Shown here: piece after piece, positions 1 to 64,000 of the stretch
Layout: each line of letters opens with the position of its first letter
How positions within the stretch are numbered: the first letter of the stretch is position 1
Assembly: GCA_019261985.1 (NCBI GenBank)
Contig: JAFAQY010000023.1
Span: 1-64,000 of the forward strand
Direction: 5' to 3'
DNA: 64,000 nt
Source: Bryobacterales bacterium
Lineage (GTDB): Bacteria > Acidobacteriota > Terriglobia > Bryobacterales > Bryobacteraceae
Made by a program: the position numbers and the translations under genes
The notes under the pieces: model-generated
What the model saw: only the letters and a program-made list of their open reading frames with translations
Told to the model about the DNA's origin: nothing
Databases searched by the model: none

Positions 1-315
1 CAGGTGATCGCGAAGCCTGGTTCGATCACGCCGCACAAGAAGTTCAAGGGCGCGGTGTACGTATTGTCGAAAGACGAAGGCGGGCGGCACACGCCGTTTT
101 TCAAGGGTTATCGGCCGCAGTTCTACTTCCGCACGACGGATGTGACGGGCGTCGCCACTCTTCCGGAAGGCATGGAGATGGTGATGCCGGGCGACAACGT
201 GACGCTGAACGTGGAGCTGATAACGCCGGTCGCGATGGACAAAGGCTTACGGTTCGCCATCCGCGAGGGTGGACGCACGGTCGGCGCGGGAACCGTAGAC
301 GAGATTTTGGAATAG
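1..315 (+). CDS. tuf: Elongation factor Tu, C-terminal part (5' end outside window)
   Basis: The frame is open from base 1 and encodes the last 104 residues of EF-Tu, the GTPase that carries aminoacyl-tRNA to the ribosome. Diagnostic segments are KPGSITPH near the start, GGRHTPFF, and [15 protein letters not shown], all from domains II/III, followed by the final [14 protein letters not shown] segment. The nucleotide-binding domain lies upstream of the window. It is followed 10 bases later by rpsJ, the usual str-to-S10 junction. Identity is very secure; only the copy number of tuf in the genome is unknown. Confidence 0.97.
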
Positions 316-325
316 GCAAGCGGAA

Positions 326-661
326 ATGGCTACCAGCGCAATGAGAGAGCGGATTCGGATCAGGCTGAAAGCTTACGATCACCGGGTCCTGGACCAATCG
401 ACGACCGAGATCGTCGACACGGCGAAGCGCACCGGGGCGATGGTGGCGGGGCCGATCCCGCTGCCCACCGTTCGCAATTTGTATACGGTGCTGCGCTCGC
501 CGCACGTGGATAAGAAGAGCCGGGAGCAGTTCGAGATCCGCACGCACAAGCGGCTGCTGGATATTCTCGAGCCCACCCAGGATACGGTAGACGCGCTCAT
601 GAAGCTGGATTTGCCGGCGGGCGTGGATGTAGAAATCAAGGCATTTGGAAAGAGTAAGTAG
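326..661 (+). CDS. rpsJ: 30S ribosomal protein S10
   Basis: A 111-residue S10 with the family signature [16 protein letters not shown] near the N-terminus and THKRLLDI in the middle. S10 sits in the 30S head and, as NusE, also takes part in transcription antitermination. The start at 326 gives a few more residues than the usual protein; an internal ATG at 341 is the alternative. No strong Shine-Dalgarno is seen. The TAG stop codon (659-661) is at the same time the first three bases of a family A palindrome. Confidence 0.97.
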
Positions 662-682
662 GACAAGCTTTAGCTTGTCCTG
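659..682. repeat. Family A palindrome, copy 1
   Basis: A near-perfect 24-bp inverted repeat made of TAGGACAAGCTT and its complement, with one central mismatch. It starts in the rpsJ stop codon. It lies 17 bases before a second copy in the rpsJ-rplC gap. RNA from it would fold into a stem of about nine pairs. There is no T-tract, so it does not look like a classical intrinsic terminator. Confidence 0.85.
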
Positions 683-699
683 TTGGGTTTTGGTTCGGA

Positions 700-723
700 A
701 AGGACAAGCTGAAGCTTGTCCTA
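700..723. repeat. Family A palindrome, copy 2
   Basis: A second 24-bp copy (AGGACAAGCTGAAGCTTGTCC core) that ends three bases before the Shine-Dalgarno GGAG (727-730) of rplC. Together with copy 1 it fills most of the rpsJ-rplC gap. Confidence 0.85.
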
Positions 724-736
724 CATGGAGTTTCTG

Positions 737-1375
737 ATGAGTCCAGGAATTTTAGGCAAGAAAATTGGCATGACGCAGGTGTTCCGGCCGGACGGTCAAG
801 TAGTTCCCGTGACGGTTTTGAAAGCCGGACCCTGCGTCGTGGTGCAGCGCAAGACACCCGCCACCGACGGCTACGATGCCATCCAGTTGGGTTTGATGGA
901 GTTCGTCAAGAAAACCAGCATCAATAAGCCGCAGACCGGGCATTTGAAGAAATCGGGCGCGGAGGGCGTGCGGTTTCAGCGCGAATTCCGGCTGGATGAC
1001 AACAGCGGCAACGGCGACTACAAACCCGGCGACCGCGTTCTGGTGGATGAGTTCAAGCCTAAGGAAAAAGTGGATGTCATCGGCATCAGTAAGGGCCGCG
1101 GCTTTGCGGGGTTGGTGAAGCGCCATCATTTCCGCGGCGGCGACGCTACGCACGGATCGATGTTTCACCGCGCTCCCGGATCGATCGGCGCATCGAGCTT
1201 TCCCTCGCGCGTTTTTCCCGGCATGCGCATGTCCGGCCACATGGGTACGGCGCGGGTGACCGTGCGCAACCTTGAAGTGGTCGAAGTCGACGCCGAGGAC
1301 AATGTGCTGCTGGTCAAGGGCGCGGTGCCCGGACCGAACGGGGGCTATGTGATTGTGCGGAGGTCGAAGCGGTAA
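737..1375 (+). CDS. rplC: 50S ribosomal protein L3
   Basis: L3 nucleates 50S assembly. The protein begins [16 protein letters not shown], the classic L3 N-terminus, and carries the conserved [17 protein letters not shown] loop that reaches toward the peptidyl-transferase centre. The frame is open further upstream (from a TTG at 716), but that extension would be encoded by repeat sequence. The ATG at 737 is chosen because GGAG lies six bases before it and because it gives the normal 212-residue length. It is followed two bases later by rplD. Confidence 0.96.
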
Positions 1376-1377
1376 TC

Positions 1378-2001
1378 ATGCCTTCCGTAGACATCATCGA
1401 CTTCAATAACAATAAAGTCGGAACGCTGGATCTTTCCGACGCAGTCTTTTCAGCGCCCGTAAACGAGGCGCTGTTGTATGAGGCCGTGCGCCATCATCTG
1501 GCTTCGGTGCGGCGCGGCACCGCCAAGACCAAAACCCGTCACGAAGTCTCGGGCTCGGGCAAGAAGCTGTGGCGGCAAAAAGGCACCGGCCGCGCGCGTA
1601 TGGGATCCATCCGCAGTCCACTGTGGCGGCACGGCGGCACCGTTCATGGGCCGCAGCCTCGGGATTACAGCTACCACCTGCCCCGCAAAATGCAATTGGG
1701 GGCGTTGCGCAGCGCATTATCCGCGAAGCTTCGCGATGGCGAGCTGCGCGTCATAAACGAGTTCGCGATTTCCGAGCCGAAGACTAAGTTAGTGCGCAAG
1801 GCGCTGGACACGGTCCAGGTGGCCAAGACCGTTCTGCTGGTGGACAACGCCGACAACCGGAATTTACAGCTCTCGAGCCGGAATCTTGAAGGAGTGAAGC
1901 TGGTCTCCAGCCGAGAGGTCAACGTTTATGACCTGCTGGGCCACCAGCAAGTGCTGCTGAGCGAAGCCGCGGCGCGGAAACTTTCGGAGGCACTGGCGTG
2001 A
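1378..2001 (+). CDS. rplD: 50S ribosomal protein L4
   Basis: A 207-residue L4/L1e-family protein with the characteristic KLWRQKGTGRARMGSIRSP loop that lines the peptide exit tunnel. In enterobacteria L4 also autoregulates the S10 operon; nothing in this leader shows that here. The stop codon overlaps the GTG start of rplW by four bases (GTGA), so L4 and L23 are probably translationally coupled. Confidence 0.96.
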   Translation: MPSVDIIDFNNNKVGTLDLSDAVFSAPVNEALLYEAVRHHLASVRRGTAKTKTRHEVSGSGKKLWRQKGTGRARMGSIRSPLWRHGGTVHGPQPRDYSYHLPRKMQLGALRSALSAKLRDGELRVINEFAISEPKTKLVRKALDTVQVAKTVLLVDNADNRNLQLSSRNLEGVKLVSSREVNVYDLLGHQQVLLSEAAARKLSEALA

Positions 2002-2285
2002 ACATCTACGAAGTTGTCAAAAAACCGATTGTCACCGAAAAGGGTGTGGCGAAGAAGGAATCCGAGCGGACACTGTGCTTTGAAGTGGCGGCCGAAGCGA
2101 ATAAAACCGAGATCCGCAAGGCGGTGCAGACCTTGTTCAAAGTGAGAGTGGCCGAAGTCCGCACTTCGACCACCGCCGGCAAGCTGCGGCGGCGCGGAAA
2201 ATTTTCAGGCTACCGCGCGGATTGGAAAAAGGCGTACGTGAAGCTCGAGCCGGGCCAGAAGGTGCCGGAGTACGCGGAGATATGA
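1998..2285 (+). CDS. rplW: 50S ribosomal protein L23
   Basis: A 95-residue L23 with IVTEKGV near the N-terminus and a typical basic end (GYRADWKKAYVKL). L23 lies at the tunnel exit and docks trigger factor and SRP. The GTG start overlaps the rplD stop by four bases. It is followed by two family A palindromes before rplB. Confidence 0.95.
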   Translation: MNIYEVVKKPIVTEKGVAKKESERTLCFEVAAEANKTEIRKAVQTLFKVRVAEVRTSTTAGKLRRRGKFSGYRADWKKAYVKLEPGQKVPEYAEI

Positions 2286-2291
2286 GAACCG

Positions 2292-2315
2292 TAAGACAAG
2301 CTTTAGCTTGTCTCA
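2292..2315. repeat. Family A palindrome, copy 3
   Basis: A 24-bp palindrome (TAAGACAAGCTT half-site, AGCTTGTC return arm) six bases after the rplW stop codon. It is a slightly diverged copy: GACAAGC is kept but the outer pair is AAG/CTC. Confidence 0.8.
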
Positions 2316-2316
2316 A

Positions 2317-2338
2317 TGGACAAGCTGAAGCTTGTCCA
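2317..2338. repeat. Family A palindrome, copy 4
   Basis: A 22-bp palindrome with TGGACAAGCT/AGCTTGTCCA arms, one base after copy 3. Its right arm ends three bases before the rplB Shine-Dalgarno GGAG (2342-2345). Confidence 0.8.
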
Positions 2339-2352
2339 ACTGGAGATATAAG

Positions 2353-3180
2353 ATGCCAGTAAAGAGTTATCGCCCCTTCACCTCTACCCGGCGCTTTCAG
2401 ACCGTGGTATCGCGGGAAGACATCACCAAGGACACGCCCGAGAAGAGCTTGGTGGTGGGCAAGAAACGCTCGGGGGGCCGGTCGTCTACGGGACGGATCT
2501 CCTCGCGGTTCCGCGGCGGCGGGCACAAGAAAGCCTATCGCGCCATCGATTTTAAACGCGACAAGCACGTTCCGGCGGTGGTCGCCGCCATCGAATACGA
2601 TCCCAACCGCAGCGCCCGCATCGCACTGCTGCACTATGTGGACGGCGAGAAGCGCTACATTCTGGCCCCGGTAGGGCTCGAAGTCGGCCGGAAGGTTATG
2701 TCCGGGCCGGCAGCCGATATACTTACTGGCAATTCCCTGCCGCTTAAAAATATTCCGGCCGGCACGGTGGTCCACAACATCGAGCTGAAGCCCGGCAAGG
2801 GCGGCCAGATGGCCCGCTCGGCGGGGGCGCAGGCGCAGTTGGTTTCGAAAGAAGGCGACTTCGCGATGCTGAAGCTGCCCTCGGGCGAGGTCCGGCGAAT
2901 ACTTGTCGAGTGCTCGGCGACAGTCGGGCAGGTCGGCAACGTCGAGCACGAGAACGTCAGCCTCGGCAAGGCGGGACGGAAGCGCTGGATGGGCAAGCGC
3001 CCGCATAACCGCGGCGTGTCGATGAATCCGGTCGATCACCCCCATGGCGGCGGCGAAGGGAAGACTTCGGGCGGACGCCATCCGGTGACGCCGTGGGGCC
3101 AGCCGACGCGCGGATTTAAGACCCGCAATAACAAGCGGACCGACAAGTGGATTGTGACCAGGAAAGCCAAGAAGCGATAA
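2353..3180 (+). CDS. rplB: 50S ribosomal protein L2
   Basis: A 275-residue L2, needed for subunit association and peptidyl transfer. It begins [15 protein letters not shown] and carries the conserved catalytic-loop region [21 protein letters not shown] near the C-terminus, including the histidine important for activity. The start at 2353 has GGAG (2342-2345) seven bases upstream; a longer frame from 2332 would begin inside the repeat and is rejected. Confidence 0.97.
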
Positions 3181-3195
3181 AGGGATGTCACGGTA

Positions 3196-3486
3196 ATGTC
3201 ACGCTCACTCTATAAAGGACCGTTCGTGGACGACCACCTGATGAAGAAGGTCGCCGGCATGAACGAAAAGAACGAGAAGAAAGTGGTGCGCACCTGGTCG
3301 CGGCGCTCGACCATCGTGCCCGAGTTCATCGGCCATACGCTGGCCGTGCACAACGGCAAGAAGTTCATTCCGGTGTACGTTACCGAAAACATGGTGGGGC
3401 ACAAGTTGGGCGAGTTCTCGCCCACGCGGCAATTCAAAGGGCACGCGGCCAAGGCGGCTGCCGAGAAGACGGCGAAACCGGCATAA
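3196..3486 (+). CDS. rpsS: 30S ribosomal protein S19
   Basis: A 96-residue S19 starting [15 protein letters not shown], with [16 protein letters not shown] and the [15 protein letters not shown] motif. It is located in the 30S head and contacts S13 and the A-site finger. It sits 15 bases after rplB and 11 bases before rplV, as in other S10 operons. The C-terminus has a short [10 protein letters not shown] tail. Confidence 0.97.
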
Positions 3487-3497
3487 GGATCTTGAAC

Positions 3498-3854
3498 ATG
3501 CAAGTCAAGGCAGAAGCACGATACGTGAGAACGTCGCCGCAGAAAGCGCGGCTGGTGGTGGATTTGATTCGCGGGCAGAAGGCCGGTGAGGCGATCCACA
3601 TCCTGCGGGCCGCGAACAAGCGGGTTGCGCCCTCGGTCGAGAAAGTACTGAGGTCGGCAATTGCCAACGCTGAAAACCGCTTTAACGATGTGGATGTGGA
3701 CAAGCTGTTCGTCACCGCGGCCTACGTGAATGAAGGGCCGCGGATGAAGCGCATTCGCCCGGCGCCGATGGGCCGGGCATACCGGTATCAGCGGCGGATG
3801 GCGCACATTGTGGTAAAGGTCGGGGACAAGGCGGCGGAGGCCACCAAGGAATGA
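3498..3854 (+). CDS. rplV: 50S ribosomal protein L22
   Basis: A 118-residue L22 with RYVRTSPQKARLVVDLIRG at the N-terminus and the beta-hairpin region ending GRAYRYQRRMAHI that lines the exit tunnel. The ATG at 3498 is preferred over the in-frame TTG at 3492 because AAGGAT (3485-3490) is at proper distance and the N-terminus then matches the family. It is followed by a 44-base gap to rpsC. Confidence 0.96.
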   Translation: MQVKAEARYVRTSPQKARLVVDLIRGQKAGEAIHILRAANKRVAPSVEKVLRSAIANAENRFNDVDVDKLFVTAAYVNEGPRMKRIRPAPMGRAYRYQRRMAHIVVKVGDKAAEATKE

Positions 3855-3898
3855 GTGCACAGCCTGTTCGTGGCGTTGTGCGCGCCTAAGGAGAGTTC

Positions 3899-4801
3899 AT
3901 GGGTCAGAAAGTTCATCCGTACGGATTCCGGCTGGGGGTCACCAAGACGTGGCGGTCGCGGTGGTTCGCCAAGCAGGATTACGCCAAGCTCCTGCGCGAA
4001 GATTTAGAGCTCAAGAAGAGCCTGCGCGACCGGCTGAAGGCGGCCGGCGTAAGCGCGGTCGAGGTCGACCGCCCCGGCAATAAGCTGCGGATCACCATTC
4101 ATACCTCCCGCCCCGGCATCATCATAGGCCGCAAGGGCGCGGAGATCGAAAAGCTGAAGCAGGATCTGGCGAAGCGCACCAAGCGCGAGGTCTTTATCGA
4201 TATTCAGGAAGTTCACAAGCCGGAGCTGGACGCGCAGCTGGTTAGCGAATCTATCGCGCTGCAGCTTGAGAAACGCGTGGCGTTCCGGCGCGCGATGCGC
4301 AAAGCCGTCGATTCGGCCCTGCGCTTCGGCTGCAAGGGAATTAAAGTTCGCGTTTCGGGCCGCTTGAACGGCGCCGAAATCGCGCGCACCGAATGGTATC
4401 TGCAAGGGCAGCTTCCGCTGCACACTTTGCGAGCGGATATCGATTACGGCACCAGCGAAGCATATACGACCTACGGAGTGATCGGGATCAAGTGCTGGGT
4501 TTACAAAGGCGAGATTCTGCCCGGAGGACAGCGCCGCGGCTTGCGGAATGAACCCGAGCCAAGGCGGCCGCGTGAGCGGCGCGACCGGGACCGGGATCGC
4601 GACCGGGATCGCGATCGTGGGCCGCGTCCGCAATCCGAGCCGGGCGTGATGCAGCCTCCGCCGCCGGCAGGAGGTGAAGCCCCGCTGCGCGCGCCGATTC
4701 TGCCGCCGATGGCGTCGCCTCAGCCGGCGTGGAAGGCCGAGGGCGAAGCGCCTGTGCCGCCTCAGGAAGGCGCGAATAAAGACGGCACGAATAAGGAATA
4801 G
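3899..4801 (+). CDS. rpsC: 30S ribosomal protein S3 with long charged/proline-rich C-terminal extension
   Basis: The first 215 or so residues are normal S3: [13 protein letters not shown] start, the KH-domain [10 protein letters not shown] segment (the GXXG loop, RNA binding) and the C-terminal domain ending near KGEILPGG. The family is usually 210-240 residues; this protein has 300. The extra 85 residues begin with alternating Arg-Asp dipeptides (about residues 226-241), encoded by a simple GACCGGGATCGC-type repeat at 4581-4622, and continue as a Pro/Glu/Ala-rich tail. The extension is probably disordered. S3 lies at the mRNA entry channel, so the tail would sit on the solvent face. Confidence 0.95.
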
Positions 4802-4813
4802 GAGCTTAACGCC

Positions 4814-5230
4814 ATGTTGATGCCGAAGAAGGTCAAATATCGCAAACAGCAGCGCGGGCGCATGGCTGGAAAGGCGTGGCGCGGCTCGTCGCTGGCCTTC
4901 GGCGATTACGGATTGAAGGCGCTTGAATGCGGCTGGATCACCGACCGCCAGATTGAGGCGGCGCGCGTCGCCATGACGCGCTCCATCAAGCGCGGCGGCA
5001 AGGTTTGGATCCGATTGTTCCCCGACAAGCCGATCACGAAGAAACCCGCCGAAACCCGCATGGGTAAAGGCAAGGGCGCCCCCGAGCAGTGGGTCGCGGT
5101 GATCCGCCCCGGCAAGATTTTATTTGAGATGGAAGGCGTAGGCCGTGACGTCGCCGAACAGGCGATGAAGCTGGCCGCGGCGAAGCTGCCGCTGCCTACC
5201 AAGTTGATCGTGCGTAATCACGCGGAGTAA
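4814..5230 (+). CDS. rplP: 50S ribosomal protein L16
   Basis: A 138-residue L16, starting [17 protein letters not shown] as in Gram-positive homologues, with the conserved [14 protein letters not shown] segment close to the A-site tRNA. GGAG lies nine bases before the ATG. Followed six bases later by rpmC. L16 is a late assembly protein that organises the A-site. Confidence 0.97.
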
Positions 5231-5236
5231 CTAGCC

Positions 5237-5440
5237 ATGAAACAGAGTGCAGACAGGGCACGAGGGCTCGACGCGAACGAGCTGAATAAAGAACTGCGCG
5301 AAGGCACGGAACAGATTTTCCGGTTAAAGTTCCAGATGCAAATGGGACAGACCGAGGGGTTAAAAAAATTGAAGTCGCTTAGGAAAGAGCGGGCGCGCAT
5401 GCTGACGGTGCTGCGCGAGCGGGAGCTGGAGAAGAAATGA
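5237..5440 (+). CDS. rpmC: 50S ribosomal protein L29
   Basis: A 67-residue, two-helix L29 with the family core [19 protein letters not shown] and a [13 protein letters not shown] end. It sits beside the tunnel exit next to L23. It overlaps rpsQ by four bases (ATGA), so the two are likely translated in a coupled way. Confidence 0.93.
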
Positions 5441-5781
5441 GCGAAGCCCAAAGTACCGGAAAGACGCCGGGCAATAAGAACGAAAAGATCGGCTCCGTTG
5501 TATCGGCGAAGATGGCCAAGACCATCGTGGTCGAAGTGACCCGCCGCGTCCCGCATCCGCTTTATAAACGAATCGTAAGCAAGCGCAAGAAGTTTTACGC
5601 GCATGATGAGCAGGGCGAAGCGAAGGTCGGCGATGTGGTGCGGATTGTCGAGTGCCGGCCGCTGAGCAAGCTGAAGCGCTGGCAGTTGAAGGAAATCGTG
5701 CGGAAAGCGGTGCAGGTAACATCCGATTTGAGCGCGATCGGCATCGAGGCCGCGCCGTCGCGAAGAGCGAAGAGTAAATGA
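5437..5781 (+). CDS. rpsQ: 30S ribosomal protein S17
   Basis: A 114-residue S17 with the OB-fold core [18 protein letters not shown], the KKFYAHDE segment and [14 protein letters not shown]. It binds 16S helix 11 early in assembly. The protein is longer than the usual 80-90 residues, with extra residues at both ends. The ATG overlaps the rpmC stop. A family B compound palindrome follows the stop codon before rplN. Confidence 0.95.
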
Positions 5782-5785
5782 TCCT

Positions 5786-5848
5786 GGTGGAGCAGGGGTC
5801 AGCTGACCGGGGCTGAAGCCCTGGTTGCAGGCTAAAGCCCGCTCCACC
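5786..5848. repeat. Family B compound palindrome, copy 1 (short form)
   Basis: A 63-bp element between rpsQ and rplN. It opens with GGTGGAGCAGG, contains an inner hairpin GGGGCTGAAGCCCTGG, and closes with GCAGGCTAAAGCCCGCTCCACC. The outer arms pair with each other. It lacks part of the left inner hairpin seen in the 88-91-bp copies. The rplN Shine-Dalgarno (AGGAG) lies just beyond it. Confidence 0.85.
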
Positions 5849-5865
5849 GGCACAGGAGAACGGAC

Positions 5866-6234
5866 ATGATTGGGATGCGGACAATTCTGGAGGTCGCCGA
5901 TAACAGCGGCGCGCGCAAGCTGGCGTGTATTCTGCCGCGCGGCGGCGATCTAGGTCTCCGCGCCGGGTTGGGTGACGTGATTACGGCAAGCGTCAAAGAA
6001 GCCGCGCCGGATTCGGCCATCAAGAAAGGAAAGGTCGTCCGGTGCGTGATCGTGCGCATGCGGAAGGAGACGCGGCGGCGCGATGGAACCTACATCCGCT
6101 TCGATTCGAACGCGGCGGTGCTGATCAATGAATTAGGCGAGCCGGTCGGCACGCGCGTATTCGGCCCGGTGGCCCGCGAATTGCGCGACAAGCGCTTCAT
6201 GAAGATTGTTTCGCTCGCGCCGGAGGTAATATAA
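5866..6234 (+). CDS. rplN: 50S ribosomal protein L14
   Basis: A 122-residue L14 with [15 protein letters not shown] at the N-terminus, [14 protein letters not shown] and the ending [24 protein letters not shown]. Length is exactly that of the family. L14 forms an intersubunit bridge and binds the RsfS silencing factor. It starts the segment after the family B element and is followed four bases later by rplX. Confidence 0.97.
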
Positions 6235-6238
6235 CCCG

Positions 6239-6631
6239 ATGCCACAAACGATGAAGAAGATTCCGCAGCGGCATCAACACAAGCCGAAGAATCTGATAAA
6301 GGTGAAGATCAAGAAGGACGACAACGTTAAGGTTATTGCCGGCCGAGATAAAGGCAAAACGGGGCGGGTCCTGCATGTCGACCGGGAGCGGGGCACCGTT
6401 CTGATCGAAGGCGTGAGCATGGTGAAGCGCCACACCCGGCCGAATCCGTCGCGCCAGATCAAGGGCGGCATCGCCGAGCGCGAGAGCCCCATCAGCATCT
6501 CGAACGTGATGATCGTCACCTCCGGCGGCATCGCGACCAGGATCGGGTACCGCGTCGAGTCCACCGGAACCACAACCCGCCGCGTGCGCGTCGCGCGCAA
6601 GGGCGGCGAGATTTTGGACAAGAAGGGATAA
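6239..6631 (+). CDS. rplX: 50S ribosomal protein L24
   Basis: L24 with the KOW motif [18 protein letters not shown] and the MVKRHTRPN segment; an assembly initiator near the tunnel exit. At 130 residues it is 20-25 longer than usual because of a basic N-terminal leader ([13 protein letters not shown]). The start at 6239 is four bases after rplN; an ATG at 6251 is possible. The stop codon runs directly into a 14-unit heptanucleotide array. Confidence 0.95.
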
Positions 6632-6634
6632 AAG

Positions 6635-6732
6635 TTGTCAGTCATCAGTCATCAGTTGTCAGTGATCAGTACTGACGACTGAGAACTGACAACTAAAAAC
6701 TGAGAACTGAAAACTGAGAACTGAAAACTAAA
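6635..6732. repeat. Heptanucleotide array, 14 units, in the rplX-rplE gap
   Basis: The whole 98 bp divides into 7-base units. Units 1-5 read TTGTCAG, TCATCAG, TCATCAG, TTGTCAG, TGATCAG. Units 6-14 are in the complementary sense: TACTGAC, GACTGAG, AACTGAC, AACTAAA, AACTGAG, AACTGAA, AACTGAG, AACTGAA, AACTAAA. The two halves can therefore pair, for example AGTTGTCAGT (6654-6663) with ACTGACAACT (6685-6694). The array ends one base before the rplE ATG, leaving no recognisable Shine-Dalgarno. Confidence 0.9.
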
Positions 6733-6733
6733 A

Positions 6734-7276
6734 ATGGCTGCGAGATTAAAAGAACATTACACGAAAAAGGTCATTCCGGCCTTGACCAAGGAGTTCAATT
6801 ATAAGAACGTCATGGCCGTGCCGAAGATCGAAAAGATCTCGCTGAACATCGGCTTGGGCGAAGCCACGCAGAACCCGAAGCTGATGGATGGCGCGGTGAA
6901 CGAACTGGCGCAGGTGGCCGGACAAAAGCCGGTGGTCACGAAGGCGCGCAAATCTATCGCGGCGTTCAAGCTGCGCGAGAACATGGCGATCGGCTGCACG
7001 GTGACGCTGCGAGGCGAACGGATGTACGAGTTTTTCGACCGGCTGGTGAATGTCGCCCTGCCTCGCGTGCGCGATTTCCGCGGGGTTTCCAGCAAGAGCT
7101 TCGACGGGCGCGGCAACTACACGCTGGGCGTGAAGGACCAGTTGATTTTCCCGGAGATCGACTACAACAAAGTCGAGAAGCTGAAGGGAATGAATATTTG
7201 TATTACAACCACCGCCAGGACCGATGCCGAGGGTCTGGCGCTTTTGAAGCACCTCGGCATGCCCTTCCGGGCATAG
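6734..7276 (+). CDS. rplE: 50S ribosomal protein L5
   Basis: A 180-residue L5, which binds 5S rRNA and contacts S13 across the subunit interface. The family segments [46 protein letters not shown] and [11 protein letters not shown] are all present. The ATG at 6734 is fixed by homology ([17 protein letters not shown]). The preceding bases are A-rich repeat units, and no GGAG-like site is visible, which is odd for a highly translated gene. Confidence 0.97.
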
Positions 7277-7289
7277 GATTAAGGAAAAC

Positions 7290-7499
7290 ATGGCAACTAC
7301 CGCCAAGATCGCTAGAGACGAAAGGCTTGCCCAAGCCAGGGCCGCGAAAAAACCCAAGCTGCGCTGCCGGCATCGCAATCGCTGCTTCAAGTGCGGGCGT
7401 CCGCGCGGGTTTCTGCGGAAGTTCCGGTTGTGCCGGATTTGCTTCCGCGCGCTGGCGCTGGCCGGGGAGATACCGGGAGTGATCAAGGCCAGTTGGTAG
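7290..7499 (+). CDS. rpsN: 30S ribosomal protein S14, zinc-binding type
   Basis: A 69-residue S14 of the short C+ type. Zinc ligands are Cys32-x2-Cys35 and Cys48-x2-Cys51 in RCFKCGRP and LCRICF, with the standard ending [12 protein letters not shown]. An additional Cys26 precedes the finger. S14 is in the 30S head. The zinc-free long paralogue used in zinc starvation by some bacteria is not in this window. Confidence 0.96.
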
Positions 7500-7503
7500 G
7501 ACG

Positions 7504-7593
7504 GGTGGAGCAGGCTTCAGCCTGTAACGGCGGCTTTAGCCGACGCTCTGACCTGGGCTGAAGCCCAGGTTGCAAGCTAAAGCTTGCTCCACC
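7504..7593. repeat. Family B compound palindrome, copy 2
   Basis: A 90-bp element between rpsN and rpsH. GGTGGAGCAGGCTTCAGCC forms the left arm with its own hairpin. Inner hairpins CGGCGGCTTTAGCCG and CTGGGCTGAAGCCCAG follow. The right arm ends GCTTGCTCCACC. It leaves enough space for the rpsH Shine-Dalgarno GGAGG. Confidence 0.88.
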
Positions 7594-7618
7594 AAGTAGC
7601 TGGAGGACGAATTCAAGA

Positions 7619-8017
7619 ATGACGACATCCGATCCGATCGCCGACATGCTGACGCGCATCCGCAATGCGATGGCCGCGCGCCATCCCAAAGTGGACGTTC
7701 CGGCATCGCGCCTCAAAACCGACATCGCCAAGATCCTTAAGGACGAAGGCTATATCGCCAATTTCAAGTTGACCGAGGATGGCTCGAAGAAGTCGATCCG
7801 CATTTATCTCAAGTACACGCCAGGCAACGTTCCGGTGATTTCGCGGATCGAGCGCGTTTCGCGGCCCGGCTGCCGCGTTTACGTCGGGGCGAGAGAAGTG
7901 CCGCGCGTGTTGGGCGGCCTGGGGATCAACATTTTGACGACGCCTCGCGGCGTGATGACCGGGAGCTCGGCGCGCAAGGAAGGCGTGGGCGGCGAAGTCC
8001 TCTGCCACGTTTGGTAA
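7619..8017 (+). CDS. rpsH: 30S ribosomal protein S8
   Basis: A 132-residue S8, an early assembly protein of the 30S body. It starts [15 protein letters not shown] and ends in the signature [16 protein letters not shown]...GGEVLCHVW. In enterobacteria S8 is the spc operon repressor. GGAGG lies 13-17 bases upstream of the ATG, a slightly long spacing. Confidence 0.97.
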
Positions 8018-8030
8018 AACGGAGTTCTTT

Positions 8031-8591
8031 ATGTCTAGAGTTGGAAAAAAGCCGATTCCGCTGCCCAAGGGCGTTAAAATATCGATCGGCGACGAGCTGG
8101 TCGTGGAAGGGCCGAAGGGCAAGCAGAGCGTTCCGATACCCCGGGGCATTACATTCCGCCAGCAGGATGGCACGCTCGAGTTGCAGCGCGACGGCGACGA
8201 TAAAGCCGCGCTGCACGGTCTTACACGCGCGCTGGCCTCGAATGCCGTCCAAGGCGTCTCCAGCGGATTCACGCGCGAACTGCAGATTTTCGGGATCGGG
8301 TATCGCTGCGAAGTGAAAGGGCGGATCGCCACGTTTACGCTGGGCTACTCGCACCCGATCGAGTTTTATTTGCCGGACGGAGTGGACCTGAAGGTCGACA
8401 AGCCCGTGCAGAATTTGACACCGCTGATTCTGACCGGTTCCGACAGGCAGGTGTTGGGTCAGGTGGCGGCGAATATCCGCGCCCTGAGGCCGCCGGATCC
8501 ATACAAGCAGAAAGGCATCCGCTACGCGAAGGAACTGCTGCGCAAGAAGGTCGGCAAGAGCGGCGCCACGGGCGGAAAGGGAGGCAAGTAA
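8031..8591 (+). CDS. rplF: 50S ribosomal protein L6
   Basis: A 186-residue L6 with start [15 protein letters not shown], two repeated L6 domains (about residues 10-82 and 90-165), [19 protein letters not shown] and the C-terminal [23 protein letters not shown]. It lies near the sarcin-ricin loop and factor-binding site. A short Gly/Lys-rich tail follows. It begins 14 bases after rpsH. Confidence 0.97.
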
Positions 8592-8594
8592 GTC

Positions 8595-8948
8595 ATGGCC
8601 CGCGAGTCTAAAGATACGATCCGCCAGAGGATTCACTCCCGCATCCGCCGCAGGGTGCAAGGCACGCCGCAGCGGCCGAGGCTGGCTGTGTTCCGCAGCC
8701 TGAACCACATCTACGCGCAGGTGATCGACGATGAAAAGGGTCACACCGTGGTGGCGGCTTCTTCGAACGAGAAAGACGGCGCGAACGGCGGCAACGTCGC
8801 CGGCGCCAAAGCCATCGGCAAATTGCTCGCCCAGCGGGCGCAGGACAAGGGCATCAAAGTCGTGGTGTTCGATCGCGGCGGCTATCTTTATCACGGCCGC
8901 GTCAAGGCTCTGGCCGACGCCGCGCGCGAAGCAGGATTGGAGTTTTAA
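8595..8948 (+). CDS. rplR: 50S ribosomal protein L18
   Basis: A 117-residue L18, a 5S rRNA-binding protein of the central protuberance. Family marks are [29 protein letters not shown] and [28 protein letters not shown] at the end. The TAA stop shares its last base with the ATG of rpsE (TAATG), implying tight coupling. Confidence 0.97.
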
Positions 8949-9463
8949 TGTCGGCAACCGCAACCAAACGCATCGATTCCGGAAATCTCAACCTGAAGGA
9001 ACAGGTAGTTTCTATCAACCGCGTCACGAAGGTAGTGAAGGGCGGAAAGAACCTCAGCTTCTCGGCCCTGGTCGTGGTTGGCGATCCGGGAGCGAAAATC
9101 GTCGGCTATGGCACGGGCAAAGCGAAGGAAGTCCCGGCCGCGATCAAGAAGGGCATCGAATCGGCCAAGAAGAACCTGCGCAAGGTGAATGTCCTGGCGA
9201 CGACGATTCAACATCCGGTTCTCGGCCAGTTCGGCAGCGGCAAGGTGCTGCTGAAACCGGCCCCCGAGGGAACGGGAGTGATCGCCGGCGGCCCGGTTCG
9301 CGCCGTCATTCAGGCCGTCGGAATTCCGAATGTCCTAACGAAATCGATCGGTTCGCATAATCCGCACAACGTCGTGAAGGCAACCATCGACGCGCTGGAG
9401 CAGTTGCGCGACAAGGCCGAGGTCGCGAACCTGCGAGGCTTGGGCGGGGAAAAGGCAAGTTAG
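8948..9463 (+). CDS. rpsE: 30S ribosomal protein S5
   Basis: A 171-residue S5 with the double-stranded RNA-binding fold ([23 protein letters not shown]) and the C-terminal [30 protein letters not shown]5 lies in the decoding region and affects accuracy. It overlaps rplR by one base and is followed two bases later by rpmD. Confidence 0.97.
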
Positions 9464-9465
9464 TC

Positions 9466-9693
9466 ATGGCGGATACCATCAAAATCAAACTGGTCCGGAG
9501 CCCGATTTGCACGCCGGAAAAACACAAGGTGATTGTGCGGGCGCTGGGCTTGAAGAAAATCAACCAGGTCGTCGAGCGGCCGGATACCCCGGCGTTCCGC
9601 GGCATGGTGAAGAAGATTCCTCATTTGCTTGAATTGGCGCCGCCCGATGCTCGACATAAGGGCGCCGCTCGCGTCAAGGGAGCCTCGAAATGA
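9466..9693 (+). CDS. rpmD: 50S ribosomal protein L30
   Basis: A 75-residue L30 with KIKLVRSPICTPEKHKVIVRALGL and the typical VERPDTPAFRGMVKKIPHLL. The final basic stretch after that is a little longer than in enterobacteria. It overlaps rplO by four bases (ATGA). Confidence 0.95.
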   Translation: MADTIKIKLVRSPICTPEKHKVIVRALGLKKINQVVERPDTPAFRGMVKKIPHLLELAPPDARHKGAARVKGASK

Positions 9694-10130
9694 ATCTCAG
9701 TCAATTGAAACCGCCCCCTGGGCAAAAGCATAAGAAGCAGCGCATCGGCCAAGGCATGGGCACAGGCCGCGGCAAATATTCCGGCCGCGGAGCCAAGGGC
9801 GCAAAGTCCATTTCAGGCTACTCGCGTATGCGCGGCTTTGAAGGCGGCCAGATGCCGCTGCACCGCCGCTTGCCGAAACGCGGATTTACCAATATCTTCA
9901 AGAAAGAGTATGCGATCTTGAACATTGGTAAGCTGGAAACGCTTGAAGGGGACAACTTCGAGCCGGCGAACCTTCTGGAACTGGGCGTCATCCGTAAACT
10001 CAAGGACGGCTTAAAGGTCCTCGGCACAGGCGAATTGAAGCGTAAGATTGTAGTAAAGGCTCACGTGTTCTCCGAGTCGGCCCGCAAAAAGATTGAGACA
10101 GCCGGCGGGACGGCTGAAGTCATTCAGTAG
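9690..10130 (+). CDS. rplO: 50S ribosomal protein L15
   Basis: A 146-residue L15 with the glycine-rich start [44 protein letters not shown] and the C-terminal [19 protein letters not shown]. It is a late 50S protein. The stop codon (10128-10130, TAG) is the first element of the six-unit palindrome array that separates it from secY. Confidence 0.97.
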
Positions 10131-10304
10131 GAGAAGCTTCAGCTTGTCCACTGAGGCTGGGACAAGGTTCAGCTTGTTCACTGAGGCTGGGACAAGCTTC
10201 AGCTTGTCCTACTGAGGCTGGGACAAGCTTCAGCTTGTTCACTGAAGCTGGGACAAGGTTCAGCTTGTTCACTGAGGCTGGGACAAGCTGAAGCTTGTCC
10301 TACT
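10128..10304. repeat. Six-unit tandem array of family A palindromes between rplO and secY
   Basis: Six units of 30-31 bp start at about 10130, 10160, 10190, 10221, 10251 and 10281. Each holds a palindrome of the type GGACAAGCTTCAGCTTGTCC followed by the linker ACTGAGGCTG. Units 2 and 5 share the variant GGACAAGGTT; units 2, 4 and 5 share TTGTTC. The sixth unit ends directly in the secY Shine-Dalgarno GAGAGGA. There are no unique spacers, so this is not a CRISPR array. Transcribed RNA could form up to six consecutive stems. Confidence 0.93.
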
Positions 10305-10314
10305 GAGAGGAATT

Positions 10315-11709
10315 ATGAAGTTTTTAGAGGCCATAGCGAACGTATTTCGCGTACCGGATCTGCGCAAGCGAGTCCTGTTTACTCTGGGCTTGCTGGCGGT
10401 GTACCGTTTGGGCGCGTTCATTCCTACTCCGGGCGTCGATACCAACCGGCTGAACCAGTTCTTCCAGGCGAACTCCGGCTCGCTTTTCGGCTTCATAGAT
10501 CTGTTCAGCGGTGGAACCTTCCGCCGCTTCACCATTTTTGCGCTGGGCATTATGCCGTACATTACGGCGTCGATCATTTTGCAATTGTTGACGGTGGTCG
10601 TCCCCACGCTCGAAAAATTGCAGAAAGAAGGCGAACTCGGCCGGCGCAAGATAACGCAATGGACGCGTTATCTGACGGTGATCCTGGCGGGCATGCAGAG
10701 CTTCGGCATCGCCACGCTGCTTCAGAACGCGCAGCAAGGCTTCGTGACCACCCCCGGTTTCGGCTTCATCATTCTGACCATGGTGAGCCTGACCACCGGC
10801 ACGGCGTTCATTATGTGGCTGGGCGAGCAGATTACCGAGCGCGGTATCGGCAACGGGATGTCGCTGATCATCTTTACAGGCATCGTAGTTGGCCTGCCGC
10901 GCGCTATTGAAGAAATTATCCAGAAGCTGCAAAACGGCGACTGGGGTGTGGCCCATATCATCATCATCCTCTCCATGATGATCGCGGTGGTTGGATTCAT
11001 TGTCCTGGTGGAGCGTGGCGAGCGCCGCATTCCGGTACAGTACGCCAAGCGCGTTATCGGCCGGCGCATGATGGGCGGCCAATCCACTCACCTGCCGCTG
11101 AAGGTCAACGCCGGCGGCGTCATCCCGGTAATTTTCGCGAGCTCGCTGCTGGCCTTCCCGCAAACCTTCCTGAACATCGATTTCGTCAAGAATTCGGCCT
11201 TCCTGTCGAGCCTGCTGGGCGCGCTCGGCTCACGCCAGCCGCTGTATTATCTGATGTACGTGGTCCTGATCATTTTCTTCTGCTTCTTCTACGTGTCGAT
11301 CATCTTCAACCCCAACGAAGCGGCGGACAACATGCGCAAGTACGGCGGCTTCATCCCGGGCATCCGGCCTGGCAAGAACACGGCCGAGTACATGAACAAG
11401 ATCCTGACCAAGATCACGGTGGTCGGCGGCTTGTATCTTTCGATTTTGTCTTTGATTCCGCAGATCATGATCGGCGGCATTGCGCTGCAGCGGCTTCCGC
11501 TGGTAGGCAACTTTATCGATGCGCACTTCCCGCGCTGGCTGCTCGACGGCCTCGGCGTCAACTTCTATTTCGGCGGCACTTCGCTTTTGATCGTGGTGGG
11601 CGTGGCGATGGATACGGTCAACCAGATCGAGGCGCAGTTGATCATGCGACACTACGAAGGGTTCACTCCGCGCGCCGGGCGCATTCGGGGGCGGCGGAGC
11701 AGCTTTTAG
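10315..11709 (+). CDS. secY: Protein translocase subunit SecY
   Basis: A 464-residue SecY, the pore of the Sec translocon, with about ten transmembrane segments. Landmarks are the start FLEAIANVFRVPDLRKRVLFTLGLLAVYRLGAFIP, the plug/TM2 region FSGGTFRRFTIFALGIMPYITASIIL, the cytoplasmic loop ERGERRIPVQYAKRV, GGVIPVIFASSLL and the C-terminal YEGFTPRAGRIRGR. The ATG has GAGAGGA at good distance. The gene is separated from the ribosomal genes by the tandem array and from adk by a family B element. Confidence 0.98.
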   Translation: MKFLEAIANVFRVPDLRKRVLFTLGLLAVYRLGAFIPTPGVDTNRLNQFFQANSGSLFGFIDLFSGGTFRRFTIFALGIMPYITASIILQLLTVVVPTLEKLQKEGELGRRKITQWTRYLTVILAGMQSFGIATLLQNAQQGFVTTPGFGFIILTMVSLTTGTAFIMWLGEQITERGIGNGMSLIIFTGIVVGLPRAIEEIIQKLQNGDWGVAHIIIILSMMIAVVGFIVLVERGERRIPVQYAKRVIGRRMMGGQSTHLPLKVNAGGVIPVIFASSLLAFPQTFLNIDFVKNSAFLSSLLGALGSRQPLYYLMYVVLIIFFCFFYVSIIFNPNEAADNMRKYGGFIPGIRPGKNTAEYMNKILTKITVVGGLYLSILSLIPQIMIGGIALQRLPLVGNFIDAHFPRWLLDGLGVNFYFGGTSLLIVVGVAMDTVNQIEAQLIMRHYEGFTPRAGRIRGRRSSF

Positions 11710-11721
11710 ATGAGGAACCCG

Positions 11722-11811
11722 GGTGGAGCAGGCGTTAGCCTGCAACCTGGGCTTCAGCCCAGGCCAATGCGGGAGCTGACGCTCCCGTTGCAGGCTAAAG
11801 CCTGCTCCACC
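11722..11811. repeat. Family B compound palindrome, copy 3
   Basis: A 90-bp element between secY and adk. The left arm is GGTGGAGCAGGCGTTAGCC. Inner hairpins are CCTGGGCTTCAGCCCAGG and CGGGAGCTGACGCTCCCG. The right arm is GCAGGCTAAAGCCTGCTCCACC. It ends only eight bases before the adk ATG. Confidence 0.9.
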
Positions 11812-11819
11812 TCTGAATA

Positions 11820-12497
11820 ATGGCCGATCCAAACCCGAGGCAATGCCTCATCCTGTTCGGGCCACCCGGTTCGGGAAAAGGGACTCAGGCCAAGTTTTTA
11901 AACCAATCTCTGGGATGGGCGCATATCTCGACCGGAGACATGCTGCGAGCGCATCTGGCGGCGGGAGACGCGCTGGGCCAGGAAATCGCCGCGGTAATGC
12001 AATCGGGCGCGCTGGTTTCGGATCAAACGGTCAATCGCATGGTGGAGGAACGGATCAAGGAGCCGGATTGCGAAAAAGGGTTCATCCTGGACGGCTACCC
12101 GCGGACCGTAAGCCAGGCCAAACTGCTTTCCGAGCTTCTCGCCGCTCAACGCATCCCCGCGGTGGTGATTCATTTGAAAGTGGATTACAATGTAATTATT
12201 AGCCGGATTGCGGGACGCAGGCAGTGCCTCACCTGCGGCGCGCTCTACAGCGTGACATCCAACGCTCCAACAATTTCGGAAGTCTGCGATTACGACGGCT
12301 CGAAACTGATAGTGCGCGAAGATGATCGTCCGGAAGTAGTGGAAAGAAGACTGAAGGCCTACGAAGAGCAGACCGAGCCTGTGCTCGCGTATTTTAAGCA
12401 GGCCGGGTTTACGGTGGAAGAGATCCAGGGCGACGATGCCTCGCCGCAAGTAATCGCGCGGCGGATCGAAAAATCGATCCAAGAAGTGAGCGTATGA
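11820..12497 (+). CDS. adk: Adenylate kinase, zinc-LID type
   Basis: Interconverts ATP + AMP and 2 ADP in the cytoplasm. The 225-residue protein has the P-loop GPPGSGKGT (residues 15-23), the STGDMLR AMP-site segment and FILDGYPRT. The LID has Cys136-x2-Cys139-x16-Cys156-x2-Asp159, the three-Cys/one-Asp zinc site. It lies in the usual secY-adk-map order. No Shine-Dalgarno is visible between the repeat (ending 11811) and the ATG. It overlaps map by four bases (ATGA). Confidence 0.97.
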   Translation: MADPNPRQCLILFGPPGSGKGTQAKFLNQSLGWAHISTGDMLRAHLAAGDALGQEIAAVMQSGALVSDQTVNRMVEERIKEPDCEKGFILDGYPRTVSQAKLLSELLAAQRIPAVVIHLKVDYNVIISRIAGRRQCLTCGALYSVTSNAPTISEVCDYDGSKLIVREDDRPEVVERRLKAYEEQTEPVLAYFKQAGFTVEEIQGDDASPQVIARRIEKSIQEVSV

Positions 12498-13264
12498 TTG
12501 TGCGGAAGAATATGGCCGAGCTTGAAAAAATGCGCGCCGCCGGTCTGTTGGTTTGGAAGATTTTGGAAAATTTGAAGCGAATGGTCGCGGAAGGCGTTTC
12601 AACCTACGATTTGGAAGTGACGGCCGAGAAAATGATGCAGGATGCGGGCGCGCGGCCGGCGTTTAAGGGCTACAAATCGCCCGCGGCGGAAACGAAGTTT
12701 CCGTTTGTGCTGTGTACTTCGGTGAACGACGAAATCGTGCATGGGATGCCTTCGCACAAGCGCATCTTGAAGCCCGGCGATATCGTTTCGATCGATACGG
12801 GCGTGCAGTTGAGCGGGTATTACGGCGACTCCGCTGTTACTGTTGGAATTGGGGAGATTTCTCCCGAGGCGCAGCGCTTGATGGACGTAACCCGCGAGTC
12901 GCTGGAAATGGCGATTGAAAAGGCGCGGGCGGGTAACCGGCTTTTCGATATTTGCGGCACGGTGGAGCGGCACGTAACCGCCAACGGATTTTCGATCGTC
13001 CGCGAATTCGTGGGGCATGGGATCGGAACGCAGATGCATGAAGAGCCGCAGATTCCGAATTACGTGGACCGCCGCGGCGAAAATCCGCGGTTGAAGGAAG
13101 GCATGGTGCTCGCGATCGAGCCGATGGTCAACGCCGGTAAGCCGGGCGCGAGAGTTAAGCCGGACAAGTGGACGGCTGTCACCGAAGATGGAAGGTATTC
13201 GGCTCATTTCGAGCACACGGTCGCAATCACCGCCAACGGGCCGTGGGTATTGACGAGGCCTTAG
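12494..13264 (+). CDS. map: Methionine aminopeptidase, type I
   Basis: Removes the initiator Met from new proteins. The 256-residue protein is of typical type I length. Metal ligands are visible in the usual order: Asp in IDTGVQLSGYYGDSAVT (two ligands), His in EFVGHGIGTQMHEEP, Glu in LAIEPMVN, and Glu in FEHTVAIT. It overlaps adk, and its TAG stop (13262-13264) runs into a family B element exactly where infA would normally follow. Confidence 0.97.
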   Translation: MIVRKNMAELEKMRAAGLLVWKILENLKRMVAEGVSTYDLEVTAEKMMQDAGARPAFKGYKSPAAETKFPFVLCTSVNDEIVHGMPSHKRILKPGDIVSIDTGVQLSGYYGDSAVTVGIGEISPEAQRLMDVTRESLEMAIEKARAGNRLFDICGTVERHVTANGFSIVREFVGHGIGTQMHEEPQIPNYVDRRGENPRLKEGMVLAIEPMVNAGKPGARVKPDKWTAVTEDGRYSAHFEHTVAITANGPWVLTRP

Positions 13265-13351
13265 GTGGGGCGGGCTTCAGCCTGCGGCGGGCTTTAGCCC
13301 GCCACGGTGACGGCGGGACTGAAGTCCCGCGCAGGCTGAAGCCTGCCCCAC
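13264..13351. repeat. Family B compound palindrome, copy 4, in the usual infA position
   Basis: An 88-bp element that begins at the last base of the map stop codon. Outer arms are GGTGGGGCGGGCTTCAGCC and GCAGGCTGAAGCCTGCCCCAC; inner hairpins are GGCGGGCTTTAGCCCGCC and CGGGACTGAAGTCCCG. It fills most of the 108-bp map-rpmJ gap. Confidence 0.9.
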
Positions 13352-13372
13352 AATGAAGGAAGTTGAGGATTT

Positions 13373-13486
13373 ATGAAAGTCAGAGCGTCAGTAAAGAAAT
13401 TGTGCGATAAATGCAAGCTGGTTCATCGCCACGGGGTGGTGCGCGTAATCTGCGTCAACCCGAAACATAAGCAGAGGCAAGGATAG
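13373..13486 (+). CDS. rpmJ: 50S ribosomal protein L36, zinc-binding
   Basis: A 37-residue protein beginning [15 protein letters not shown] and ending NPKHKQRQG. Zinc ligands are Cys11, Cys14, Cys27 and His32, the C-x2-C-x12-C-x4-H pattern of L36. GAGGAT lies just upstream of the ATG. It is followed 20 bases later by rpsM, as usual. Confidence 0.96.
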
Positions 13487-13506
13487 TACAAGAAGGATAG
13501 GCACAT

Positions 13507-13893
13507 ATGGCGCGTCTAGCAGGCGTGGATTTACCCGCGAAGAAGCGGACCGAAATCGGTCTCACATACATTTATGGAATCGGGCGCACGCGCAGCAAAT
13601 CGCTGTGCCATCGCGCGGGGGTCGATCCGGATAAGAAGGTCGCCGACCTCACCGAAGACGAAGTCAACCGCATCCGCCAGATTCTCGAAGTTGAAGGCGC
13701 CGTGGAAGGCGATCTACGCAAGGAACTTTCGATGAACGTCAAGCGGCTCATCGAAATGGGTTCTTATCGCGGCCTCAGGCATCGCCGCGGCCTGCCTGTT
13801 CGCGGCCAGCGCACTCATACCAACGCGCGTACCCGCAAGGGCCCGCGGCGCGCCACCGTGGCCGGCAAGAAGAAAGCCACGGCCAAAACATAA
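13507..13893 (+). CDS. rpsM: 30S ribosomal protein S13
   Basis: A 128-residue S13 of the 30S head that contacts P-site tRNA. It starts [22 protein letters not shown], has the helix-two-turn-helix segment and the basic tail [24 protein letters not shown]. Twelve bases before rpsK. Confidence 0.97.
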
Positions 13894-13905
13894 TCAAGGA
13901 CTCAC

Positions 13906-14313
13906 ATGGCTAAAGCACCAGCGAAAACCGGCAAAAAGAAAGCCTTCAAGAAGAAGGAAAAGAAGTCTGTCCCCGTGGGGTTGGTCCACGTGCAAGCGTC
14001 GTTCAACAACACCATCATCACCATTACCGATCCGATGGGGAACGTGCTGTCCTGGTCGAGTTCCGGCTCGCTGGGTTTCCGCGGGTCGCGTAAGGGAACG
14101 CCGTTCGCCGCCCAGCAGGCGTCGCTGACGGCCGCCAACAAGGCAAAAGAGGCCGGGCTGCGGACGGTCGAGGTAAATGTCAGTGGTCCTGGAGCCGGCC
14201 GCGAATCGGCAGTGCGCGCGCTATCCACGGCGGGCTTGGAAGTTCGGTCGATCAAAGACAAGACCCCGATTCCGCACAACGGCTGCCGGCCGCCGAAGAA
14301 ACGTAGAGTGTAG
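13906..14313 (+). CDS. rpsK: 30S ribosomal protein S11
   Basis: A 135-residue S11 of the 30S platform, with [26 protein letters not shown] split by a short basic N-terminal leader, [13 protein letters not shown], and the ending [22 protein letters not shown] stop is followed immediately by a family A palindrome and then a 140-base gap before rpsD. Confidence 0.97.
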
Positions 14314-14336
14314 TAGGACAAGCTTCAGCTTGTCCC
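14314..14336. repeat. Family A palindrome, copy after rpsK
   Basis: TAGGACAAGCTT plus CAGCTTGTCC, starting at the base after the rpsK stop codon. One outer pair is changed (CCC instead of CCTA). Confidence 0.85.
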
Positions 14337-14403
14337 GTGTGTGTAAGCAGGAAGAAGGCGCGATCCGCGCTGTAAACTGCACCTGACTGAAGAACAGGTC
14401 ACG

Positions 14404-14438
14404 GTCACTGGCGTCTGGCCCCTGACCGCTGGCCCCTG
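14404..14438. repeat. Heptanucleotide array, 5 units, upstream of rpsD
   Basis: Five contiguous 7-mers, each ending in CTG: GTCACTG, GCGTCTG, GCCCCTG, ACCGCTG, GCCCCTG. Two units are identical and spaced 14 bases apart. It is shorter and more G+C-rich than the rplE array but has the same period and a shared CTG core. It ends just before the rpsD Shine-Dalgarno GGGAGG (14442-14447). Confidence 0.7.
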
Positions 14439-14453
14439 ATTGGGAGGTTTGAT

Positions 14454-15086
14454 TTGGCTAGATACATTGGCCCCGTCTGCCGGTTGTGCCGGCGCGAGGG
14501 CATGAAATTATTCCTGAAAGGCGAGCGTTGCCATACCGAAAAGTGCGCCATCGAAAAGCGCAACTTTCCCCCGGGGCAGCACGGCAAGGATCGCAAGCCG
14601 AAGATTGTCGGCTACGGTCTCCAGCTCCGCGAAAAACAAAAGGCGCGCCGCTATTACCAACTGCTGGAAGGCCAGTTCCGGAATTTGTTCGAGAAGGCGA
14701 GCGCCACCAAGGGCATCACGGGCGAAACCATGCTGAACCTGCTGGAACGGCGCCTGGATAACGTGCTCTATCGCGCGGGCTTCGGCACTTCGCGGGCTCA
14801 GTGCCGGCAGCTTGTGCGTCACGGCCACGTGAATGTGAGCGGCCGGCGCGTCGACATTCCGTCGTATACCGTAAAAGCGGACGAAGTGGTTGAAATCCGT
14901 GAAGCCAGCAAGAAGAACCCGACCATTCTGCACGCCCGCGACGCTACGGCCCACGCTCCCAGTCCCAACTGGCTGGAAGTGGACCGCGAGAATCTGCGCG
15001 CCCGCGTCTTAGGCCAGCCCAAGCGCGACGATCTGGTGCAGATTCAGTTGAACGAACAGCTCATCGTCGAGTTGTACTCGAAGTAA
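14454..15086 (+). CDS. rpsD: 30S ribosomal protein S4, zinc-binding type
   Basis: A 210-residue S4 with TTG as start codon ([16 protein letters not shown]), supported by GGGAGG at 14442-14447. Cys9-x2-Cys12 and Cys26-x4-Cys31 form the N-terminal zinc site. The S4 RNA-binding domain lies at about residues 98-160 ([32 protein letters not shown]). The 140-base leader contains a palindrome and the heptad array. S4 is a primary assembly protein and, in other bacteria, a translational repressor of this operon. Confidence 0.97.
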
Positions 15087-15112
15087 GGTCCAAGAAACAA
15101 GAGGAAGCCACA

Positions 15113-16189
15113 ATGTTTAAAGGATTTCAAAAACCGAAGCGTTTAGTTGCCAACACCGAAACCCTGAACGACCGCTACGGCATGTTCACGGCGCAGCCTT
15201 TTGAGCGCGGATTCGGGTCGACCATCGGAACCGGTTTGCGCCGGGTGCTGCTGAGCTCCATCGAAGGCGCGGCCATCACCGCTGTCCACATCGACGGCGT
15301 CGCCCATGAGTTTAGCCCGATTCCGGGCGTGGTGGAGGATGCCACCGATATCATTCTTAACTTGAAACAAATTCCGTTCAAGATGATGGGCGAAGGCGTG
15401 CGCACCGTGCGTCTTAAGGCCGTAAGCGCGGGTGAAGTTCTTAGCGGGCAAATCGAAACCGGCCCGGATGTGGAAGTTCTCGACCGCAACATGCACATCG
15501 CCACGGTCGGCGACGGCGCCAAACTCGACATCGAGATGCGTCTTAAATCCGGCCGCGGCTACGTCTCGGCGGACCGCAATAACGATGAGGACCTGCCGGT
15601 CGGCTACATTCCGATCGATTCCGTCCACTCGCCCGTGCGCAAGGTAAATTTCTCGGTGGAAGCTGCCCGCCTGGGACAGATGACCGATTACGACAAGCTC
15701 ACCATCGAAGTCTGGACGAACGGCGCGATCTCACCCGCCGATGCGATCGGCCAAGCGTCGAAGCTGTTAAAAGATCACATGACGATCTTCATCAATTTCG
15801 AGGAGCTGCCCGAGACCGCGGAAGAGCCGGCCGAGCGCGCGGCTTCGCAAATGAACGAAGTCCTCAACCGGTCCGTGGAAGAGCTGGAGTTGAGCGTCCG
15901 CTCTTACAACTGCCTGAAGAACGCGAACATTCAAACCATCGGCGACCTGGTTCAAAAGACCGAAGCCGAGATGCTGCGGACCAAGAATTTCGGGCGCAAG
16001 TCGCTCAACGAAATTAAGGAAATTCTCGGCGGCCTGGGCCTTGGCTTCGGCATGAAGTTCGATGCTCAAGGCCGGCTGGTCGCTCCGGCCGCCGGCGCCT
16101 CGCCCGCGCCGGGTGAATCCGAAGGCGAACCGGAACTCGAAGCCGACGAGGACGAGACTAACGAAGAATCCGGCGGAGTGCTGGCATGA
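15113..16189 (+). CDS. rpoA: DNA-directed RNA polymerase subunit alpha
   Basis: The 358-residue alpha subunit. The N-terminal dimerisation domain spans about residues 1-235 ([22 protein letters not shown]). After a linker the C-terminal domain spans about 250-320 ([34 protein letters not shown]), which contacts UP elements and activators. The protein is longer than the usual 315-330 residues because of an acidic tail ([20 protein letters not shown]). It overlaps rplQ by four bases (ATGA). Confidence 0.98.
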
Positions 16190-16638
16190 GACACAACCGA
16201 AGCGGATACAAACTCAAGCGCGATGCCGGCGCTCGCAAGGCCCTGCTCAAAAACCTTGTCACGAGCGTGATCGAGCACGAGCGCGTGGTCACCACGGTTC
16301 CGAAGGCGAAAGCCGTAAAGCCGCTGGTCGAAAAAATGATCACTCTCGCAAAGCGCGATACGCTGCACGCCCGCCGTCAGGCCGCGGCATTTCTCGAAAC
16401 TCCGGACGCGGTCCAGAAGCTCTTCGATAAGCTCGGCACGCGTTTCGGCCAGCGCGACGGCGGCTACACCCGCGTGGTTCGCCTGGGTTGGCGCAAGGGC
16501 GATGGGGCCGAGCAGGCAATGCTCGAACTCGTCGGCAGTGAGCTGGTCAAACGCGCCGCAGACCGCGCCAAGCGCCGCGAAGAGCGGATGAAGGCGATCC
16601 AGCAGGGCAAGGAAGAGGGCGAAGCGCCGGAGGAATAA
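16186..16638 (+). CDS. rplQ: 50S ribosomal protein L17
   Basis: L17 with [36 protein letters not shown] split over the N-terminus, and the ending of the family domain [27 protein letters not shown] charged tail of about 25 residues ([21 protein letters not shown]) extends it to 150. It is the last gene of the ribosomal block. Confidence 0.97.
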
Positions 16639-16650
16639 TCGAAATTATTC
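16633..16650 (+). terminator. Small A+T-rich hairpin at the end of rplQ
   Basis: GAATAAT, loop CGAA, ATTATTC: a perfect 7-bp stem that includes the rplQ stop codon. It is followed by AACCACCGG rather than a T-run, so it is at best a weak terminator; the next gene lies on the other strand 39 bases away. Confidence 0.25.
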
Positions 16651-16676
16651 AACCACCGGTTTCTAGCGTATCGGAA

Positions 16677-17489
16677 TCACTTCTCCGGCTGATCGTAACC
16701 TCGTACCCGCCGCACCCAAATATTCCGGTATCTCACGGGCGTCCCGTGGTCTTGAAGCATCAGTGAGTCCTCCGCGGGCTGCGGCGCGTATTTTGCCAAG
16801 GCTCGATGGACGGTCGGCCCCGCTACTTCTTTGCGGTTGTGCAGCAGCACGCCATTGAGAAAAACTGTCAGATAAGCCGGCGTTACCGGCTTGCCGCCAT
16901 CAAATCGCGGAGCCTCGAAGACAATGTCGAACGACTGCCATTCGCCCGGCTTGCGCGCGGGATTCACGAGCGGCGGCCACTGGCCGTAAATGGCGCCAGC
17001 CTGGCCGTCCGCATAAGTCGGGTTTTGATACGAATCGAGCACCTGCACCTCATACCGGCCTTGCAGGAAGATGCCGCTATTTCCCCGGTTCTGGCTGGTA
17101 CCGCGCACTTCTGTCGGTGCGGCCCATTCGATGTGGAGTTGCACGTCGCCGAATTTTTCTTTTGTGGCGATATCGCCCGAACGCGGGACCACTTCGAAAT
17201 AGCCGTTCTCCACTTTCCACCCGGCGGGCTGCTGCGTGCTCACGGGATTGACAAGGTTGAGCCTCGCCGCTGTCCATTGCGCGAGGCTCGCGCCATCAAA
17301 CAGCACAATCGCATCGGAAGGCGCGCCTCCGGGCTGCGCCGCCGGTGCGACCACCTTCGGGTGCGGGCGGGCTGGGTCGTGGACATGGTATGGCAAGCCC
17401 GGCAAGATTGGAGTGTCGGTATACCCGAGATCGCCCGAGGTCTGCCCCAGCAGCGCCATGCCGGTCAATGCGATAAAAGCAATCTTCAT
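16677..17489 (-). CDS. Exported DUF1080 (3-keto-disaccharide hydrolase domain) protein
   Basis: A 270-residue protein with a signal peptide (about residues 1-19, IAFIALTGMALLG). The DUF1080 / 3-keto-disaccharide hydrolase domain has the landmarks AIVLFDGASLAQW, WKVENGYFEVV, FGDVQLHIEWAAP, NRGNSGIFLQGRYEVQVLDSY and the terminal PVRYRNIWVRRV. The fold is a concanavalin-like beta sandwich; such proteins act on or bind carbohydrates in the periplasm. Substrate cannot be read from the sequence. It faces rplQ convergently. Confidence 0.85.
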   Translation of the reverse strand: MKIAFIALTGMALLGQTSGDLGYTDTPILPGLPYHVHDPARPHPKVVAPAAQPGGAPSDAIVLFDGASLAQWTAARLNLVNPVSTQQPAGWKVENGYFEVVPRSGDIATKEKFGDVQLHIEWAAPTEVRGTSQNRGNSGIFLQGRYEVQVLDSYQNPTYADGQAGAIYGQWPPLVNPARKPGEWQSFDIVFEAPRFDGGKPVTPAYLTVFLNGVLLHNRKEVAGPTVHRALAKYAPQPAEDSLMLQDHGTPVRYRNIWVRRVRGYDQPEK

Positions 17490-17567
17490 GGCCGGGAGTA
17501 TATCGCATCACCGGTTGAGGACGGCAGGTGTGCCAGTTATGCAACCGGTCTTTCCGGCACCCCCGGC

Positions 17568-17610
17568 GCCGAGGCTAAAGCCTCGGTTGCAGGCTGAAGC
17601 CTGCTCCACC
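17568..17610. repeat. Family B element, partial (right half only)
   Basis: Right half of a family B element: inner hairpin GCCGAGGCTAAAGCCTCGG and right arm GCAGGCTGAAGCCTGCTCCACC. The GGTGGAGC left arm is missing. It lies in the divergent gap between the DUF1080 gene and the small membrane protein gene. Confidence 0.75.
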
Positions 17611-17639
17611 CCCCGCGCAAATAGGGCAAACTGGTACGT

Positions 17640-18017
17640 ATGCAGCTCTTGATCCGTTGGGTGATCACCAGTATTGCTCTGTTCATGGCTGCGTGGCTCG
17701 TGCCAGGGATCCACGTCGGCGGGAACGGGTGGATAGAAGTCGTTGTGATGGCTGTAATCCTGGGGCTTGTGAACGCGATCGTGCGGCCGGTGCTCGAACT
17801 ACTCTCGTGCCCGCTGATCCTCCTGACGCTGGGATTTTTTGTCCTGGTGATCAACGCGTTTACTTTATGGCTCGCCTCAGCCCTTGCCGTCAATTTCTTC
17901 CATGTCAATTTTCACGTGGACGGCTTCTTCCCGGCGTTCTTCGGCGCTCTGGTAGTTAGCATTGTATCGGTGATTCTGAACGTGTTCGTGCGCGAAGCCG
18001 AAAGGAACAGAGCTTAA
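17640..18017 (+). CDS. Phage holin family 4 / YvlD-like small membrane protein
   Basis: A 125-residue protein with four predicted hydrophobic segments (LLIRWVITSIALFMAAWLV, the IEVVVMAVILGLVNAIV region, LILLTLGFFVLVINAFTLWL and FGALVVSIVSVILNVFV). The signature GLVNAIVRPVLELLSCPLILLTLG is that of PF04020. Despite the family name these are ordinary chromosomal membrane proteins and are not evidence for a prophage. It overlaps the 3' end of the hydrolase gene by four bases, convergent. Confidence 0.88.
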   Translation: MQLLIRWVITSIALFMAAWLVPGIHVGGNGWIEVVVMAVILGLVNAIVRPVLELLSCPLILLTLGFFVLVINAFTLWLASALAVNFFHVNFHVDGFFPAFFGALVVSIVSVILNVFVREAERNRA

Positions 18018-18721
18018 GCGGCAAGCCACTCCCGCATCGCGCGCGAGACGGCGGACGGTTGTTCCATCGTCACCATGTGACCGGAGTTTTCGACGATTAC
18101 CAGCTTGCTGGAAGGAATTCGGGCAGCCATTTCCTCGTGAACGGAGGGTGGAGACCAGGAGTCCTCCCGCGCGCACAGAATCAGCGCGGGCACTTGGATC
18201 CGCGGCAATAACGGCCCTGCATCCGTGCGATTGAGCAGCGCATGAATCTGAGCTTCAAAAATCCGCGCGGTTTTGCGGCCGAACATTTCAACGATGGCCG
18301 GGATCAGCCACGGATCGGTTCGCCGCGCTGGATGGACCATGCCTTGGACCCACTCCTGTGCCATCGCCCGCACGCCTTGCGACTTGGCGATTTCGAGCAG
18401 CTTGTAGCGGCCCGCGCGTTCTTGCTCGCCGGCCTCGCCCGAGGGCAGGGGCTGGTATTTGGTATCGAAAATCGCCAGGCGCTGAACGCGCTCAGGCGCT
18501 TGGCGAAAGACCTCGAGGACCACTCGCCCTCCCATCGAATGCCCCGCAATCGCGAACCTGGGCGGCGCGTTTTCGAGAATCGCCGACGCCATCGCCTCCA
18601 GCGTATCCAGGCAGCCGTGATCCGGAACCGTGCACTCGGCGACGTCGGGAAGCGCGGCGATTTGCGCTTCCCATACCGTGCGGTCGCACATCAGTCCGGG
18701 AATTAATAAAAGCGGAATCAT
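18014..18721 (-). CDS. Alpha/beta hydrolase
   Basis: A 235-residue alpha/beta-hydrolase. The nucleophile elbow is GHSMGG (about residues 61-66), the acid is probably in LILCAREDSWSPP and the catalytic His is in VENSGHMVTMEQP. The start LLLIPGLMCDRTVWEAQ carries the oxyanion-loop HG-equivalent PGL. No signal peptide, so cytoplasmic. Substrate unknown. Starts 17 bases from the divergent MFS gene. Confidence 0.85.
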   Translation of the reverse strand: MIPLLLIPGLMCDRTVWEAQIAALPDVAECTVPDHGCLDTLEAMASAILENAPPRFAIAGHSMGGRVVLEVFRQAPERVQRLAIFDTKYQPLPSGEAGEQERAGRYKLLEIAKSQGVRAMAQEWVQGMVHPARRTDPWLIPAIVEMFGRKTARIFEAQIHALLNRTDAGPLLPRIQVPALILCAREDSWSPPSVHEEMAARIPSSKLVIVENSGHMVTMEQPSAVSRAMREWLAA

Positions 18722-18738
18722 TTCTATCAGATTAAGCC

Positions 18739-19971
18739 ATGTACACTAAATTAATGGCCACCGTTACGGCGAGCCCCTCCACGTCGAAGGCAGCGGAATC
18801 CACCGCATTCCGCGTTCTCGCGGCGATAAGTTTTTGTCACCTGCTGAATGATTTGATGCAGTCGGTGATTCCCGCGGTTTACCCTATCCTCAAGTCTTCC
18901 TATCATCTGGATTTCGGTCAAATCGGGCTAATAACGTTTACCAGCCAGCTTACTGCGTCGCTGCTGCAACCTGTGGTTGGGATCTATACCGACAAGCGCC
19001 CGACGCCGTACTCGCTCGCCGCCGGAATGGGCTTTACGCTTTTCGGCCTCATTTTGCTTTCTTCGGCGCCGAGTTACGGAACCATTCTTCTGGCGGTGGC
19101 GCTGGTGGGCATGGGCTCGTCCATCTTTCATCCTGAATCTTCGCGCGTGGCGCGAATGGCTTCCGGCGGCCGGCACGGTCTAGCACAGTCCATCTTTCAA
19201 GTCGGCGGAAATTTCGGCACATCGTTGGGTCCGCTGCTGGCGGCCTTCATCGTGGTGCCCGCCGGTCAGCGCAGTATCGCGTGGTTTTCAATCGCCGCTC
19301 TAATTGCCATGATCATTCTTGCGCGCGTGGGCGCCTGGTATAAGCAGCGGCGCTCTGCGGGGAAGAAAAAGTCAGCAGCCGCAGGCCACGCGGAAGCGCT
19401 GCCATCTAAGAAAGTCGCGTTCGCCATCGCGATTCTGATTACGCTCGTCTTCTCCAAATTCGTCTATATGGCGAGCCTCAGCAGCTACTACACGTTCTAC
19501 CTCATCGACAAGTTCCACATCTCCGTGCAGAACGCGCAAGTACACCTTTTTATCTTTCTGGGCGCGGTCGCGGCGGGCACGATTATCGGCGGTCCCGTGG
19601 GCGACCGCATCGGCCGCAAGCACGTAATCTGGTGGTCCATTTTGGGAGTGCTCCCGTTTTCACTATTCCTTCCCTACGCGAACCTGTTCTGGACCAGCAT
19701 CCTGACGGTCTTCATCGGGTTGATGCTGGCGTCAGCCTTCCCAGCCATTGTGGTTTATGCCCAGGAGCTTGTGCCCGGACGCGTCGGCACGATTTCGGGA
19801 CTGTTCTTCGGACTCGCCTTCGGAATGGGCGGCCTCGGTGCGGCGTTGTTGGGCCAGCTCGCGGACCTCACCAGCATCACCCTGGTATATCGCGTGTGCG
19901 CGGTGCTGCCCGCGATCGGCTTGCTTACCTGGCTGCTGCCCAATATAGAGCCTGCCCGCGTGAAGAAGTAG
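18739..19971 (+). CDS. MFS transporter, fosmidomycin-resistance (Fsr) type
   Basis: A 410-residue inner-membrane protein with about twelve transmembrane segments and a central basic loop (KQRRSAGKKKSAAA). Segments such as CHLLNDLMQSVIPAVYPILK, FGQIGLITFTSQLTASLLQPVVG, GSSIFHPESSRVARMASGGRHGLAQSIFQVGGN and GDRIGRK are those of the Fsr subfamily. Probable drug or metabolite efflux; substrate not determined. No Shine-Dalgarno precedes the ATG at 18739; an ATG at 18754 is an alternative start. Confidence 0.88.
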   Translation: MYTKLMATVTASPSTSKAAESTAFRVLAAISFCHLLNDLMQSVIPAVYPILKSSYHLDFGQIGLITFTSQLTASLLQPVVGIYTDKRPTPYSLAAGMGFTLFGLILLSSAPSYGTILLAVALVGMGSSIFHPESSRVARMASGGRHGLAQSIFQVGGNFGTSLGPLLAAFIVVPAGQRSIAWFSIAALIAMIILARVGAWYKQRRSAGKKKSAAAGHAEALPSKKVAFAIAILITLVFSKFVYMASLSSYYTFYLIDKFHISVQNAQVHLFIFLGAVAAGTIIGGPVGDRIGRKHVIWWSILGVLPFSLFLPYANLFWTSILTVFIGLMLASAFPAIVVYAQELVPGRVGTISGLFFGLAFGMGGLGAALLGQLADLTSITLVYRVCAVLPAIGLLTWLLPNIEPARVKK

Positions 19972-20129
19972 GGCAAAACGCCACCCTGCGCGCGATTGCC
20001 AATCGCGCTGGGCGGGATTGTTCGAAACCGCCGAGGCGGATTGGGGCCGGGGGTTGGCAACCCGACCTACTGTCTGAAACCGGCCAGGCGGATTGGCAAT
20101 CGGCCGCGGGTTTGGCAACCCGCCCCACT
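19969..20129. repeat. Family C compound palindrome region, copy 1
   Basis: This 160-bp gap starts in the MFS stop codon (TAGGGC) and holds nested inverted repeats: GCGATTGCCAATCGC, GGGGGTTGGCAACCCG, GATTGGCAATC and CGGGTTTGGCAACCCG. It ends in CGCCCCAC. The cores differ from family B but the layout (several hairpins between stop codon and next promoter) is the same. Confidence 0.7.
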
Positions 20130-20138
20130 GTATATAAT
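20112..20138 (+). promoter_or_regulatory. Candidate sigma-70 promoter, possibly leaderless, of the SurA-like gene
   Basis: A perfect -10 box TATAAT is at 20133-20138, and TTGGCA (one mismatch to TTGACA) at 20112-20117, giving a short 15-base spacer. The -10 ends six bases before the ATG at 20145, so transcription would begin at or next to the start codon. There is no Shine-Dalgarno before that ATG. The -35 candidate is made of family C repeat sequence. Confidence 0.45.
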
Positions 20139-20144
20139 TGATTT

Positions 20145-21281
20145 ATGAGGCTTGTTTCCGCTCTCTTGCTTTCGTCTTCATTATTCGCCGCGCGCGTGGA
20201 TGTGGTGGACGAAATCGTCTGCAAAGTCAACGGGGATATCATCACGCGCAATGACCTCGAGCACGACCGCAAACAGGTCGAAGAGGAGATCAAGCGCGAA
20301 AACCTCACCGGTCCGCGGGCCCAAGAGGTTCTGAACGCGCAGCTAGCCGATCTGCTGCGGAATCGCATCGACCGCCTTCTGTTTGTACAGAAAGCGAAGG
20401 AAATGGACCTGAAGGTCGACACGGAACTGAACAAGCGCATGGCGGATTTGCAACGCCGCTCCGGCATCGCCGATCCTCAGAAGTTTCAGGATTGGGTGAA
20501 AGAACAAGCGGGTATGCCGTATGAGGATTTCCGGGGCGACCAGAGAAATGGGCTGCTAACAGACGCCGTCGTTCGCGAAGAGATTGTCCGCAAGATCAAC
20601 TTCAAGCGCGAGGAATTGGAAAACTATTACAACAACCATAAGTCCGATTACCAGCGCCAGGAACGCATCTTCCTCCGGCAGATTCTTATCTCCACGAATG
20701 GTAAGGACGCCGCTGGAATGGCGGCCGCCGAGAAAAAGGCGAAGGACGTCGCGGCCCGCGCGAAAAAGGGAGAGAAGTTCCCTGACTTGGCCCAATCGAA
20801 TTCAGACGATACAAACACCGCGCAAGATGGCGGCGCTTTGCCTCCTTATGAGAAGGGTCAGTTGCTGCCGGAACTCGAAGGCGCGGTTTGGGATCAGCCC
20901 CGTAATTACATCACCGACCCGATTAAGATCGCCAACGGATTTATTATTCTGAAAGTCGACGAGCACTACAAGGCCGGCCTTGCTTCCTTCGACGAAGTGG
21001 AGAACGAGGTTCAGAACAAAATGCTGAACGATCGCCTTCCACCCGCCGAGCGCGCTTATCTAACCAAACTCCGCGAGTCGGCTTTCTTACAGATTAAGCC
21101 TGGTTATGTCGATTCGGGCGCCGCGCCGGGCAAGGACACTGCCTGGCAGGATCCCGGCGAGCTCAAGCCCGAAACAGTTACCAAGGAAGAGTTGGCCAAG
21201 ACGAAACACAAAAAGCTGCTGAAGATTATTCCCGTTCCCGGCACTTCTACTCCGAACAAGGGCACGTCATCTTCCCGTTGA
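20145..21281 (+). CDS. SurA-like periplasmic peptidyl-prolyl cis-trans isomerase
   Basis: A 378-residue exported protein: signal peptide at about 1-16, a SurA-type N-terminal helical chaperone domain (VDEIVCKVNGDIITRNDLE, LADLLRNRIDRLLFVQKAKE), then one parvulin/PpiC domain at about residues 165-270 (RQILIS, KKGEKFPDLAQSNSDD, GGALPPYEKGQLLPELE). SurA escorts outer-membrane proteins through the periplasm. The C-terminal 70 residues are Lys/Pro-rich and low in complexity. It precedes the OB-HD protein by 19 bases, same strand. Confidence 0.88.
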   Translation: MRLVSALLLSSSLFAARVDVVDEIVCKVNGDIITRNDLEHDRKQVEEEIKRENLTGPRAQEVLNAQLADLLRNRIDRLLFVQKAKEMDLKVDTELNKRMADLQRRSGIADPQKFQDWVKEQAGMPYEDFRGDQRNGLLTDAVVREEIVRKINFKREELENYYNNHKSDYQRQERIFLRQILISTNGKDAAGMAAAEKKAKDVAARAKKGEKFPDLAQSNSDDTNTAQDGGALPPYEKGQLLPELEGAVWDQPRNYITDPIKIANGFIILKVDEHYKAGLASFDEVENEVQNKMLNDRLPPAERAYLTKLRESAFLQIKPGYVDSGAAPGKDTAWQDPGELKPETVTKEELAKTKHKKLLKIIPVPGTSTPNKGTSSSR

Positions 21282-21300
21282 TCGCGATGCAGGCTGCCGG

Positions 21301-22377
21301 ATGAAGTCGCCCTACATAAGCGAGCTTCAAGCCAACGAAACTATTCACGGCGTTTTTCTGGTTGCCCACAAGGACATTCGCCAGAAAAAGAGCGGGGACC
21401 CGTATCTTTCACTTACGCTGTCGGATCGCACCGGCGACCTCGACGCGAAGATGTTCGATAACGCGTCGGACTCCCTGGATACGTTCGATTGCGACGACTT
21501 CGTGCGGGTGAAGGGCCTGCTTCAGGTCTTCCACAACCGCCCGCAGCTTTCGATTCATAAAATCCAGCCCGTGCCGGACACCGAAGTCGATACCGCCGAC
21601 TTCTTTCCGGCGTCCAAACGCGACCGGGACGAAATGTTCCGAGAGCTTCAAACATGGATCGCGGGCGTGGCGAATCCGCATATCAAAGCACTGCTTGACG
21701 CGATGTTCGCGGACCAGTCGATTGCGATTCCTTATCGCTCCGCTCCGGCCGCTAAGAGCGTACATCATAACTGGATCGGCGGCCTGATCGAACACGTTCT
21801 GTCGATGTGCCACATCGCCCGGTTTACGGCGGCCCATTATCCCGGCATCGATTTCGATCTGCTGCTTGCCGGTGTGCTGCTACACGATATCGGCAAGGTA
21901 CGCGAGCTTTCCTTCTCGCGCAGCATCGCGTATACCAGCCAGGGCCAGCTACTTGGCCATATCATGATTGGCGTCGGGATGATCGAAGAGAAGCTGCGCG
22001 GAATCCCGGACTTTCCGGCTCCCATACGCGACCTGCTTCTGCACATGATCATCAGCCATCATGGCGAGCTGGAATACGGCTCTCCGAAGGTTCCGGTATT
22101 TCCAGAAGCGCTGCTGCTGCATCAAATCGACAACCTGGATTCGAAAATGGAGTGCATGCGCGCGCTGATCGAGAAAGACCGTTTAGTCGACGGCGAATGG
22201 ACCGTCTATTCGTCGGCACTGGATCGCTCGGCGCTGAAGAAATCCAAGTTTCTGGAACCGCCGCAGCCCGCCCACAAAGCGGAGGCATCCGTTGCAGCGG
22301 CGGTATCTCCAAAGCCGCAACCGCAACCCTCATCGCCATTCGCAGCGAAGCTGATAAACGCGTTGCGGCGCGAGTAG
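21301..22377 (+). CDS. OB-fold plus HD-domain protein, YhaM-like 3'-5' exoribonuclease
   Basis: A 358-residue cytoplasmic protein. Residues 1-95 form an OB-fold nucleic-acid-binding domain (DPYLSLTLSDRTGDLDAKMF, DFVRVKGLLQVF). Residues 150-285 form an HD domain with the metal ligands His in VHHNWIGGLIEHVL, HD in LLHDIGK, and HH in IISHHGELEYGSP. This is the YhaM architecture, a 3'-5' exonuclease acting on RNA and single-stranded DNA. The tail is Pro/Ala-rich. The TAG stop (22375-22377) is the first triplet of a perfect palindrome shared with lhgO. Confidence 0.88.
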   Translation: MKSPYISELQANETIHGVFLVAHKDIRQKKSGDPYLSLTLSDRTGDLDAKMFDNASDSLDTFDCDDFVRVKGLLQVFHNRPQLSIHKIQPVPDTEVDTADFFPASKRDRDEMFRELQTWIAGVANPHIKALLDAMFADQSIAIPYRSAPAAKSVHHNWIGGLIEHVLSMCHIARFTAAHYPGIDFDLLLAGVLLHDIGKVRELSFSRSIAYTSQGQLLGHIMIGVGMIEEKLRGIPDFPAPIRDLLLHMIISHHGELEYGSPKVPVFPEALLLHQIDNLDSKMECMRALIEKDRLVDGEWTVYSSALDRSALKKSKFLEPPQPAHKAEASVAAAVSPKPQPQPSSPFAAKLINALRRE

Positions 22378-22398
22378 GACAAGCTTAAGCTTGTCCTA
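22375..22398. repeat. Perfect 24-bp family A palindrome giving stop codons to two convergent genes
   Basis: TAGGACAAGCTT followed by its exact reverse complement, with no mismatch. The plus-strand gene ends on the first TAG (22375-22377). The minus-strand gene ends on TAA at 22387-22385 inside the palindrome. As RNA it folds the same way from either side. Confidence 0.95.
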
Positions 22399-23578
22399 CC
22401 ATAGCCGCAATCTCTTCGCCGATCGCTAGTGAGGCCGTCGCTCCGGGGCTTGGCGCATTCACAACGTGGATCTCGCGCTCGCCCGCAATAAAATGGAAAT
22501 CGTCCAGAATCGATCCATCCACCGACATGGCTTGCGCGCGTACGCCTGCTCCGCCCGGCAGCAGATCGTCCATTCGAATCTCCGGAACCAGATGCTGGAG
22601 TGAGCGGCAGAACAGCTCTTTACTGAAAGAACGCCGCAGCTCCGCCCACGACGCATCCGGATATTTGCGCAGAAACTGCCATAAGCCGCCGAACGTGAGC
22701 GCGTCGGCGACATCCCGCAGATTCACATCTGTCTTCGTATAGCCCTCGCGCGCGAACGCGAGCACGGCGTTTGGCCCGCACTCCACGCCTCCGCGAATCA
22801 TGCGCGTGAAATGCACGCCCAAAAAAGGAAACCGGGGATCGGGCACCGGATAAATCAAGTTGCGCACCAGGAACCGGCGCTCCGGCCGGATCAGGTAATA
22901 CTCGCCGCGAAACGGAACGATGCGCACCGAGTCCGCATGGCCGGTGAGAGCCGCCACACGATCCGAATGCAGCCCCGCGCACCCGATAATCCAATCGCTG
23001 AAGGAATCGCCCGAGGAATGCTCGATGCGCCACCCGGTTTTCTCCCGCCGGATCGTCCGCACCTCGGATTTGGTCCGCACCTCGCCGCCTCGCAACCGGA
23101 TCTCATCTACCAGTGCCTCGCAAACGCGCGGATAATCGGCGATTCCTTCCTGCGGCACTCGAATCGCCGCGGCTCCGCTGGCGTGCGGTTCGATTTCTCG
23201 GAGTTCTGCGGGAGTGAGCATCCGCAATCCACTCAAGCCGTTTTGCTGCCCTCGTTCGAATAACGCATTCAGGCGCGGAACTTCATCCCCGGTTGCCGCA
23301 ACCACCACTTTCCCGCAGACCTCGTGCGGGACCGAGTGCCGCCGGCAAAACTCTACCATCTGCTGGATTCCGCGTACGGCGAGCCGCGCCCGCCGCGACC
23401 CCGGCCGGTAATAAAGCCCGCAGTGCAGGACGCCGCTGTTATGTCCGCTCTGGTGCTGAGCGACGGCGGGCTCTTTCTCAAGCACCGTCACGTGCGCGCC
23501 GGGCATTCGCTCCAGCAGGCGAAAGGCTGTCGCCAGGCCAACGATCCCTCCACCTACAATGCTGACACTCGGCGGCAC
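22385..23578 (-). CDS. lhgO: L-2-hydroxyglutarate oxidase/dehydrogenase family FAD enzyme
   Basis: FAD-dependent oxidation of L-2-hydroxyglutarate to 2-oxoglutarate, normally coupled to the quinone pool. With the GTG start at 23578 the protein has 397 residues and begins PPSVSIVGGGIVGLATAFRL, the dinucleotide-binding fold. Other family marks are EKEPAVAQHQSGHNSGVLHCGLYY, HFTRMIRGGVECGPNAVLAFAREGY and the C-terminal VNAPSPGATASLAIGEEIA. The frame is open to 23785, but that extension overlaps aroF and is not conserved-looking. The last residues (GQA) and the stop are encoded by the palindrome. Confidence 0.88.
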   Translation of the reverse strand: MPPSVSIVGGGIVGLATAFRLLERMPGAHVTVLEKEPAVAQHQSGHNSGVLHCGLYYRPGSRRARLAVRGIQQMVEFCRRHSVPHEVCGKVVVAATGDEVPRLNALFERGQQNGLSGLRMLTPAELREIEPHASGAAAIRVPQEGIADYPRVCEALVDEIRLRGGEVRTKSEVRTIRREKTGWRIEHSSGDSFSDWIIGCAGLHSDRVAALTGHADSVRIVPFRGEYYLIRPERRFLVRNLIYPVPDPRFPFLGVHFTRMIRGGVECGPNAVLAFAREGYTKTDVNLRDVADALTFGGLWQFLRKYPDASWAELRRSFSKELFCRSLQHLVPEIRMDDLLPGGAGVRAQAMSVDGSILDDFHFIAGEREIHVVNAPSPGATASLAIGEEIAAMVGQA

Positions 23579-23597
23579 TAACTTATGATAAAGGCAA

Positions 23598-24620
23598 GTG
23601 CTCATCGTAATGACCGCGCAGGCCACGTCCGCCGACGTGGACGCTGTGCGGCGAAAAATCGAAACTCTCGGGTTCCGCGCCCATATCATTCCCGGCGCGC
23701 AGAGAACCGCGATCGGAATTACGGGGAATCCAGGCGCGATCGACCCCGCGGAGTTCCAGGATCTCAACGGAGTCGCCGAAGCCATCCGCGTTTCGAAGCC
23801 TTACAAGCTGGTCAGCCGCGAGGTCAAAAAAGAGAACACCGTGGTGTCGATTCGGGGTGTCCCTGTCGGTGGGGCCGCGGTAGCCTTCTGTGGCGGCCCG
23901 TGCTCGGTGGAGAGCCGGGAGCAAATTCTTGAGTCTGCGCGAGCGGTCAAGGGCGCCGGCGGCCAGTTACTGCGCGGCGGCGCTTACAAGCCGCGAACGT
24001 CGCCTTATGCCTTTCAGGGCCTCGGCGAAGCCGGGCTCAAAATGCTTGCCGACGCCCGCCAGGAGACCGGGTTGGGCATCGTGACGGAGGCTCTCGATGT
24101 CGAAAATTTCGATTTAGTCGAAGAATACGCCGACTGCATTCAGATCGGCGCTCGCAACATGCAAAACTTTTCGCTTCTGCGGCGCGCAGGCCGCGCTAGG
24201 AAACCGGTTTTGCTAAAGCGCGGAATCTCGGCCACGTTGGAAGAATTTCTAATGGCGGCCGAGTACATACTTTCCGGGGGCAACTACCAGGTGATCCTGT
24301 GTGAGCGCGGCGTCCGCACCTTCGCCGATCACAGCCGCAATACACTCGACCTAAGTGTCGTCCCCGCAGTCCAGCGGCTCAGCCATTTGCCGATCGTCGT
24401 CGACCCGAGCCACGGAACCGGCCGCCGCGATCAAGTTCACCCGATGGCTCTCGCCGCCGTCGCCGCCGGCGCAGCGGGTTTACTGGTCGAAATGCATCCG
24501 AGCCCCGATAACGCTCTCTCCGACGGCTATCAGTCGTTGTATCCGCAGCAGTTCGCTGAAGTCGTCCGCGACTGTTCCGCGATCGCACAGGTAATTGCGC
24601 GGAAGCAACCGTTAGTCTAA
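23598..24620 (+). CDS. aroF: 3-deoxy-7-phosphoheptulonate (DAHP) synthase, class I-beta
   Basis: First step of the shikimate pathway: phosphoenolpyruvate + erythrose 4-phosphate to DAHP. The 340 residues include an N-terminal ferredoxin-like regulatory domain (about 1-70, MTAQATSADVDAVRRKIETLGF), as in the Thermotoga enzyme, then the TIM barrel with FCGGPCSVESREQI, LLRGGAYKPRTSPYAFQG, IGARNMQNF, PVLLKRG and VVDPSHGTGRRD. The GTG at 23598 has AAAGG just upstream; ATG 23610 is the alternative. Its 5' end is about 19 bases from divergent lhgO, and its 3' end overlaps mazF by nine bases. Confidence 0.95.
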   Translation: MLIVMTAQATSADVDAVRRKIETLGFRAHIIPGAQRTAIGITGNPGAIDPAEFQDLNGVAEAIRVSKPYKLVSREVKKENTVVSIRGVPVGGAAVAFCGGPCSVESREQILESARAVKGAGGQLLRGGAYKPRTSPYAFQGLGEAGLKMLADARQETGLGIVTEALDVENFDLVEEYADCIQIGARNMQNFSLLRRAGRARKPVLLKRGISATLEEFLMAAEYILSGGNYQVILCERGVRTFADHSRNTLDLSVVPAVQRLSHLPIVVDPSHGTGRRDQVHPMALAAVAAGAAGLLVEMHPSPDNALSDGYQSLYPQQFAEVVRDCSAIAQVIARKQPLV

Positions 24621-24959
24621 ATCGATCGCCGCCTTTACGGCGTCCTCCACATTCACCAATGCTTCGGGAGGGAGAACACCGATCCGCTTCGTCAGCTTCG
24701 CGCGGTCGAGAGTGGTGATCTGATGGCAAACAGCAAAGCTCGCTTTTGCCAAGCCTCCAGCGCCCGCGGGTATTTCGACAACAGTCGGCCCTCGCGTGCC
24801 CTGCGATGTAGAAGTGGAGACGGGAACAACAACAATCGATTTCCAGCGTGGATTCCCGTTGAAGCCGTCGTGCGACAGCACGATTACCGGGCGGCGCCCG
24901 GTTTGTTCAGACCCCGAGCGCGGCATTAGATCCGCCCAATGGACCTCGCCCCGTTTCAT
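24612..24959 (-). CDS. MazF/PemK-family mRNA interferase toxin
   Basis: A 115-residue PemK/MazF toxin. Typical motifs are KRGEVHWADL at the N-terminus, GRRPVIVLSHDGFN, SIVVVPVSTS and the later VCHQITTLDRAKLTKRIGVL, including the Thr/Asp-Arg region involved in RNA cleavage. It overlaps its antitoxin by four bases (ATGA) downstream of it, the usual order. Its 3' end overlaps the aroF 3' end by nine bases on the opposite strand. The protein appears full-length and intact. Confidence 0.92.
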   Translation of the reverse strand: MKRGEVHWADLMPRSGSEQTGRRPVIVLSHDGFNGNPRWKSIVVVPVSTSTSQGTRGPTVVEIPAGAGGLAKASFAVCHQITTLDRAKLTKRIGVLPPEALVNVEDAVKAAIDLD

Positions 24960-25213
24960 TTTGATTTTTTGGCAGTGCCGAGTAGGTGCTCAACTGCCGC
25001 GGATTCGAGATCGGGATCAAGATCCATTTTCGTGCCCGCCACTTTAGACGCGTAGGCAACGATTGCCTCGTGCCTTGCCCTTCGCTTTTGGTGACGTAGC
25101 CAGGCGTCTATCGCTTCCCGCGCCAGCAGCGTTGCCGGAAGACGCGCACGTTCCGCCTCTGTCCTTAGTTGCTTATACGTGTCGTCTGGAAGCGGGAGAT
25201 GGAAGTTCTTCAT
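24956..25213 (-). CDS. Ribbon-helix-helix-type antitoxin of the MazF-like toxin
   Basis: An 85-residue protein with a beta-strand start KNFHLPLPDDTYKQLRTEAERARLPATLLAREAIDAWL split over the ribbon-helix-helix region, followed by a charged C-terminal part that would wrap the toxin. The ATG at 25213 (GGAT upstream) is preferred to an in-frame GTG at 25231. Antitoxin-toxin order and overlap support co-translation; the DNA-binding half probably autoregulates the pair. I do not see a clear operator palindrome. Confidence 0.82.
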   Translation of the reverse strand: MKNFHLPLPDDTYKQLRTEAERARLPATLLAREAIDAWLRHQKRRARHEAIVAYASKVAGTKMDLDPDLESAAVEHLLGTAKKSK

Positions 25214-25279
25214 CCATATCCAGTATGCCACATTGTGATGGCATTGAATCTGCCATCCGAGTGCAATTGCAAGCGGTCG

Positions 25280-26146
25280 CTAGTGCACGTCGTACGTGAT
25301 TGTCGAGATCGCGCCGGTCTTCTTGAATCCGCTGTTCACTAGCGAAAGCGTAATGGTCCGCTTATATAGCCACAGCACATCCACGCGAAACTCGGTTCCA
25401 TAGGTCCTCGGAAACCAGATCCCATCTGCGACGCGCTCGTAGGAGACCGAGAAGCCGAGCTGTTTCAGATTCGTCCCCAAGACGTTTCGAACCACCCATG
25501 GAATCTTTCGCCCGAGTTGAGTATCGATTCGCATGGGCTGAAGATCCTCCACGTCGATCCACGCCTCGCCCTTCCACGGCGGGTCATCGCAGTCATGTCC
25601 CTCATCGCCTACGTGAATGCAGACGTCGTTGCTGGGCAGAGGCTCGAATGCAATGTGATAAGCCTGCCTCCCGTTGTATTCCGTGCGGCCCTTCATGGAA
25701 AAGCGATACGATCGAAGATCTTTGGTTCGCAGCGGGAACAGCGATTCCGAAATTCCATCGCGCGAATCTTTGTCGTCGGTCAGATCTTTCACCAGATCTT
25801 CCAGCAATTCGCCATCGATGTCATTGTCTTTGTACTTATAACCACGTTCCGTATACGCGAGCACCTGCTTGCCTTTGCGATACTCGCCTTTGAACGACAC
25901 CAGCTTCTTCTCCGTTCCCGAGGGCTGCGGAGTCACTGAATACTCGCGGCTCTCGCGGCGTGAGAATTGCCCGTCACCGCGGATCATGCCGGCCTTGATC
26001 GTTTGCTGATAGACAAATTGGCGGCGCGCCTCTGCGGAACTATCCATTTTGGCTGCCATCTTCGCCATGATCTCCGTGGCATTGTCAGAAGTTTGCGCGA
26101 AAGCCGTTTGAGTCGTCAAACAAGCGACGAGCGTTAATGTTCTCAT
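25280..26146 (-). CDS. Exported protein of unknown function, LolA/outer-membrane-lipoprotein-sorting-like length and layout
   Basis: A 288-residue protein with a cleavable signal peptide (about 1-17, LTLVACLTTQTAFAQ). After it come alternating beta-strands typical of exported acidobacterial proteins (RQFVYQQTIKAGMI, RFSMKGRTEYNGRQAYHIAFEP, GEAWIDVEDLQPMRIDTQLG). The phrase pattern 'lifted property, then WIDVEDLQPMRID' is reminiscent of LolA-fold proteins, but I cannot prove it. The ATG directly follows the TAA of the DUF4252 gene, so it is the last gene of the sigma factor operon. Confidence 0.6.
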   Translation of the reverse strand: MRTLTLVACLTTQTAFAQTSDNATEIMAKMAAKMDSSAEARRQFVYQQTIKAGMIRGDGQFSRRESREYSVTPQPSGTEKKLVSFKGEYRKGKQVLAYTERGYKYKDNDIDGELLEDLVKDLTDDKDSRDGISESLFPLRTKDLRSYRFSMKGRTEYNGRQAYHIAFEPLPSNDVCIHVGDEGHDCDDPPWKGEAWIDVEDLQPMRIDTQLGRKIPWVVRNVLGTNLKQLGFSVSYERVADGIWFPRTYGTEFRVDVLWLYKRTITLSLVNSGFKKTGAISTITYDVH

Positions 26147-26680
26147 TTATTCCTCTTTCTTTTTCTCGCCCGCCTTGTTTCCCACATCGCCGATATCCGG
26201 AATACCGAAATGTCCGCTTAGATCCTTGAGATCTTCCATACGAATAGTCCCGGCAATATTCACCAGCGTCAGCTCGGTCGGCTCCGCCGATAAGATCACC
26301 ACGCCTTGAATCTTTTGGCCATCGGTCTTCACATAGATTCCGGTGTCTTCGTGGGCTTCGTGAGCTTCGACAATCTTGTCCCAGCCCTTGAGTTGCGCCC
26401 GAATCTTATCGACATCCGCGCGGGAATAATCACCGGGTTTGGCGAAAGTCAGGCTCCGAACGTAAATACCTTTCAGTCCGGCAACCAGCGCCTTTATCCG
26501 GGCGTTCTGCGGATCGCTGCCGAGAAATCCAGCCGCCAGTTGCAACATAGCGGTCGGAAGATTAACTTCGACGTGTTCGGTCGCCTTCGGCTGCAACGAT
26601 GAAAACAAGTCCAGAGGAACGTCCTGCGCCCACGCGCCGGCGCCTACAACGATGCCCGCCAACCAGATCCTACCGGTCAT
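26147..26680 (-). CDS. DUF4252-like exported protein
   Basis: A 177-residue protein with a signal peptide ending near GAWA. The body (VEVNLPTAMLQLAAGF, LKGIYVRSLTFAKPGDYSRADVDKIRAQL, IYVKTDGQKIQGVVILSAEPTELTLVNIAGTI) matches the DUF4252 pattern, commonly found next to ECF sigma factors in Acidobacteria and Bacteroidetes. The ATG at 26680 is chosen because AAGGAG lies about eight bases upstream; an in-frame TTG at 26686 is too close. It overlaps the anti-sigma gene by 11 bases. Confidence 0.72.
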   Translation of the reverse strand: MTGRIWLAGIVVGAGAWAQDVPLDLFSSLQPKATEHVEVNLPTAMLQLAAGFLGSDPQNARIKALVAGLKGIYVRSLTFAKPGDYSRADVDKIRAQLKGWDKIVEAHEAHEDTGIYVKTDGQKIQGVVILSAEPTELTLVNIAGTIRMEDLKDLSGHFGIPDIGDVGNKAGEKKKEE

Positions 26681-26993
26681 GCCCAATGCTCCTTCGATTC
26701 AATTCGTCGATCTTTGCCTGAACTACCGCAAGCTTGCGGCCCGTAATCTGGAGCGCGAGGATAAGCTGCTGCTTCGCCTCCTGCTCTTTTCGATACTCGC
26801 GGTAACGATCGATCCCGGTGGCCAATACCACCACGGCCGCGGCCGCGGCGATCGCCTGCCGCCAATGGAAGCTTCCCAAAAACCATCCGTGTTTCGGAGC
26901 CGCGCCGATCCGCTGCATGATCTGCGGCGTAAGATCGCGCTCCGGCTCGCGGCGCTGCAAAGCGCGCTGGAGATCTCGTTCGAAGTCCGTCAT
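26670..26993 (-). CDS. Putative membrane anti-sigma factor
   Basis: A 107-residue protein: a charged cytoplasmic N-terminus (TDFERDLQRALQRREPERDL), one transmembrane helix (QAIAAAAAVVVLATGI, about residues 45-61) and a C-terminal coiled-coil-like helix rich in Gln/Lys (EQEAKQQLILALQITGRKLAVVQAK). No zinc-binding HxxxCxxC motif is present. It overlaps the sigma factor gene by four bases (ATGA). The role is inferred from position, size and topology. Confidence 0.6.
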   Translation of the reverse strand: MTDFERDLQRALQRREPERDLTPQIMQRIGAAPKHGWFLGSFHWRQAIAAAAAVVVLATGIDRYREYRKEQEAKQQLILALQITGRKLAVVQAKIDELNRRSIGHDR

Positions 26994-27508
26994 TGCACGG
27001 CTCCTTTCCACTTTCGTTGCATTCGCTTGCGCAGCACCAGCAAGGCCCGGTGCAGGTTGCTCTTCACTGTCCCGAGCGGAATATCCAAAACCGCCGCAAT
27101 CTCTGCAGGGTCCAAATCTTCTTGATAACGCAGAATCACGATCATCCTCGACCGGTCGGGAAGCGAGTTCACCAGCCGGCTCAACGCGCCTTCAAGCAGC
27201 GGATCGGCGCGCCGCGGCAGCGCGGCGGGTTCCGCTATATCGGCAATCGCAACCTGCGGATGCGACCGCCTGCGCCTCCCCTCATCCATCGAACGGTGCG
27301 CCGCCACTTTCCGCAGGAAGTTCGTCGCGTGCAAGTCCGATTCGATTTGCGGCAGCCGGCGATGCAGTTCCAAAAACGCCTCCTGGGCGATGTCCTCCGC
27401 CAGAGCTTCGTTGTGCAGGTAGTTCCAAGCGATTGAAAACACCATCGCCTGATGCTTCTTAACCAGCGCCGCAAAAGCTTGCCCGTCGGCCCTCATTCTC
27501 TGAAGCAT
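26990..27508 (-). CDS. ECF-family RNA polymerase sigma factor
   Basis: A 172-residue RpoE-like sigma factor. Region 2 spans about residues 15-85 (LVKKHQAMVFSIAWNYLHNEALAEDIAQEAFLEL split, the -10-binding helix). Region 4 spans about 112-165 (LPDRSRMIVILRYQEDLDPAEIAAVLDIPLGTVKSNLHRAL), the -35-binding helix-turn-helix. It heads a four-gene operon with the anti-sigma, DUF4252 and exported genes, all overlapping or abutting. An internal ATG at 27496 is an alternative start. The stimulus is unknown. Confidence 0.9.
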   Translation of the reverse strand: MLQRMRADGQAFAALVKKHQAMVFSIAWNYLHNEALAEDIAQEAFLELHRRLPQIESDLHATNFLRKVAAHRSMDEGRRRRSHPQVAIADIAEPAALPRRADPLLEGALSRLVNSLPDRSRMIVILRYQEDLDPAEIAAVLDIPLGTVKSNLHRALLVLRKRMQRKWKGAVQ

Positions 27509-27547
27509 ATTACGCGCAAGCTAAGCCACCGATGCCAACTATTTTCC

Positions 27548-27600
27548 ATGTGGCGCAGGTTGCCAAACCTGCGGCGGCTTGCCATAGCCGCCTCAGTGGT
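27548..27600. repeat. Family C element, copy 2 (short)
   Basis: Contains GCAGGTTGCCAAACCTGC and GGCGGCTTGCCATAGCCGCC, two consecutive imperfect hairpins with a TGCCA loop, in the gap between the sigma factor and SMR-like genes. The remainder of the 240-bp gap (27601-27748) shows only short inverted motifs such as TTATTCTGAATAA near 27737 and no gene. Confidence 0.6.
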
Positions 27601-27748
27601 CCGCGGGATCCCGGCCGCGGTTGCCCGACGGAGAGTTGCAGGGCAGGGAAGCGGATGACCGCGGCGCCAACACCGCATTTCCCCTATTGCCGCCATCAGC
27701 CATCAACGCTGCCAGCGAAGGGCCCACGCGATCCGTTATTCTGAATAA

Positions 27749-28159
27749 TTGCAGACCACCGAATTGCGACCTCCGGCCGTTCGTGATCAGCACCAGGTCA
27801 GGTCCCTGCTTCTGGTGTTATTTTGCACGTTCGTGAACGCCGCATCGCAGGTCTTCATCAAATTGGGAACCGCGTCCCTTGGGGCGCACCCCTCTCTGCT
27901 CGATACCGCCATTGGCATCCTGACGCGGCCGATGCTTTTTGCCGGCTATTCCCTGCTGGGAATCAGCACGATTCTGTTCATCCTGGCGCTGCGAAAAGGC
28001 GAATTGTCGTTGCTTTATCCGGTTTTGACGCTCGGCTACGTTTGGGTCACCATACTTTCGGTTATGATTTTTAGCGATTCGATGAATCTCTTCAAAATTG
28101 CGGGCGTAACGGTCATTATGATGGGCGTCGGGATTTTGGGAAGGGCTTCGAACCAGTGA
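27749..28159 (+). CDS. Small EamA/SMR-type membrane transporter subunit, first of a pair
   Basis: A 136-residue protein with four transmembrane helices (LLLVLFCTFVNAASQVFIKLG, TRPMLFAGYSLLGISTILFIL, LLYPVLTLGYVWVTILSVM, IAGVTVIMMGVGILG). The layout and the ALRKGELSLLYPVLTLGYVWV segment resemble the ArnE/ArnF-type half of the drug/metabolite transporter superfamily. TTG start at 27749, weakly supported. It overlaps the next gene by four bases (GTGA), so the two small subunits probably form a heterodimer. Confidence 0.75.
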   Translation: MQTTELRPPAVRDQHQVRSLLLVLFCTFVNAASQVFIKLGTASLGAHPSLLDTAIGILTRPMLFAGYSLLGISTILFILALRKGELSLLYPVLTLGYVWVTILSVMIFSDSMNLFKIAGVTVIMMGVGILGRASNQ

Positions 28160-28509
28160 AGACGCCTGCGCTCTCCATAGCCTGGGTCATTGCGGGCACG
28201 TTTATTGGCAGTTTTGGAGCGGTCTTCCTCAAAATCGGGGCCGGACATCTCAGCCGCGATCTGAAATCCATCCTGACGAATTGGCGGCTGGCGCTGGGAA
28301 TCGGACTATATCTGATCTCTTCGCTGTTCTACGTCATCGGCGTCCGCAATGGCGAACTCAGTGTCCTGTACCCGATGGTGTCGTTGGGCTCGGTCTGGAC
28401 GCTGGTATGGTCGAAAATGCTGTTGCAAGAGCCGCTGACGCGGCCCAAGTTCGTCGCCGTAGGGATGATTCTCGCCGGTTGTGTGCTTTTGGGCGCGGGT
28501 AGTCGCTAA
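28156..28509 (+). CDS. Small EamA/SMR-type membrane transporter subunit, second of a pair
   Basis: A 117-residue, four-helix paralogue of the preceding protein, with the aligned segment GVRNGELSVLYPMVSLGSVWTLVWS in the same place. GTG start overlapping the upstream stop. Paired small subunits of this kind often flip a lipid-linked sugar or export cations; the substrate cannot be read here. Nothing in the neighbourhood names it. Confidence 0.75.
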   Translation: MKTPALSIAWVIAGTFIGSFGAVFLKIGAGHLSRDLKSILTNWRLALGIGLYLISSLFYVIGVRNGELSVLYPMVSLGSVWTLVWSKMLLQEPLTRPKFVAVGMILAGCVLLGAGSR

Positions 28510-28688
28510 GCCGCATTGCAAGTGGCATTGCCATCGCGCGACTCGCGTTGCGTGCTATGCTGCGAGCAGCGTAAGGGACGCATCCGGTCCGCGGAAAGGG
28601 TAGAAGCCCAACCTTCAAGCCGTCGACTTTAGCGAAACACCTTTCGCCCGATGAATGCGGACACCGGGCAAATGGAAGGATTTCGCTC

Positions 28689-29693
28689 ATGCAACTTCCC
28701 GATCCTCCCAACCTCCGCCATCTCCGCGACCAGGCCAAAGACCTCGTCCGATCCGGGGCCGCTACAACTCTTGCAGACGCGCAGTTTCAAATCGCCCGGC
28801 AGTACGGCTTCCCAAGTTGGCCCAAGCTCAAGCAGCATCTCGAGTCGCTCGAAAAGGCGGGCCGGCTAAATCAGGCCATCAATGCCAACGACCTCGCGCG
28901 CGTCGAGGAACTGCTGACCGCCAACCCCGAACTCCGCCAAGTTCTGATCGACGAGGTGCCCCTCCAGCGTGTCGCGCAGCCCCGCCGCATTCCGATGATG
29001 GATCTTCTGGTCCGTCACGGCGCCGACGTCAACGGACTCTGCTGGGGCTGGTTCCCCGCTCTATTCACGCCTTGCGAAAATCTCGAACCGGAACCGCTTC
29101 AGTGGCTTCTCGATAACGGTGCCGACCCCAACCGCGGCAACCCGAAGGATCCCGGCACCGCCCTCGACTATGTGATCCAGACTTACCCGCGCGCCCCGAA
29201 GCGCCTAAGCGCCTGTATCGAGCTCCTCCTGGCCGCCGGAGCCCGCACGCGCTACGACGCACCCGGCGTCCTCCCGCTCCTCCGCGGCCGCACGGGCGAG
29301 CTCGCCGCGCTGCTCGATGCGGACCCGGCTGTTCTGCATCGCCGCTACGCCGAGCTCGATTGCCGTCATTCCGGCGACCTCCTGCTCACTCTTAGAGGCG
29401 CAACGCTTCTCCACGTCGCCGCCGAGTACGGTTTCTTCGACGCTGCCCGGCTGTTACTCGATCGCGGGGCCGATGCGAACGCCCGCGCCGAAATCGACGG
29501 CAGCGGCGCCGGCAGTCAGACGCCAATCTTTCACGCTCTAGGGCATAGGAAAGATGAAATCGTCCAGCTCATGATAGATCGCGGCGCCGACCTCACCATC
29601 CGCACTCTGGCCGCCCACCACAAATGTCCGAGCGAACTGCTCGACGTATCCGCCGCGGAGTACCGCGCGATGTGCGGCTACGAGAAACGTTAA
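28689..29693 (+). CDS. Ankyrin-repeat protein
   Basis: A 334-residue cytoplasmic protein. The N-terminal 60 residues (LPDPPNLRHLRDQAKDLVRSG, ARQYGFPSWPKLKQHLESLEK) are a module often found before ankyrin repeats in soil bacteria. Several ankyrin repeats follow, for example MDLLVRHGADVNG, LQWLLDNGADPNRGNP, LLHVAAEYGFFDAARLLLDRGADANAR and EIVQLMIDRGADLTI. A protein-binding role is likely; the partner is unknown. The 179-bp gap before it holds no gene. Confidence 0.85.
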   Translation: MQLPDPPNLRHLRDQAKDLVRSGAATTLADAQFQIARQYGFPSWPKLKQHLESLEKAGRLNQAINANDLARVEELLTANPELRQVLIDEVPLQRVAQPRRIPMMDLLVRHGADVNGLCWGWFPALFTPCENLEPEPLQWLLDNGADPNRGNPKDPGTALDYVIQTYPRAPKRLSACIELLLAAGARTRYDAPGVLPLLRGRTGELAALLDADPAVLHRRYAELDCRHSGDLLLTLRGATLLHVAAEYGFFDAARLLLDRGADANARAEIDGSGAGSQTPIFHALGHRKDEIVQLMIDRGADLTIRTLAAHHKCPSELLDVSAAEYRAMCGYEKR

Positions 29694-30237
29694 CGAGCGG
29701 GCAAGATGCCGGCGAGGGGCAGCCGCAGCGTTCAATTCCGAGCCCATCGAGCAGCGGTTTCTCGTATACATCGTCTTCGCCCGGGTACCGTAGCGGCAAA
29801 TCGAATTTGCCGGTTTCTTTGGCCAGTTCCAGACTACGCTCTCTCCGGCCGGCAGGATATCCGGCTGGCGCTTGAAAACAGAAAGCCTCCTCCGCATCAA
29901 CGATGCTCCGGCCCTCGATTGAACGTACGGCTTGCTCGAGAAATATGACGTGATCGCTTGGACGCATTGGCTCCGCCAACGCGGTTGCCGTTCTATTTAT
30001 GGACTAGGCCGGTTTTATTTATTCACGGCATCGACGGTACCCGAACCCCCTATCAACATTCCAAAGCTTTGGCTCGGATGAGTCCCCGCGAAGTTCCCTG
30101 GCTAGTTCCCGGGGCGGGGCATACCGGAGCTTTCTTCTCCGGGCCTTGTCTCTTTCCGGCGAATATCGGACCCCCGACCACTCCAAACGCTGGCGGGCGT
30201 ACAATTTATTAGCGACATCTTTGTGAGGAGTCGGAAC
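29694..30237. other. 544-bp gap with hydrolase remnants and the DUF1800 leader
   Basis: No intact gene. Short stretches in different plus-strand frames resemble an alpha/beta hydrolase (next entry). Minus-strand open frames here (for example 29593-29979) lack any recognisable motif. The last 25 bases carry the DUF1800 Shine-Dalgarno GAGGAG. Confidence 0.6.
29880..30160 (+). pseudogene. Decayed alpha/beta hydrolase fragments
   Basis: Around 29945-30010 one frame reads YDVIAWTHWLRQRGCRSIYGLG, like the strand-helix before a hydrolase nucleophile elbow. From about 30015 another frame reads RPVLFIHGIDGTRTPYQHSKALA and VPWLVPGAGHTGAF, like the acid and His segments of the same family. The nucleophile GxSxG region is missing between them. 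This is best explained as an internally deleted, frameshifted hydrolase gene. Confidence 0.5.
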
Positions 30238-32064
30238 ATGCTTCCTAGCGTGAAGTCCTTGAGCACTCTTATACCGGCAGCCTTGGTGACGGCATTTGCC
30301 TCGGTTGTGTTCGCCGGAACAGCGGGTCCGACCCCCTGGCAAAACGATCTGACGCCGATTACCGCGGCGGACTGGAATTACGACTTCGCGGCCCACCTGC
30401 TTGAACGAGCGGGGTTCGGCGGAACGCCGGAGGAAATCCAGGCGCTGTCGAAGATGACTCCGGCGCAGGCGGTCGCGCGTCTCGTTCGATTCGAGGGAAC
30501 GGACGCGAGCAAGCTGCCTGCATTCGACGAATCCGGCGTTCACGACCCGGGCCTCGAGCCTTTTCCGCCATCGCGGCCCGCCGTCACGGATTTGGCCAAG
30601 GCAAAGGGTGAAGCGCTCGGCATCAAGGTGAAGCCGTCCGGAAACCGGCGATTGCAGCCGGTCGTCGATGAATTTTTTTATTGGCTCCGCGCAAGCGTGC
30701 TTGAAACCAATCGCGTTGCGTATTGGTGGGCCAACCGGATGCTTACCAGCCCGCAGCCGCTGCGCGAAAAAATGGCGCTGTTCTGGCATGGGCACTTCGC
30801 CTCAAATGAGGCCAAGGTCCGCGATTACCGCAAGCTGCTAGGGCAATTGCAGTTGTTCGAGTCGCAGGGGACCGGGAATTTCCGCGATCTGACGTTAGCG
30901 GTCGCGCAAGGGCCAGCGATGCTGTCGTTCCTCGACGCCGGCGTGAACGTTAAGGGCGCGTCGAATGAGAACTTCGCCCGCGAAATCATGGAGCTGTTTA
31001 CCATGGGCGTGGGCAACTACACCGAAAAGGACATTCGCGAAGCGGCCCGCGCCTTCACCGGCTGGAATTATGTGGATCTGCAATTCGTAGTCAATAAAGA
31101 CCAGCACGATGACGGAGAAAAGACGTTCCTCGGCAAAACGGGGCGATTCGACGGGGTCGATGTCGTCAAAATCATCATGGACCAGCCGGTGACGGCCGAA
31201 TACATTGCAGGCAAGATCTACCGCTACTTCGTGCGGCAGGATCTTTCGCCCGATCTGCAGAAGAAGCTCGGCGTCGTTTTGCGCCAGAATAACTATGAGA
31301 TCAAGCCGCTGCTGGAAACGATTTTCCTGTCGCGGGATTTCTATAGTCCGGCTTCCGTCGGAACGCGGATTTATAGCCCGGTCGAGCTTGCGGTATCGAC
31401 TTACAAAAAGCTGGGGCTAACGAGCATTCCTGGCGTACCGGACTTTAACTCCGTAACCGGCGGCTTGGGCCAGCAGCTTTTCTCGCCGCCGACCGTCGCT
31501 GGTTGGGCGCAAGGGCAAGCGTGGATCACGCCGGGGTTGCTGCTGGAGCGGGCTAACTTCGCTCGTGACATTCTGTTCCCCGATATCAGCTTCCTTCCGC
31601 CAGACCGCTACACCGGCGGCGGGGAAGTCCGCCGTGTAGCGCAGCGCATTCGCCAGGGAATGGACATCAGCACCGCCACGCAAGACGAAACGAAAGACGG
31701 GGAAACGGCCGAATCGAACAAGAATGCCGACCGCGATGAAGAGTTCAACACGCGCTACGGCAGCTTCCGCGGCTCGCAAATGGCGATTGAACGCGTGAAG
31801 CCGATTCCGCGCGAGACGGCGCAGATCCATCTTTCAAAGATGGTGATAGACGCGCAGCTCAAGACCACCACAGACGTAGTGGATTACATGCTTCACCGCT
31901 TCATGCGCGTGGCTCCGACCGACGGCTCGCGCCGCGAGTTGATCGCGTTTTTGAACCAGGACCTGGGTACGACGGATATTTCCGTCGCCCAAACATATAT
32001 GGAGCAGTCCTTGCGGCTGCTTCTGCATCTAATCATGAGCCAACCCGAGTACCAACTCGGCTAG
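30238..32064 (+). CDS. DUF1800 family exported protein
   Basis: A 608-residue protein with an N-terminal signal peptide (LIPAALVTAFASVVFAG). The DUF1800 pattern is clear: FAAHLLERAGFGGTPEEIQAL at the start, VAYWWANRMLTSPQPLREKMALFWHGHFASNEAKV split over the middle, NENFAREIMELFTMGVGNYTEKDIREAARAFTGW and HDDGEKTFLGKTGRFDG. The ATG at 30238 has GAGGAG seven bases upstream. DUF1800 is almost always followed by DUF1501, as here 13 bases later. Biochemical role unknown. Confidence 0.92.
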   Translation: MLPSVKSLSTLIPAALVTAFASVVFAGTAGPTPWQNDLTPITAADWNYDFAAHLLERAGFGGTPEEIQALSKMTPAQAVARLVRFEGTDASKLPAFDESGVHDPGLEPFPPSRPAVTDLAKAKGEALGIKVKPSGNRRLQPVVDEFFYWLRASVLETNRVAYWWANRMLTSPQPLREKMALFWHGHFASNEAKVRDYRKLLGQLQLFESQGTGNFRDLTLAVAQGPAMLSFLDAGVNVKGASNENFAREIMELFTMGVGNYTEKDIREAARAFTGWNYVDLQFVVNKDQHDDGEKTFLGKTGRFDGVDVVKIIMDQPVTAEYIAGKIYRYFVRQDLSPDLQKKLGVVLRQNNYEIKPLLETIFLSRDFYSPASVGTRIYSPVELAVSTYKKLGLTSIPGVPDFNSVTGGLGQQLFSPPTVAGWAQGQAWITPGLLLERANFARDILFPDISFLPPDRYTGGGEVRRVAQRIRQGMDISTATQDETKDGETAESNKNADRDEEFNTRYGSFRGSQMAIERVKPIPRETAQIHLSKMVIDAQLKTTTDVVDYMLHRFMRVAPTDGSRRELIAFLNQDLGTTDISVAQTYMEQSLRLLLHLIMSQPEYQLG

Positions 32065-32077
32065 CCGGAGCACGAAC

Positions 32078-33322
32078 ATGAGCAATCGATTCTCTTTCTC
32101 CCGATCCAGCCGCCGCGAACTGCTGCGCGCCGGCATGTGTGGCGTTTGCGTGAGCGCGGGCGCCGGCCTTCCCGTGCGCGTGTTCGGACAAGCGGCGCGA
32201 GCTCTCGCTACGCAGGGCCAAGCCGACGGCAAGATTCTCGTGGTACTCGAACTTTCCGGCGGCAACGATGGGCTAAATACGCTCGTTCCCTATGCCGACG
32301 ACGCGTATTACAAGCATCGTCCGAACCTGGGGCTCAAGAAGAAGGAGCTTCGCCCGATTGACGACCATTTCGGCTTCAGCGGCGGCATGGCCGGATTCGA
32401 GCGCCTTTATAAAGACGGGAAGCTTGCCATCGTTCACGGTTGCGGTTACGAAAATCCATCGTTCTCGCACTTCACATCGATGGCGTATTGGCATACGGCG
32501 GCGCCGAATAGCGGCGAAGAGTACGGCTGGGTCGGCCGTCTGGCGGATTCAATGGCGCCGCAAGCCCCGCCGAACTATATCGTCAACATCGGCGCGCGAC
32601 AGTCGCTGGCAGTGCGCAGCCGCAGGCATGTTCCGGTGGTCTTCGATGATCCCAACAAATTCACCCAGGATAAATTCTACGAGGAGAAGGAAGCCCTCGG
32701 TACGATTGGGACAGCGGCGAAGGTCGAGAACCCGTCGCAGCAGTTTTTGCTCGATACCGCTAAGAGCGCCAAAGACGCCTCTGCGCTGGTGCGCGAAGCG
32801 TGGTCGAAGTATCACTCCCCGATTGATTACGGAATCGTCGGGCTCGATCTGCCGAAAGTGGTGGCGCTGATCGACGCCGGAATGCCCACGCGCCTGTATT
32901 ACACTTCGTATCGCAACAACGCGTTCGATACGCACGTATTCCAGGGCGATACGCATAAGCGCTTGCTCACCTATGCCTCCGATGCCGTATACGCGTTCCT
33001 TCGCGATCTCGAACGGATTAAGCGCGCGAATGACGTAGTCGTGATGGTCTTCTCAGAATTCGGGCGCCGCGTTCCGGAGAACGTGAACCTCGGGACCGAC
33101 CACGGCACCGCGAACCTGATGTTCGTCGCCGGAAACAAGGTGAAAGGCGGTCATTATGGTCAGCCGCCGAGCCTGACCAAGCTGGATGCAGGGGACAATT
33201 TGATCTACACTACCGATTTCCGTCGCGTATATGGGACGATGATTTCCGGCTGGCTAGGTTATCGCGATACGCGGCAGTTGCTCAACGGCGATTTCGCGAC
33301 CTTCGACATTTTCCAGGGGTAA
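32078..33322 (+). CDS. DUF1501 family protein, Tat-type signal
   Basis: A 414-residue protein of the alkaline-phosphatase-like fold. The N-terminus SSRRELLRAGMCGVCVSAGAG is a twin-arginine signal. Further marks are VVLELSGGNDGLNTLVPYADD, YYTSYRNNAFDTHVFQGDTHKRLL split, and VVMVFSEFGRRVPENVNLGTDHGTANLMF with likely metal-binding His/Asp residues. GGAG is just before the ATG. It forms an operon with the DUF1800 gene; the pair is secreted together in many Acidobacteria and Planctomycetes. Confidence 0.92.
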   Translation: MSNRFSFSRSSRRELLRAGMCGVCVSAGAGLPVRVFGQAARALATQGQADGKILVVLELSGGNDGLNTLVPYADDAYYKHRPNLGLKKKELRPIDDHFGFSGGMAGFERLYKDGKLAIVHGCGYENPSFSHFTSMAYWHTAAPNSGEEYGWVGRLADSMAPQAPPNYIVNIGARQSLAVRSRRHVPVVFDDPNKFTQDKFYEEKEALGTIGTAAKVENPSQQFLLDTAKSAKDASALVREAWSKYHSPIDYGIVGLDLPKVVALIDAGMPTRLYYTSYRNNAFDTHVFQGDTHKRLLTYASDAVYAFLRDLERIKRANDVVVMVFSEFGRRVPENVNLGTDHGTANLMFVAGNKVKGGHYGQPPSLTKLDAGDNLIYTTDFRRVYGTMISGWLGYRDTRQLLNGDFATFDIFQG

Positions 33323-33327
33323 AGGAG

Positions 33328-33353
33328 TTGGAGCAGGCTTCCGCCTGCTCCAT
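33328..33353. terminator. Hairpin between convergent DUF1501 and htrA genes (family B arm)
   Basis: GGAGCAGG, loop region CTTC, CGCCTGCTCC: a stem of about nine pairs made from a single family B arm. It lies between two converging stop codons and may serve as a bidirectional terminator, but no T-run follows on either side. Confidence 0.45.
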
Positions 33354-33360
33354 TGCCAAA

Positions 33361-35007
33361 TTAGTTCTGCGCCGGAAGCGTGCCGGCCAGGAAGACCGAT
33401 TCCGCTCCGTTGTCGCCGGAGTTCGACCGCGATCCTACCCGGCCGCGGGCCGTGCGGGCGATCTGCGGCGGACGCATGACGTGGAATGTTACGGCATCTC
33501 CGGCCTTTAGCGCTTGCGCGACGGCACGGACGTCGTCAGCGGTATTAACGGGCTTCCGGTTGATCGCGATGATAATGTCGCGTTCCTGTAGACCGATGTC
33601 ATCGGCGAAAGAGTCCTGCTCTACATGGGCCACGACCACTCCGCGCTTATCGGGAGTCATGCCCTTCTCGTCAGCGGAAGCCTCTCGCAATGAGATCCCG
33701 AACTTTACCGCCGCTTGAGCAGGCTCGGCTTTTCCGGAGTTCGGATTATTGAAGTTCTCGCCCACGATCTCAGGCCGGTCTTGATACAAGATGGCGCGGT
33801 CTTGAGCTACCACTTTCATGTCCATTGTCTTGCCGTCGCGATCGATGCTGAGGTTCAGGCTCTCGCCAACGGGCGTGTCCGCCACGCGCGCCATCAGATC
33901 GTCGCTGGTCCGGATCGGCTTACCGTTAATGGCCGTGATGATGTCGTCGGGCTTGATCCCGGCTTTCTCCGAAGGACCGCCCTTGGCTACTTCTTTAACA
34001 ATGACGCCGTGATCGACGCCCAAGCCCCTGAGAGTTTCCGCGGGGGCCTTCGAGTAAAAGGTAACGCCAACGGAACCACGCGTCACGCGCCCATCCCGGA
34101 TGATGTCGTTGTAAACGCGGACCACCATGTTGCTCGGCAGCGCGAAGCCGACGCCCTCCGATCCGCCGCGGCTGGTAGCGATCATCGTATTCACGCCGAT
34201 AACTTCGCCGCGGATATTGACCAGCGGTCCCCCGCTATTCCCGGGGTTGATGGCCGCATCGGTTTGAATGAAGCGCTGGAATGCGCGGGCGTCGATATCG
34301 CGGCCCAAAGCGCTCACGATGCCCAACGTGACCGACTCCTCCAACGTAAACGGAGATCCGATCGCTATGGCCCAGTCGCCAACCTGCACGGCATCGGAAT
34401 TTCCAATTGTGACCGGTTGCAAGGGGTGATGAGCGTCGATTTTAACCACAGCCAGGTCGGTTTCGAAATCCGTGCCGATGACGTGCGCGCGGTATTCGGT
34501 GGAATCGCCCATTAGCTTAACGGTGATTTTGTCGGCATTCTCCACGACGTGGTTGTTGGTCACGATGTAGCCGTTCTTATCGACGACAAAACCGGTTCCG
34601 GAAGCCTCGCGCTTGAGGGCTTGCGGGGGCACAATCTGTGGACCGTTTGGTTGCGGCCCGTTTGGTCCGAAAAAGCGGCGGAACAGATCGGAGCCGTCGT
34701 CGTCACCGTCGTCCGGCTGCTGCGATCCGCCGCGGCGGTTGCGGCCGGCTGATTCCTGCTTTTGAACGACTTCGATATACACCACGCTAGGCTGTAGCTG
34801 CTTGGCAATCTTCGTGAATTCGTTCGGAGCCTCCATAGCCTTAGGAACAGTCAGAGGCGTTGCGTCCGGAGCAACGGCCGGTCCACCTCGGGCCGCCTGC
34901 ACCTGCGTGTTGAGCAGGGTGCCGATCAAAATTCCGACCGAGAGGGTAAAAACCATCAAGGTCGCAGACATTAGTTTCTGTCGTCGGATCGTGTCAAACA
35001 GTCTCAT
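33361..35007 (-). CDS. HtrA/Deg-family serine protease with two PDZ domains
   Basis: A 548-residue periplasmic quality-control protease. An N-terminal signal anchor (about 13-35) is followed by an acidic linker rich in Gly/Asp. The catalytic triad is His153 in TNNHVVE, Asp184 in ETDLAVVKID and Ser258 in GNSGGPL. PDZ1 spans about 300-395 (GPSEKAGIKPDDIITAINGKPI) and PDZ2 about 440-530 (DDIGLQERDIIIAINRKPV). A GAGG Shine-Dalgarno precedes the ATG. It degrades or refolds misfolded envelope proteins. Confidence 0.93.
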   Translation of the reverse strand: MRLFDTIRRQKLMSATLMVFTLSVGILIGTLLNTQVQAARGGPAVAPDATPLTVPKAMEAPNEFTKIAKQLQPSVVYIEVVQKQESAGRNRRGGSQQPDDGDDDGSDLFRRFFGPNGPQPNGPQIVPPQALKREASGTGFVVDKNGYIVTNNHVVENADKITVKLMGDSTEYRAHVIGTDFETDLAVVKIDAHHPLQPVTIGNSDAVQVGDWAIAIGSPFTLEESVTLGIVSALGRDIDARAFQRFIQTDAAINPGNSGGPLVNIRGEVIGVNTMIATSRGGSEGVGFALPSNMVVRVYNDIIRDGRVTRGSVGVTFYSKAPAETLRGLGVDHGVIVKEVAKGGPSEKAGIKPDDIITAINGKPIRTSDDLMARVADTPVGESLNLSIDRDGKTMDMKVVAQDRAILYQDRPEIVGENFNNPNSGKAEPAQAAVKFGISLREASADEKGMTPDKRGVVVAHVEQDSFADDIGLQERDIIIAINRKPVNTADDVRAVAQALKAGDAVTFHVMRPPQIARTARGRVGSRSNSGDNGAESVFLAGTLPAQN

Positions 35008-35045
35008 AGCCTTTTCCTCGTGATTGCGGGAGGGTCCTCCATCTA

Positions 35046-35051
35046 ATTATA
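35046..35051 (-). promoter_or_regulatory. Possible -10 box of the htrA gene
   Basis: TATAAT on the minus strand 39 bases before the htrA ATG. No good -35 box is seen at 17 bases, so support is weak. Confidence 0.3.
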
Positions 35052-35201
35052 GTGTTGCGCGAATAAAGGGCGGGCGCGGAACGAATCCGGCGGGCTCGTT
35101 CTCACCTTGCCGCCGCGAGCACATAGACGTGCATACCCGGCAAACGTTACGAAACGGCCCGCCGGGTGCCTGCGCCGGCCTGGCTGAGCGATACTAGGCG
35201 T

Positions 35202-35603
35202 ATGAAAAAGCTGTTCGCTTCCGTCCTTCTGGCTCTGTTGCCTGTGGGAGCCCTGCCTGCGCGCGCGGAAAAGAAAACGAAGCTCGAGATTCACGTAACT
35301 AACCAGGAAGGCAAACCCGTTGGAAATGCCTCGGTCATCGTCAAATTCGTGAACTCGTCCCTTGGCGTCCTCAAAACCAAGAAATCGTGGGAGTTGCGTA
35401 CCTCGCAGGAAGGGATGGCGCGCATCCCGGACATTCCGCGAGGCAAAGTGCAGATTCAAGTGATCGCTAAGAACTACCAGACCTTCGGGGATACATTCGA
35501 TGTCAAGGAAGAAGAAAGAACCATCGACATCGTCCTGAACTTGCCGCAGCAGCAATACTCGGCTCACGGCCCGAACGATCCGACGGCCGGCGGCCACAAA
35601 TAG
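35202..35603 (+). CDS. Exported carboxypeptidase-regulatory-like (Ig-fold) protein
   Basis: A 133-residue protein: signal peptide (about 1-23, LFASVLLALLPVGALPARA), then one beta-sandwich domain (KLEIHVTNQEGKPVGNASVIVKF, EGMARIPDIPRGKVQIQVIAKNYQTFGDTFDV) as in carboxypeptidase regulatory-like domains, and a short Pro/Gly tail. It is likely periplasmic and structural or binding rather than enzymatic. The frame opens earlier (35166), but only the ATG at 35202 gives a clean signal peptide. Confidence 0.78.
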   Translation: MKKLFASVLLALLPVGALPARAEKKTKLEIHVTNQEGKPVGNASVIVKFVNSSLGVLKTKKSWELRTSQEGMARIPDIPRGKVQIQVIAKNYQTFGDTFDVKEEERTIDIVLNLPQQQYSAHGPNDPTAGGHK

Positions 35604-35680
35604 TACCTGTCCTACGGTTCACTATGGCGGCCTGTGAGAGAAAGGAGGGCAGTCGTCCCTCGAACGTCTGCCCCCGGTGT

Positions 35681-36277
35681 TTAGCCGACGCGGCGGTCTC
35701 TATACGTAGTCCGGCCCTCCGAGTCCACAGTGCGCGTCTCGACGCCGTGGGTGCTCGCCGCCTTCTCACCAGCCGACGAAACGTCTTCGGCGCCTGTGCG
35801 CTTCATCAGTTCCTTGGCTCGGTCAATCTCATCGGAAGTGTCGCAGTGGATTGACATAAGCACGCCGCCATTTTTTACGCGGCCTTCGTAGCGCTTCGCT
35901 TCATACTCGGGGATTCCCATTCCGATCAAAGCACCAACAAGTGTGCCAACGGCCCCTCCGGTTCCAATTCCCGCCAACGTGGCAACGATCGGGCCCGCGG
36001 CGATGAGCGGACCAACGCCCGGGATTGCGAGACTCCCGATTCCGGCGAGCAAACCGAGTGTCCCTCCAAGGGCTCCCCCTGCGACTGCGCCGGTTGTCGC
36101 ACCCTCCGGAGCTTTCGTGTTTTTCTCGTGCGCGAATTGCCGAGTGGTTTCGTTGTCCGCGACCAAAACCGAGACGTCTTGGTCCGCAAACCCCGCAGAC
36201 CGTACCGTATCCACGGCCCGTTCCGCATCGGTCAGTGATTTATAAATGCCATATACGGCAGTATTTTTTCCAGCCAT
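35681..36277 (-). CDS. YflT-like general-stress domain protein with glycine-rich membrane segment
   Basis: A 198-residue protein. The N-terminal 50 residues (VYGIYKSLTDAERAVDTVRSAGFADQDVSVLV) match the heat/general-stress (YflT/17M) fold. A long Gly/Ala-rich segment (about residues 60-120) could form two membrane helices. A second copy-like alpha/beta unit follows (RVKNGGVLMSIHCDTSDEIDRAKELMKRTGAEDV). The extreme C-terminus is hydrophilic (TYRDRRVG). Probably induced by stress; neighbours support that. Confidence 0.75.
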   Translation of the reverse strand: MAGKNTAVYGIYKSLTDAERAVDTVRSAGFADQDVSVLVADNETTRQFAHEKNTKAPEGATTGAVAGGALGGTLGLLAGIGSLAIPGVGPLIAAGPIVATLAGIGTGGAVGTLVGALIGMGIPEYEAKRYEGRVKNGGVLMSIHCDTSDEIDRAKELMKRTGAEDVSSAGEKAASTHGVETRTVDSEGRTTYRDRRVG

Positions 36278-36310
36278 TTGATTTCTCCTTTTCAGTTTGG
36301 CGGTAAAAGA

Positions 36311-36715
36311 CTATTTCCTTGGACTGGTATTTTCTTTGCTCGCGACGGTCAAGTCGTTTTGAACCGGAGCAGTTCCGGCAACTTCCTTCACTTTCGCCTC
36401 CACCGCTGCCTTCTCCTCTTCCGAGCGGACCGGCCCCTTCAAGGTGACGGTTCCGCCCTGGACGACGACCTTAACGTTATGAGCGTAGGTTGACAGGGAT
36501 TTATCGCCAGTGATGGATTTGCGAATATCCTGCGCCAGCTTACGGTCTGTTGCATTCTCTTTTTGCTGATCCGCCGTAGGCGTAGCCGTTTTATTTGCGC
36601 GGCTGTTGTCCGGCGAGGTTGCCGGGGTTTGAGCCGACGCGGGAAGCGCGATCGCAAAGGCAGAGAGTCCTAATACGATCGCGATTTTATTTACGGTCGG
36701 TTTAATAGTACACAT
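36311..36715 (-). CDS. Exported BON-domain protein
   Basis: A 134-residue protein with a signal peptide (about 8-28, IAIVLGLSAFAIALPASA), a Thr/Asn-rich linker and one BON domain (KLAQDIRKSITGDKSLSTYAHNVKVVVQGGTVTLKGPV, then EVAGTAPVQNDLTV). BON domains bind phospholipid or help stabilise the envelope (OsmY-like). The ATG at 36715 is chosen because it gives a standard signal peptide; the frame continues upstream to 36766. Confidence 0.82.
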   Translation of the reverse strand: MCTIKPTVNKIAIVLGLSAFAIALPASAQTPATSPDNSRANKTATPTADQQKENATDRKLAQDIRKSITGDKSLSTYAHNVKVVVQGGTVTLKGPVRSEEEKAAVEAKVKEVAGTAPVQNDLTVASKENTSPRK

Positions 36716-36935
36716 GCCCCTCAGCGGAGCATTTGCCCGGCCACAATCGGCGCACTCCAGATTCATAGATTCTGGAGCCGGCCCAGTAATTTTCGGGATG
36801 AAACGTGCGCAGAAATTACGCGCTCTTACAAATGCGCATGCACGAAAATGCGCACACTGCCGGTGTGCGCCGGCTTTGAGCGTCCCGCGGGGAAGCCGCC
36901 GTCTGCTGGCCTTAAAACTGCTCTGCTGCTCCTAG
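36716..36935. other. Intergenic region between bon and topoisomerase genes
   Basis: A 220-bp divergent gap. It contains a perfect 8-bp stem GCGCACAC/GTGTGCGC at 36850-36870 and other short TGCGCA motifs, but no gene and no clear promoter. Confidence 0.4.
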
Positions 36936-38096
36936 ATGGGGCCCCGCCCAGAAGTTCCACGTTCGGTCCCCCCCGACGTTTCCGCGCGTGAAGCTGGTCT
37001 AAGATACGTCACGGATCAGATTCCCGGTATTTCGCGAGTTGGCCAACAGCGCGATGGGAGCGCTGCAAGGCAATCCGTCGCCAGGCCGAACCGGGCCGTA
37101 TCGCGCGCGGGACGCAATCCACAGCCATTTCGTTACCTGGATCCGCAGGGCCGGCGCGTCCGCGATAAAGAAACACTCGACCGAATCCGCTCCCTGGTAA
37201 TTCCTCCTGCCTGGACCGACGTATGGATTTGTCCATTTCCGAAAGGGCACCTGCAGGTAACCGCGCGCGATTCAAAAGGACGAAAGCAGTACCGCTACCA
37301 CCCTATGTATCGTTTGGTGCGGGAGAAAACAAAATATGAACGCATGATTTTGTTCGGAGAATTGCTTCCCACCATTCGCCAAAGTGTCCACCATGATCTG
37401 TCGCGCCCCGGTTTGCCGAAAGAGAAGGTGCTTGCCGCAGTTGTACGGATCATGGATCTAGCGCACATTCGAGTGGGGAATGAGGAATACGCGCGGCAGA
37501 ATCAATCGTACGGGCTCACCACAATGCGCGACAAACACGTGCAAATTCAGGGAGACTGTGCACGGTTCCGGTTTCGAGGAAAAAGCGGAAAGGCCACGGA
37601 ATTCGAAATCCACGACCGGCGGCTAACGTCCATCGTCGCGCGGTGCCGCGATCTGCCCGGCTATGAGCTGTTTCAATTTCTGAACGATCAGCGCGAGCCG
37701 GAATCGATCGATTCCACAATGGTCAACGATTACCTTCGCGCCGTCGCGGGTGAGGATATTACGGCCAAAGACTTCCGGACATGGCACGGCACGGTGCATG
37801 CGGCCGTGCAGCTTTCTCTTTGCGGCGCCTGTTCGGCGGAGACAGAGATGAAGAAGAACATCGTCGCTGCGATTAAGGCCGTCGCCGAGCGCCTGGGAAA
37901 TCGTCCGGCCGTGTGCCGCAAACATTACGTGCATCCTTCGATTCTGGAGGCTTACACTTCGGGAATTTTGAGTGAGGTCATGAAGGTCGTGGAGTCCGAG
38001 GATGATACTCTTGGCCTGACACAAGCTGAGAAATGTGTGTTGAATCTGCTTCGTAGAGAGCGCCACGCAGCCCAGCAGACGAGCAGGGCCGCATGA
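36936..38096 (+). CDS. DNA topoisomerase IB
   Basis: A 386-residue type IB (poxvirus/eukaryote-like) topoisomerase, which relaxes supercoils by a 3'-phosphotyrosine intermediate. N-terminal domain: AGLRYVTDQIPGISR, FRYLDPQGRRVRDKETLDRIRSLVIPPAWTDVWICP split. Catalytic domain: HIRVGNEEYARQNQSYGLTTMRDKHV, FRFRGKSGK (catalytic Lys), TWHGTVHAA, and the nucleophile Tyr in VCRKHYVHPSILEAY. A Gln/Arg/Ala-rich insert of about 25 residues interrupts the N-terminal domain. It overlaps the DUF1003 gene by four bases. Confidence 0.93.
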   Translation: MGPRPEVPRSVPPDVSAREAGLRYVTDQIPGISRVGQQRDGSAARQSVARPNRAVSRAGRNPQPFRYLDPQGRRVRDKETLDRIRSLVIPPAWTDVWICPFPKGHLQVTARDSKGRKQYRYHPMYRLVREKTKYERMILFGELLPTIRQSVHHDLSRPGLPKEKVLAAVVRIMDLAHIRVGNEEYARQNQSYGLTTMRDKHVQIQGDCARFRFRGKSGKATEFEIHDRRLTSIVARCRDLPGYELFQFLNDQREPESIDSTMVNDYLRAVAGEDITAKDFRTWHGTVHAAVQLSLCGACSAETEMKKNIVAAIKAVAERLGNRPAVCRKHYVHPSILEAYTSGILSEVMKVVESEDDTLGLTQAEKCVLNLLRRERHAAQQTSRAA

Positions 38097-38614
38097 AGAT
38101 CACCCCGAAATTGACGGCCACATCGACGGTCGCACAGGACAATATATCGCGCATTGTCCGGCTTGAAACCGAGTTTTTGGAAAAAAGAAGTTTCGCGGAG
38201 CGGATCGGAGATCGAATTGCCGACTTCATGGGCAGTATTCAGTTTGTTCTCATCCATGTCGTGTGGTTCACGTTATGGATCGTCGTAAATATCTCGTTCG
38301 TGCCGCTGCCGCACTTCGATCCCTACCCGTTTCTGCTGCTGGGGCAGATCGTCTCGATTGAAGCTGTGCTGTTAAGCACCTTCGTGCTGATGAAGCAGAA
38401 CCGGATGAGCCGCCGCGCCGATCAACGGGAGCATTTGGACTTGCAAATCAATCTGCTTTCCGAGCAGGAATTAACGAAATTGCTTCAGCTCACGCGCCTT
38501 CTGTGCGAACGCCATGGAATTGTGGAAGCCCGCGATGAGCAGGTGAAAGAGTTGGCGAAGGAGACCGCGGTAGAGGAGTTGGCCGAGACGCTGAAACGGG
38601 AGATGCCGGATTGA
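38093..38614 (+). CDS. DUF1003 membrane protein
   Basis: A 173-residue protein with GDRIADFMGSIQFVLIHVVWFTLWIVVN split and FDPYPFLLLGQIVSIEAVLLSTFVLMKQNRMS, the two-helix DUF1003 signature, followed by a soluble helical C-terminus (RADQREHLDLQINLLSEQELTKLL). It starts inside the topoisomerase stop codon (ATGA). Function is unknown; members are often in stress or ion-homeostasis contexts. Confidence 0.88.
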   Translation: MKITPKLTATSTVAQDNISRIVRLETEFLEKRSFAERIGDRIADFMGSIQFVLIHVVWFTLWIVVNISFVPLPHFDPYPFLLLGQIVSIEAVLLSTFVLMKQNRMSRRADQREHLDLQINLLSEQELTKLLQLTRLLCERHGIVEARDEQVKELAKETAVEELAETLKREMPD

Positions 38615-38678
38615 TTGAGGTGTCCCGGCCGCTGTAGCTATAGGATTCCCCGTACCACCCGCGATATCCTTAAAAATC

Positions 38679-41621
38679 GTGCGTGCACTCGTGTTTTTGG
38701 TGTTCGTCGCATCGATCGGCGCAGCCCGTGCGCTAGGGCAGAACACTCCCGATTTTGAAGGTAAGCCCATCACCCGAATCGATTTCGAGCCGCCGTTGTC
38801 AGGCCAGCCGATGCCTGGCCCCGAACTCGACCGAAGAATGGCTCTTCAAATCGGAGCGCCGTTGCGCATGGTGGATGTGCGCGATGCGATCGAGCAGCTT
38901 TACGCGACGGGCCGCTACTCCGACATATCGGTGGACGCGCGCGCCGAAGAAAACGGCGTTGCGCTGCGGGTGGATACGGTATTCAATTACTTCATCAGCG
39001 GCGTGAATATCGAAGGCGAGGCCGACCCTCCCAACCGAGATCAGCTTCGAGCGGCCACGAAACTGGAACTGGGCAGGCTTTTCGGCGGGAATGTCGCGAT
39101 AAATCAGGCCGAGCAAAATATGCAGGAACGGTTACGCGCCAACGGCCTCTACTCGGCCAACATTGAGACCCGTGTGGATCGCACCAATTTAACCGAAGAG
39201 GCGAATATTTTCTTTACCATCGAAACGGGCAAGCGAGCCCGTTTCGGCGGAGTGGAGTTCCTCGGCGAGACCGAGCTCTCTACATCCAAGTTGATCCGCC
39301 GCACCGGCTGGCATCGCGGTTTGGCTTTTGTCGTCTTGCCCGGGTGGCGCGAATTCACGCAAAGCCGCCTGCAATCCGGAATCGGCCGGGTGCAGTCGAC
39401 CATCCAACGCGGTGACCACTGGCAGGCGCGGGTCACGCTGGAGGAGCTTCAATTCCATCCGGAAACGAATCGCGTAACACCGGTCCTGCGCATCGATAAC
39501 GGACCCGTCCTTACAGTAACGACCACCGGACTCAAGCTCTCCGCCGGGAAATTGCACGATCTTGTGCCGATCTATCAGGAACGCACTAGCGATCGCGGCT
39601 TGCTTTTAGAGGGAGAGCGCAGCCTCCGCAATTACTTCCAATCGCAAGGATATTTCGATGCCTCGGTCGAAGTCTCCGATCACCTGGAGGACAACCGTAC
39701 GGCCGTAAATTACGATATCGTGCGCGGCCTGCGCCATAAACTGGTAAAAATCCAAATCACTGGCAACCGTTACTTCGATACTCCAACCCTGCGCGAACGG
39801 CTATCCATGGCGCCGGCGGAATTCCCGCGCTACCGCTGGGGAAAGTTTTCACAGCGCCTGATGGATCAGGATAAAAACTCGATTGAATATCTGTACCGCT
39901 CCAACGGATTTCGCGATGCTGAGGTGATGATTCCGCGGCCCGTGGACAATTACAACGGCAAGACCGGCGATCTTGAAGTGGAGATCCAGGTCAACGAAGG
40001 CGTGCAATGGCTGGTTCATTCGCTCGATTTCCGGGGAGTGCCCGAGGGCGATATCGAGCGTTTCCGGCCAATTTTGCAATCCATTCCGGGTCAGCCGTTC
40101 AGCGACGCTGCTGTCGCGGCCGACCGGGATACAATCCTGACCTACTACTATAACAACGGCTATTCGGATGCCACCTTCGACTGGACCGAAATGCCCGGCG
40201 CGTCGCCCAACGAGGTGGACCTCACGTTCGTCGTCGCGCTGGGAAGACAGCAAGTCGTCCGCAACGTTCTGGTCCGAGGATTACAAACGACCAGACCTGG
40301 TATTGTCGCCAATAGGATTTCGCTCATTCCCGGCGGCCCAATGGCGCAGAACGAAATTATCCAGAGCCAGCAGAAGCTCTATGACCTTCGCGTTTTCTCC
40401 AAGGTTGAGACGGCGCTGCAAAACCCGGATGGCGAAGAAGACAGCAAATACGTGCTATTCCATCTGGACGAAGCTAGCCGTTACTCGTTTAACGCCGGCT
40501 TCGGCGCGCAACTCGGCCGCATAGGCGGGGGAACCACTACCCTCAGCGATCCCGCCGGTACCGCTAGTTTTAGCCCGCGCGTCTCACTTGGTGTGAGCCG
40601 GCTGAATACATTCGGACTGGGGCATACCGTGGGCCTGCAAACGCTTTTATCGACCATCGAACAGCGGGTTTTGCTGACCTACCTGGTCCCGCAATTTCAA
40701 GGCAACGACAATTTCTCGCTGAGTGTTTCCGGCCTGCTCGACGATTCCAACGATATCCGTACGTTCACTGCCCACCGGCTGGAAGCGTCCATACAGCTTG
40801 CGCAGCGCCTCAGCCGCGCGAACACGATTCAATATCGCTACACATACCGGCACGTAACTATTCCCGAGGATACGCTGAAAATCTCGCCGGAGCTGATCCC
40901 GCTGTTTTCGCAGCCGGATCTCACGGGCAGCCTGTCTTTTTCCTTCATTCAGGATAGGCGCGACGATCCCGCTAACTCAACCCGGGGATTTCTCAACACC
41001 ATCGATTTCGGTTTCGCTGGAAGCAAACTGGGATCAGAGACGGATTTCACCCGCTTGCAACTGCGTAACTCGACCTACACGCGAATCGGCCGCGACCTCG
41101 TTTTTGCGCGCACGACTACCTTCGGCTACATCCAGAGATTGGGCGGCGTGCCTGGAATCCCCCTAGCCGAGCGTTTCTTTTCCGGCGGCGCCACTACCAA
41201 TCGCGCCTTTCCCGAAAATCAGGCCGGCCCGCGCGACCTGGAAACCGGATTTCCTCTCGGCGGAAACGCATTTTTGTTTAACTCGCTGGAGTTGCGGTTT
41301 CCGCTGATCGGAGATAATGTCGGCGGCGTCCTTTTTCATGACATGGGCAATGTCTACTCCGATGTCAACAGTATTAGTCTGCGATTCCGGCAAATTAACA
41401 ATCAGGATTTTAATTACGCAGTGCATGGATTCGGCTTCGGAATCCGCTATCGCACACCGATCGGTCCCATTCGCGTGGACTTCAGCCTAAGCCCGAATTC
41501 GCCTCGGTTCGTAGGCTATTCGGGCACGCTGGACCAACTTCTGGCGGGAACGGGAACCCCCAACGTACCCCAGCGCATCAACACGTTTCAATTTCATTTC
41601 TCGCTGGGGCAGACGTTTTGA
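38679..41621 (+). CDS. Omp85-family outer membrane protein, TamA/BamA-like, with many POTRA domains
   Basis: A 980-residue outer-membrane protein: signal peptide (1-21), then roughly 600 residues of repeated POTRA-type units (for example RMVDVRDAIEQLYATGRYSDI, LFGGNVAINQAEQNMQERLRANGLYSANIE split, ERSLRNYFQSQGYFDASVEV, LMDQDKNSIEYLYRSNGFRDAEV, AADRDTILTYYYNNGYSDAT), and a C-terminal 16-strand barrel from about 640. The barrel has the SFIQDRRDDPANSTRGF and FFSGGATTNRAF motifs and ends in Phe, the Bam targeting signal. The neighbouring TamB-like gene argues for a TamA-like role. GTG start. Confidence 0.9.
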   Translation: MRALVFLVFVASIGAARALGQNTPDFEGKPITRIDFEPPLSGQPMPGPELDRRMALQIGAPLRMVDVRDAIEQLYATGRYSDISVDARAEENGVALRVDTVFNYFISGVNIEGEADPPNRDQLRAATKLELGRLFGGNVAINQAEQNMQERLRANGLYSANIETRVDRTNLTEEANIFFTIETGKRARFGGVEFLGETELSTSKLIRRTGWHRGLAFVVLPGWREFTQSRLQSGIGRVQSTIQRGDHWQARVTLEELQFHPETNRVTPVLRIDNGPVLTVTTTGLKLSAGKLHDLVPIYQERTSDRGLLLEGERSLRNYFQSQGYFDASVEVSDHLEDNRTAVNYDIVRGLRHKLVKIQITGNRYFDTPTLRERLSMAPAEFPRYRWGKFSQRLMDQDKNSIEYLYRSNGFRDAEVMIPRPVDNYNGKTGDLEVEIQVNEGVQWLVHSLDFRGVPEGDIERFRPILQSIPGQPFSDAAVAADRDTILTYYYNNGYSDATFDWTEMPGASPNEVDLTFVVALGRQQVVRNVLVRGLQTTRPGIVANRISLIPGGPMAQNEIIQSQQKLYDLRVFSKVETALQNPDGEEDSKYVLFHLDEASRYSFNAGFGAQLGRIGGGTTTLSDPAGTASFSPRVSLGVSRLNTFGLGHTVGLQTLLSTIEQRVLLTYLVPQFQGNDNFSLSVSGLLDDSNDIRTFTAHRLEASIQLAQRLSRANTIQYRYTYRHVTIPEDTLKISPELIPLFSQPDLTGSLSFSFIQDRRDDPANSTRGFLNTIDFGFAGSKLGSETDFTRLQLRNSTYTRIGRDLVFARTTTFGYIQRLGGVPGIPLAERFFSGGATTNRAFPENQAGPRDLETGFPLGGNAFLFNSLELRFPLIGDNVGGVLFHDMGNVYSDVNSISLRFRQINNQDFNYAVHGFGFGIRYRTPIGPIRVDFSLSPNSPRFVGYSGTLDQLLAGTGTPNVPQRINTFQFHFSLGQTF

Positions 41622-42253
41622 CTTGGGCGCTGTTGTGCACCTGCGCAGTCGCTAGCGCATATGGCGAGGTAATCGACCGCATTGCCGTCACCCTGGACAG
41701 GCAAGTGATTACGGAAAGCGATTTGATTCTCGATCTGCGGGTGGATGCGTTTATCGATCGGAAACCTGTGGATTTGAGCGTTGCCGCGCGGCGCCAAGCC
41801 GCCGAACGGCTGGTCGATCAGATCCTGATGTTTCGGGAAGCGGCGGATAGCCATCTGGATCTGAGCATGCCGGAGGATGGGCCCATGCTGATTGCGCAGG
41901 AAAAATCGCAGTTTCCGAGTGATGACGAATACCGCAACACGCTCGCCGAGTATCGCATTCGCGAATCCGAGCTACAGGAACATCTGCTGAATGGCTTGCG
42001 GGCATTGCGCTTCGCGAATCTGCGCTTCAGCCCTGAAGTGCAAATCTCGGAGGGGGATCTGCGCGAGTATTACGATAAACTCGCGGCGAGCTGGCGCACA
42101 GCGGGCCGTTCTCCCATCCCGAGTTTCGCGGACAGCCGGGATCAAGTCGAAAAGCTGCTAACGCAGGAGCGAACGATGGAGTCGCTGGATGCATGGCTCT
42201 CCACGCAGCGGCAATCGAAGCAGATTCAGTACCGGGAGGCCGCCTTCAAATGA
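41618..42253 (+). CDS. SurA-N-terminal-like periplasmic chaperone without a complete parvulin domain
   Basis: A 211-residue protein starting with TTG inside the previous stop codon (TTGA). A signal peptide (LLCTCAVASAYG) precedes the SurA N-terminal pattern VIDRIAVTLDRQVITESDLILDLRVDAFI split and RRQAAERLVDQILMFREA. The remaining helices (ESELQEHLLNGLRALRFANLRF, QISEGDLREYYDKLA) match the SurA helical core; no PpiC domain is present. It is sandwiched and translationally coupled between the Omp85 and TamB-like genes, so it probably assists the same envelope machine. Confidence 0.78.
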   Translation: MTWALLCTCAVASAYGEVIDRIAVTLDRQVITESDLILDLRVDAFIDRKPVDLSVAARRQAAERLVDQILMFREAADSHLDLSMPEDGPMLIAQEKSQFPSDDEYRNTLAEYRIRESELQEHLLNGLRALRFANLRFSPEVQISEGDLREYYDKLAASWRTAGRSPIPSFADSRDQVEKLLTQERTMESLDAWLSTQRQSKQIQYREAAFK

Positions 42254-45200
42254 ACACCGACGGTGGAGCAGGCTTTGGCCTGCAACGGAGCCTTCAGCCT
42301 CCGCGGAGGCCGGGATTAAAGTCCCAGTTGCGGGGTAAAGCCCGCTCCACCGCTGCAATTCTTGTTCGCATCGCCGCGGCCATTTTGGTTCTTGCCCTCA
42401 TCACCGTTCTCGCCGCTTTCATCGTCGTGCAAAGCGGATGGTTCCACGAATACGTCCGCGCCCGAATCATCGCCGAACTTGAGCGTTCCACCGGCGGACG
42501 CGTCGAATTAGGGCGATTTTCTTTCCGCGGAGCCACCCTGACTGCCCAGGTCGCGCCATTAATTCTGCACGGGAAAGAGACGGCGGGCGAGCCACCGCTG
42601 CTGCGCATCGAGAACACCGCTCTTCAGATGCGCGTGATTTCGATAGTAGAACGAAAGATCGACCTTGCGTTCCTGCGTCTCGAAAAACCGCAAGTCCGAA
42701 TCGTGACTTACCCGGACGGATCCACTAACCTGCCCAGTCCCCGTGACCATCAAAGAAACTGGGCCGAACAACTCCTCGATCTCGGCGTCCGCCGTTATGA
42801 ATTGTTGGACGGGCAATTCCAATATGACGATCGCAAGGCGGCGCTCAATCTTCAGGGCGAAGGCCTTCAATTACGCATGCGCTACGAAGCGAAAATACCG
42901 GCCTACCAGGTTGAGTTTGACTCGTCGCGGGTACGTCTGCTGCCTGCTACGCTTGCGCCCGTCGAGACTGGGGTCTCCGCGCGCTTTGCCATCGAGCGCA
43001 CGCGCATTGCGTTTTCCCAAATTCGTTTATCTTCCAAGCAAGCGCGCGCCGACCTTACCGGCGAGCTTCGGGATTTCGAGCGGCCGAAGGGCTCGTTCAC
43101 GGTAAAAGCGAGCGCTCCGGTGCGCGATCTGGTGCAGTTGTTCTCAGTCCCTCTTGAACCTGTAGGATCGGCGGCATTCGACGGCCGAATCGAGTTCGCC
43201 TTGGACGAAAAAGTTACTTACGCAGCCAGAGGACGCGTGAACGCGCGCGGGCTCGCCTATTCGCACGATCGCCTCAAGATAGAAGGAGCCAATGGCCGCG
43301 CCGATATGCAGCTCGGCCCCGCGCAAATTGCGCTCACCGATGTAGATGCGACCGCGTTAGGCGCACATTTCGTCGGATCGGCGTCATTACGAAACTGGTC
43401 GAAGTTCGAGGCGACAGGAACGATCGATGGGCTGACGATCGCGGAGACCGCTCGTCTGGCAACCGACCGGCAGATGCCTTGGAACGGGATTCTGGCCGGC
43501 GATGTTTCCGCAAAGGCAACACTGGGTCAAAATGACGCGAATGCACGCGTAAACTTCGCCATCGCTCCCTTCGGATCAAATCCCATCGCCGGCCGCATTA
43601 ATGCAAGCTTCGATCAAAGCACGGGAGCGCTCACCCTGAACTCTTCCTATGCGGCGACCGCCGCCACGCGGCTGGATGTTTCGGGCACGCTCGATAAAAC
43701 CATTCAGGTTCAGTTCCGTTCCACCGACCTCAATGATGTGTTGCCGGCGCTTGCGCTGGCCGATCCGCAAGCTTCTCAACGGCAAATTCCTCTGGAGTTG
43801 ACAAACGGCCTAGCCACTGCATCAGGCTCTGTCTCCGGTCGGCTTGAGAATCCGCAATTCCAGGGACAGGTCAGCGTGACGAACGGCATCGTAGACGGTC
43901 ACGCCTTCGATCGCTTCACCGCTACCGTAAACGCAACCAAAACCAGCGTTGCTGCGTCGCGTTTCACACTCGCGCGCAGGATGACGGATGTCTCCGGAAA
44001 CGCGACTATAACCGCCCGCCAGGGGAGTTTTGACGATGCCGCCGTCAGCGGCCAGGCAACGGTCCGCAATGCCGATATTCAAGAGCTCGCAAGAGAAGCC
44101 GGCAGCACGATTGAGGTGAGCGGCACTGCCAACGTCACGGTCCGCGTGAGTGGTTCCGTACACACGCCGCAGGCCGCGATCGCACTGGACGTTCAGAAAC
44201 CCGGCGCGTTCGGCGAGCAGTTGGACCGGCTGCGCGCGAACGTACAGGTCGCGCCGGATTGGATCGAAGTCTCGCGCGGTGACGCGGAGGACGGTCCCGG
44301 CCACCTCCGTTTTTCCGGCAATTACCGCCGGTCCGGGCCCAATTGGAGAACCGGCGATGCCCAAGTTCAACTTACGGCGCAGAACCTGCCGGCCACTCGC
44401 GTGGAGGCACTGAAGAAAATGGCGCCGCGGTTCGACGCACAGCTTAACGCCGATCTTCAGGGCCGTATGCACGTTTCGAATGGCGCTTATTCGCTGGCAT
44501 CGGCGGATGGCAATGCGTCGGCGCAGAAAATTACTCTGGATAAACAACCTCTCGGCGAGGTCTCGCTCACCGGCAGCACCGCGGGAACCAACGTTGCGGT
44601 CACTGCGACAGGCAAAGTCCGCGATATTGCCTTCAACAGTCAGGGATCATGGCGGCTGGACGGCGACGAACCGGGCAGCGCCAACATTCAGTTCACCCGC
44701 GCCACGATTGAGTCTTTGCACAAACTGGCGATGTTGGCGGGGACGGCGCCCGCCACGGACCAAAGTGAGCTGCCCTTCCAAGGCTTCGTCGAAGGTCACG
44801 CCATCCTGTCACTTGCACTTCTGCATCCGCAGGATTTCCGGGCCGAGGTTACTTTGGATGCGGTTCAGCTTAATCCGAAAGCGGATCAGACATTGAAGCT
44901 CGGCGTGCAAGTGCAGGACGTGACTGTCAGAAATACTCAGCCGGTCATCGTGGACGTGAACTCCCGCGAGGCGCGAGTTCGCTCGGCTCAATTCATTGCT
45001 CGCGATACTGACATTCAAGCGACCGGCGCAATCCCGTTCGCCGCGGGCGCGGGCGCCGATCTCGCATTGCGAGGTTCGATAAACCTGATCGTTCTCCAGC
45101 TCCTTAATCCCAACCTGCTTGCAACCGGCAACGCGACCGTTCAAGCCTCGCTGCGAGGAAGCTTGTCCGACCCGATGCTGAATGGGCGCATGGAGCTGAA

Positions 45201-46341
45201 GGGCGCTTCCCTCTATTTGAGCGATTTTCCAACCGGCGTAGACAATGCGAACGGGGTTGTGCTGTTCGACCGCAACCGCGCGACAATCGAAAGCCTCACC
45301 GCGCAAGCCGGTGGAGGAACGATTGCGTTTACCGGGTTTCTGGGATTCGGCCAGGAACTTATATACCGCCTGCAAGCCGACGCGAAGCAGGTTCGCGTGC
45401 GCTATCCCGAGGATTTAAGCGATACCTTTAGCGCGCAACTTGCGCTGAATGGAACATCGAATGCCAGCACACTTTCGGGCACGCTCACGATCGATCGTAC
45501 GGTGATTAATCCGCGGGCGGACTTAGGCCAGCTTTTAGCCGCGGCTGTGGGGCCGAGCCCGACAAGCGCCGATAACGCGTACTTACGCGGATTACAGTTC
45601 AATGTCCACATCGAGAGCTCGGCGGGTTTTCAGCTCGAAACGTCGCTTGCGCAGGATGTGGAGGCGAACGTGGATCTGAGACTTCGCGGCACGCCCGCGC
45701 GTCCCATCTTACTCGGAAGCATCGGGGTGGATCAGGGCGACATTCAAGTGTTCGGCAGCAAATACACTGTCGACCGGGGCGAGATTCGGTTTTTAAATCC
45801 GGTAAAGCTCGAACCTACTCTGGATGTGCAGCTTGAAACCAAGGCCCGTGGAATCGCCGTAACGGTAAGCTTCACCGGCACGATGCAACGCATGAACGTC
45901 AGCTACAGCTCCGACCCGCCTCTGCAACAATCCGAGATCATCGCATTGTTGGCCGTGGGCCGCGATCCCAACTCGCTAGGAGCGCTTTCGTCCGCGCAAA
46001 GTTCCAGCTCATCGTCGGGCTTCACCGTTGCCGGGGGCGGCCTGCTCAGCCAAGCGCTATCGGATCAACTTTCAAGCCGCTTCCAGCGATTCTTCGGGGC
46101 CAGCAAAGTGAAAATCGATCCGACGATCACCGGCGTGGATTACCTCCCTCAAGCCCGCCTCACTCTGGAGCAGCAGGTCTCAAAGGACATCACCTTCACC
46201 TACATCACCAACTTGAACCGCACGCAGGAACAGATCGTGCGCCTGGAATGGAATTTCGACAAGAATTGGTCCGCCGTGGCCGTTCGCGATGCAAACGGGC
46301 TGTTTGGCATCGATTTCCAGTACAAAAGACGATTCCGATAG
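42250..46341 (+). CDS. TamB-like translocation/lipid-transport protein with repeat-encoded N-terminus
   Basis: A 1363-residue inner-membrane-anchored periplasmic protein. One transmembrane helix (residues 35-60, ILVRIAAAILVLALITVLAA) is followed by a very long beta-rich AsmA-like/taco-fold body and a C-terminal DUF490/TamB domain (VDQGDIQVFGSKYTVDRGEIRFLNPVKLEPTLDVQ split, PPLQQSEIIALLAVGRDP). The ATG overlaps the upstream stop (ATGA). Codons 5-34 (42262-42351) are exactly one family B element read in frame. TamB spans the periplasm and moves phospholipids or assists outer-membrane assembly with an Omp85 partner, here the gene two places upstream. Confidence 0.9.
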   Translation: MNTDGGAGFGLQRSLQPPRRPGLKSQLRGKARSTAAILVRIAAAILVLALITVLAAFIVVQSGWFHEYVRARIIAELERSTGGRVELGRFSFRGATLTAQVAPLILHGKETAGEPPLLRIENTALQMRVISIVERKIDLAFLRLEKPQVRIVTYPDGSTNLPSPRDHQRNWAEQLLDLGVRRYELLDGQFQYDDRKAALNLQGEGLQLRMRYEAKIPAYQVEFDSSRVRLLPATLAPVETGVSARFAIERTRIAFSQIRLSSKQARADLTGELRDFERPKGSFTVKASAPVRDLVQLFSVPLEPVGSAAFDGRIEFALDEKVTYAARGRVNARGLAYSHDRLKIEGANGRADMQLGPAQIALTDVDATALGAHFVGSASLRNWSKFEATGTIDGLTIAETARLATDRQMPWNGILAGDVSAKATLGQNDANARVNFAIAPFGSNPIAGRINASFDQSTGALTLNSSYAATAATRLDVSGTLDKTIQVQFRSTDLNDVLPALALADPQASQRQIPLELTNGLATASGSVSGRLENPQFQGQVSVTNGIVDGHAFDRFTATVNATKTSVAASRFTLARRMTDVSGNATITARQGSFDDAAVSGQATVRNADIQELAREAGSTIEVSGTANVTVRVSGSVHTPQAAIALDVQKPGAFGEQLDRLRANVQVAPDWIEVSRGDAEDGPGHLRFSGNYRRSGPNWRTGDAQVQLTAQNLPATRVEALKKMAPRFDAQLNADLQGRMHVSNGAYSLASADGNASAQKITLDKQPLGEVSLTGSTAGTNVAVTATGKVRDIAFNSQGSWRLDGDEPGSANIQFTRATIESLHKLAMLAGTAPATDQSELPFQGFVEGHAILSLALLHPQDFRAEVTLDAVQLNPKADQTLKLGVQVQDVTVRNTQPVIVDVNSREARVRSAQFIARDTDIQATGAIPFAAGAGADLALRGSINLIVLQLLNPNLLATGNATVQASLRGSLSDPMLNGRMELKGASLYLSDFPTGVDNANGVVLFDRNRATIESLTAQAGGGTIAFTGFLGFGQELIYRLQADAKQVRVRYPEDLSDTFSAQLALNGTSNASTLSGTLTIDRTVINPRADLGQLLAAAVGPSPTSADNAYLRGLQFNVHIESSAGFQLETSLAQDVEANVDLRLRGTPARPILLGSIGVDQGDIQVFGSKYTVDRGEIRFLNPVKLEPTLDVQLETKARGIAVTVSFTGTMQRMNVSYSSDPPLQQSEIIALLAVGRDPNSLGALSSAQSSSSSSGFTVAGGGLLSQALSDQLSSRFQRFFGASKVKIDPTITGVDYLPQARLTLEQQVSKDITFTYITNLNRTQEQIVRLEWNFDKNWSAVAVRDANGLFGIDFQYKRRFR
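42262..42351. repeat. Family B compound palindrome, copy inside the tamB-like coding region
   Basis: A 90-bp element with GGTGGAGCAGGCTTTGGCC left arm, inner hairpins GGAGCCTTCAGCCTCC and CGGGATTAAAGTCCC, and CGGGGTAAAGCCCGCTCCACC right arm. 90 bp is 30 codons, so the reading frame is preserved. It is translated as a basic, low-complexity stretch (GAGFGLQRSLQPPRR, then LKSQLRGKARST) on the cytoplasmic side of the membrane anchor. Confidence 0.92.
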
Positions 46342-46353
46342 GTTCCCTTGAAA

Positions 46354-46461
46354 GTGGGGCAGGTTGCCAACCTGCAGCGGGTTGCCAACCCGCTTGCCGA
46401 CCCCTCAACCAACCCCGCCCAGCGCGGTTGGCAACCGCGCGCCGGATGGCATCGGCCCCAC
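46354..46461. repeat. Family C compound palindrome, copy 3
   Basis: A 108-bp element between convergent tamB-like and pheT genes. Outer arms GTGGGGC and GCCCCAC pair. Inner hairpins are GCAGGTTGCCAACCTGC, GCGGGTTGCCAACCCGC and CGCGGTTGGCAACCGCG. The arms match those of family B copy 4, which links the two families. Confidence 0.85.
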
Positions 46462-46465
46462 AATG

Positions 46466-48451
46466 CTATACCCGCAGCTCGTACCCGCTTGCGCGCATGG
46501 CTTCGATAACACGGGAACGGATTGCGCTTACTTCATCCGAGGTCAGTGTTCGGTCCGGCGCGCCGACGGTCAGTCTATAGGAAAGGCTGCGCTGGTCGTC
46601 AGGCAAGGTGAAATCTCGCAAGAAAGAAAGCGAGAGCAGATCCGGACCGGCATGCCGCGCCAGCGCGCGTTCCACATCGCCAATCAGCGCGCGCGCCGGG
46701 GCCACAATGGACAAATCAAAAGCGCTGTCGGGAAACTTGCGCAAGGGTTCGTAGTGTGGCTGGGCAGGCTGGAGTTTTTCGAGCAACGCAAGATCGAGAT
46801 CGACTACGGCCGCGCGGCCGCCTTCCACCATTCGGGGATGAAATTCGAAAACCCGCCCTAGCACTGTGTCGCCGCACATCAAGTCGGCGCACCTGCGCGG
46901 ATGTTCGTAAGCCCGAGGTTCTGCTGAGGGTCGCGCGCGCATTCCCGGGAGCAAGCATTCCGCCACGCGCTTCAATTCGAGCAGGCCGGCGACGCCGTCG
47001 TTTTTCGCAAAGATCGCCGCGGCGAAGTGAGGCGTCTCCACCGCCGGTTCGATTTCTTTGCCGATCTCGAACAATCGGAACGAATCTAAGTGGCGGGCGT
47101 TGTCGCGGATGTTTTTCCATATACCGGGCAAAAGACTCCGGCGCAGGAGGTTCTGATCCGCCGCGATCGGGTTCGCGACCTGCACGTGCCGTTCAGGGTC
47201 CAACGAAAACGCGCGGGCCATCTCTTCGCTGATGAACGAGTAGTTCTTCACTTCAGTGAAGCCTTGTGCCGCGGCCATCTCGCGGACATAATGTTGAAAT
47301 TCGCGCTCCGGGTTGGGATGCGGCACGCTTGCGGGGACCAGCGGGGCGGCCGGGGTGATGGAATCGTAGCCCACCATGCGCCCGACCTCTTCGACAAGAT
47401 CGTCCTTAATTGCAATATCCTTCGTCGCACGCCAGCTTGGGACAAAAACGGAGAACGTGCGGGAATCGATCTCCTCGACCTTGAATTCCAGCGATTCCAG
47501 AATTGCCCGGACTTCGTTCGGCGGAATGTCGCGGCCAAGCTTTCGGTTTAACCAATCGAGCGGAAGGAGAATCGGCGATGACGGCGGACTCGGGCGGTAC
47601 GCATCGGCGACACCGCCCACCAGCTTGATTCCCGGTGAAACCTGCTGCAGCAACTCGAGCGCGCGCTCCAGACCGCGAATTGTGTTGACCTGATCCTGAG
47701 CTTTTTCAAAGCGCATCGAGGCGTCTGTCCGCAGCTTCAGGCGCGAAGAGGTTTTGCGAACGCTAGAGGCGTTGAAATTCGCGCTTTCGAGTACGATTTG
47801 TGTAGTCGAACCGGAAATGGCGCTCCCGCTGCCGCCGATAATTCCCGCGATCGCAATAGCGCCTGCCCCATCGGCGATCACAAGATTCGATGTGTCGAGA
47901 TGGTACGTCAAATCGTTTAGGGCAGCGATCGATTCCCCTTGCCTCGCGCGCCGGACATAGATCGTGCCGCCATGCAATTTTTCCGCGTCGAAGGCGTGCA
48001 TCGGTTGGGCGATCTCCGCCATTACGAAGTTGGTCACATCGACGATGTTGTTGATCGCGTTCAGGCCAATGGATTCCAGGCGCGCTTGCAACCACGCGGG
48101 CGATGGCTGAACCGTTACGCCCTCGAATACGAGCGCGGAATAGCGCGGGCAGAGCGAATAATCTTCGATTTCAACTCCGATGCAAGGCCGCTCGGCGAAA
48201 TTGCGGCCCTTCACCGGATCGGAGAGCTTGTTGCCGAAGATAGCCGCGAGCTCACGGGCCATGCCATGATGGCCCCATAGGTCCGGACGATGCGTGATCG
48301 ACTTATTATCGATGTCGATAATGTAGTCGCCTCGGTGCTCCTCGATGCCCTCGCACTCGGCGGTTTTGAGCGTAATTCGATTCGCTAGCACCGCGGGTTT
48401 AACGTCCAACCCCGGCAGCATTTCAAGCAGCCAGTTGTAGGAGAATTTCAT
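46466..48451 (-). CDS. pheT: Phenylalanyl-tRNA synthetase beta subunit, short form without the EMAP domain
   Basis: The beta subunit of PheRS, carrying the editing (B3/B4) and tRNA-anticodon (B8, FDX-ACB) domains. Landmarks: [65 protein letters not shown], and the FDX-ACB ending [26 protein letters not shown] split. The usual protein is about 800 residues; this one has 661 because the EMAP/tRNA-binding domain normally inserted near residues 40-150 is absent. It starts two bases after pheS. Confidence 0.95.
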
Positions 48452-48453
48452 GG

Positions 48454-49479
48454 CTAAAACTGCCTCAGAAAGCGCAGATCGCCGCTCAGGAACAAACGAA
48501 TGTCATCGACCCCATATCGCATCATCGCCAAACGTGTAAGGCCGAGGCCAAAGGCGAAACCGTTCCATTGTTCGGGATCGACGCCGCTGTGGCGCAGCAC
48601 AGCCGGATTCACTAAACCGCAGGGCAGCAACTCCACCCAGCCGGACTGCTTGCATACCGGGCAGCCTTTGCCTGAACAGATCAGGCATTGAATATCGAGC
48701 TCGAAACCGGGTTCGACGAAGGGAAAGTATCCGGGACGCAGGCGAACCGTAACGTCGCGATGGAAGATCGCGGAAAGAAGCGTCTTCATAAAATAAATCA
48801 GGTGCGCGACCGAAACTTCGCGATCCACCATCATGCCTTCGAGCTGATAAAAGGTGTGTTCGTGCGAAGGGTCGACTTCTTCATTCCGGAAAGCGCGTCC
48901 GGGCGCGATCATCTTCAGAGGCGGTCCCAGTTTTTCGAGGCCGCGCACCTGTACGGGCGAGGTATGTGTTCGTAGAAGGCGGCCGTCTTTCAACCAGAAG
49001 GTGTCCTGCATATCGCGCGCGGGATGATCGGCGGGTATGTTTAGCGCGTCGAAATTGTAGTGCTCCGTCTCGACTTCAGGGCCATCCAGGACGGTGAAGC
49101 CCATCGAAACGAAAAGCTGCTCGATTTCTCTTTGCACCTGCGTTACGGGATGCAGGCTTCCCGGCCGCGGGCCCGGAGCGGGAGCGGTGAGATCGACCCA
49201 TTCGGAATCGAGCCGTGCATCGAGTGCCGCCGATTCAAGGGCTGCTTGCCGTGCTTCAATCCGCGCTTCCAAATCCTGCTTTACGGAATTCAGCAGCGCG
49301 CCAATGCGCTTGCGTTCATCGGGCGCCAGCTTGCCGAACGTTTTGCTGATCTCGCTCAGCTTGCCTTTGCGGCCGAGCGCCTCGATGCGAGCCGCCTCGA
49401 CCGCTTCGAGGGTGGAAGCGTCATGGAGCGCCGATAGAATCTTCGCGTGTATTTCTGAAATAGTTTGATCCAGGTCCAT
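48454..49479 (-). CDS. pheS: Phenylalanyl-tRNA synthetase alpha subunit
   Basis: The 341-residue catalytic subunit. It has an N-terminal coiled coil (about 1-95), class II motif 2 ([20 protein letters not shown]), the conserved [12 protein letters not shown] four-cysteine segment and motif 3 ([23 protein letters not shown] split). Aminoacylates tRNA-Phe with PheT. The ATG lies six bases after a family A palindrome and has no visible Shine-Dalgarno. The pheS-pheT order on the minus strand is standard. Confidence 0.97.
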
Positions 49480-49485
49480 TCAAAG

Positions 49486-49509
49486 TGGGACAAGCTTAAG
49501 CTTGTCCTA
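49486..49509. repeat. Family A palindrome between a hypothetical gene and pheS
   Basis: A 24-bp palindrome with one mismatch (TGGGACAAGCTT / AAGCTTGTCCTA). On the minus strand it encodes the last residues GQA and the TAA stop of the upstream gene, then ends six bases before the pheS ATG. Confidence 0.9.
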
Positions 49510-49969
49510 CGTGAGGTGCGAACACATCCTCAGCCTTTGCCATTTCCCAAGCGAGGTGATTGATATAGAATAGCAGCGCCGCCGGCGGGAACTGGGCGTG
49601 AAACTTTTCCCAGACCTCCTGCTGCCAGCCCTCTTTCAAGTAGCTCGCGATGTTGGCGTCTTTCTCGAAGAAACCGTCCTGGTGCGGAACGCCCAGGTGA
49701 TCGAGCACGGCCTTGATCATGTCCATGTGCGAAATCAGGACCGCTTGCCCAATATCGGTCGCAAACTCGTCGTCGCGCTCGGAAATCCGCGCCCAGATCC
49801 GCGGGGTGGCTTTGCGCAGGGTTTCGGAGTTCAGCTTGTTCAGATAGAGCCGCGTCTTGAAGCGGTCGTAAATCTGGTAGGTCTTCAATCGGCCCATGGA
49901 AACCGACCGCATCATCTGCTGAAGATTATCCTCACCCAGGCGGAGGAAAACGTCACAAAGCTGCATCAC
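49496..49969 (-). CDS. Conserved-looking protein of unknown function
   Basis: A 157-residue soluble, mostly helical protein with no signal peptide. I do not recognise a family. The segment DNLQQMMRSVSMGRLKTYQIYDRFK and the acidic/aromatic C-terminal part (WQQEVWEKFHAQFPPAALLFYINHLAWEM) look globular and under selection. The last three residues and the stop codon come from a family A palindrome. Codon use looks normal and the gene precedes pheS on the same strand, so they may be co-transcribed. Confidence 0.7.
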   Translation of the reverse strand: MMQLCDVFLRLGEDNLQQMMRSVSMGRLKTYQIYDRFKTRLYLNKLNSETLRKATPRIWARISERDDEFATDIGQAVLISHMDMIKAVLDHLGVPHQDGFFEKDANIASYLKEGWQQEVWEKFHAQFPPAALLFYINHLAWEMAKAEDVFAPHVGQA

Positions 49970-50079
49970 CGTTCATTGTAGCGAGAGGTTCCTAGTACGT
50001 TTATTGCACGGGCCTGCGCTTGGGGCCGTGCCCCGCGTGTGCCCAGACTGACGTACGATCGGGGTGCAGCCTTGCATCT

Positions 50080-51852
50080 TCAGTCGGGCTTACGGTGCGG
50101 CTGCGTCTGGGGGCGGGCTGACGTCAGGTCCATGCGCTGGAAAACCTTCATATAGCCCCGCGGTCTAGAAGAAAAGATTCGATTGTAGTGGACACCCTCG
50201 TAGGTCATGGAATCTCCGGACCCACCCAGTACAGGCTGGGGGTCTGCCCAGGTCAAAATGTAATCAGGTGAGTTGCGATAACCCCTCACGCCCGCAAACG
50301 GAAACACGCGCGTTCCGAACTGGTAATTGTTAAGCAAGACGGCGCCGTTTTGGCCTGCGATATACCCTCCGGCATGAGATAAGACATCGATGCGAAGTTG
50401 CGTCTGAAAGTCAGGCCTCGAGATAGTTATGAAAGTGTCTTGTCCTTTGACGAGATGCTGACCTGAAACGTACTCCGCAATCAGGCCATTGGCCTCACTT
50501 GCGCCGGCAATGTGCAATGCCAAGAAGTAGACCGTGATCGCCGTGGCGCACGCCTGTACGGTCCAGCGTGCGAGCGTGCTCCAATTGAACAGAGCGAACC
50601 AAGGCATCAAGATCAGCACCGGAAAGATGGCTAGTCTAGGAATCAAACGACTGCCTCCCACCATGGCGTTTGGAGCGGATACAACAGCGAACACATATCC
50701 TGTCAGAACTGCAAATAACGAGCTTTTCAGATCCATATATTTTTTTTGCACTTTACGTGTCAGAACTAGATACGCGATCATGCCGGCAAGCATCAGAGCA
50801 AATGCCTTCGAAGCCAGTAATTCGTCGTTATAGTAAGACGCCAAAACGGGAAGCTGCGCGACTAGCCTGAGCCGCCGCACGAAAACACCCAAACCAGTGT
50901 GGAGTATGTCGATGGCGCAGGCGAGTGACGCTAATAGCGTTCCAACTAACCATTTCCCGCCCTGAACCCGTGCAGGCCAAAGCGTTAGTATGCGAACTGC
51001 CGGACGTATTAAGAGAAGAAAACTTCCGCTTACCAACGCAGCCGCCAGCGTGCCCCAAAACAGGGTCCAGACCCTAGAAAGGTCCGGACCGCCGAACAAA
51101 CGAATGACCAGATTTAGCTCGGGATGAAGGTAATCGGTGAAAAGCAGCAGCGTTGGCGCAAATGTAATGATTAGGCCGAAGCTATTCCGTCGAACTACGG
51201 TGGCCTCGAGGTCCCATTTGATGACATCGCCCCTGCATAGAGCCAGTAGGTCGTAAAGCCTAACTATTGCAACGGCGATAAAAAGCAGAACGAGAGGGAC
51301 CAGATGCGTAAACCAGAGCGCCAAATGGAGCAGAGTTAATGCGGCGATAGACCGACGCGACAAATGGGCGCGGTGCTTCAACCAATAGGCAAATGAAATC
51401 AAAAAGAGCGGGACGCCGTATACAAAGCTATAAAATCCTGAGTGAACCAGGTAATTATCGGAAAGCGGCAGAATCAAAAACGCAAGGAACGTCGCGCGAG
51501 GTGCGACGAGATATATTGCTATCCGTGCACAAACCGCCATCAAAACGAAATACGCCGTCAGCGTGAGCTTCTCGGGCACAGATGCGGGAAATATGGACAT
51601 GCACGCGGTAAGCAGGAAATCCGCGGTCCAGTTCGGATACGGCCCGGTGACGAGGATGTAATGCTCGCGAAGGCCCGGCGATCTGATGTAGTCCAATAGC
51701 ATCCGAGCGGTGGCCAAATGTGCGGGTCCGTCGGTAGAAGGGAAATACGTAAAGGACCAAATGTACGCCAATTGGCTGAGGAGAAGTGTGGCGTACAGCA
51801 GATTGCCTGCTTTACCGAGCCAGACGACGCTCCGACGCAGAAGGCGACTCAC
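50080..51852 (-). CDS. Large polytopic membrane protein, GT-C glycosyltransferase-like
   Basis: A 590-residue inner-membrane protein with about 11-13 hydrophobic helices and a soluble C-terminal domain (about 480-590). The first periplasmic loop contains YFPSTDGPAHLATARML, with an Asp where GT-C enzymes keep a catalytic acid, and a long second loop follows. The GTG at 51852 is chosen because GGAGG lies eight bases upstream. It is transcribed with the polyamine-synthase-like gene 53 bases before it. The function is inferred from topology only; a plain membrane protein is also possible. Confidence 0.55.
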   Translation of the reverse strand: MSRLLRRSVVWLGKAGNLLYATLLLSQLAYIWSFTYFPSTDGPAHLATARMLLDYIRSPGLREHYILVTGPYPNWTADFLLTACMSIFPASVPEKLTLTAYFVLMAVCARIAIYLVAPRATFLAFLILPLSDNYLVHSGFYSFVYGVPLFLISFAYWLKHRAHLSRRSIAALTLLHLALWFTHLVPLVLLFIAVAIVRLYDLLALCRGDVIKWDLEATVVRRNSFGLIITFAPTLLLFTDYLHPELNLVIRLFGGPDLSRVWTLFWGTLAAALVSGSFLLLIRPAVRILTLWPARVQGGKWLVGTLLASLACAIDILHTGLGVFVRRLRLVAQLPVLASYYNDELLASKAFALMLAGMIAYLVLTRKVQKKYMDLKSSLFAVLTGYVFAVVSAPNAMVGGSRLIPRLAIFPVLILMPWFALFNWSTLARWTVQACATAITVYFLALHIAGASEANGLIAEYVSGQHLVKGQDTFITISRPDFQTQLRIDVLSHAGGYIAGQNGAVLLNNYQFGTRVFPFAGVRGYRNSPDYILTWADPQPVLGGSGDSMTYEGVHYNRIFSSRPRGYMKVFQRMDLTSARPQTQPHRKPD

Positions 51853-51905
51853 ACAGACGTCCTCCAACGCGTACTATCTGACTATTTGCTGCTGCTTAGT
51901 TTACA

Positions 51906-54344
51906 CTAACGGAGGTGAATTTGTCCCAAGTTCTCCGCCGATCCGACGAAAAGATCGCGAGGGTAATGGAAATAACGCGACATCTGCTGCTTGATCGCAT
52001 TGGCATTGTTGAAATTAATTCCCATGCCCGCCAGGTATTGGAGACGCAGGTCGAGATCGGTGTTCACATGGGCATTAGCGATCCAGGGCTTAAGATCTTC
52101 CGCGCGCCCGGCCAATGTGCCGAGGAGGTCGCCTGCCGAATCGAATCCGGCTTCGTGGAGCGATTGCTCCAGCCGGCCGTTTTCATCGATGCGCCGCTGC
52201 ATCTGATCTACATCGACCTTGGCATCGCCATCGCGGCCCAGAAGCACGACATCGTAACCTTCGCCATTAATATCATTCGCCCACACGCTGCCCTGGGGAA
52301 AGACCTCAAAAAATGTCGCCAGTTCGGTTTTGATCGTCTCCGGATCGCTCTCATACAGCGGCACCCATTGTGTCACGACTCCGCCGGGCTTCAAATGCCG
52401 CTTGCAAATCTCAAAATATTCTTTTGAGTAGAGCGTGGCCGTGCCTTTCACCCAAGGATGGATCGGGTCGGACGTGATGACGTCGAATTTTTCGTCTGTG
52501 GTCAGGACGTAGTGGCGCGCGTCGTCATAGAAAACAGTTGTGCGGGGGTCGGTCAGGACGTGATAATTTTCATCTCCGAAAAACCGTGAAGTCGTCGGCG
52601 GAATCAGTTTCTCGATTTCGCAAATCGTTATTTTTTTAACCTCGGGGTGTACGACAAATGTCCCGGCGGTAACGCCCGCTCCGAACCCGACGATCAGTAC
52701 CGACTTCGGATCGGGATGAATCAGCGCGGGCAGATGCCCGAGCATGCGTTGCAGCCGCATATCGAAGGGCTCGGTTGACGCTTCTACTTTTCCGCTGACA
52801 TGGAAGTAAATCCGGCCGCCCTCCACGCGCGAAACGACGATCGAAGCATTGGTTCCCTCGCCGCGAAATAGTAAGTCGCCGGTTCCCGTGCTCGTCAACA
52901 TGCGGCGGCCATATGCGACGGCAAGCCAGGGCACTTGATCGACGCTTTCAATCATCATGATCGCGGCTGCGGTGGCCGCGATTAGCCCGATTGCACCTTT
53001 GGTTCGCACGACCGGAACAAGCACAAGCAGCGCGGCCGCGACGGAAATCGCGATCATCAGACGCTCACAATTTTGGGAGCCGATCCACGGAATGAACATA
53101 AGGCTGAAAGCGATTGCGCCCGCGATTGCGCCAATAGTATTCGCGGCGTACGTTCGCCCCACCAGCTGAGCCGGATCGTGACCCGGTTTCACGGCCGCCG
53201 CGAGCGCTAACGGAAAGCTCGCGCCCCAAAGAATCGCAGCCGGCAGCACGCACCACAGGCAGCGGACTATATCGATTTGGAAATTGAACCAGGGGTTTGT
53301 GGTTAGAAAAGGATTGACCGGCCAATAGGGCAGGGAATCGGCTGTCGCATACGCGCCCCAGAAAATCGCCCCGGCGAGCAGGAACTGAGTGATTCCTAAT
53401 GCGATGCGGGGGTTCTTCCGGCCCAGCGCCGACCCGGCCGCGCTTCCCAAACCCAGGCCGATCAGAAATACAGCCAGAATGATCGAAAACGTGTAGACTG
53501 TCGCTCCGATCATGAGTGAAAGGAGGCGCGTCCAGACGACCTCCGCGCCGAGGGCGGTCATGCCCGAAAGGGCGATCGCGACCAGCACAACGCGAGAGCT
53601 TCTTTGAAAGGGTGGTGGGGCAAAGGCTAGTGGGGCAAAATCTGGCCGGGTCGTCGATGCTTGGCGCGCCGAGCCTTTCGCGGAAACCAAATAGCTGATG
53701 AGAGCGACCGCAAAATTGATCCCGACTCCCACAAACGTCGCAACACGCATGTCATAGATGCGCAGTAGATAAAATCCGGCGAGCAGGGAGCCAAAAACCG
53801 CGCCAGCGATATTGCTCCCGTACAGGAAGCCCATCCAGCTAACGCCGCGGGGCGAAGCTTCTACCCAGCGCGCGATGGCGGGAAGCGAAGCTCCCATCAA
53901 TATTGTGGGCGGCAGCAGGCAAATACCCGCGAGAATCGCTCGCAGGGCGATGCCTTGTAATCCGTGGATCGCTATCGCGGCGTAGACCCGGTCCAGCATA
54001 GGAACCGCAAAAAGCACCAAAATGGCCAGCGCGCCGATACCCAGCTCAAGCGCGGCATATACCCGCAGCGGATCGCGGCGCGCGGAGATGAATGTGGCAG
54101 CCGCAAGACTGCCGGCGCACATGCCTCCCATATAAATCGCGAGCAAAACCGCCAGCGAAACCGCGGACGAGCCGATCGCCAACTGCAGTAATTGGAACCA
54201 AACGATCTCGTAAATTAGTGCTGCGCAACCGCTTCCGGCAAAGAGCAAAAGCACAAGCGGCAGGGATGGGCGATAGACCGTGGAGGATTGATCCGGTCTT
54301 TCCAGAGCGGCGGAAGCGGCGGAATTGGAAGCTTTTTGAGACAT
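51906..54344 (-). CDS. Membrane-fused spermidine-synthase-like protein
   Basis: An 812-residue fusion. Residues about 25-540 hold some 13-14 transmembrane helices (GSGCAALIYEIVWFQLLQLAIGSSAVSLAVLLAIYMGG split, WTRLLSLMIGATVYTFSIILAVFLIGLGLGS). Residues 560-800 form a Rossmann methyltransferase-like domain of spermidine-synthase type (VLIVGFGAGVTAGTFVVHPEVKKITICEIE split, FDVITSDPIHPWVKGTATLYSKEYFEICKRHLKPGGVVTQWVPLY). Such fusions are common in Acidobacteria. Product unknown. The ATG at 54344 is preferred; the open frame to 54590 overlaps the neighbouring gene. Confidence 0.85.
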   Translation of the reverse strand: MSQKASNSAASAALERPDQSSTVYRPSLPLVLLLFAGSGCAALIYEIVWFQLLQLAIGSSAVSLAVLLAIYMGGMCAGSLAAATFISARRDPLRVYAALELGIGALAILVLFAVPMLDRVYAAIAIHGLQGIALRAILAGICLLPPTILMGASLPAIARWVEASPRGVSWMGFLYGSNIAGAVFGSLLAGFYLLRIYDMRVATFVGVGINFAVALISYLVSAKGSARQASTTRPDFAPLAFAPPPFQRSSRVVLVAIALSGMTALGAEVVWTRLLSLMIGATVYTFSIILAVFLIGLGLGSAAGSALGRKNPRIALGITQFLLAGAIFWGAYATADSLPYWPVNPFLTTNPWFNFQIDIVRCLWCVLPAAILWGASFPLALAAAVKPGHDPAQLVGRTYAANTIGAIAGAIAFSLMFIPWIGSQNCERLMIAISVAAALLVLVPVVRTKGAIGLIAATAAAIMMIESVDQVPWLAVAYGRRMLTSTGTGDLLFRGEGTNASIVVSRVEGGRIYFHVSGKVEASTEPFDMRLQRMLGHLPALIHPDPKSVLIVGFGAGVTAGTFVVHPEVKKITICEIEKLIPPTTSRFFGDENYHVLTDPRTTVFYDDARHYVLTTDEKFDVITSDPIHPWVKGTATLYSKEYFEICKRHLKPGGVVTQWVPLYESDPETIKTELATFFEVFPQGSVWANDINGEGYDVVLLGRDGDAKVDVDQMQRRIDENGRLEQSLHEAGFDSAGDLLGTLAGRAEDLKPWIANAHVNTDLDLRLQYLAGMGINFNNANAIKQQMSRYFHYPRDLFVGSAENLGQIHLR

Positions 54345-54441
54345 GTAGGATGCCAGTGGGCCATGATAGCGCAGTAGGATAAATACCCGACGTGGAGAAA
54401 CAGCGCGAGACAGAAATGTATCTGTCCATTGGGAGGTCCCT

Positions 54442-55131
54442 ATGAGATTTTGTGCGAAATTAATACCGGTTGTTCTATCCGTTTCTATGACGGCTCCGCT
54501 GTGGGCTGAGTCGAAGGAAGATACAGAAAAACGAATTCGCGAGGCAGGTGCAGTGTTGAAGGAGCTTACCGAAGCCGGAGACAAAGCCATTCCGCGCGAT
54601 TTTTTGGAGAGAGCCCAATGCGTGGGAGTTGTTCCCGGGCTTAAGAGGGCTGGTTTTCTTGTTGGCGCGCAGTACGGAAAGGGCGTAGTGACGTGCCGTA
54701 CAACTGGCCCGAGTGGCTGGAGCGCGCCGGCAACGGTTCGTATTGAAGGCGGCAGCGTTGGTGCTCAGATCGGCGCTGGCGAAACGGATCTCGTCTTTGT
54801 GGTTATGAATCAGCGTGGTATGGATCGGTTGATGCAAGATAAGTTCACGGTAGGCGCGGACGCTGCTGCAATGGCAGGCCCCATTGGCCGCACTGCAACT
54901 GCTCAAACCGACGCTCAACTGCACGCAGAGATTCTTTCGTGGTCGCGATCACGCGGGGTTTTCGCCGGAGTAACACTGAACGGTGCAACTCTGCGCCCCG
55001 ATAAAGACGACAACCGGAACCTGTACGGAGATGTAACTTTAAAGCAGATCCTCACGGGTGAAGTGATGCCTACCCCAGCCGCGTCTGCGCTGCTGACGCA
55101 ACTGGGCACGTTCCCGCCTCACAAAGGCTGA
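54442..55131 (+). CDS. Exported SYLF (Ysc84-like) lipid-binding protein
   Basis: A 229-residue protein with a signal peptide (1-22) and the SYLF domain: AVLKELTEAGDKAIPRDFLERAQCVGVVPGLKRAGFLVGAQYGKGV split over the first half and GVFAGVTLNGATLRPDKDDNRNLYG in the second. SYLF proteins bind phosphoinositides in eukaryotes and are exported envelope proteins in bacteria. GGGAGG precedes the ATG. It ends just before a strong terminator. Confidence 0.88.
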   Translation: MRFCAKLIPVVLSVSMTAPLWAESKEDTEKRIREAGAVLKELTEAGDKAIPRDFLERAQCVGVVPGLKRAGFLVGAQYGKGVVTCRTTGPSGWSAPATVRIEGGSVGAQIGAGETDLVFVVMNQRGMDRLMQDKFTVGADAAAMAGPIGRTATAQTDAQLHAEILSWSRSRGVFAGVTLNGATLRPDKDDNRNLYGDVTLKQILTGEVMPTPAASALLTQLGTFPPHKG

Positions 55132-55162
55132 ACGCGAAAGGGTTAGGAAAGAAGAGAAGGTT

Positions 55163-55199
55163 AAAAGCATGTCCGCGCTAGCGCGGACATGCTTTTTAT
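55163..55199. terminator. Bidirectional intrinsic terminator
   Basis: AAAGCATGTCCGCG, loop CTAG, CGCGGACATGCTTT, flanked by A-rich sequence on the left and TTTTTATT on the right. This is the only classical terminator in the window. It serves the SYLF gene on the plus strand and, read the other way, the CsbD gene whose last codon abuts it. Confidence 0.9.
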
Positions 55200-55448
55200 T
55201 TAGTGGCTGCGAAGCTTCGGTCCTGACTGCGCGTACTCCACATCCTGATCGTGCACGCTGGCCATCCATTCATCCGCGCGCTTTTGAGCCTCTTCCCGCG
55301 CGTATCCGTAGCGTTCCTGAAGCTTGCCGATTAAAGTGTCGCGTTTCCCGTTGATCATCTGAATATCGTCGTCGGTAAGCTTTCCCCATTGCTCCTTCGC
55401 CTTACCCTTAAACTGTTTCCATTTCCCTTCAAATTGATCGCTATTCAT
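55200..55448 (-). CDS. CsbD-family stress protein
   Basis: An 82-residue protein with SDQFEGKWKQFKGKAKEQWGKLTDDDIQMINGKRDTLIGKLQERYGYAREEAQK split over its length, the CsbD fold (short helical, acidic). CsbD genes are induced in the general stress response. It is followed directly by the bidirectional terminator. Confidence 0.93.
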   Translation of the reverse strand: MNSDQFEGKWKQFKGKAKEQWGKLTDDDIQMINGKRDTLIGKLQERYGYAREEAQKRADEWMASVHDQDVEYAQSGPKLRSH

Positions 55449-55504
55449 GAGAACAACTCCTTTCGTGCGCGCTTATCGTCTACGCGCACGCAAAGGGGTG
55501 CAGT

Positions 55505-55801
55505 TCACGCTCCAGGTTTGACGGAAGCTGAGTACTCAGCTAGTTGCGGTCTGACGAGGCGGGGCGCATCCGAAATTTGTTCCGGGGCGGGAAACAATTT
55601 CCGGTCCATAATCGCAGGCGTTTTGCAATCGGATCTATACCCGACGTGTACGCCCGCGACGAACATTAGGACGAACCCGAATACGATCAGGCCGGTCCCT
55701 ATTACGGGCAAAAGCGGGACAAATAGAAAAAAGGCCGTTGTTCCGGCGATGCAGATCAATGCGGTCAGGATCATCAGCAACCGGCCCACGGAAGAAAGCA
55801 A
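55505..55801 (-). CDS. Small membrane protein of unknown function
   Basis: A 98-residue protein with two hydrophobic helices (MILTALICIAGTTAFFLFV, VIGTGLIVFGFVLMFVAGV) and a soluble tail. I do not recognise a family. The start is uncertain: TTG 55801, GTG 55789 or ATG 55774. Confidence 0.5.
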   Translation of the reverse strand: MLSSVGRLLMILTALICIAGTTAFFLFVPLLPVIGTGLIVFGFVLMFVAGVHVGYRSDCKTPAIMDRKLFPAPEQISDAPRLVRPQLAEYSASVKPGA

Positions 55802-55873
55802 GCATTCGAAATGCCATGCCTGCTAGCATCCTACATGACGGAAACATCCGTGCAATAAGTTTTCGGAAAACGA

Positions 55874-57496
55874 ATGATTCGATCCAGATTTCGGTATTTT
55901 TTTCATACGCTTGCGGTCGCAATGACGCTTGCTGCATCGACCGCCCGTGCGCAGAATCCGCCCGTCGCGGCCTCAGCGCCTACGACCGCAAAACCTCAGG
56001 ATCCCTACGACCGAACTTCGCCCGCCAGTACTGTACTTTCCTTTTTGCAAGCTTATCGGACGAAAAATTACGTCGCAGCTACGCGCTACCTGGACCTGCG
56101 CAAGCTGACGCCCGAAGAGCGCAGGCAGGAAGGTCCCAAACTCGCTCAGGAACTCGGGCAAGCGCTGGATAACGATCCTCAATTCGATCTTGCAAGCCTG
56201 AGCCATGATCCGCAAGGCGACTTGAATGACAAGCTCACGCCCAACCAGGAGCGCCTGGTCACGATGCATCTGGGCGGTAAGGCTCTGGATATCGATCTCG
56301 AGCGAACGGAAATCCGTCCGGGTGTTTTCATATGGCGTTTCCCGCCGCAGACGGTCGCGTTGATTCCAACGCTCACCCAACAGACGGCGGCTTCGAAGGT
56401 AGAGCGATTCATTCCCACGCCGCTCGTCAGGAACACTTTCCTCGATACGCCCTGGTGGCGTTGGATCGCGTTGCTGGTTGCAGCGATCGCTGTCGGTGCG
56501 TTTGCACGCCTGCTATCTCACATCGTGCTGGCGCTTCTGCGACCATTGCTTCACCGCTTTGCCCCGCGGCTGGACTGGAATTCGGTGGCGGCGTTCACCG
56601 GACCGGTACAGTTGCTGCTGACCACGGCATTGTTCCGGGGTGTGATGGAAGCCATCGACCCTTCCGCAATTGTCCGGCTCTTCTTGGGCCGGCTGCTCTC
56701 GTTGTTATCTATCCTCGCGGTCGCGTGGTTGTGCATGCGCATTGTGGATGCGGCGATGATACCCGTCAGAGCCGCCCTTTCGACCAGGCGGCGCACCATC
56801 ACTCACTCGGTGGTGCCGCTGGCTGGACGGATCGTCAAGATGACGGTGATCGTATTCGGCGCCACGGCCGTGCTCGCGAGTTGGGGATACGATACACGCA
56901 CGTTCCTGGCGGGCCTTGGTATCGGCGGCATCGCGATCGCGCTGGCGGCCAAATCCACAGTCGAAAATTTCTTCGGCGGATTGGCCGTGGTTACGGACCA
57001 CCCCGTCTATGTTGGCGATTTCTGCAAATTCGGCGATAGCGTCGGGACGGTGGAGGATATCGGATTAAGATCCACGCGCATCCGGACCGTCGACCGCACC
57101 GTGCTGACCGTGCCCAACGCGCAGTTTTCCTCGGTCACAGTGGAGAACTTTTCGCGGCAGGACAAAATGCTGCTGCATTTAACGTTGAATCTGCGGCGCG
57201 ATACGGGGCCGGAGCAGCTCCGGGCGATTCTATCCGAAGTTCAAACCATTCTCGAAAAACACGCCAAGATTGAGACGGGGCGAATGCCGGTCCGCTTTAT
57301 CGGGGTGGGGACGTATTCTCTCGATATTGAAGTGTTCGCCTACGTGCTGACCGAAGACGGTGATGAGTTCATGACCATCCGGCAGGATTTAATTTTGAGG
57401 ATTTTGGATGCTGTAGCGGAGGCCGGGACCAACCTGGCTTTGCCCACGCAAGTGCTGGAAGAAAGCGGCAATCAGCGCCAGTTGGTGAATAGGTGA
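55874..57496 (+). CDS. MscS-family mechanosensitive channel with periplasmic N-terminal domain
   Basis: A 540-residue protein: signal peptide (about 1-26), a soluble periplasmic domain of about 160 residues (RTKNYVAATRYLDLRKLTPEER), then four to five transmembrane helices. The pore helix and beta domain of MscS follow: TRTFLAGLGIGGIAIALAAKSTVENFFGGLAVVTDHPVYVGDFC split, VGTVEDIGLRSTRIRT, LTVPNAQFSSVTVENFSR. Releases osmolytes on hypo-osmotic shock. It ends 25 bases inside the convergent next gene. Confidence 0.92.
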   Translation: MIRSRFRYFFHTLAVAMTLAASTARAQNPPVAASAPTTAKPQDPYDRTSPASTVLSFLQAYRTKNYVAATRYLDLRKLTPEERRQEGPKLAQELGQALDNDPQFDLASLSHDPQGDLNDKLTPNQERLVTMHLGGKALDIDLERTEIRPGVFIWRFPPQTVALIPTLTQQTAASKVERFIPTPLVRNTFLDTPWWRWIALLVAAIAVGAFARLLSHIVLALLRPLLHRFAPRLDWNSVAAFTGPVQLLLTTALFRGVMEAIDPSAIVRLFLGRLLSLLSILAVAWLCMRIVDAAMIPVRAALSTRRRTITHSVVPLAGRIVKMTVIVFGATAVLASWGYDTRTFLAGLGIGGIAIALAAKSTVENFFGGLAVVTDHPVYVGDFCKFGDSVGTVEDIGLRSTRIRTVDRTVLTVPNAQFSSVTVENFSRQDKMLLHLTLNLRRDTGPEQLRAILSEVQTILEKHAKIETGRMPVRFIGVGTYSLDIEVFAYVLTEDGDEFMTIRQDLILRILDAVAEAGTNLALPTQVLEESGNQRQLVNR

Positions 57497-58548
57497 ATCA
57501 TCTCGATCACCAGGATCGCCACCACCATGGCTTCGAGCACAAATGCGCGCGCTTGATGGAAATCGTTCACCATGGATTCGTACAGCTCGCCTGCGATGCG
57601 CAGCTTCTCTTCCACTAGCACCCGGTAGTCGTCCACGCCGACGCGACGGGAGGCCATGCGGTACGCTTTCGCGTAGAACATATCGCTAAGGAACTTGACA
57701 GCGTTATCGGCGCGCTCCGTGAGCTCCGTTACTTCCAGCCGCAACGCATTCAAGTGTTCCGCTTGCCGGCCCATCTTCCATCCGGCTAGGAAGCCGCGCT
57801 TGCGCTCGATTTTCTTGTAAACATCCTCCAAAACGTGCGTGAGGACGACGTCGTAATGGCGGAATTCGAGCAACTGGGTGTTGGCGTACTCGAGCAAAAG
57901 GCGCGTAGATGCGGCGCTCTCCTTGGTGTCATAAATGAACGCGGCCGTCCAGCCGGCGACCAGTAGATCGTTGGGATAGTAAGAAACACAGGATTGCAAG
58001 GTTTCATCGCGCTCCATGTCGGCAAGAGGAGTCGATTCGCCGCGCACGATTTCGACAATGCAGTCTCTTCCGCCGGCGAGGAGCGCTTTTGCCGTTAACG
58101 GATTTCCCGAATCATCGAGGGCTTCTGTTACTTGTATTACGAAGTAATCTTCGCCGAGCCAATTTTTGTAGGGCTGTATCATCGCGGGGCGGATGCGATC
58201 CAGGCGCGAGCGCAGTAGTTCGGAACTCAAGCTCTCGAGCTTCGGTTCCGCCATCCAGCGGTTTGCAAGCTGCACCAGGCCGCCCCAATCCGTGTCGAAT
58301 CCAATCTCGAGTTCGATGCAGACGACGCCATAGTCAAAGTACTTGATCCGGCTTTCGAATTTCTCTCCGGAAGGAAGCGATACCGGCTCTGGGTATTCGA
58401 GCGAAACAGGGATTTGGAACCGGACGTAATCGGGCGCGGGGTGCTTGAAGCCCGGGGCTCGCTGCGCGCCTGCGATTTCGTGAAGCTTGCCCGTCTGAAT
58501 CTGCTCAGCGACATCGTAAAAGGTGAGCGCAAAGAAGGAGCCTTTCAA
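57472..58548 (-). CDS. RMD1/DUF155-like protein with C-terminal membrane helix
   Basis: A 358-residue protein. The segment KYFDYGVVCIELE resembles the beta-strand start of the RMD1/YagE (DUF155) family. The C-terminal third is an amphipathic coiled coil (AEHLNALRLEVTELTERADNAVKFLSDMFYAKA) ending in a transmembrane helix (ARAFVLEAMVVAILVIEMIHLF), again as in RMD1. No catalytic residues are known for the family. It overlaps the mechanosensitive channel gene by 25 bases, tail to tail. Confidence 0.5.
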   Translation of the reverse strand: MKGSFFALTFYDVAEQIQTGKLHEIAGAQRAPGFKHPAPDYVRFQIPVSLEYPEPVSLPSGEKFESRIKYFDYGVVCIELEIGFDTDWGGLVQLANRWMAEPKLESLSSELLRSRLDRIRPAMIQPYKNWLGEDYFVIQVTEALDDSGNPLTAKALLAGGRDCIVEIVRGESTPLADMERDETLQSCVSYYPNDLLVAGWTAAFIYDTKESAASTRLLLEYANTQLLEFRHYDVVLTHVLEDVYKKIERKRGFLAGWKMGRQAEHLNALRLEVTELTERADNAVKFLSDMFYAKAYRMASRRVGVDDYRVLVEEKLRIAGELYESMVNDFHQARAFVLEAMVVAILVIEMIHLFTNWR

Positions 58549-58616
58549 ACAACCTCAGTGTACCTATATCGAAGATGTAAAATGAGCGCGATACCGGCTT
58601 CGTGGAGGGCTCATCT

Positions 58617-59690
58617 GTGAAACTCGTCCGATTGTGTATTTTTGTAATTTGTTCGGCGATACTCGTCTGCGCGCAAGATAAAGGGAACGCTCAGGCTAAG
58701 GGCGGCGGGCTCATTCAGCCGCTGGCAGATTTGGAAAAAAGCCTGAACGGGAAGCTGGAGCGCATCAAGGTTCATGGAAAATCTCTCGAAGGGAATCTGG
58801 AGGGTGACTCCGCCGACCGCGATGTGTTCGTTTATTTGCCGCCCAGCTACGATAAGGAACCGAATCGGCGTTATCCCGCCGTTTACACGCTGCACGGCTA
58901 CGGCTTGCATGCGGAGCAATGGGTCGGCTTCGCAAATGTCCGCGGGCTGGAAAAAGGCCTTGCCGCGGGTACGACGAAGGAGATGATCCTGATCGCTCCT
59001 GACGCTTTCTCGCTGCACAACGGAAGCTTCTACTCGAACTCGAAGACCACAGGCGATTGGGAAACGTTTATTGCAGTGGAGTTGGTGAGCTATATCGATA
59101 GCCACTACCGCACGATCCCGAATCGCGCAAGCCGCGGTCTGGCCGGCCATTCAATGGGCGGATACGGCACACTCCGCATTGGGATGAAACATCCGGAGGT
59201 CTTCTCCACCCTTTATGCGATGTCGGCGTGCTGCATGCTCGATACCGCGGAAGTGACTTCCGCGATGACGCAGGTGGAAGCGATTAAAACCAAAGAAGAC
59301 GCGTTGAAGTTGCCGTTCAACCAAAAGTCGCCGCTGGCCCGCGCCGCGGCATGGTCGTCAAATCCGGCGAACCCGCCGCTATTTATAGATCTGCCGGTGA
59401 AAGACGGCAAACAGCGGCCCTACGTCGCCGCGAAGTGGATGTCGAACTCGGTGATGGTCATGCTGCAACAGTATGCGCCGAATCTCAGAAAGATGAACGC
59501 GATTGAGATGAATGTGGGGCTGCAGGACGGATTGCTTCAAACCAATCGCGATATGGATGAGGCGCTGATGGATGCCGGGGTTCCGCACCACTTCGAGACC
59601 TTCGAAGGCGATCACAACGGACAGGTGCCGGTGAATTTCGAGACCAAGGTGCTGCCGTTCTTCTCAGGCCAGCTTGCATTTGGCAAATAG
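58617..59690 (+). CDS. Exported esterase D / S-formylglutathione-hydrolase-like esterase
   Basis: A 357-residue alpha/beta hydrolase of the PF00756 type. The signal peptide spans about 1-18 (LVRLCIFVICSAILVCA). Nucleophile Ser is in GLAGHSMGGYGTLRI and the catalytic His in FEGDHNGQVPVN. The oxyanion region is YTLHGYGLHAEQWVG. The GTG at 58617 has GGAGGG seven bases upstream. Family members include esterases, glycan deacylases and mycolyl transferases; substrate not determinable. Followed five bases later by the TauE gene. Confidence 0.85.
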   Translation: MKLVRLCIFVICSAILVCAQDKGNAQAKGGGLIQPLADLEKSLNGKLERIKVHGKSLEGNLEGDSADRDVFVYLPPSYDKEPNRRYPAVYTLHGYGLHAEQWVGFANVRGLEKGLAAGTTKEMILIAPDAFSLHNGSFYSNSKTTGDWETFIAVELVSYIDSHYRTIPNRASRGLAGHSMGGYGTLRIGMKHPEVFSTLYAMSACCMLDTAEVTSAMTQVEAIKTKEDALKLPFNQKSPLARAAAWSSNPANPPLFIDLPVKDGKQRPYVAAKWMSNSVMVMLQQYAPNLRKMNAIEMNVGLQDGLLQTNRDMDEALMDAGVPHHFETFEGDHNGQVPVNFETKVLPFFSGQLAFGK

Positions 59691-59695
59691 TTGAA

Positions 59696-60436
59696 GTGGA
59701 CAGTACCACGGTGCATGTTCTGGCGGTGATTTTCTTCGCGACGATCGTCCGCTCCACTTTCGGCTTCGGGGAAGCTTTGATCGCGGTTCCGCTGCTGGCG
59801 CTAACCATTCCAGTGGAGATCGCGACGCCTCTCGCGGTTTTGTTATCCATCACGGTGGCGGCGTTCATTATTGCGCAGGACTGGAGGAAGGTTCATCTGC
59901 GCAGCGCCGGCTGGCTGCTGGCGCCTACCTTCATTGGAATTCCCTTCGGCATTGCGATTCTGACCGGGGTTAGGGAGCAAATCGTGAAAGCCGTTTTAGG
60001 GACGATTATCGTGGCATTCTCCGGTTATTTCCTGCTCGCAAAAAGACCGCCCGTGCTGCACACGGAGAATCGCGTTTGGCTTTTAAGCTGCGGGTTCGTG
60101 GCAGGCGTGCTGGGAGGTGCATATGGAATGAACGGGCCGCCTCTGGTGCTGTACGGGGCCATGCGCCGCTGGTCTCCGCAGCATTTCCGGGCGACCTTGC
60201 AGGGCTATTTCCTGCCCGCGAGCGTGGTTGCTCTCTTGGGATACCGGTGGACTGGCGTGTGGGTCCCGGCCGTGACTCATTACTACCTGGTTTCCTTAGC
60301 CGTTGCCGTGCCCGCGATCGTTATCGGCCGCGTACTCAATCACCGGCTGCGGCAGGAGTCGTTCATCGCGTACATCCATGCCGGATTGGTCTGCATAGGA
60401 TTGGTCTTGCTGGTCCAGGCGATCCGGAAGGGGTGA
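59696..60436 (+). CDS. TauE/SafE-family membrane transporter
   Basis: A 246-residue protein with seven to eight hydrophobic helices. The two internal half-repeats are RSTFGFGEALIAVPLLALTIP and the later GGAYGMNGPPLVLYGAMRRWSPQHFRATLQGYFLP. This pattern matches sulfite/organosulfur exporters of the TauE/SafE type. Substrate not shown. GTG start five bases after the esterase gene. Confidence 0.85.
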   Translation: MDSTTVHVLAVIFFATIVRSTFGFGEALIAVPLLALTIPVEIATPLAVLLSITVAAFIIAQDWRKVHLRSAGWLLAPTFIGIPFGIAILTGVREQIVKAVLGTIIVAFSGYFLLAKRPPVLHTENRVWLLSCGFVAGVLGGAYGMNGPPLVLYGAMRRWSPQHFRATLQGYFLPASVVALLGYRWTGVWVPAVTHYYLVSLAVAVPAIVIGRVLNHRLRQESFIAYIHAGLVCIGLVLLVQAIRKG

Positions 60437-60443
60437 TGGGCGG

Positions 60444-60986
60444 CTATTTAATCTGCCGCATGATCCGCTTTACTTCGTCTGGGTACTCGTCGCGCGGATT
60501 GTAGACAAACAGTTTTTCTCGAAGCGATTTCCCCTTGTATTGGGGATCCTCGGCCAACTGGTGCGCTACGTGATAGATGCCAGCCTCAATCGTGGGGAAT
60601 ATGGCGTGCCCGGGATGGTATCCCCAGTAGTTGTTGAGGTTATAGTCCAAACCGCAGTGCGTCTCCCGGATCGATATCGCCGGCAAAAGCCTGTAATCCA
60701 AACCATATCCGTCCGCGGCGCGGAGATAGTCGCCGACATAGTGCGGCTCGGGGCAGTTGTAGCGGTGGAAGAAACGCTTAAGTTGCTCAAATCGTGGATC
60801 CGGAACTGGCCGGAATTGTGCTTCCGAGCCGTTCGCCACCCAGTTTCCGAGAACCGTCAAGCCGGCGGCAGCGGCGACCGCCCTCACCCAGCGCAGAGAA
60901 TTGCCGAGTAAACCAGCAGACGGCTGGCATAAACCGTCAACACGCGAAAAATCGGAAGTGGCCGGGAAGCAGCTCATTTTGATCAT
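60444..60986 (-). CDS. Lysozyme-like (transglycosylase-type) protein with N-terminal anchor
   Basis: A 180-residue protein with a membrane anchor (RAVAAAAGLTVLGNW, about residues 35-50) and a periplasmic lysozyme-like fold. YLRAADGYGLDYRLLPAISIRETHCG contains the likely catalytic Glu, and NNYWGYHPGHAIFPTIEAGIYHVAHQL follows as in muramidase-like domains. GGA lies six bases before the ATG at 60986; an earlier in-frame start at 61007 is possible. Cell-wall remodelling is likely. Confidence 0.68.
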   Translation of the reverse strand: MIKMSCFPATSDFSRVDGLCQPSAGLLGNSLRWVRAVAAAAGLTVLGNWVANGSEAQFRPVPDPRFEQLKRFFHRYNCPEPHYVGDYLRAADGYGLDYRLLPAISIRETHCGLDYNLNNYWGYHPGHAIFPTIEAGIYHVAHQLAEDPQYKGKSLREKLFVYNPRDEYPDEVKRIMRQIK

Positions 60987-61007
60987 CACTGTTCCGAAGC
61001 CCGCCAA

Positions 61008-61214
61008 CCGCGGACTGTCACATAGGAGCCGGCCGGCAACGCCGCCCGCTCACTAGGCCTTAAACTACTCCTAATAGATTAACCCACGTTAACCAAAAAG
61101 TGCACGGTGCAGGATTCGACTCTACGCCAAGAGTACTTTTTGTTCCCGTACCGACTTCGCCGGTTTCGGATTGTTTGCCGCGCGACATCAATCCCGGCGA
61201 CGACTGACGCTAGC
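61008..61214. other. Intergenic region without a gene
   Basis: 207 bp. It holds a wide inverted repeat CAAAAAGT/ACTTTTTG (about 61095 and 61133) around a 31-base insert, but no promoter or gene that I can support. Confidence 0.4.
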
Positions 61215-64000
61215 TCAGCCTGCGGGTACCGCGGCCGCCTTCCTGGCTCCGATATCCTTCAGGCAGCGGTCGATCCACAAGCGCGTCAACTTCTCCTGTA
61301 CGCCGTTTAGCGAGAGCCGGGCGCGGAGGACGTCGAAATCGACTTTATCCAACGGCTGGTCCTGATTGAAGCAGGAAAAGACCACGGTTTCCTCGCCGGT
61401 GGCGGAGTTCACGTGGCGCTGGAGGCATTGTGCGCAGATCTCCTTCATCATGCACTGCATCGGCGAGTTGATGCTGGCGATGCCGGTGTGCTCGGGGTTC
61501 AGATACGGCTTCAGCACGGTATGGCGGGCGCGCTGAACGGCGCGCATCATGCCATCGGAGCCGATCGCAATAATACGGCGCGCGGAGGCGAGTGGAATTT
61601 GGGCCCGTTGAAGATCACCCTGCGCATAGGCGACCATGGCTTCGACGATATTTCCGGTGAACGTCAGATCGCCGGGGCGATCGGGCTTGAATCCCGGCGC
61701 TTCGTCGCAGCACCAGACTACGACGTCAGATGCGCGCTCGATTTCTTCGATCTTGAAGCGGTCCGCCATCTTCTTGTACCCGGCGAAATACAGCACGCGG
61801 CTGCCGAGTTCACGCAGGCGCTGGCCGATGGAAAACAAAACGGCGTTGCCCAATCCTCCGCCGGCGAGAAGCACGGTTTCGCGCGCGGGGGTTTCGGTCG
61901 GAGTACCTGTGGGACCCATCAGCACAACGGGCTCTCCCGGTTTGAGCAGTGCGCATAGATCCGAGGACCCGCCCATCTCGAGCACGATGGTCGAAAGCAA
62001 ACCCTTCTGCCGGTCGACCCAGGCGCCCGTAAGCGCCAAGCCCTCCATCGCCAGCGTGGTTCCGTTCGCATGGGGCGCAAAGGCCTCGTAGTTTTGCAGA
62101 CGGTAAAATTGGCCGGGCTCGAACGCGCGGGCGGCCAGAGGCGCGTTCACTACTACTTCAACTGTGTTCGGAGTAAGGCGGACCACTTCGCGCACGCTCG
62201 GACGCAGTTCGCTGTTTAATTTAGCGAATAATTCCGGTGGGTTTGGCCCGGATGCCGGGCGGCGCGCGAGCACGCGCGAAATCGTCGCATAGCCCTGCTT
62301 CGCGCTCGCCATGGCCTTGACCACGTTACCGGCGAAGGACGGGTGGAGATCCCCGAAGAAGCTGATTCCGCGCCCATCCGCACCGAAAGAGGTGAGCACG
62401 CGAACGGTATTCGGCTTCGCGGTCTTTTCCGGCTTGACGAGCTGGCCCTCCTCATCGAGGGCTTCGTAGTACCGGCCATCCAGCCGCATGTGCTCCGGAT
62501 CTTCCCGCTGCAAGACAGTGTTGGGCTGCGTTCCCGCCGCAACCAGAATCGATTTCGCGGGTAGCACGGTCTGGTCGCCCGAGGCTTTTTTTACCCGCAA
62601 TCCGGCTGCGTGGCCGAATCGATCGATCTCAACGGCCACAGGCGTCAGCTCTTCCGCGAACTGGACGCCTTCTTCCAGAGCCTTGGCGACCTCTTCGTGA
62701 TTGAGCGTGTAGCTGGGCGCGTCGACCAGGCGCCGCCGGTAGGCGATGGTGACCCCGCCCCACGAATTCAACAGATCGATGACATTGCCGCCTTTATTCG
62801 CCCGGATGGCGCGGGCGTGCCCTAGAAATTCGTCTGCCGTTTCGGCTTCTTCTTCCGTCCAGCTTTCGCGTACTTCGCGCTCCCCGCGTTCGGCGATGAG
62901 TTTTTCGTAGCGCTCCAAGAATTTTTCGATCTGGACCACGTAATAGGCGAGCGACTCCGTGGCCGTGTCTATGGCCGTGAGACCCCCGCCGATTACGACG
63001 ATGGGCATTCGGATTTGCAGGTTCGCCACGGAGTCCCGTTTCGCCGCGCCCGTGAGCTGGAGCGCCATAAGGAAGTCCGATGCCTGGCGGACGCCGCGAG
63101 CCAGGCCGTTCGCCATCGGCACGATCGTTGGGCGTCCGGCGCCGGCGCAAAGCGCCACGTGATCGAAGCCGAGCTCGAAGGCACGATCGACGGTAATCGT
63201 CCCGCCAAAGCGCACGCCGCCGTACATCGCGAATTCATGGCGGCGCTCGAGCAGCAGCCGGGCGATCTTCAGGAAATTCTTGTTCCAGCGAACGGTGATG
63301 CCATACTCGGCGACTCCGCCAAACCCCGCCATCACCCGCTCATCGAGCGATTCGTAGATCTCGCGCACATCGCGGATGGGGCGGAAAGGCCTCCGCTCGC
63401 CGGAAGCCTTAACACCGGAGATCTCGTCCGGAAGAGGTTCGATCTTCAAGCCGTCGATCGCCGCGACTGCATGGCCGTCGTTCATCAGATGATGGGCCAG
63501 AGTGAAACCGGCTGGCCCGAGCCCGACCACGAGAACTTTGTAGCCGCTCGCGGGGCGGGGAAGCGGACGCTCGAAATTCAGCGGGTTCCAGCGCGTGAGC
63601 AGGCTATATATCTCGAACCCCCATGGGAGCGCCAGGACCTGCTTCAGCGTCTCGGTTTCGATCTGCGGAATGTCCACCGGGTCCTGCTTTTGGAAAACGC
63701 AGGATTTCATGCAGTCGTTGCAGATGCGGTGGCCCGTTGCCGCCGCCATGGGGTTGTCGATGGTGACGATCGCCAGCGCGCCCAAAGCGTTTCCGCGCTG
63801 CCGGACGACATTCATTTCCGAGATTTTTTCCGAAAGCGGGCAGCCGGCGAGAGGCACGCCAAGCGGACTCTTGCGAAACTCACCCGTTTTTTCTCGCAAG
63901 CCCGTCGAGCAACTATCCTTGGCCTGATTGTGGCACTTGATGCAGTAATGGACCTGATCCAGCGCGGCGACCAGGTCCATGCCGGGATCGGTCAGCTTAA
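61215..64000 (-). CDS. GltD-like / PyrK-like fused flavoprotein, 5' end outside window
   Basis: The frame is open through the right edge, so the start is missing; 928 residues are visible. N-terminal cysteine motifs for iron-sulfur centres are CIKCHNQAKDSC and RICNDCMKSC. Then a glutamate-synthase-small-subunit-like FAD/NAD(P) domain follows (VLVVGLGPAGFTLAHHLMNDGH, later IVVIGGGLTAIDTATE). The C-terminal part (about 640-900) is a ferredoxin-NADP reductase/PyrK-like domain (FEPGQFYRLQNYEAF, LKPGEPVVLMGPTGTPTE, VLLAGGGLGNAVLFSIGQRLRELG split, MQCMMKEICAQCLQRH for a final cluster). This is the NfnB/GltD-PyrK layout of electron-transfer flavoproteins. Partner subunit not in window. Confidence 0.88.
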   Translation of the reverse strand, partial: KLTDPGMDLVAALDQVHYCIKCHNQAKDSCSTGLREKTGEFRKSPLGVPLAGCPLSEKISEMNVVRQRGNALGALAIVTIDNPMAAATGHRICNDCMKSCVFQKQDPVDIPQIETETLKQVLALPWGFEIYSLLTRWNPLNFERPLPRPASGYKVLVVGLGPAGFTLAHHLMNDGHAVAAIDGLKIEPLPDEISGVKASGERRPFRPIRDVREIYESLDERVMAGFGGVAEYGITVRWNKNFLKIARLLLERRHEFAMYGGVRFGGTITVDRAFELGFDHVALCAGAGRPTIVPMANGLARGVRQASDFLMALQLTGAAKRDSVANLQIRMPIVVIGGGLTAIDTATESLAYYVVQIEKFLERYEKLIAERGEREVRESWTEEEAETADEFLGHARAIRANKGGNVIDLLNSWGGVTIAYRRRLVDAPSYTLNHEEVAKALEEGVQFAEELTPVAVEIDRFGHAAGLRVKKASGDQTVLPAKSILVAAGTQPNTVLQREDPEHMRLDGRYYEALDEEGQLVKPEKTAKPNTVRVLTSFGADGRGISFFGDLHPSFAGNVVKAMASAKQGYATISRVLARRPASGPNPPELFAKLNSELRPSVREVVRLTPNTVEVVVNAPLAARAFEPGQFYRLQNYEAFAPHANGTTLAMEGLALTGAWVDRQKGLLSTIVLEMGGSSDLCALLKPGEPVVLMGPTGTPTETPARETVLLAGGGLGNAVLFSIGQRLRELGSRVLYFAGYKKMADRFKIEEIERASDVVVWCCDEAPGFKPDRPGDLTFTGNIVEAMVAYAQGDLQRAQIPLASARRIIAIGSDGMMRAVQRARHTVLKPYLNPEHTGIASINSPMQCMMKEICAQCLQRHVNSATGEETVVFSCFNQDQPLDKVDFDVLRARLSLNGVQEKLTRLWIDRCLKDIGARKAAAVPAG

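Follow-up and report, generated by a model that had tools for sequence, protein, structure and literature searches.

Between rpsK and rpsD in the ribosomal protein operon of a Bryobacterales bacterium, five consecutive 7-mers ending in CTG are located just before the Shine-Dalgarno motif of rpsD. The original prediction, made for a window of 64,000 nucleotides (the whole stretch of DNA analysed here), regarded them as a divergent counterpart of a second heptad array upstream of rplE and suggested a repeated process at ribosomal gaps. This raises the question of what kind of element the rpsD array represents and whether it plays a specific role at rpsD. Our best explanation, to which we assign as a whole a probability of roughly 60%, is that the array belongs, as a GC-rich member with a single arm, to a class of intergenic heptad repeats found throughout the genome, and that these elements are hairpin-forming insertions which change by 7-bp units and are tolerated where the hairpin loops out.

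The rpsD array and its counterpart upstream of rplE

Direct reading confirmed the five heptads beside the Shine-Dalgarno motif (Table 1), which is part of the sequence ATTGGGAGG following the array on its 3' side. The 140-bp gap contains a run of five CTG at an exact spacing of 7 bp, compared to a best run of two at any other spacing between 4 and 12. Among 20,000 dinucleotide shuffles of the gap, none showed a run of five at spacing 7 and one showed it at any spacing from 4 to 12. The units are only partly alike outside of CTG, and the array does not pass our self-match threshold (13), so the term "divergent" describes it well. By eye, no left arm was recognised in this gap. The RNA fold of the whole gap is modestly more stable than expected (z −1.88; 8 of 200 shuffles equally stable), and fold prediction indicates that the array can pair within itself.

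The rplE array (6638-6733) is stronger, with a run of nine ACT (0 of 5,000 shuffles), and consists of two arms, first of TCAGT type and then of ACTGA type. The RNA fold of the rplX-rplE gap has a predicted energy of −40 kcal/mol (z −4.99; none of 200 shuffles as stable). Rfam hits at this gap were microRNA hairpin models and were discarded as sub-threshold. As predicted, both arrays share the period and the CTG core and belong to one class with CTG at spacing 7, in which the rplE array represents an AT-type (ACTGANA) and the rpsD array a GC-type (YCTGGCN). The prediction had missed the mirrored, hairpin-forming arms, which proved to be common among the arrays (17 pairs in 64 arrays sampled).

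Table 1. Features of the rpsK-rpsD and rplX-rplE gaps (positions in the window).
Feature	Position	Strand	Remarks
rplX-rplE gap in full (102 bp) with mirrored heptad hairpin	6632..6733	+	
Left arm of rplX-rplE heptad hairpin	6638..6670	-	ACTGANN read on - strand
Right arm of rplX-rplE heptad hairpin	6671..6733	+	ACTGANN; ends directly before rplE ATG
Palindrome GGACAAGCTTCAGCTTGTCC	14316..14335	+	Two bases after rpsK stop; separate repeat family; 141 genome places
Conserved RNA stem AAGCAGGAAGAAGGCGCGATCCGCGCTGTAAACTGCACCT	14345..14384	+	Candidate S4 leader resembling 16S helix 16
GC-type heptad array, 5 units ending CTG	14404..14438	+	Between S4-like leader and rpsD Shine-Dalgarno
Heptad 1, GTCACTG	14404-14410		Sequence read
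Heptad 2, GCGTCTG	14411-14417		Sequence read
Heptad 3, GCCCCTG	14418-14424		Sequence read
Heptad 4, ACCGCTG	14425-14431		Sequence read
Heptad 5, GCCCCTG	14432-14438		Sequence read
rpsD Shine-Dalgarno GGGAGG	14442..14447	+	Intact, downstream of array; sequence, aligned in relatives
rpsD (ribosomal protein S4)	14454..15086	+	TTG start at 14454

Heptad arrays across the genome

The source genome comprises 6.49 Mb on 138 contigs. A pattern of three AT-type units (ACTGANN) yielded 120 (overlapping) matches in the whole genome and none for the reversed control, and five CTG at spacing 7 yielded 88 matches vs. 9 for the control, including the rpsD array and GC-type arrays on other contigs (e.g., C20, C31, C47, C104 and C136). 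We analysed 2.6 Mb of the genome in stretches, including the window, and called the genes outside the ribosomal operon with a simple purpose-built codon model. Spacings were counted in 121 loci, consisting of contig starts chosen by rule and, for two contigs, of a second stretch as well; the count excluded 20 others, namely the window and 19 stretches picked for listed arrays, and omitting the starts of array-bearing contigs may slightly raise the array density without affecting the comparison between spacings. Because the arrays are sparse, we used run counts. In the intergenic regions of these loci, runs of at least five identical trinucleotides were counted 45 times at spacing 7, whereas no other spacing between 4 and 21 exceeded 7. 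Once the runs were merged into arrays, the 1,194 intergenic segments contained 18 with spacing 7, and every other spacing in this range gave four or fewer. Five shuffles of these segments, which covered spacings 5, 7, 8, 10 and 11, produced no run at spacing 7, and period 7 thus stands out against shuffled intergenic DNA. The base autocorrelation of intergenic DNA was not raised at lag 7 (z 1.0). Trinucleotide pairs at a single lag did not mark out this period either: CTG at lag 7 was in excess (136 vs. 79.4), and so, to the same extent, were other trinucleotides and lags. The repeated process envisaged in the original prediction holds, while its restriction to ribosomal gaps is too narrow, since matches occur throughout the genome.

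All sampled DNA together contained 64 arrays with at least four CTG, namely 38 AT-type, 12 G-type, 11 GC-type and 3 unclassified arrays, including one overlapping self-palindromic pair. The commonest units were CTGATAA in the AT-type (56 of 193 units) and CTGGCCC in the GC-type (24 of 56). A GC-type array on contig C136 (12375-12510 of locus L195) extends over 20 unit positions, 13 of them with CTG, and lies inside a called, possibly mis-called gene. The arrays were located between two called genes in 57 cases, inside called genes in five and at the ends of stretches in two. Their front, i.e., the side to which CTG reads, was within 25 bp of a coding sequence in 43 of the 57 (23 stops and 20 starts), compared to 10 of 57 for the back end. 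The array-bearing gaps comprised 29 tandem, 4 convergent and 8 divergent ones, and all sampled gaps 1,438, 351 and 347, respectively, so tandem genes are not enriched (29/41 vs. 1,438/2,136). At the level of sequence, the elements hug gene boundaries in both gene directions.

Among the array pairs within 200 bp of each other, 17 of 18 were mirrored outward, the remaining one being the self-palindromic overlap. Each of the 17 mirrored pairs folded more stably than its 60 shuffles (z −3.2 to −10.5). Their centres range from 2 to 133 bp and are dissimilar by eye, and the arms vary in length without correlation between the two arms (r −0.04). In 60 inverted alignments, obtained from 107 elements examined, pairs of hairpin mismatches occurred 105 times at distance 7, 66 times at 14 and 33 times at 21, whereas the remaining distances between 3 and 15 gave 17-35 such pairs, and distances 1 and 2 gave 40 and 36, respectively. 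Mismatches concentrate in one column of the heptad, with a share of 0.61 in the source genome (null value 0.38, exceeded in 46 of 47 arrays) and of 0.54 in relatives (null value 0.40, exceeded in 32 of 37), after dropping arrays that were too short or too uniform (14 of 61 and 30 of 67, respectively). The heptads consist of six kept columns and one free one. In the AT-type, the free column is the N of AACTGAN, where all four bases occur, and the other columns outside the detection pattern contain A in 97%, 80% and 96% of the cases. The free bases of paired arms showed no excess of complementarity (15 of 52 vs. 0.31 across loci), which supports neither perfect pairing nor recent copying from arm to arm.

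In AT-type CTG arrays, the free base clearly alternated with a period of 14 bp (neighbours alike in 36 of 147 cases, next-nearest units in 56 of 113), but this was not confirmed more widely and was rejected: the most variable column was alike in 114 of 286 neighbours and 111 of 239 next-nearest units over all own arrays, and in relatives the neighbours (77 of 152), not the next-nearest units (40 of 115), showed the greater likeness. The purine/pyrimidine pattern RRYYRRN fitted one strand of 107 of 128 arrays (28 expected) and seven of the eight published heptad spellings that were tested. Because it weakened after clustering like heptads (35/51; 14/24; 5/11, p = 0.07), we offer it only as a lead.

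The relation of the arrays to Shine-Dalgarno motifs was analysed in tandem gaps of up to 220 bp with an array front at most 25 nt from the start codon, scoring motifs up to 20 nt from the start. Only one of 14 starts abutted by an array had such a motif, compared to 243 of 483 control gaps (p = 0.0016). At the upstream stop, a motif was present in seven of the nine mirrored abutting arrays, a subset picked afterwards, vs. 171 of 483 controls (p = 0.013). The value for all 14 abutting arrays (8/14) was not significant (p = 0.15), and short gaps without arrays have the motif at the upstream stop as often (145/260). At the end of rplX, AAGAAGGGA is located 106 nt from the rplE ATG in the linear sequence, and this distance is shortened to about 16 nt in the centroid fold and about 9 nt in an alternative register, as counted by hand; the 16 nt still bridged in the centroid fold and the pairing of two Shine-Dalgarno bases in the minimum-energy fold count against looping out. 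The motif missing at the start, its presence at the upstream stop of mirrored arrays and the shortened distance in the rplE fold suggest that the elements are tolerated by looping out. In the folded state, the Shine-Dalgarno motif with which the upstream gene ends would stay sufficiently near the following start codon, and the elements could thereby persist in operon gaps.

Ribosomal gaps of relatives and the leader of rpsD

For comparison, we used the best 80 rpsD loci among the matches listed, which belong to other genomes with titles nearly all from Acidobacteria. One locus (L270), in which the gap runs through an additional rpsD-like gene, did not enter the counts of operon gaps and inverted alignments but was kept among the 77 stem gaps described below. 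Of 385 ribosomal-operon gaps of at least 40 bp in these best 80 loci, 54 showed a strong self-match at lag 7 and 42 at lag 14, compared to at most 4 at any other lag between 4 and 15. Five loci (L267, L268, L276, L278 and L279) have many ribosomal gaps with heptad arms, which are often mirrored, and their heptads vary from gap to gap. Read by eye, the rpsK-rpsD heptads are ACTNGAA in L276, GCTAGNN in L278, CACTGRY in L279 and CCAANGA-like in L274, and the rpmD-rplO heptad GCTGANN is common to L276, L278 and L279. Orthologous gaps can thus carry different heptads in different species, and heptads differ even within the 20-kb locus L276.

The rplX-rplE gap measures 3 nt in four close relatives (L201, L202, L205 and L208), whereas L204 has 6 nt and L203 48 nt between the two genes. 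Because the site is this short or virtually empty in the relatives, compared to 102 bp here, the hairpin appears to be a derived insertion that separates the rplX stop from the rplE start. At rpsD, the five units of the window correspond to four in L201, the closest relative among the best 80 listed. The other six aligned relatives (L202-L206 and L208) have no array at this position, and L203 contains a short heptad-like piece adjoining the rpsK stop.

In a sample of 150 genomes of the family, including the own one, a four-unit AT pattern was found in seven and a four-unit GC pattern in eight, and the four other genomes of the same genus in this sample had neither. A four-unit G pattern was present in 21 of 297 genomes of the phylum, again counting the own one. 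The reversed AT control matched in 13 of the 150 family genomes, i.e., in more than the AT pattern itself (7), with up to 24 matches per genome. The reversed control AGTCANNAGTCANNAGTCANNAGTCA is frequent in genomes G020, G063, G045 and G049 (16, 16, 24 and 6 matches, respectively). Since AGTCANN repeats are also heptads, we read these matches as other heptads that the four genomes may contain. The heptad elements are patchily distributed across family and phylum and form a large, fast-changing class in this Acidobacteria genome and some of its relatives.

The rpsK-rpsD gap contains a second conserved feature in the form of a stem with the pattern GGA-N-GAAG ... GTAAA, which was found in 73 of 77 gaps of the window and the best 80 loci. 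It is missing in L220, L252, L270 and L212, the last of which shows a near match by eye. The four outer pairs are standard in 72-73 of the 73 stems with two to three pair types each, indicating covariation, the 5' base of the first outer pair being fixed by the stem-finding pattern. The next two positions are unpaired, and the four inner pairs are standard in 67-72 of 73. Rfam contained no match to the stem at E ≤ 10. A first 16S rRNA pattern found nothing in 21 related genomes, and a looser one detected a GA-N-GAAG...GTAAA segment once each in six of them, which we take by its letters to be helix 16 of 16S rRNA. This helix is part of the S4 site. The stem is thus a candidate for, and probably represents, a new S4 autoregulatory leader of Acidobacteria. 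In the accessible text of a survey of ribosomal leaders, S4 leaders are described for Bacteroidia, Clostridia, Flavobacteria and Fusobacteriales, with Acidobacteria unmentioned (PMC7247131).

Other repeats are present in the window. The palindrome GGACAAGCTNNAGCTTGTCC occurs at 141 places of the genome, including positions 661-680, 702-721, 2318-2337, 10190-10209, 10281-10300, 14316-14335, 22377-22396 and 49488-49507 of the window. In the rplO-secY gap (10130-10307), it is contained within about six tandem copies of a 30-bp unit. Two long intergenic hairpins at 13262-13363 and 11718-11815 matched microRNA and snaR models below the gathering scores only; they are not microRNAs and represent a further type of palindrome.

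Origin of the elements and comparison with known heptad repeats

The best-developed members of the class are built from two mirrored arms of heptads that flank a short, unconserved centre; they begin where one gene ends and reach to the neighbouring gene, at either its start or its end. Paired as RNA or single-stranded DNA, the arms can form an imperfect hairpin with one free base per heptad (e.g., AACTGAN). We infer that the elements arose and changed in length by a slippage-type gain and loss of 7-bp units together with copying between the arms. Slippage would explain the unit steps and inter-arm copying the shared heptads; neither alone would explain the single free column. The units have not decayed uniformly, and six kept columns beside one free one are not predicted by plain slippage with neutral decay. 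As a tentative and rather unlikely alternative, a mechanism that is independent of sequence and advances in fixed steps of seven bases, six of them kept and one free, might build the mirrored arms outward to both sides of intergenic gaps. It might, for example, extend the two ends of a break, or a replication end that has folded back, with one short template and join them, and the kept part might be renewed with a new heptad per lineage at the same gap. If true, such a process would account for the mirrored arms, the unalike centres, the free base and the different heptads at orthologous gaps, and it would explain why heptads, among all lengths, recur across bacterial phyla.

Sites for an RNA- or DNA-binding protein or for the ribosome (e.g., via S1), which control the translation of the next gene, would agree with the scarcity of Shine-Dalgarno motifs at array-abutted starts, as in the Beggiatoa report (PMC4679880), and with most columns being kept while one varies. 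However, the fronts meet stops as often as starts (23 vs. 20), arrays are also present in convergent and divergent gaps, rpsD has a normal Shine-Dalgarno motif, and the kept sequence varies from locus to locus and, at a given gap, from species to species, which is not explained by one sequence-specific protein; we therefore regard this function as unlikely. The same applies to a dispersed mobile family of REP- or MITE-like elements copied by a transposase. Although the occurrence of 61 arrays of three related types in the 2.6-Mb sample, their patchy presence across genomes and the short rplX-rplE site of relatives would fit such a family, the elements have no sequence in common beyond the heptads, with unalike centres, arms of uncorrelated length and different heptads inside one 20-kb locus, and no target duplication was noticed at rplX-rplE, the site to which this observation refers.

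Two further explanations concern the rpsD array itself. Its position between the conserved S4-like stem and the Shine-Dalgarno motif and its ability to self-pair might suggest a functional part of the S4 autoregulatory leader, e.g., an expression platform, but the stem is present in 73 of 77 gaps from the window and the best 80 loci, whereas only L201 of seven aligned close relatives has the array at this place, which renders such a role quite improbable. Chance or low-complexity sequence would be consistent with the variable units and the failed self-match threshold, but seems hardly conceivable in view of the shuffling results, the many similar loci elsewhere in the genome and the array with one unit fewer in L201. 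Most likely, the rpsD array is a tolerated insertion between the S4-like leader and an intact Shine-Dalgarno motif without a specific regulatory role. We assign no rpsD-specific function because the gene keeps its own Shine-Dalgarno motif and the array has one arm and pairs within itself. If looping out indeed decides on tolerance, it would provide a simple rule for the survival of insertions of about 100 bp inside an essential operon. The same ribosomal gaps can be aligned across dozens of species and include short sites, a difference of one unit and complete changes of the heptad, so models of origin by slippage, hairpin copying, end extension or hairpin selection become directly comparable.

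Similar heptad repeats are known from other bacterial phyla. They have been reported piecemeal from cyanobacteria, Xanthomonas, Geobacter and Beggiatoaceae. Titles and abstract starts of the open-licence literature revealed no paper on heptad repeats in Acidobacteria, and the Solibacter genome paper reports many short repeats, heptads not being named in its accessible part (PMC3174227). The single conserved sequence with defined ends typical of REP or MITE elements differs from the unalike centres, variable arms and locus-specific heptads observed here. The heptamers of Calothrix are known as short tandemly repeated repetitive (STRR) sequences, which our arrays resemble by description as tandem heptads. 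Tandem heptanucleotides of Calothrix are also mentioned in PMC4692102, whose introduction stated in 2015 that a detailed literature on heptameric repeats was lacking.

In the trnL intron of Nostoc, both sides of the P6b stem consist of heptad repeats, with two alternative classes at one site and indels of 7 or 14 nt, which resembles our elements, but these are confined to one intron stem, whereas the heptads described here form a genome-wide intergenic class (PMC4476775). Geobacter metallireducens contains the heptad MTYCTGA and a fourfold GGGACCG; five tandem heptads with a CTGA core in sites drawn as fold-backs resemble our arrays, but belong to fixed families of 16 and 49 copies, interpreted as regulator sites and RNA elements (PMC2700814). 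In Xanthomonas (GGGAATC) and Nostoc (GGGGAYT), heptads of one G-rich type were studied for quadruplexes, and two Xanthomonas genomes have 70 and 75 paired arrays on opposite strands, the greatest fraction being located at most 50 bp from ORF ends, with differences in length and sequence between relatives (PMC4692102). Our arrays likewise form opposite-strand pairs near ORF ends (17 of 18 pairs; 43 of 57 fronts within 25 bp), and the pairs of that report, which are called convergent, may correspond to our outward layout (PMC4692102). The heptads of our arrays, however, differ from locus to locus, and the rpsD array has a single arm. The commonest AT- and G-type units (CTGATAA and CTGAAAG) lack a run of three G on either strand, and the GC-type unit CTGGCCC and two units of the rpsD array have one on the other strand, according to the unit table and by eye.

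The same heptad as in our AT-type arrays is found in the TAACTGA direct repeats of marine Beggiatoaceae, Cyanobacteria and Bacteroidetes (MacGregor 2015, PMC4679880). These repeats are intergenic, mostly directly 5' of starts without a ribosome-binding site and in some cases ahead of ribosomal protein genes; their indels between two Cyanothece strains are mostly 7-nt steps, and translation control of the next gene was proposed for Beggiatoaceae (PMC4679880). In the Beggiatoa genome, they mostly occur as single forward arrays leading to the start; only one of 170 sets is an inverted repeat, and related heptamers rarely form repeats, whereas we observed mirrored arms, both gene directions and many heptads (PMC4679880). 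A forward orientation towards starts is not characteristic of our arrays, with fronts at 20 starts and 23 stops, and the rpsD array is of the GC-type without that heptad. The lack of a ribosome-binding site at the adjoining start is shared by our arrays as a class (1 of 14 with the motif), but not by rpsD. The heptad itself is common to the AT-type arrays and the TAACTGA system, as ACTGATA is TAACTGA rotated and CTGATAA, another rotation, is the commonest AT-type unit of this genome.

Follow-up and report, generated by a model that had tools for sequence, protein, structure and literature searches.

The tamB gene in the window (the whole stretch of 64,000 nucleotides that was analysed) carries a 90-bp palindromic element as codons 5-34 of its reading frame. 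We consider that the whole is best explained by a MITE-like insertion into tamB that is read through from the ATG, as one case of a tolerated recurrence in export signals, and put the probability of this reading at roughly 0.78. The locus contains the following features:

41618-42253, plus strand: SurA-like ORF of 211 aa, named by context and not by a family search
42234-42239, plus strand: GGGAGG, a Shine-Dalgarno (SD)-like site 10 nt 5' of the ATG, duplex energy -10.3 kcal/mol (background -2.9 +/- 2.5)
42250-42253, plus strand: ATGA, where the TamB start overlaps the SurA stop, an overlap kept in most relatives
42250-46341, plus strand: TamB gene, 1363 aa, Pfam TamB with E=2.1e-46 at residues 1015-1362
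42262-42351, plus strand: palindromic element of 90 bp (family B) that forms TamB codons 5-34 and encodes GGAGFGLQRSLQPPRRPGLKSQLRGKARST
42328-42330, plus strand: in-frame TTG in the element (3' part of the hairpin), a rival start with a weak SD (-4.1)
42352-42429, plus strand: N-terminal membrane anchor AAILVRIAAAILVLALITVLAAFIVV, immediately 3' of the element

The original prediction placed an element of exactly 90 bp at codons 5-34, right after the stop-overlapping ATG, and by sequence the frame is exact. The ATG (42250-42252) is followed by AAC ACC GAC as codons 2-4, the element as codons 5-34, and GCT GCA ATT, with which the anchor starts; the protein reads MNTD, the element, then AAILVRIAAAILVLALITVL. 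The element is one complete copy with the 5' end GGTGGAGC and the 3' end GCTCCACC. Its 30 encoded residues include 7 K/R and no D/E, in agreement with the positively charged tail that had been predicted before the anchor. Both the Pfam TamB C-terminal domain and the N-terminal anchor are present in the host protein. In the proposed course of events, a MITE-like palindromic element from a RAYT/TIRYT-type transposon would have inserted four codons past the tamB start, and the gene would have stayed readable because the element is 90 bp in length and has no stop in that frame. Translation most likely still begins at the old ATG and passes through the element, a strong mRNA hairpin, and the product would be the envelope protein TamB, extended by a basic cytoplasmic tail of 30 residues ahead of its anchor.

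Homologues of the SurA-like ORF were found upstream of TamB in relatives, and in most of them the TamB start overlaps the SurA stop with no intergenic space in between. The alignment to same-genus TamB homologues started only at query residue 25-39 in 18 of 21 cases. The distance from the start to SGWF was 35 codons in 14 of the 21 (range 32-53; for G021, G006, G008 and G017 the codons were counted on translations by eye) compared with 65 here, although these relatives are distant (~50% aa identity in TamB) and no near-identical empty site is found among them. The value of 65 is exactly 35+30, and taking out 30 codons gives 35 again with the ATGA overlap retained; this agreement is suggestive and not unique, as the tails of relatives vary from 32 to 53 codons. 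Extra length is apparently tolerated at this N-terminus, because some relatives have longer tails. The proposed comparison showed that same-genus TamB lacks the 30 residues but retains the flanking sequence and the ATGA overlap, and on this basis the 30-codon insertion is real, precise and lineage-specific. Chance or artefact, either an assembly error or a spurious ORF across an intergenic repeat, has to be weighed, since the genome is a draft of 138 contigs and palindromes can cause assembly errors. We regard it as highly improbable in view of the 1363-codon ORF with its Pfam TamB match, the missing SurA-TamB intergenic space in most relatives, and the same arrangement in eight hosts.

The tamB element matched 50 places/strands in the home genome at E<=1e-3, with full-length copies ~77% identical, and a covariance model built from 17 copies gave 116 matches on both strands, at ~69 places. 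Four further copies lie in the window:

5786-5848, plus strand: partial copy, by sequence match and covariance model
7504-7593, plus strand: full 90-bp copy; the downstream gene starts after it
11722-11811, minus strand: full 90-bp copy, by sequence match and covariance model
13264-13352, minus strand: variant copy, by covariance model

The two full copies align with the tamB element across 90 bp. The aligned copies share a common plan of GGTGGAGCAGGCTTCAGCCTGCAAC, a variable hairpin, a variable spacer, a second variable hairpin and GTTGCAGGCTAAAGCCTGCTCCACC. The element matched no family in an Rfam scan of the window at the gathering threshold, a GTAG or CGTC tag was absent from the repeat ends, and the flanks of the copies held no conserved target-site motif save a terminal G. 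An asymmetric subfamily in the home genome ends in GTGGAGCACG / GTGGAGCGGG and has recurrent flanks (ATCAG, GCATCC), possibly a target preference. Two other kinds of repeat were noted in the window: a tandem array of a different palindromic unit (GGACAAGCTTCAGCTTGTCC type) at 10130-10307, single relatives of which lie near 2312, 14291 and 22377, and a distinct inverted-repeat family (GCGATTGCCAATCGC type) at 19980-20025 and 46405-46450, the latter copy lying directly past the TamB gene.

The tamB copy folded alone at -58 kcal/mol; with its flanks the local fold reached -72.8 kcal/mol (z -3.9), and the stem begins 12 nt past the A of the ATG. This position, and the pairing maintained among copies in the variable hairpins, would suit a hairpin retained for start-proximal translational control with an incidental peptide, which is compatible with translation through the element. 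We think such a role unlikely, as the structure is intrinsic to copies generally, intergenic ones included, so that a local function is not needed, and the hosts share no regulatory theme.

The TamB copy turned out to have company. When the copies of the home genome were read in both directions, at least eight N-terminal in-frame copies were found, and in the seven hosts other than TamB the element begins 1-14 codons past the ATG. Coding score and start calls were home-made and not those of a gene finder; host family names are from Pfam, except that the pilin-like and hydrolase-like proteins had no Pfam hit and were named by eye. The other hosts are:

C119:16529: SCO1/SenC protein, MNLRGHGD, element, ILLLTAVAAFAGG; the relative reads MNLRRISTLLALATLPLAAQ
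C136:61589: SCO paralogue (SCO1/SenC), in-frame N-terminal element
C128:20821: pilin-like protein with a prepilin leader, MTP, element, GERGFALLLIF; the relative reads MTRPAHRDERGFALLIIF
C53:43689: metallo-hydrolase-like protein, in-frame N-terminal element
C58:9462: phosphodiesterase-family protein, lipoprotein by its LTGC motif, in-frame N-terminal element
C58:11546: phosphodiesterase-family protein, element inside the signal peptide
C118:30347: DUF885 protein, in-frame N-terminal element, strong SD (-12.3)

The frame is open through the element up to the upstream ATG in all 8 hosts, a nearby later start is mostly missing, and the ATG overlaps a TGA as ATGA in 6 of them. Genes that merely lie 3' of a copy are closed by element stops and generally have their own start just past the copy; in non-coding copies, only 7% of frames combine an open reading with an ATG no more than 15 codons away. 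A length divisible by three, which had been proposed to make the copy tolerable, did not mark the coding copies: this holds for 18 of 57 non-coding copies as well, and by model boundaries it fails for several coding ones. A hydrophobic core follows within 20 aa of the element in 7 of 8 hosts (baseline 39%, P=0.0075), and in six of the seven other hosts the element is directly followed by such a core, belonging to a signal peptide, a lipoprotein signal or a prepilin leader. The insert was absent from the checked orthologues of the SCO, DUF885, hydrolase-like, pilin-like and phosphodiesterase proteins; in-frame insertion in unrelated genes with absence from orthologues shows most clearly in TamB, SCO and the pilin-like gene. 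The same insertion event would have happened at least seven more times in the home genome, mostly in N-terminal export signals.

A half element at C52:4581 is a probable ninth in-frame case. Four candidates were rejected as coding, three with a plausible start past the element (C96:54022, C87:10855, C110:112872) and one with a start just beyond its edge (C35:7563). Copies were also seen away from N-termini: at the C-terminus of an HlyD-family membrane-fusion protein (C87:17978-18074), apparently in frame within the HATPase domain of a histidine kinase (C88:8072-8160), and, as a half element, apparently internal to a synthetase-like protein (C11:9365). Among 42 copies examined in four other genomes with the element (G002, G013, G018, G020), there were no in-frame N-terminal cases. 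A Fisher test of the home genome against these four gave a marginal p=0.049 with totals entered as 71/40 instead of 69/42, and no claim is based on it. In a profile search with the SCO alignment, the best matches were from Bryobacteraceae/Bryobacterales, Acidobacteriota. A MAG titled Bordetella parapertussis (CALQCC020000001.1) is probably mislabelled: its SCO gene shares 58% identity with the query and resembles the Bryobacteraceae matches.

The TTG at 42328 had been named as the start that would overturn translation of the whole element. In that case the element would be a mostly untranslated 5' leader giving TamB only the eight residues MRGKARST. The codon is indeed in frame and leaves 39 codons to SGWF, near the 35 of relatives; an in-frame TTG recurs close to the right end of the element in several hosts and, used as the start, would leave an n-region of normal length (MRGKARST or MQAKACST, then the core). 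Moreover, many N-terminal REPs in ORFs have been judged probably untranslated, the start being downstream (PMC3733652). For SCO the SD at the ATG is weak (-2.9), and in the hydrolase-like gene the SD of the TTG (-11.6) rivals that of the ATG (-10.4). In tamB, however, the ATG combines a strong SD with the stop-start overlap, while the SD of the TTG is weak against a background of -2.9 +/- 2.5 kcal/mol and the codon lies within the -58 kcal/mol hairpin element. Furthermore, the open frame and ATG are kept in 8/8 hosts against 7% of the frames of non-coding copies, and near the right end of the element no TTG occurs in the pilin-like host or in C58:11546. We judge the downstream start quite improbable, and translation from the tamB ATG is strongly supported by these sequence features.

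The native residues N-terminal to the element contain no K/R in TamB, the pilin-like protein, the hydrolase-like protein and the DUF885 protein, while all 43 listed n-regions of relatives (lists typed by hand) have at least one. This agrees with the element having taken over the charge role, in which case it would now supply all n-region positive charge in these four hosts. Were the TTG the start, K/R-free beginnings such as MNTD, MTP, MT and MSN could also reflect codons that decayed because they are not translated. A stronger version holds that a transposase-associated palindrome repeatedly donates n-regions and that its translated product came to serve as the positively charged targeting segment in several exported or membrane proteins that are unrelated to one another, all within one lineage, their native charges being lost; we hold this only tentatively, with the odds somewhat against it. 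Tolerance accounts for the location more simply: selection may tolerate inserts in export signals because the extra residues are cleaved with the leader or remain cytoplasmic.

Five Y1_Tnp matches above the Pfam cut-off were found in the home genome. One of these genes (C52:10493-11068) is flanked by the left half and the right half of the element, which are 95% identical as inverted repeats. By eye from its translation, the HUH motif appears as HVH in VISNHVHVLIRP and the catalytic tyrosine as Y in AESYDRW. In a second species (G019, C199:747-1307), a 66% identical transposase is likewise flanked by element halves. The 90-bp units are best interpreted as relics, non-autonomous and MITE-like, of a RAYT/TIRYT (HUH tyrosine) transposon, and the C52 transposase may have mobilised them. 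Of the claim that an intergenic repeat had brought about protein innovation, the insertion stands; the repeat appears to be a mobile-element relic and not just an intergenic repeat, and the insert may be tolerated without being of benefit, adaptive innovation being at most a possibility.

In-frame palindromes have precedents. Rickettsia palindromic elements (RPE; Ogata, Claverie and co-workers) lie in frame in many unrelated genes and add tens of residues (PMC3733652), N-terminal RPE-1 proteins were reported to be expressed in vivo (PMC3733652), and intragenic REPs are known in several bacteria (PMC3733652). Like RPE, the present element is a short palindromic repeat with many copies, in frame in unrelated genes; unlike RPE, it differs in sequence and phylum, its copies cluster immediately ahead of export or membrane signals, and its halves flank a tyrosine transposase gene. 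TIRtrons have been described, including an acidobacterial TIRYT transposase group (PMC3733652). The palindromic ends flanking a Y1_Tnp HUH gene and the scattered non-autonomous copies resemble the REP/REPtron/TIRtron systems (RAYT or TIRYT), whereas the present unit is 90 bp long with four hairpins and GGTGGAGC...GCTCCACC ends and has no GTAG/CGTC tag. In being short, having terminal inverted repeats and apparently deriving by internal deletion, it resembles prokaryotic MITEs, but its ends are associated with an HUH transposase. Among the papers searched, no direct precedent turned up for palindromes or MITEs lying in frame within signal peptides. While in-frame palindromes are already known, their concentration in export signals, with the repeat as the sole source of positive n-region charge in four hosts, looks like a new form of the pattern.

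The home cell, a soil acidobacterium, probably makes proteins whose targeting tails derive from 'junk' DNA. The hosts, at least eight genes in one genome, form a compact and testable set for studying how proteins can take up mobile DNA without being inactivated, and export signals are indicated as a permissive refuge for such DNA. If the element does supply n-region charge, as several hosts suggest, this would be a concrete exaptation of a bacterial palindrome.
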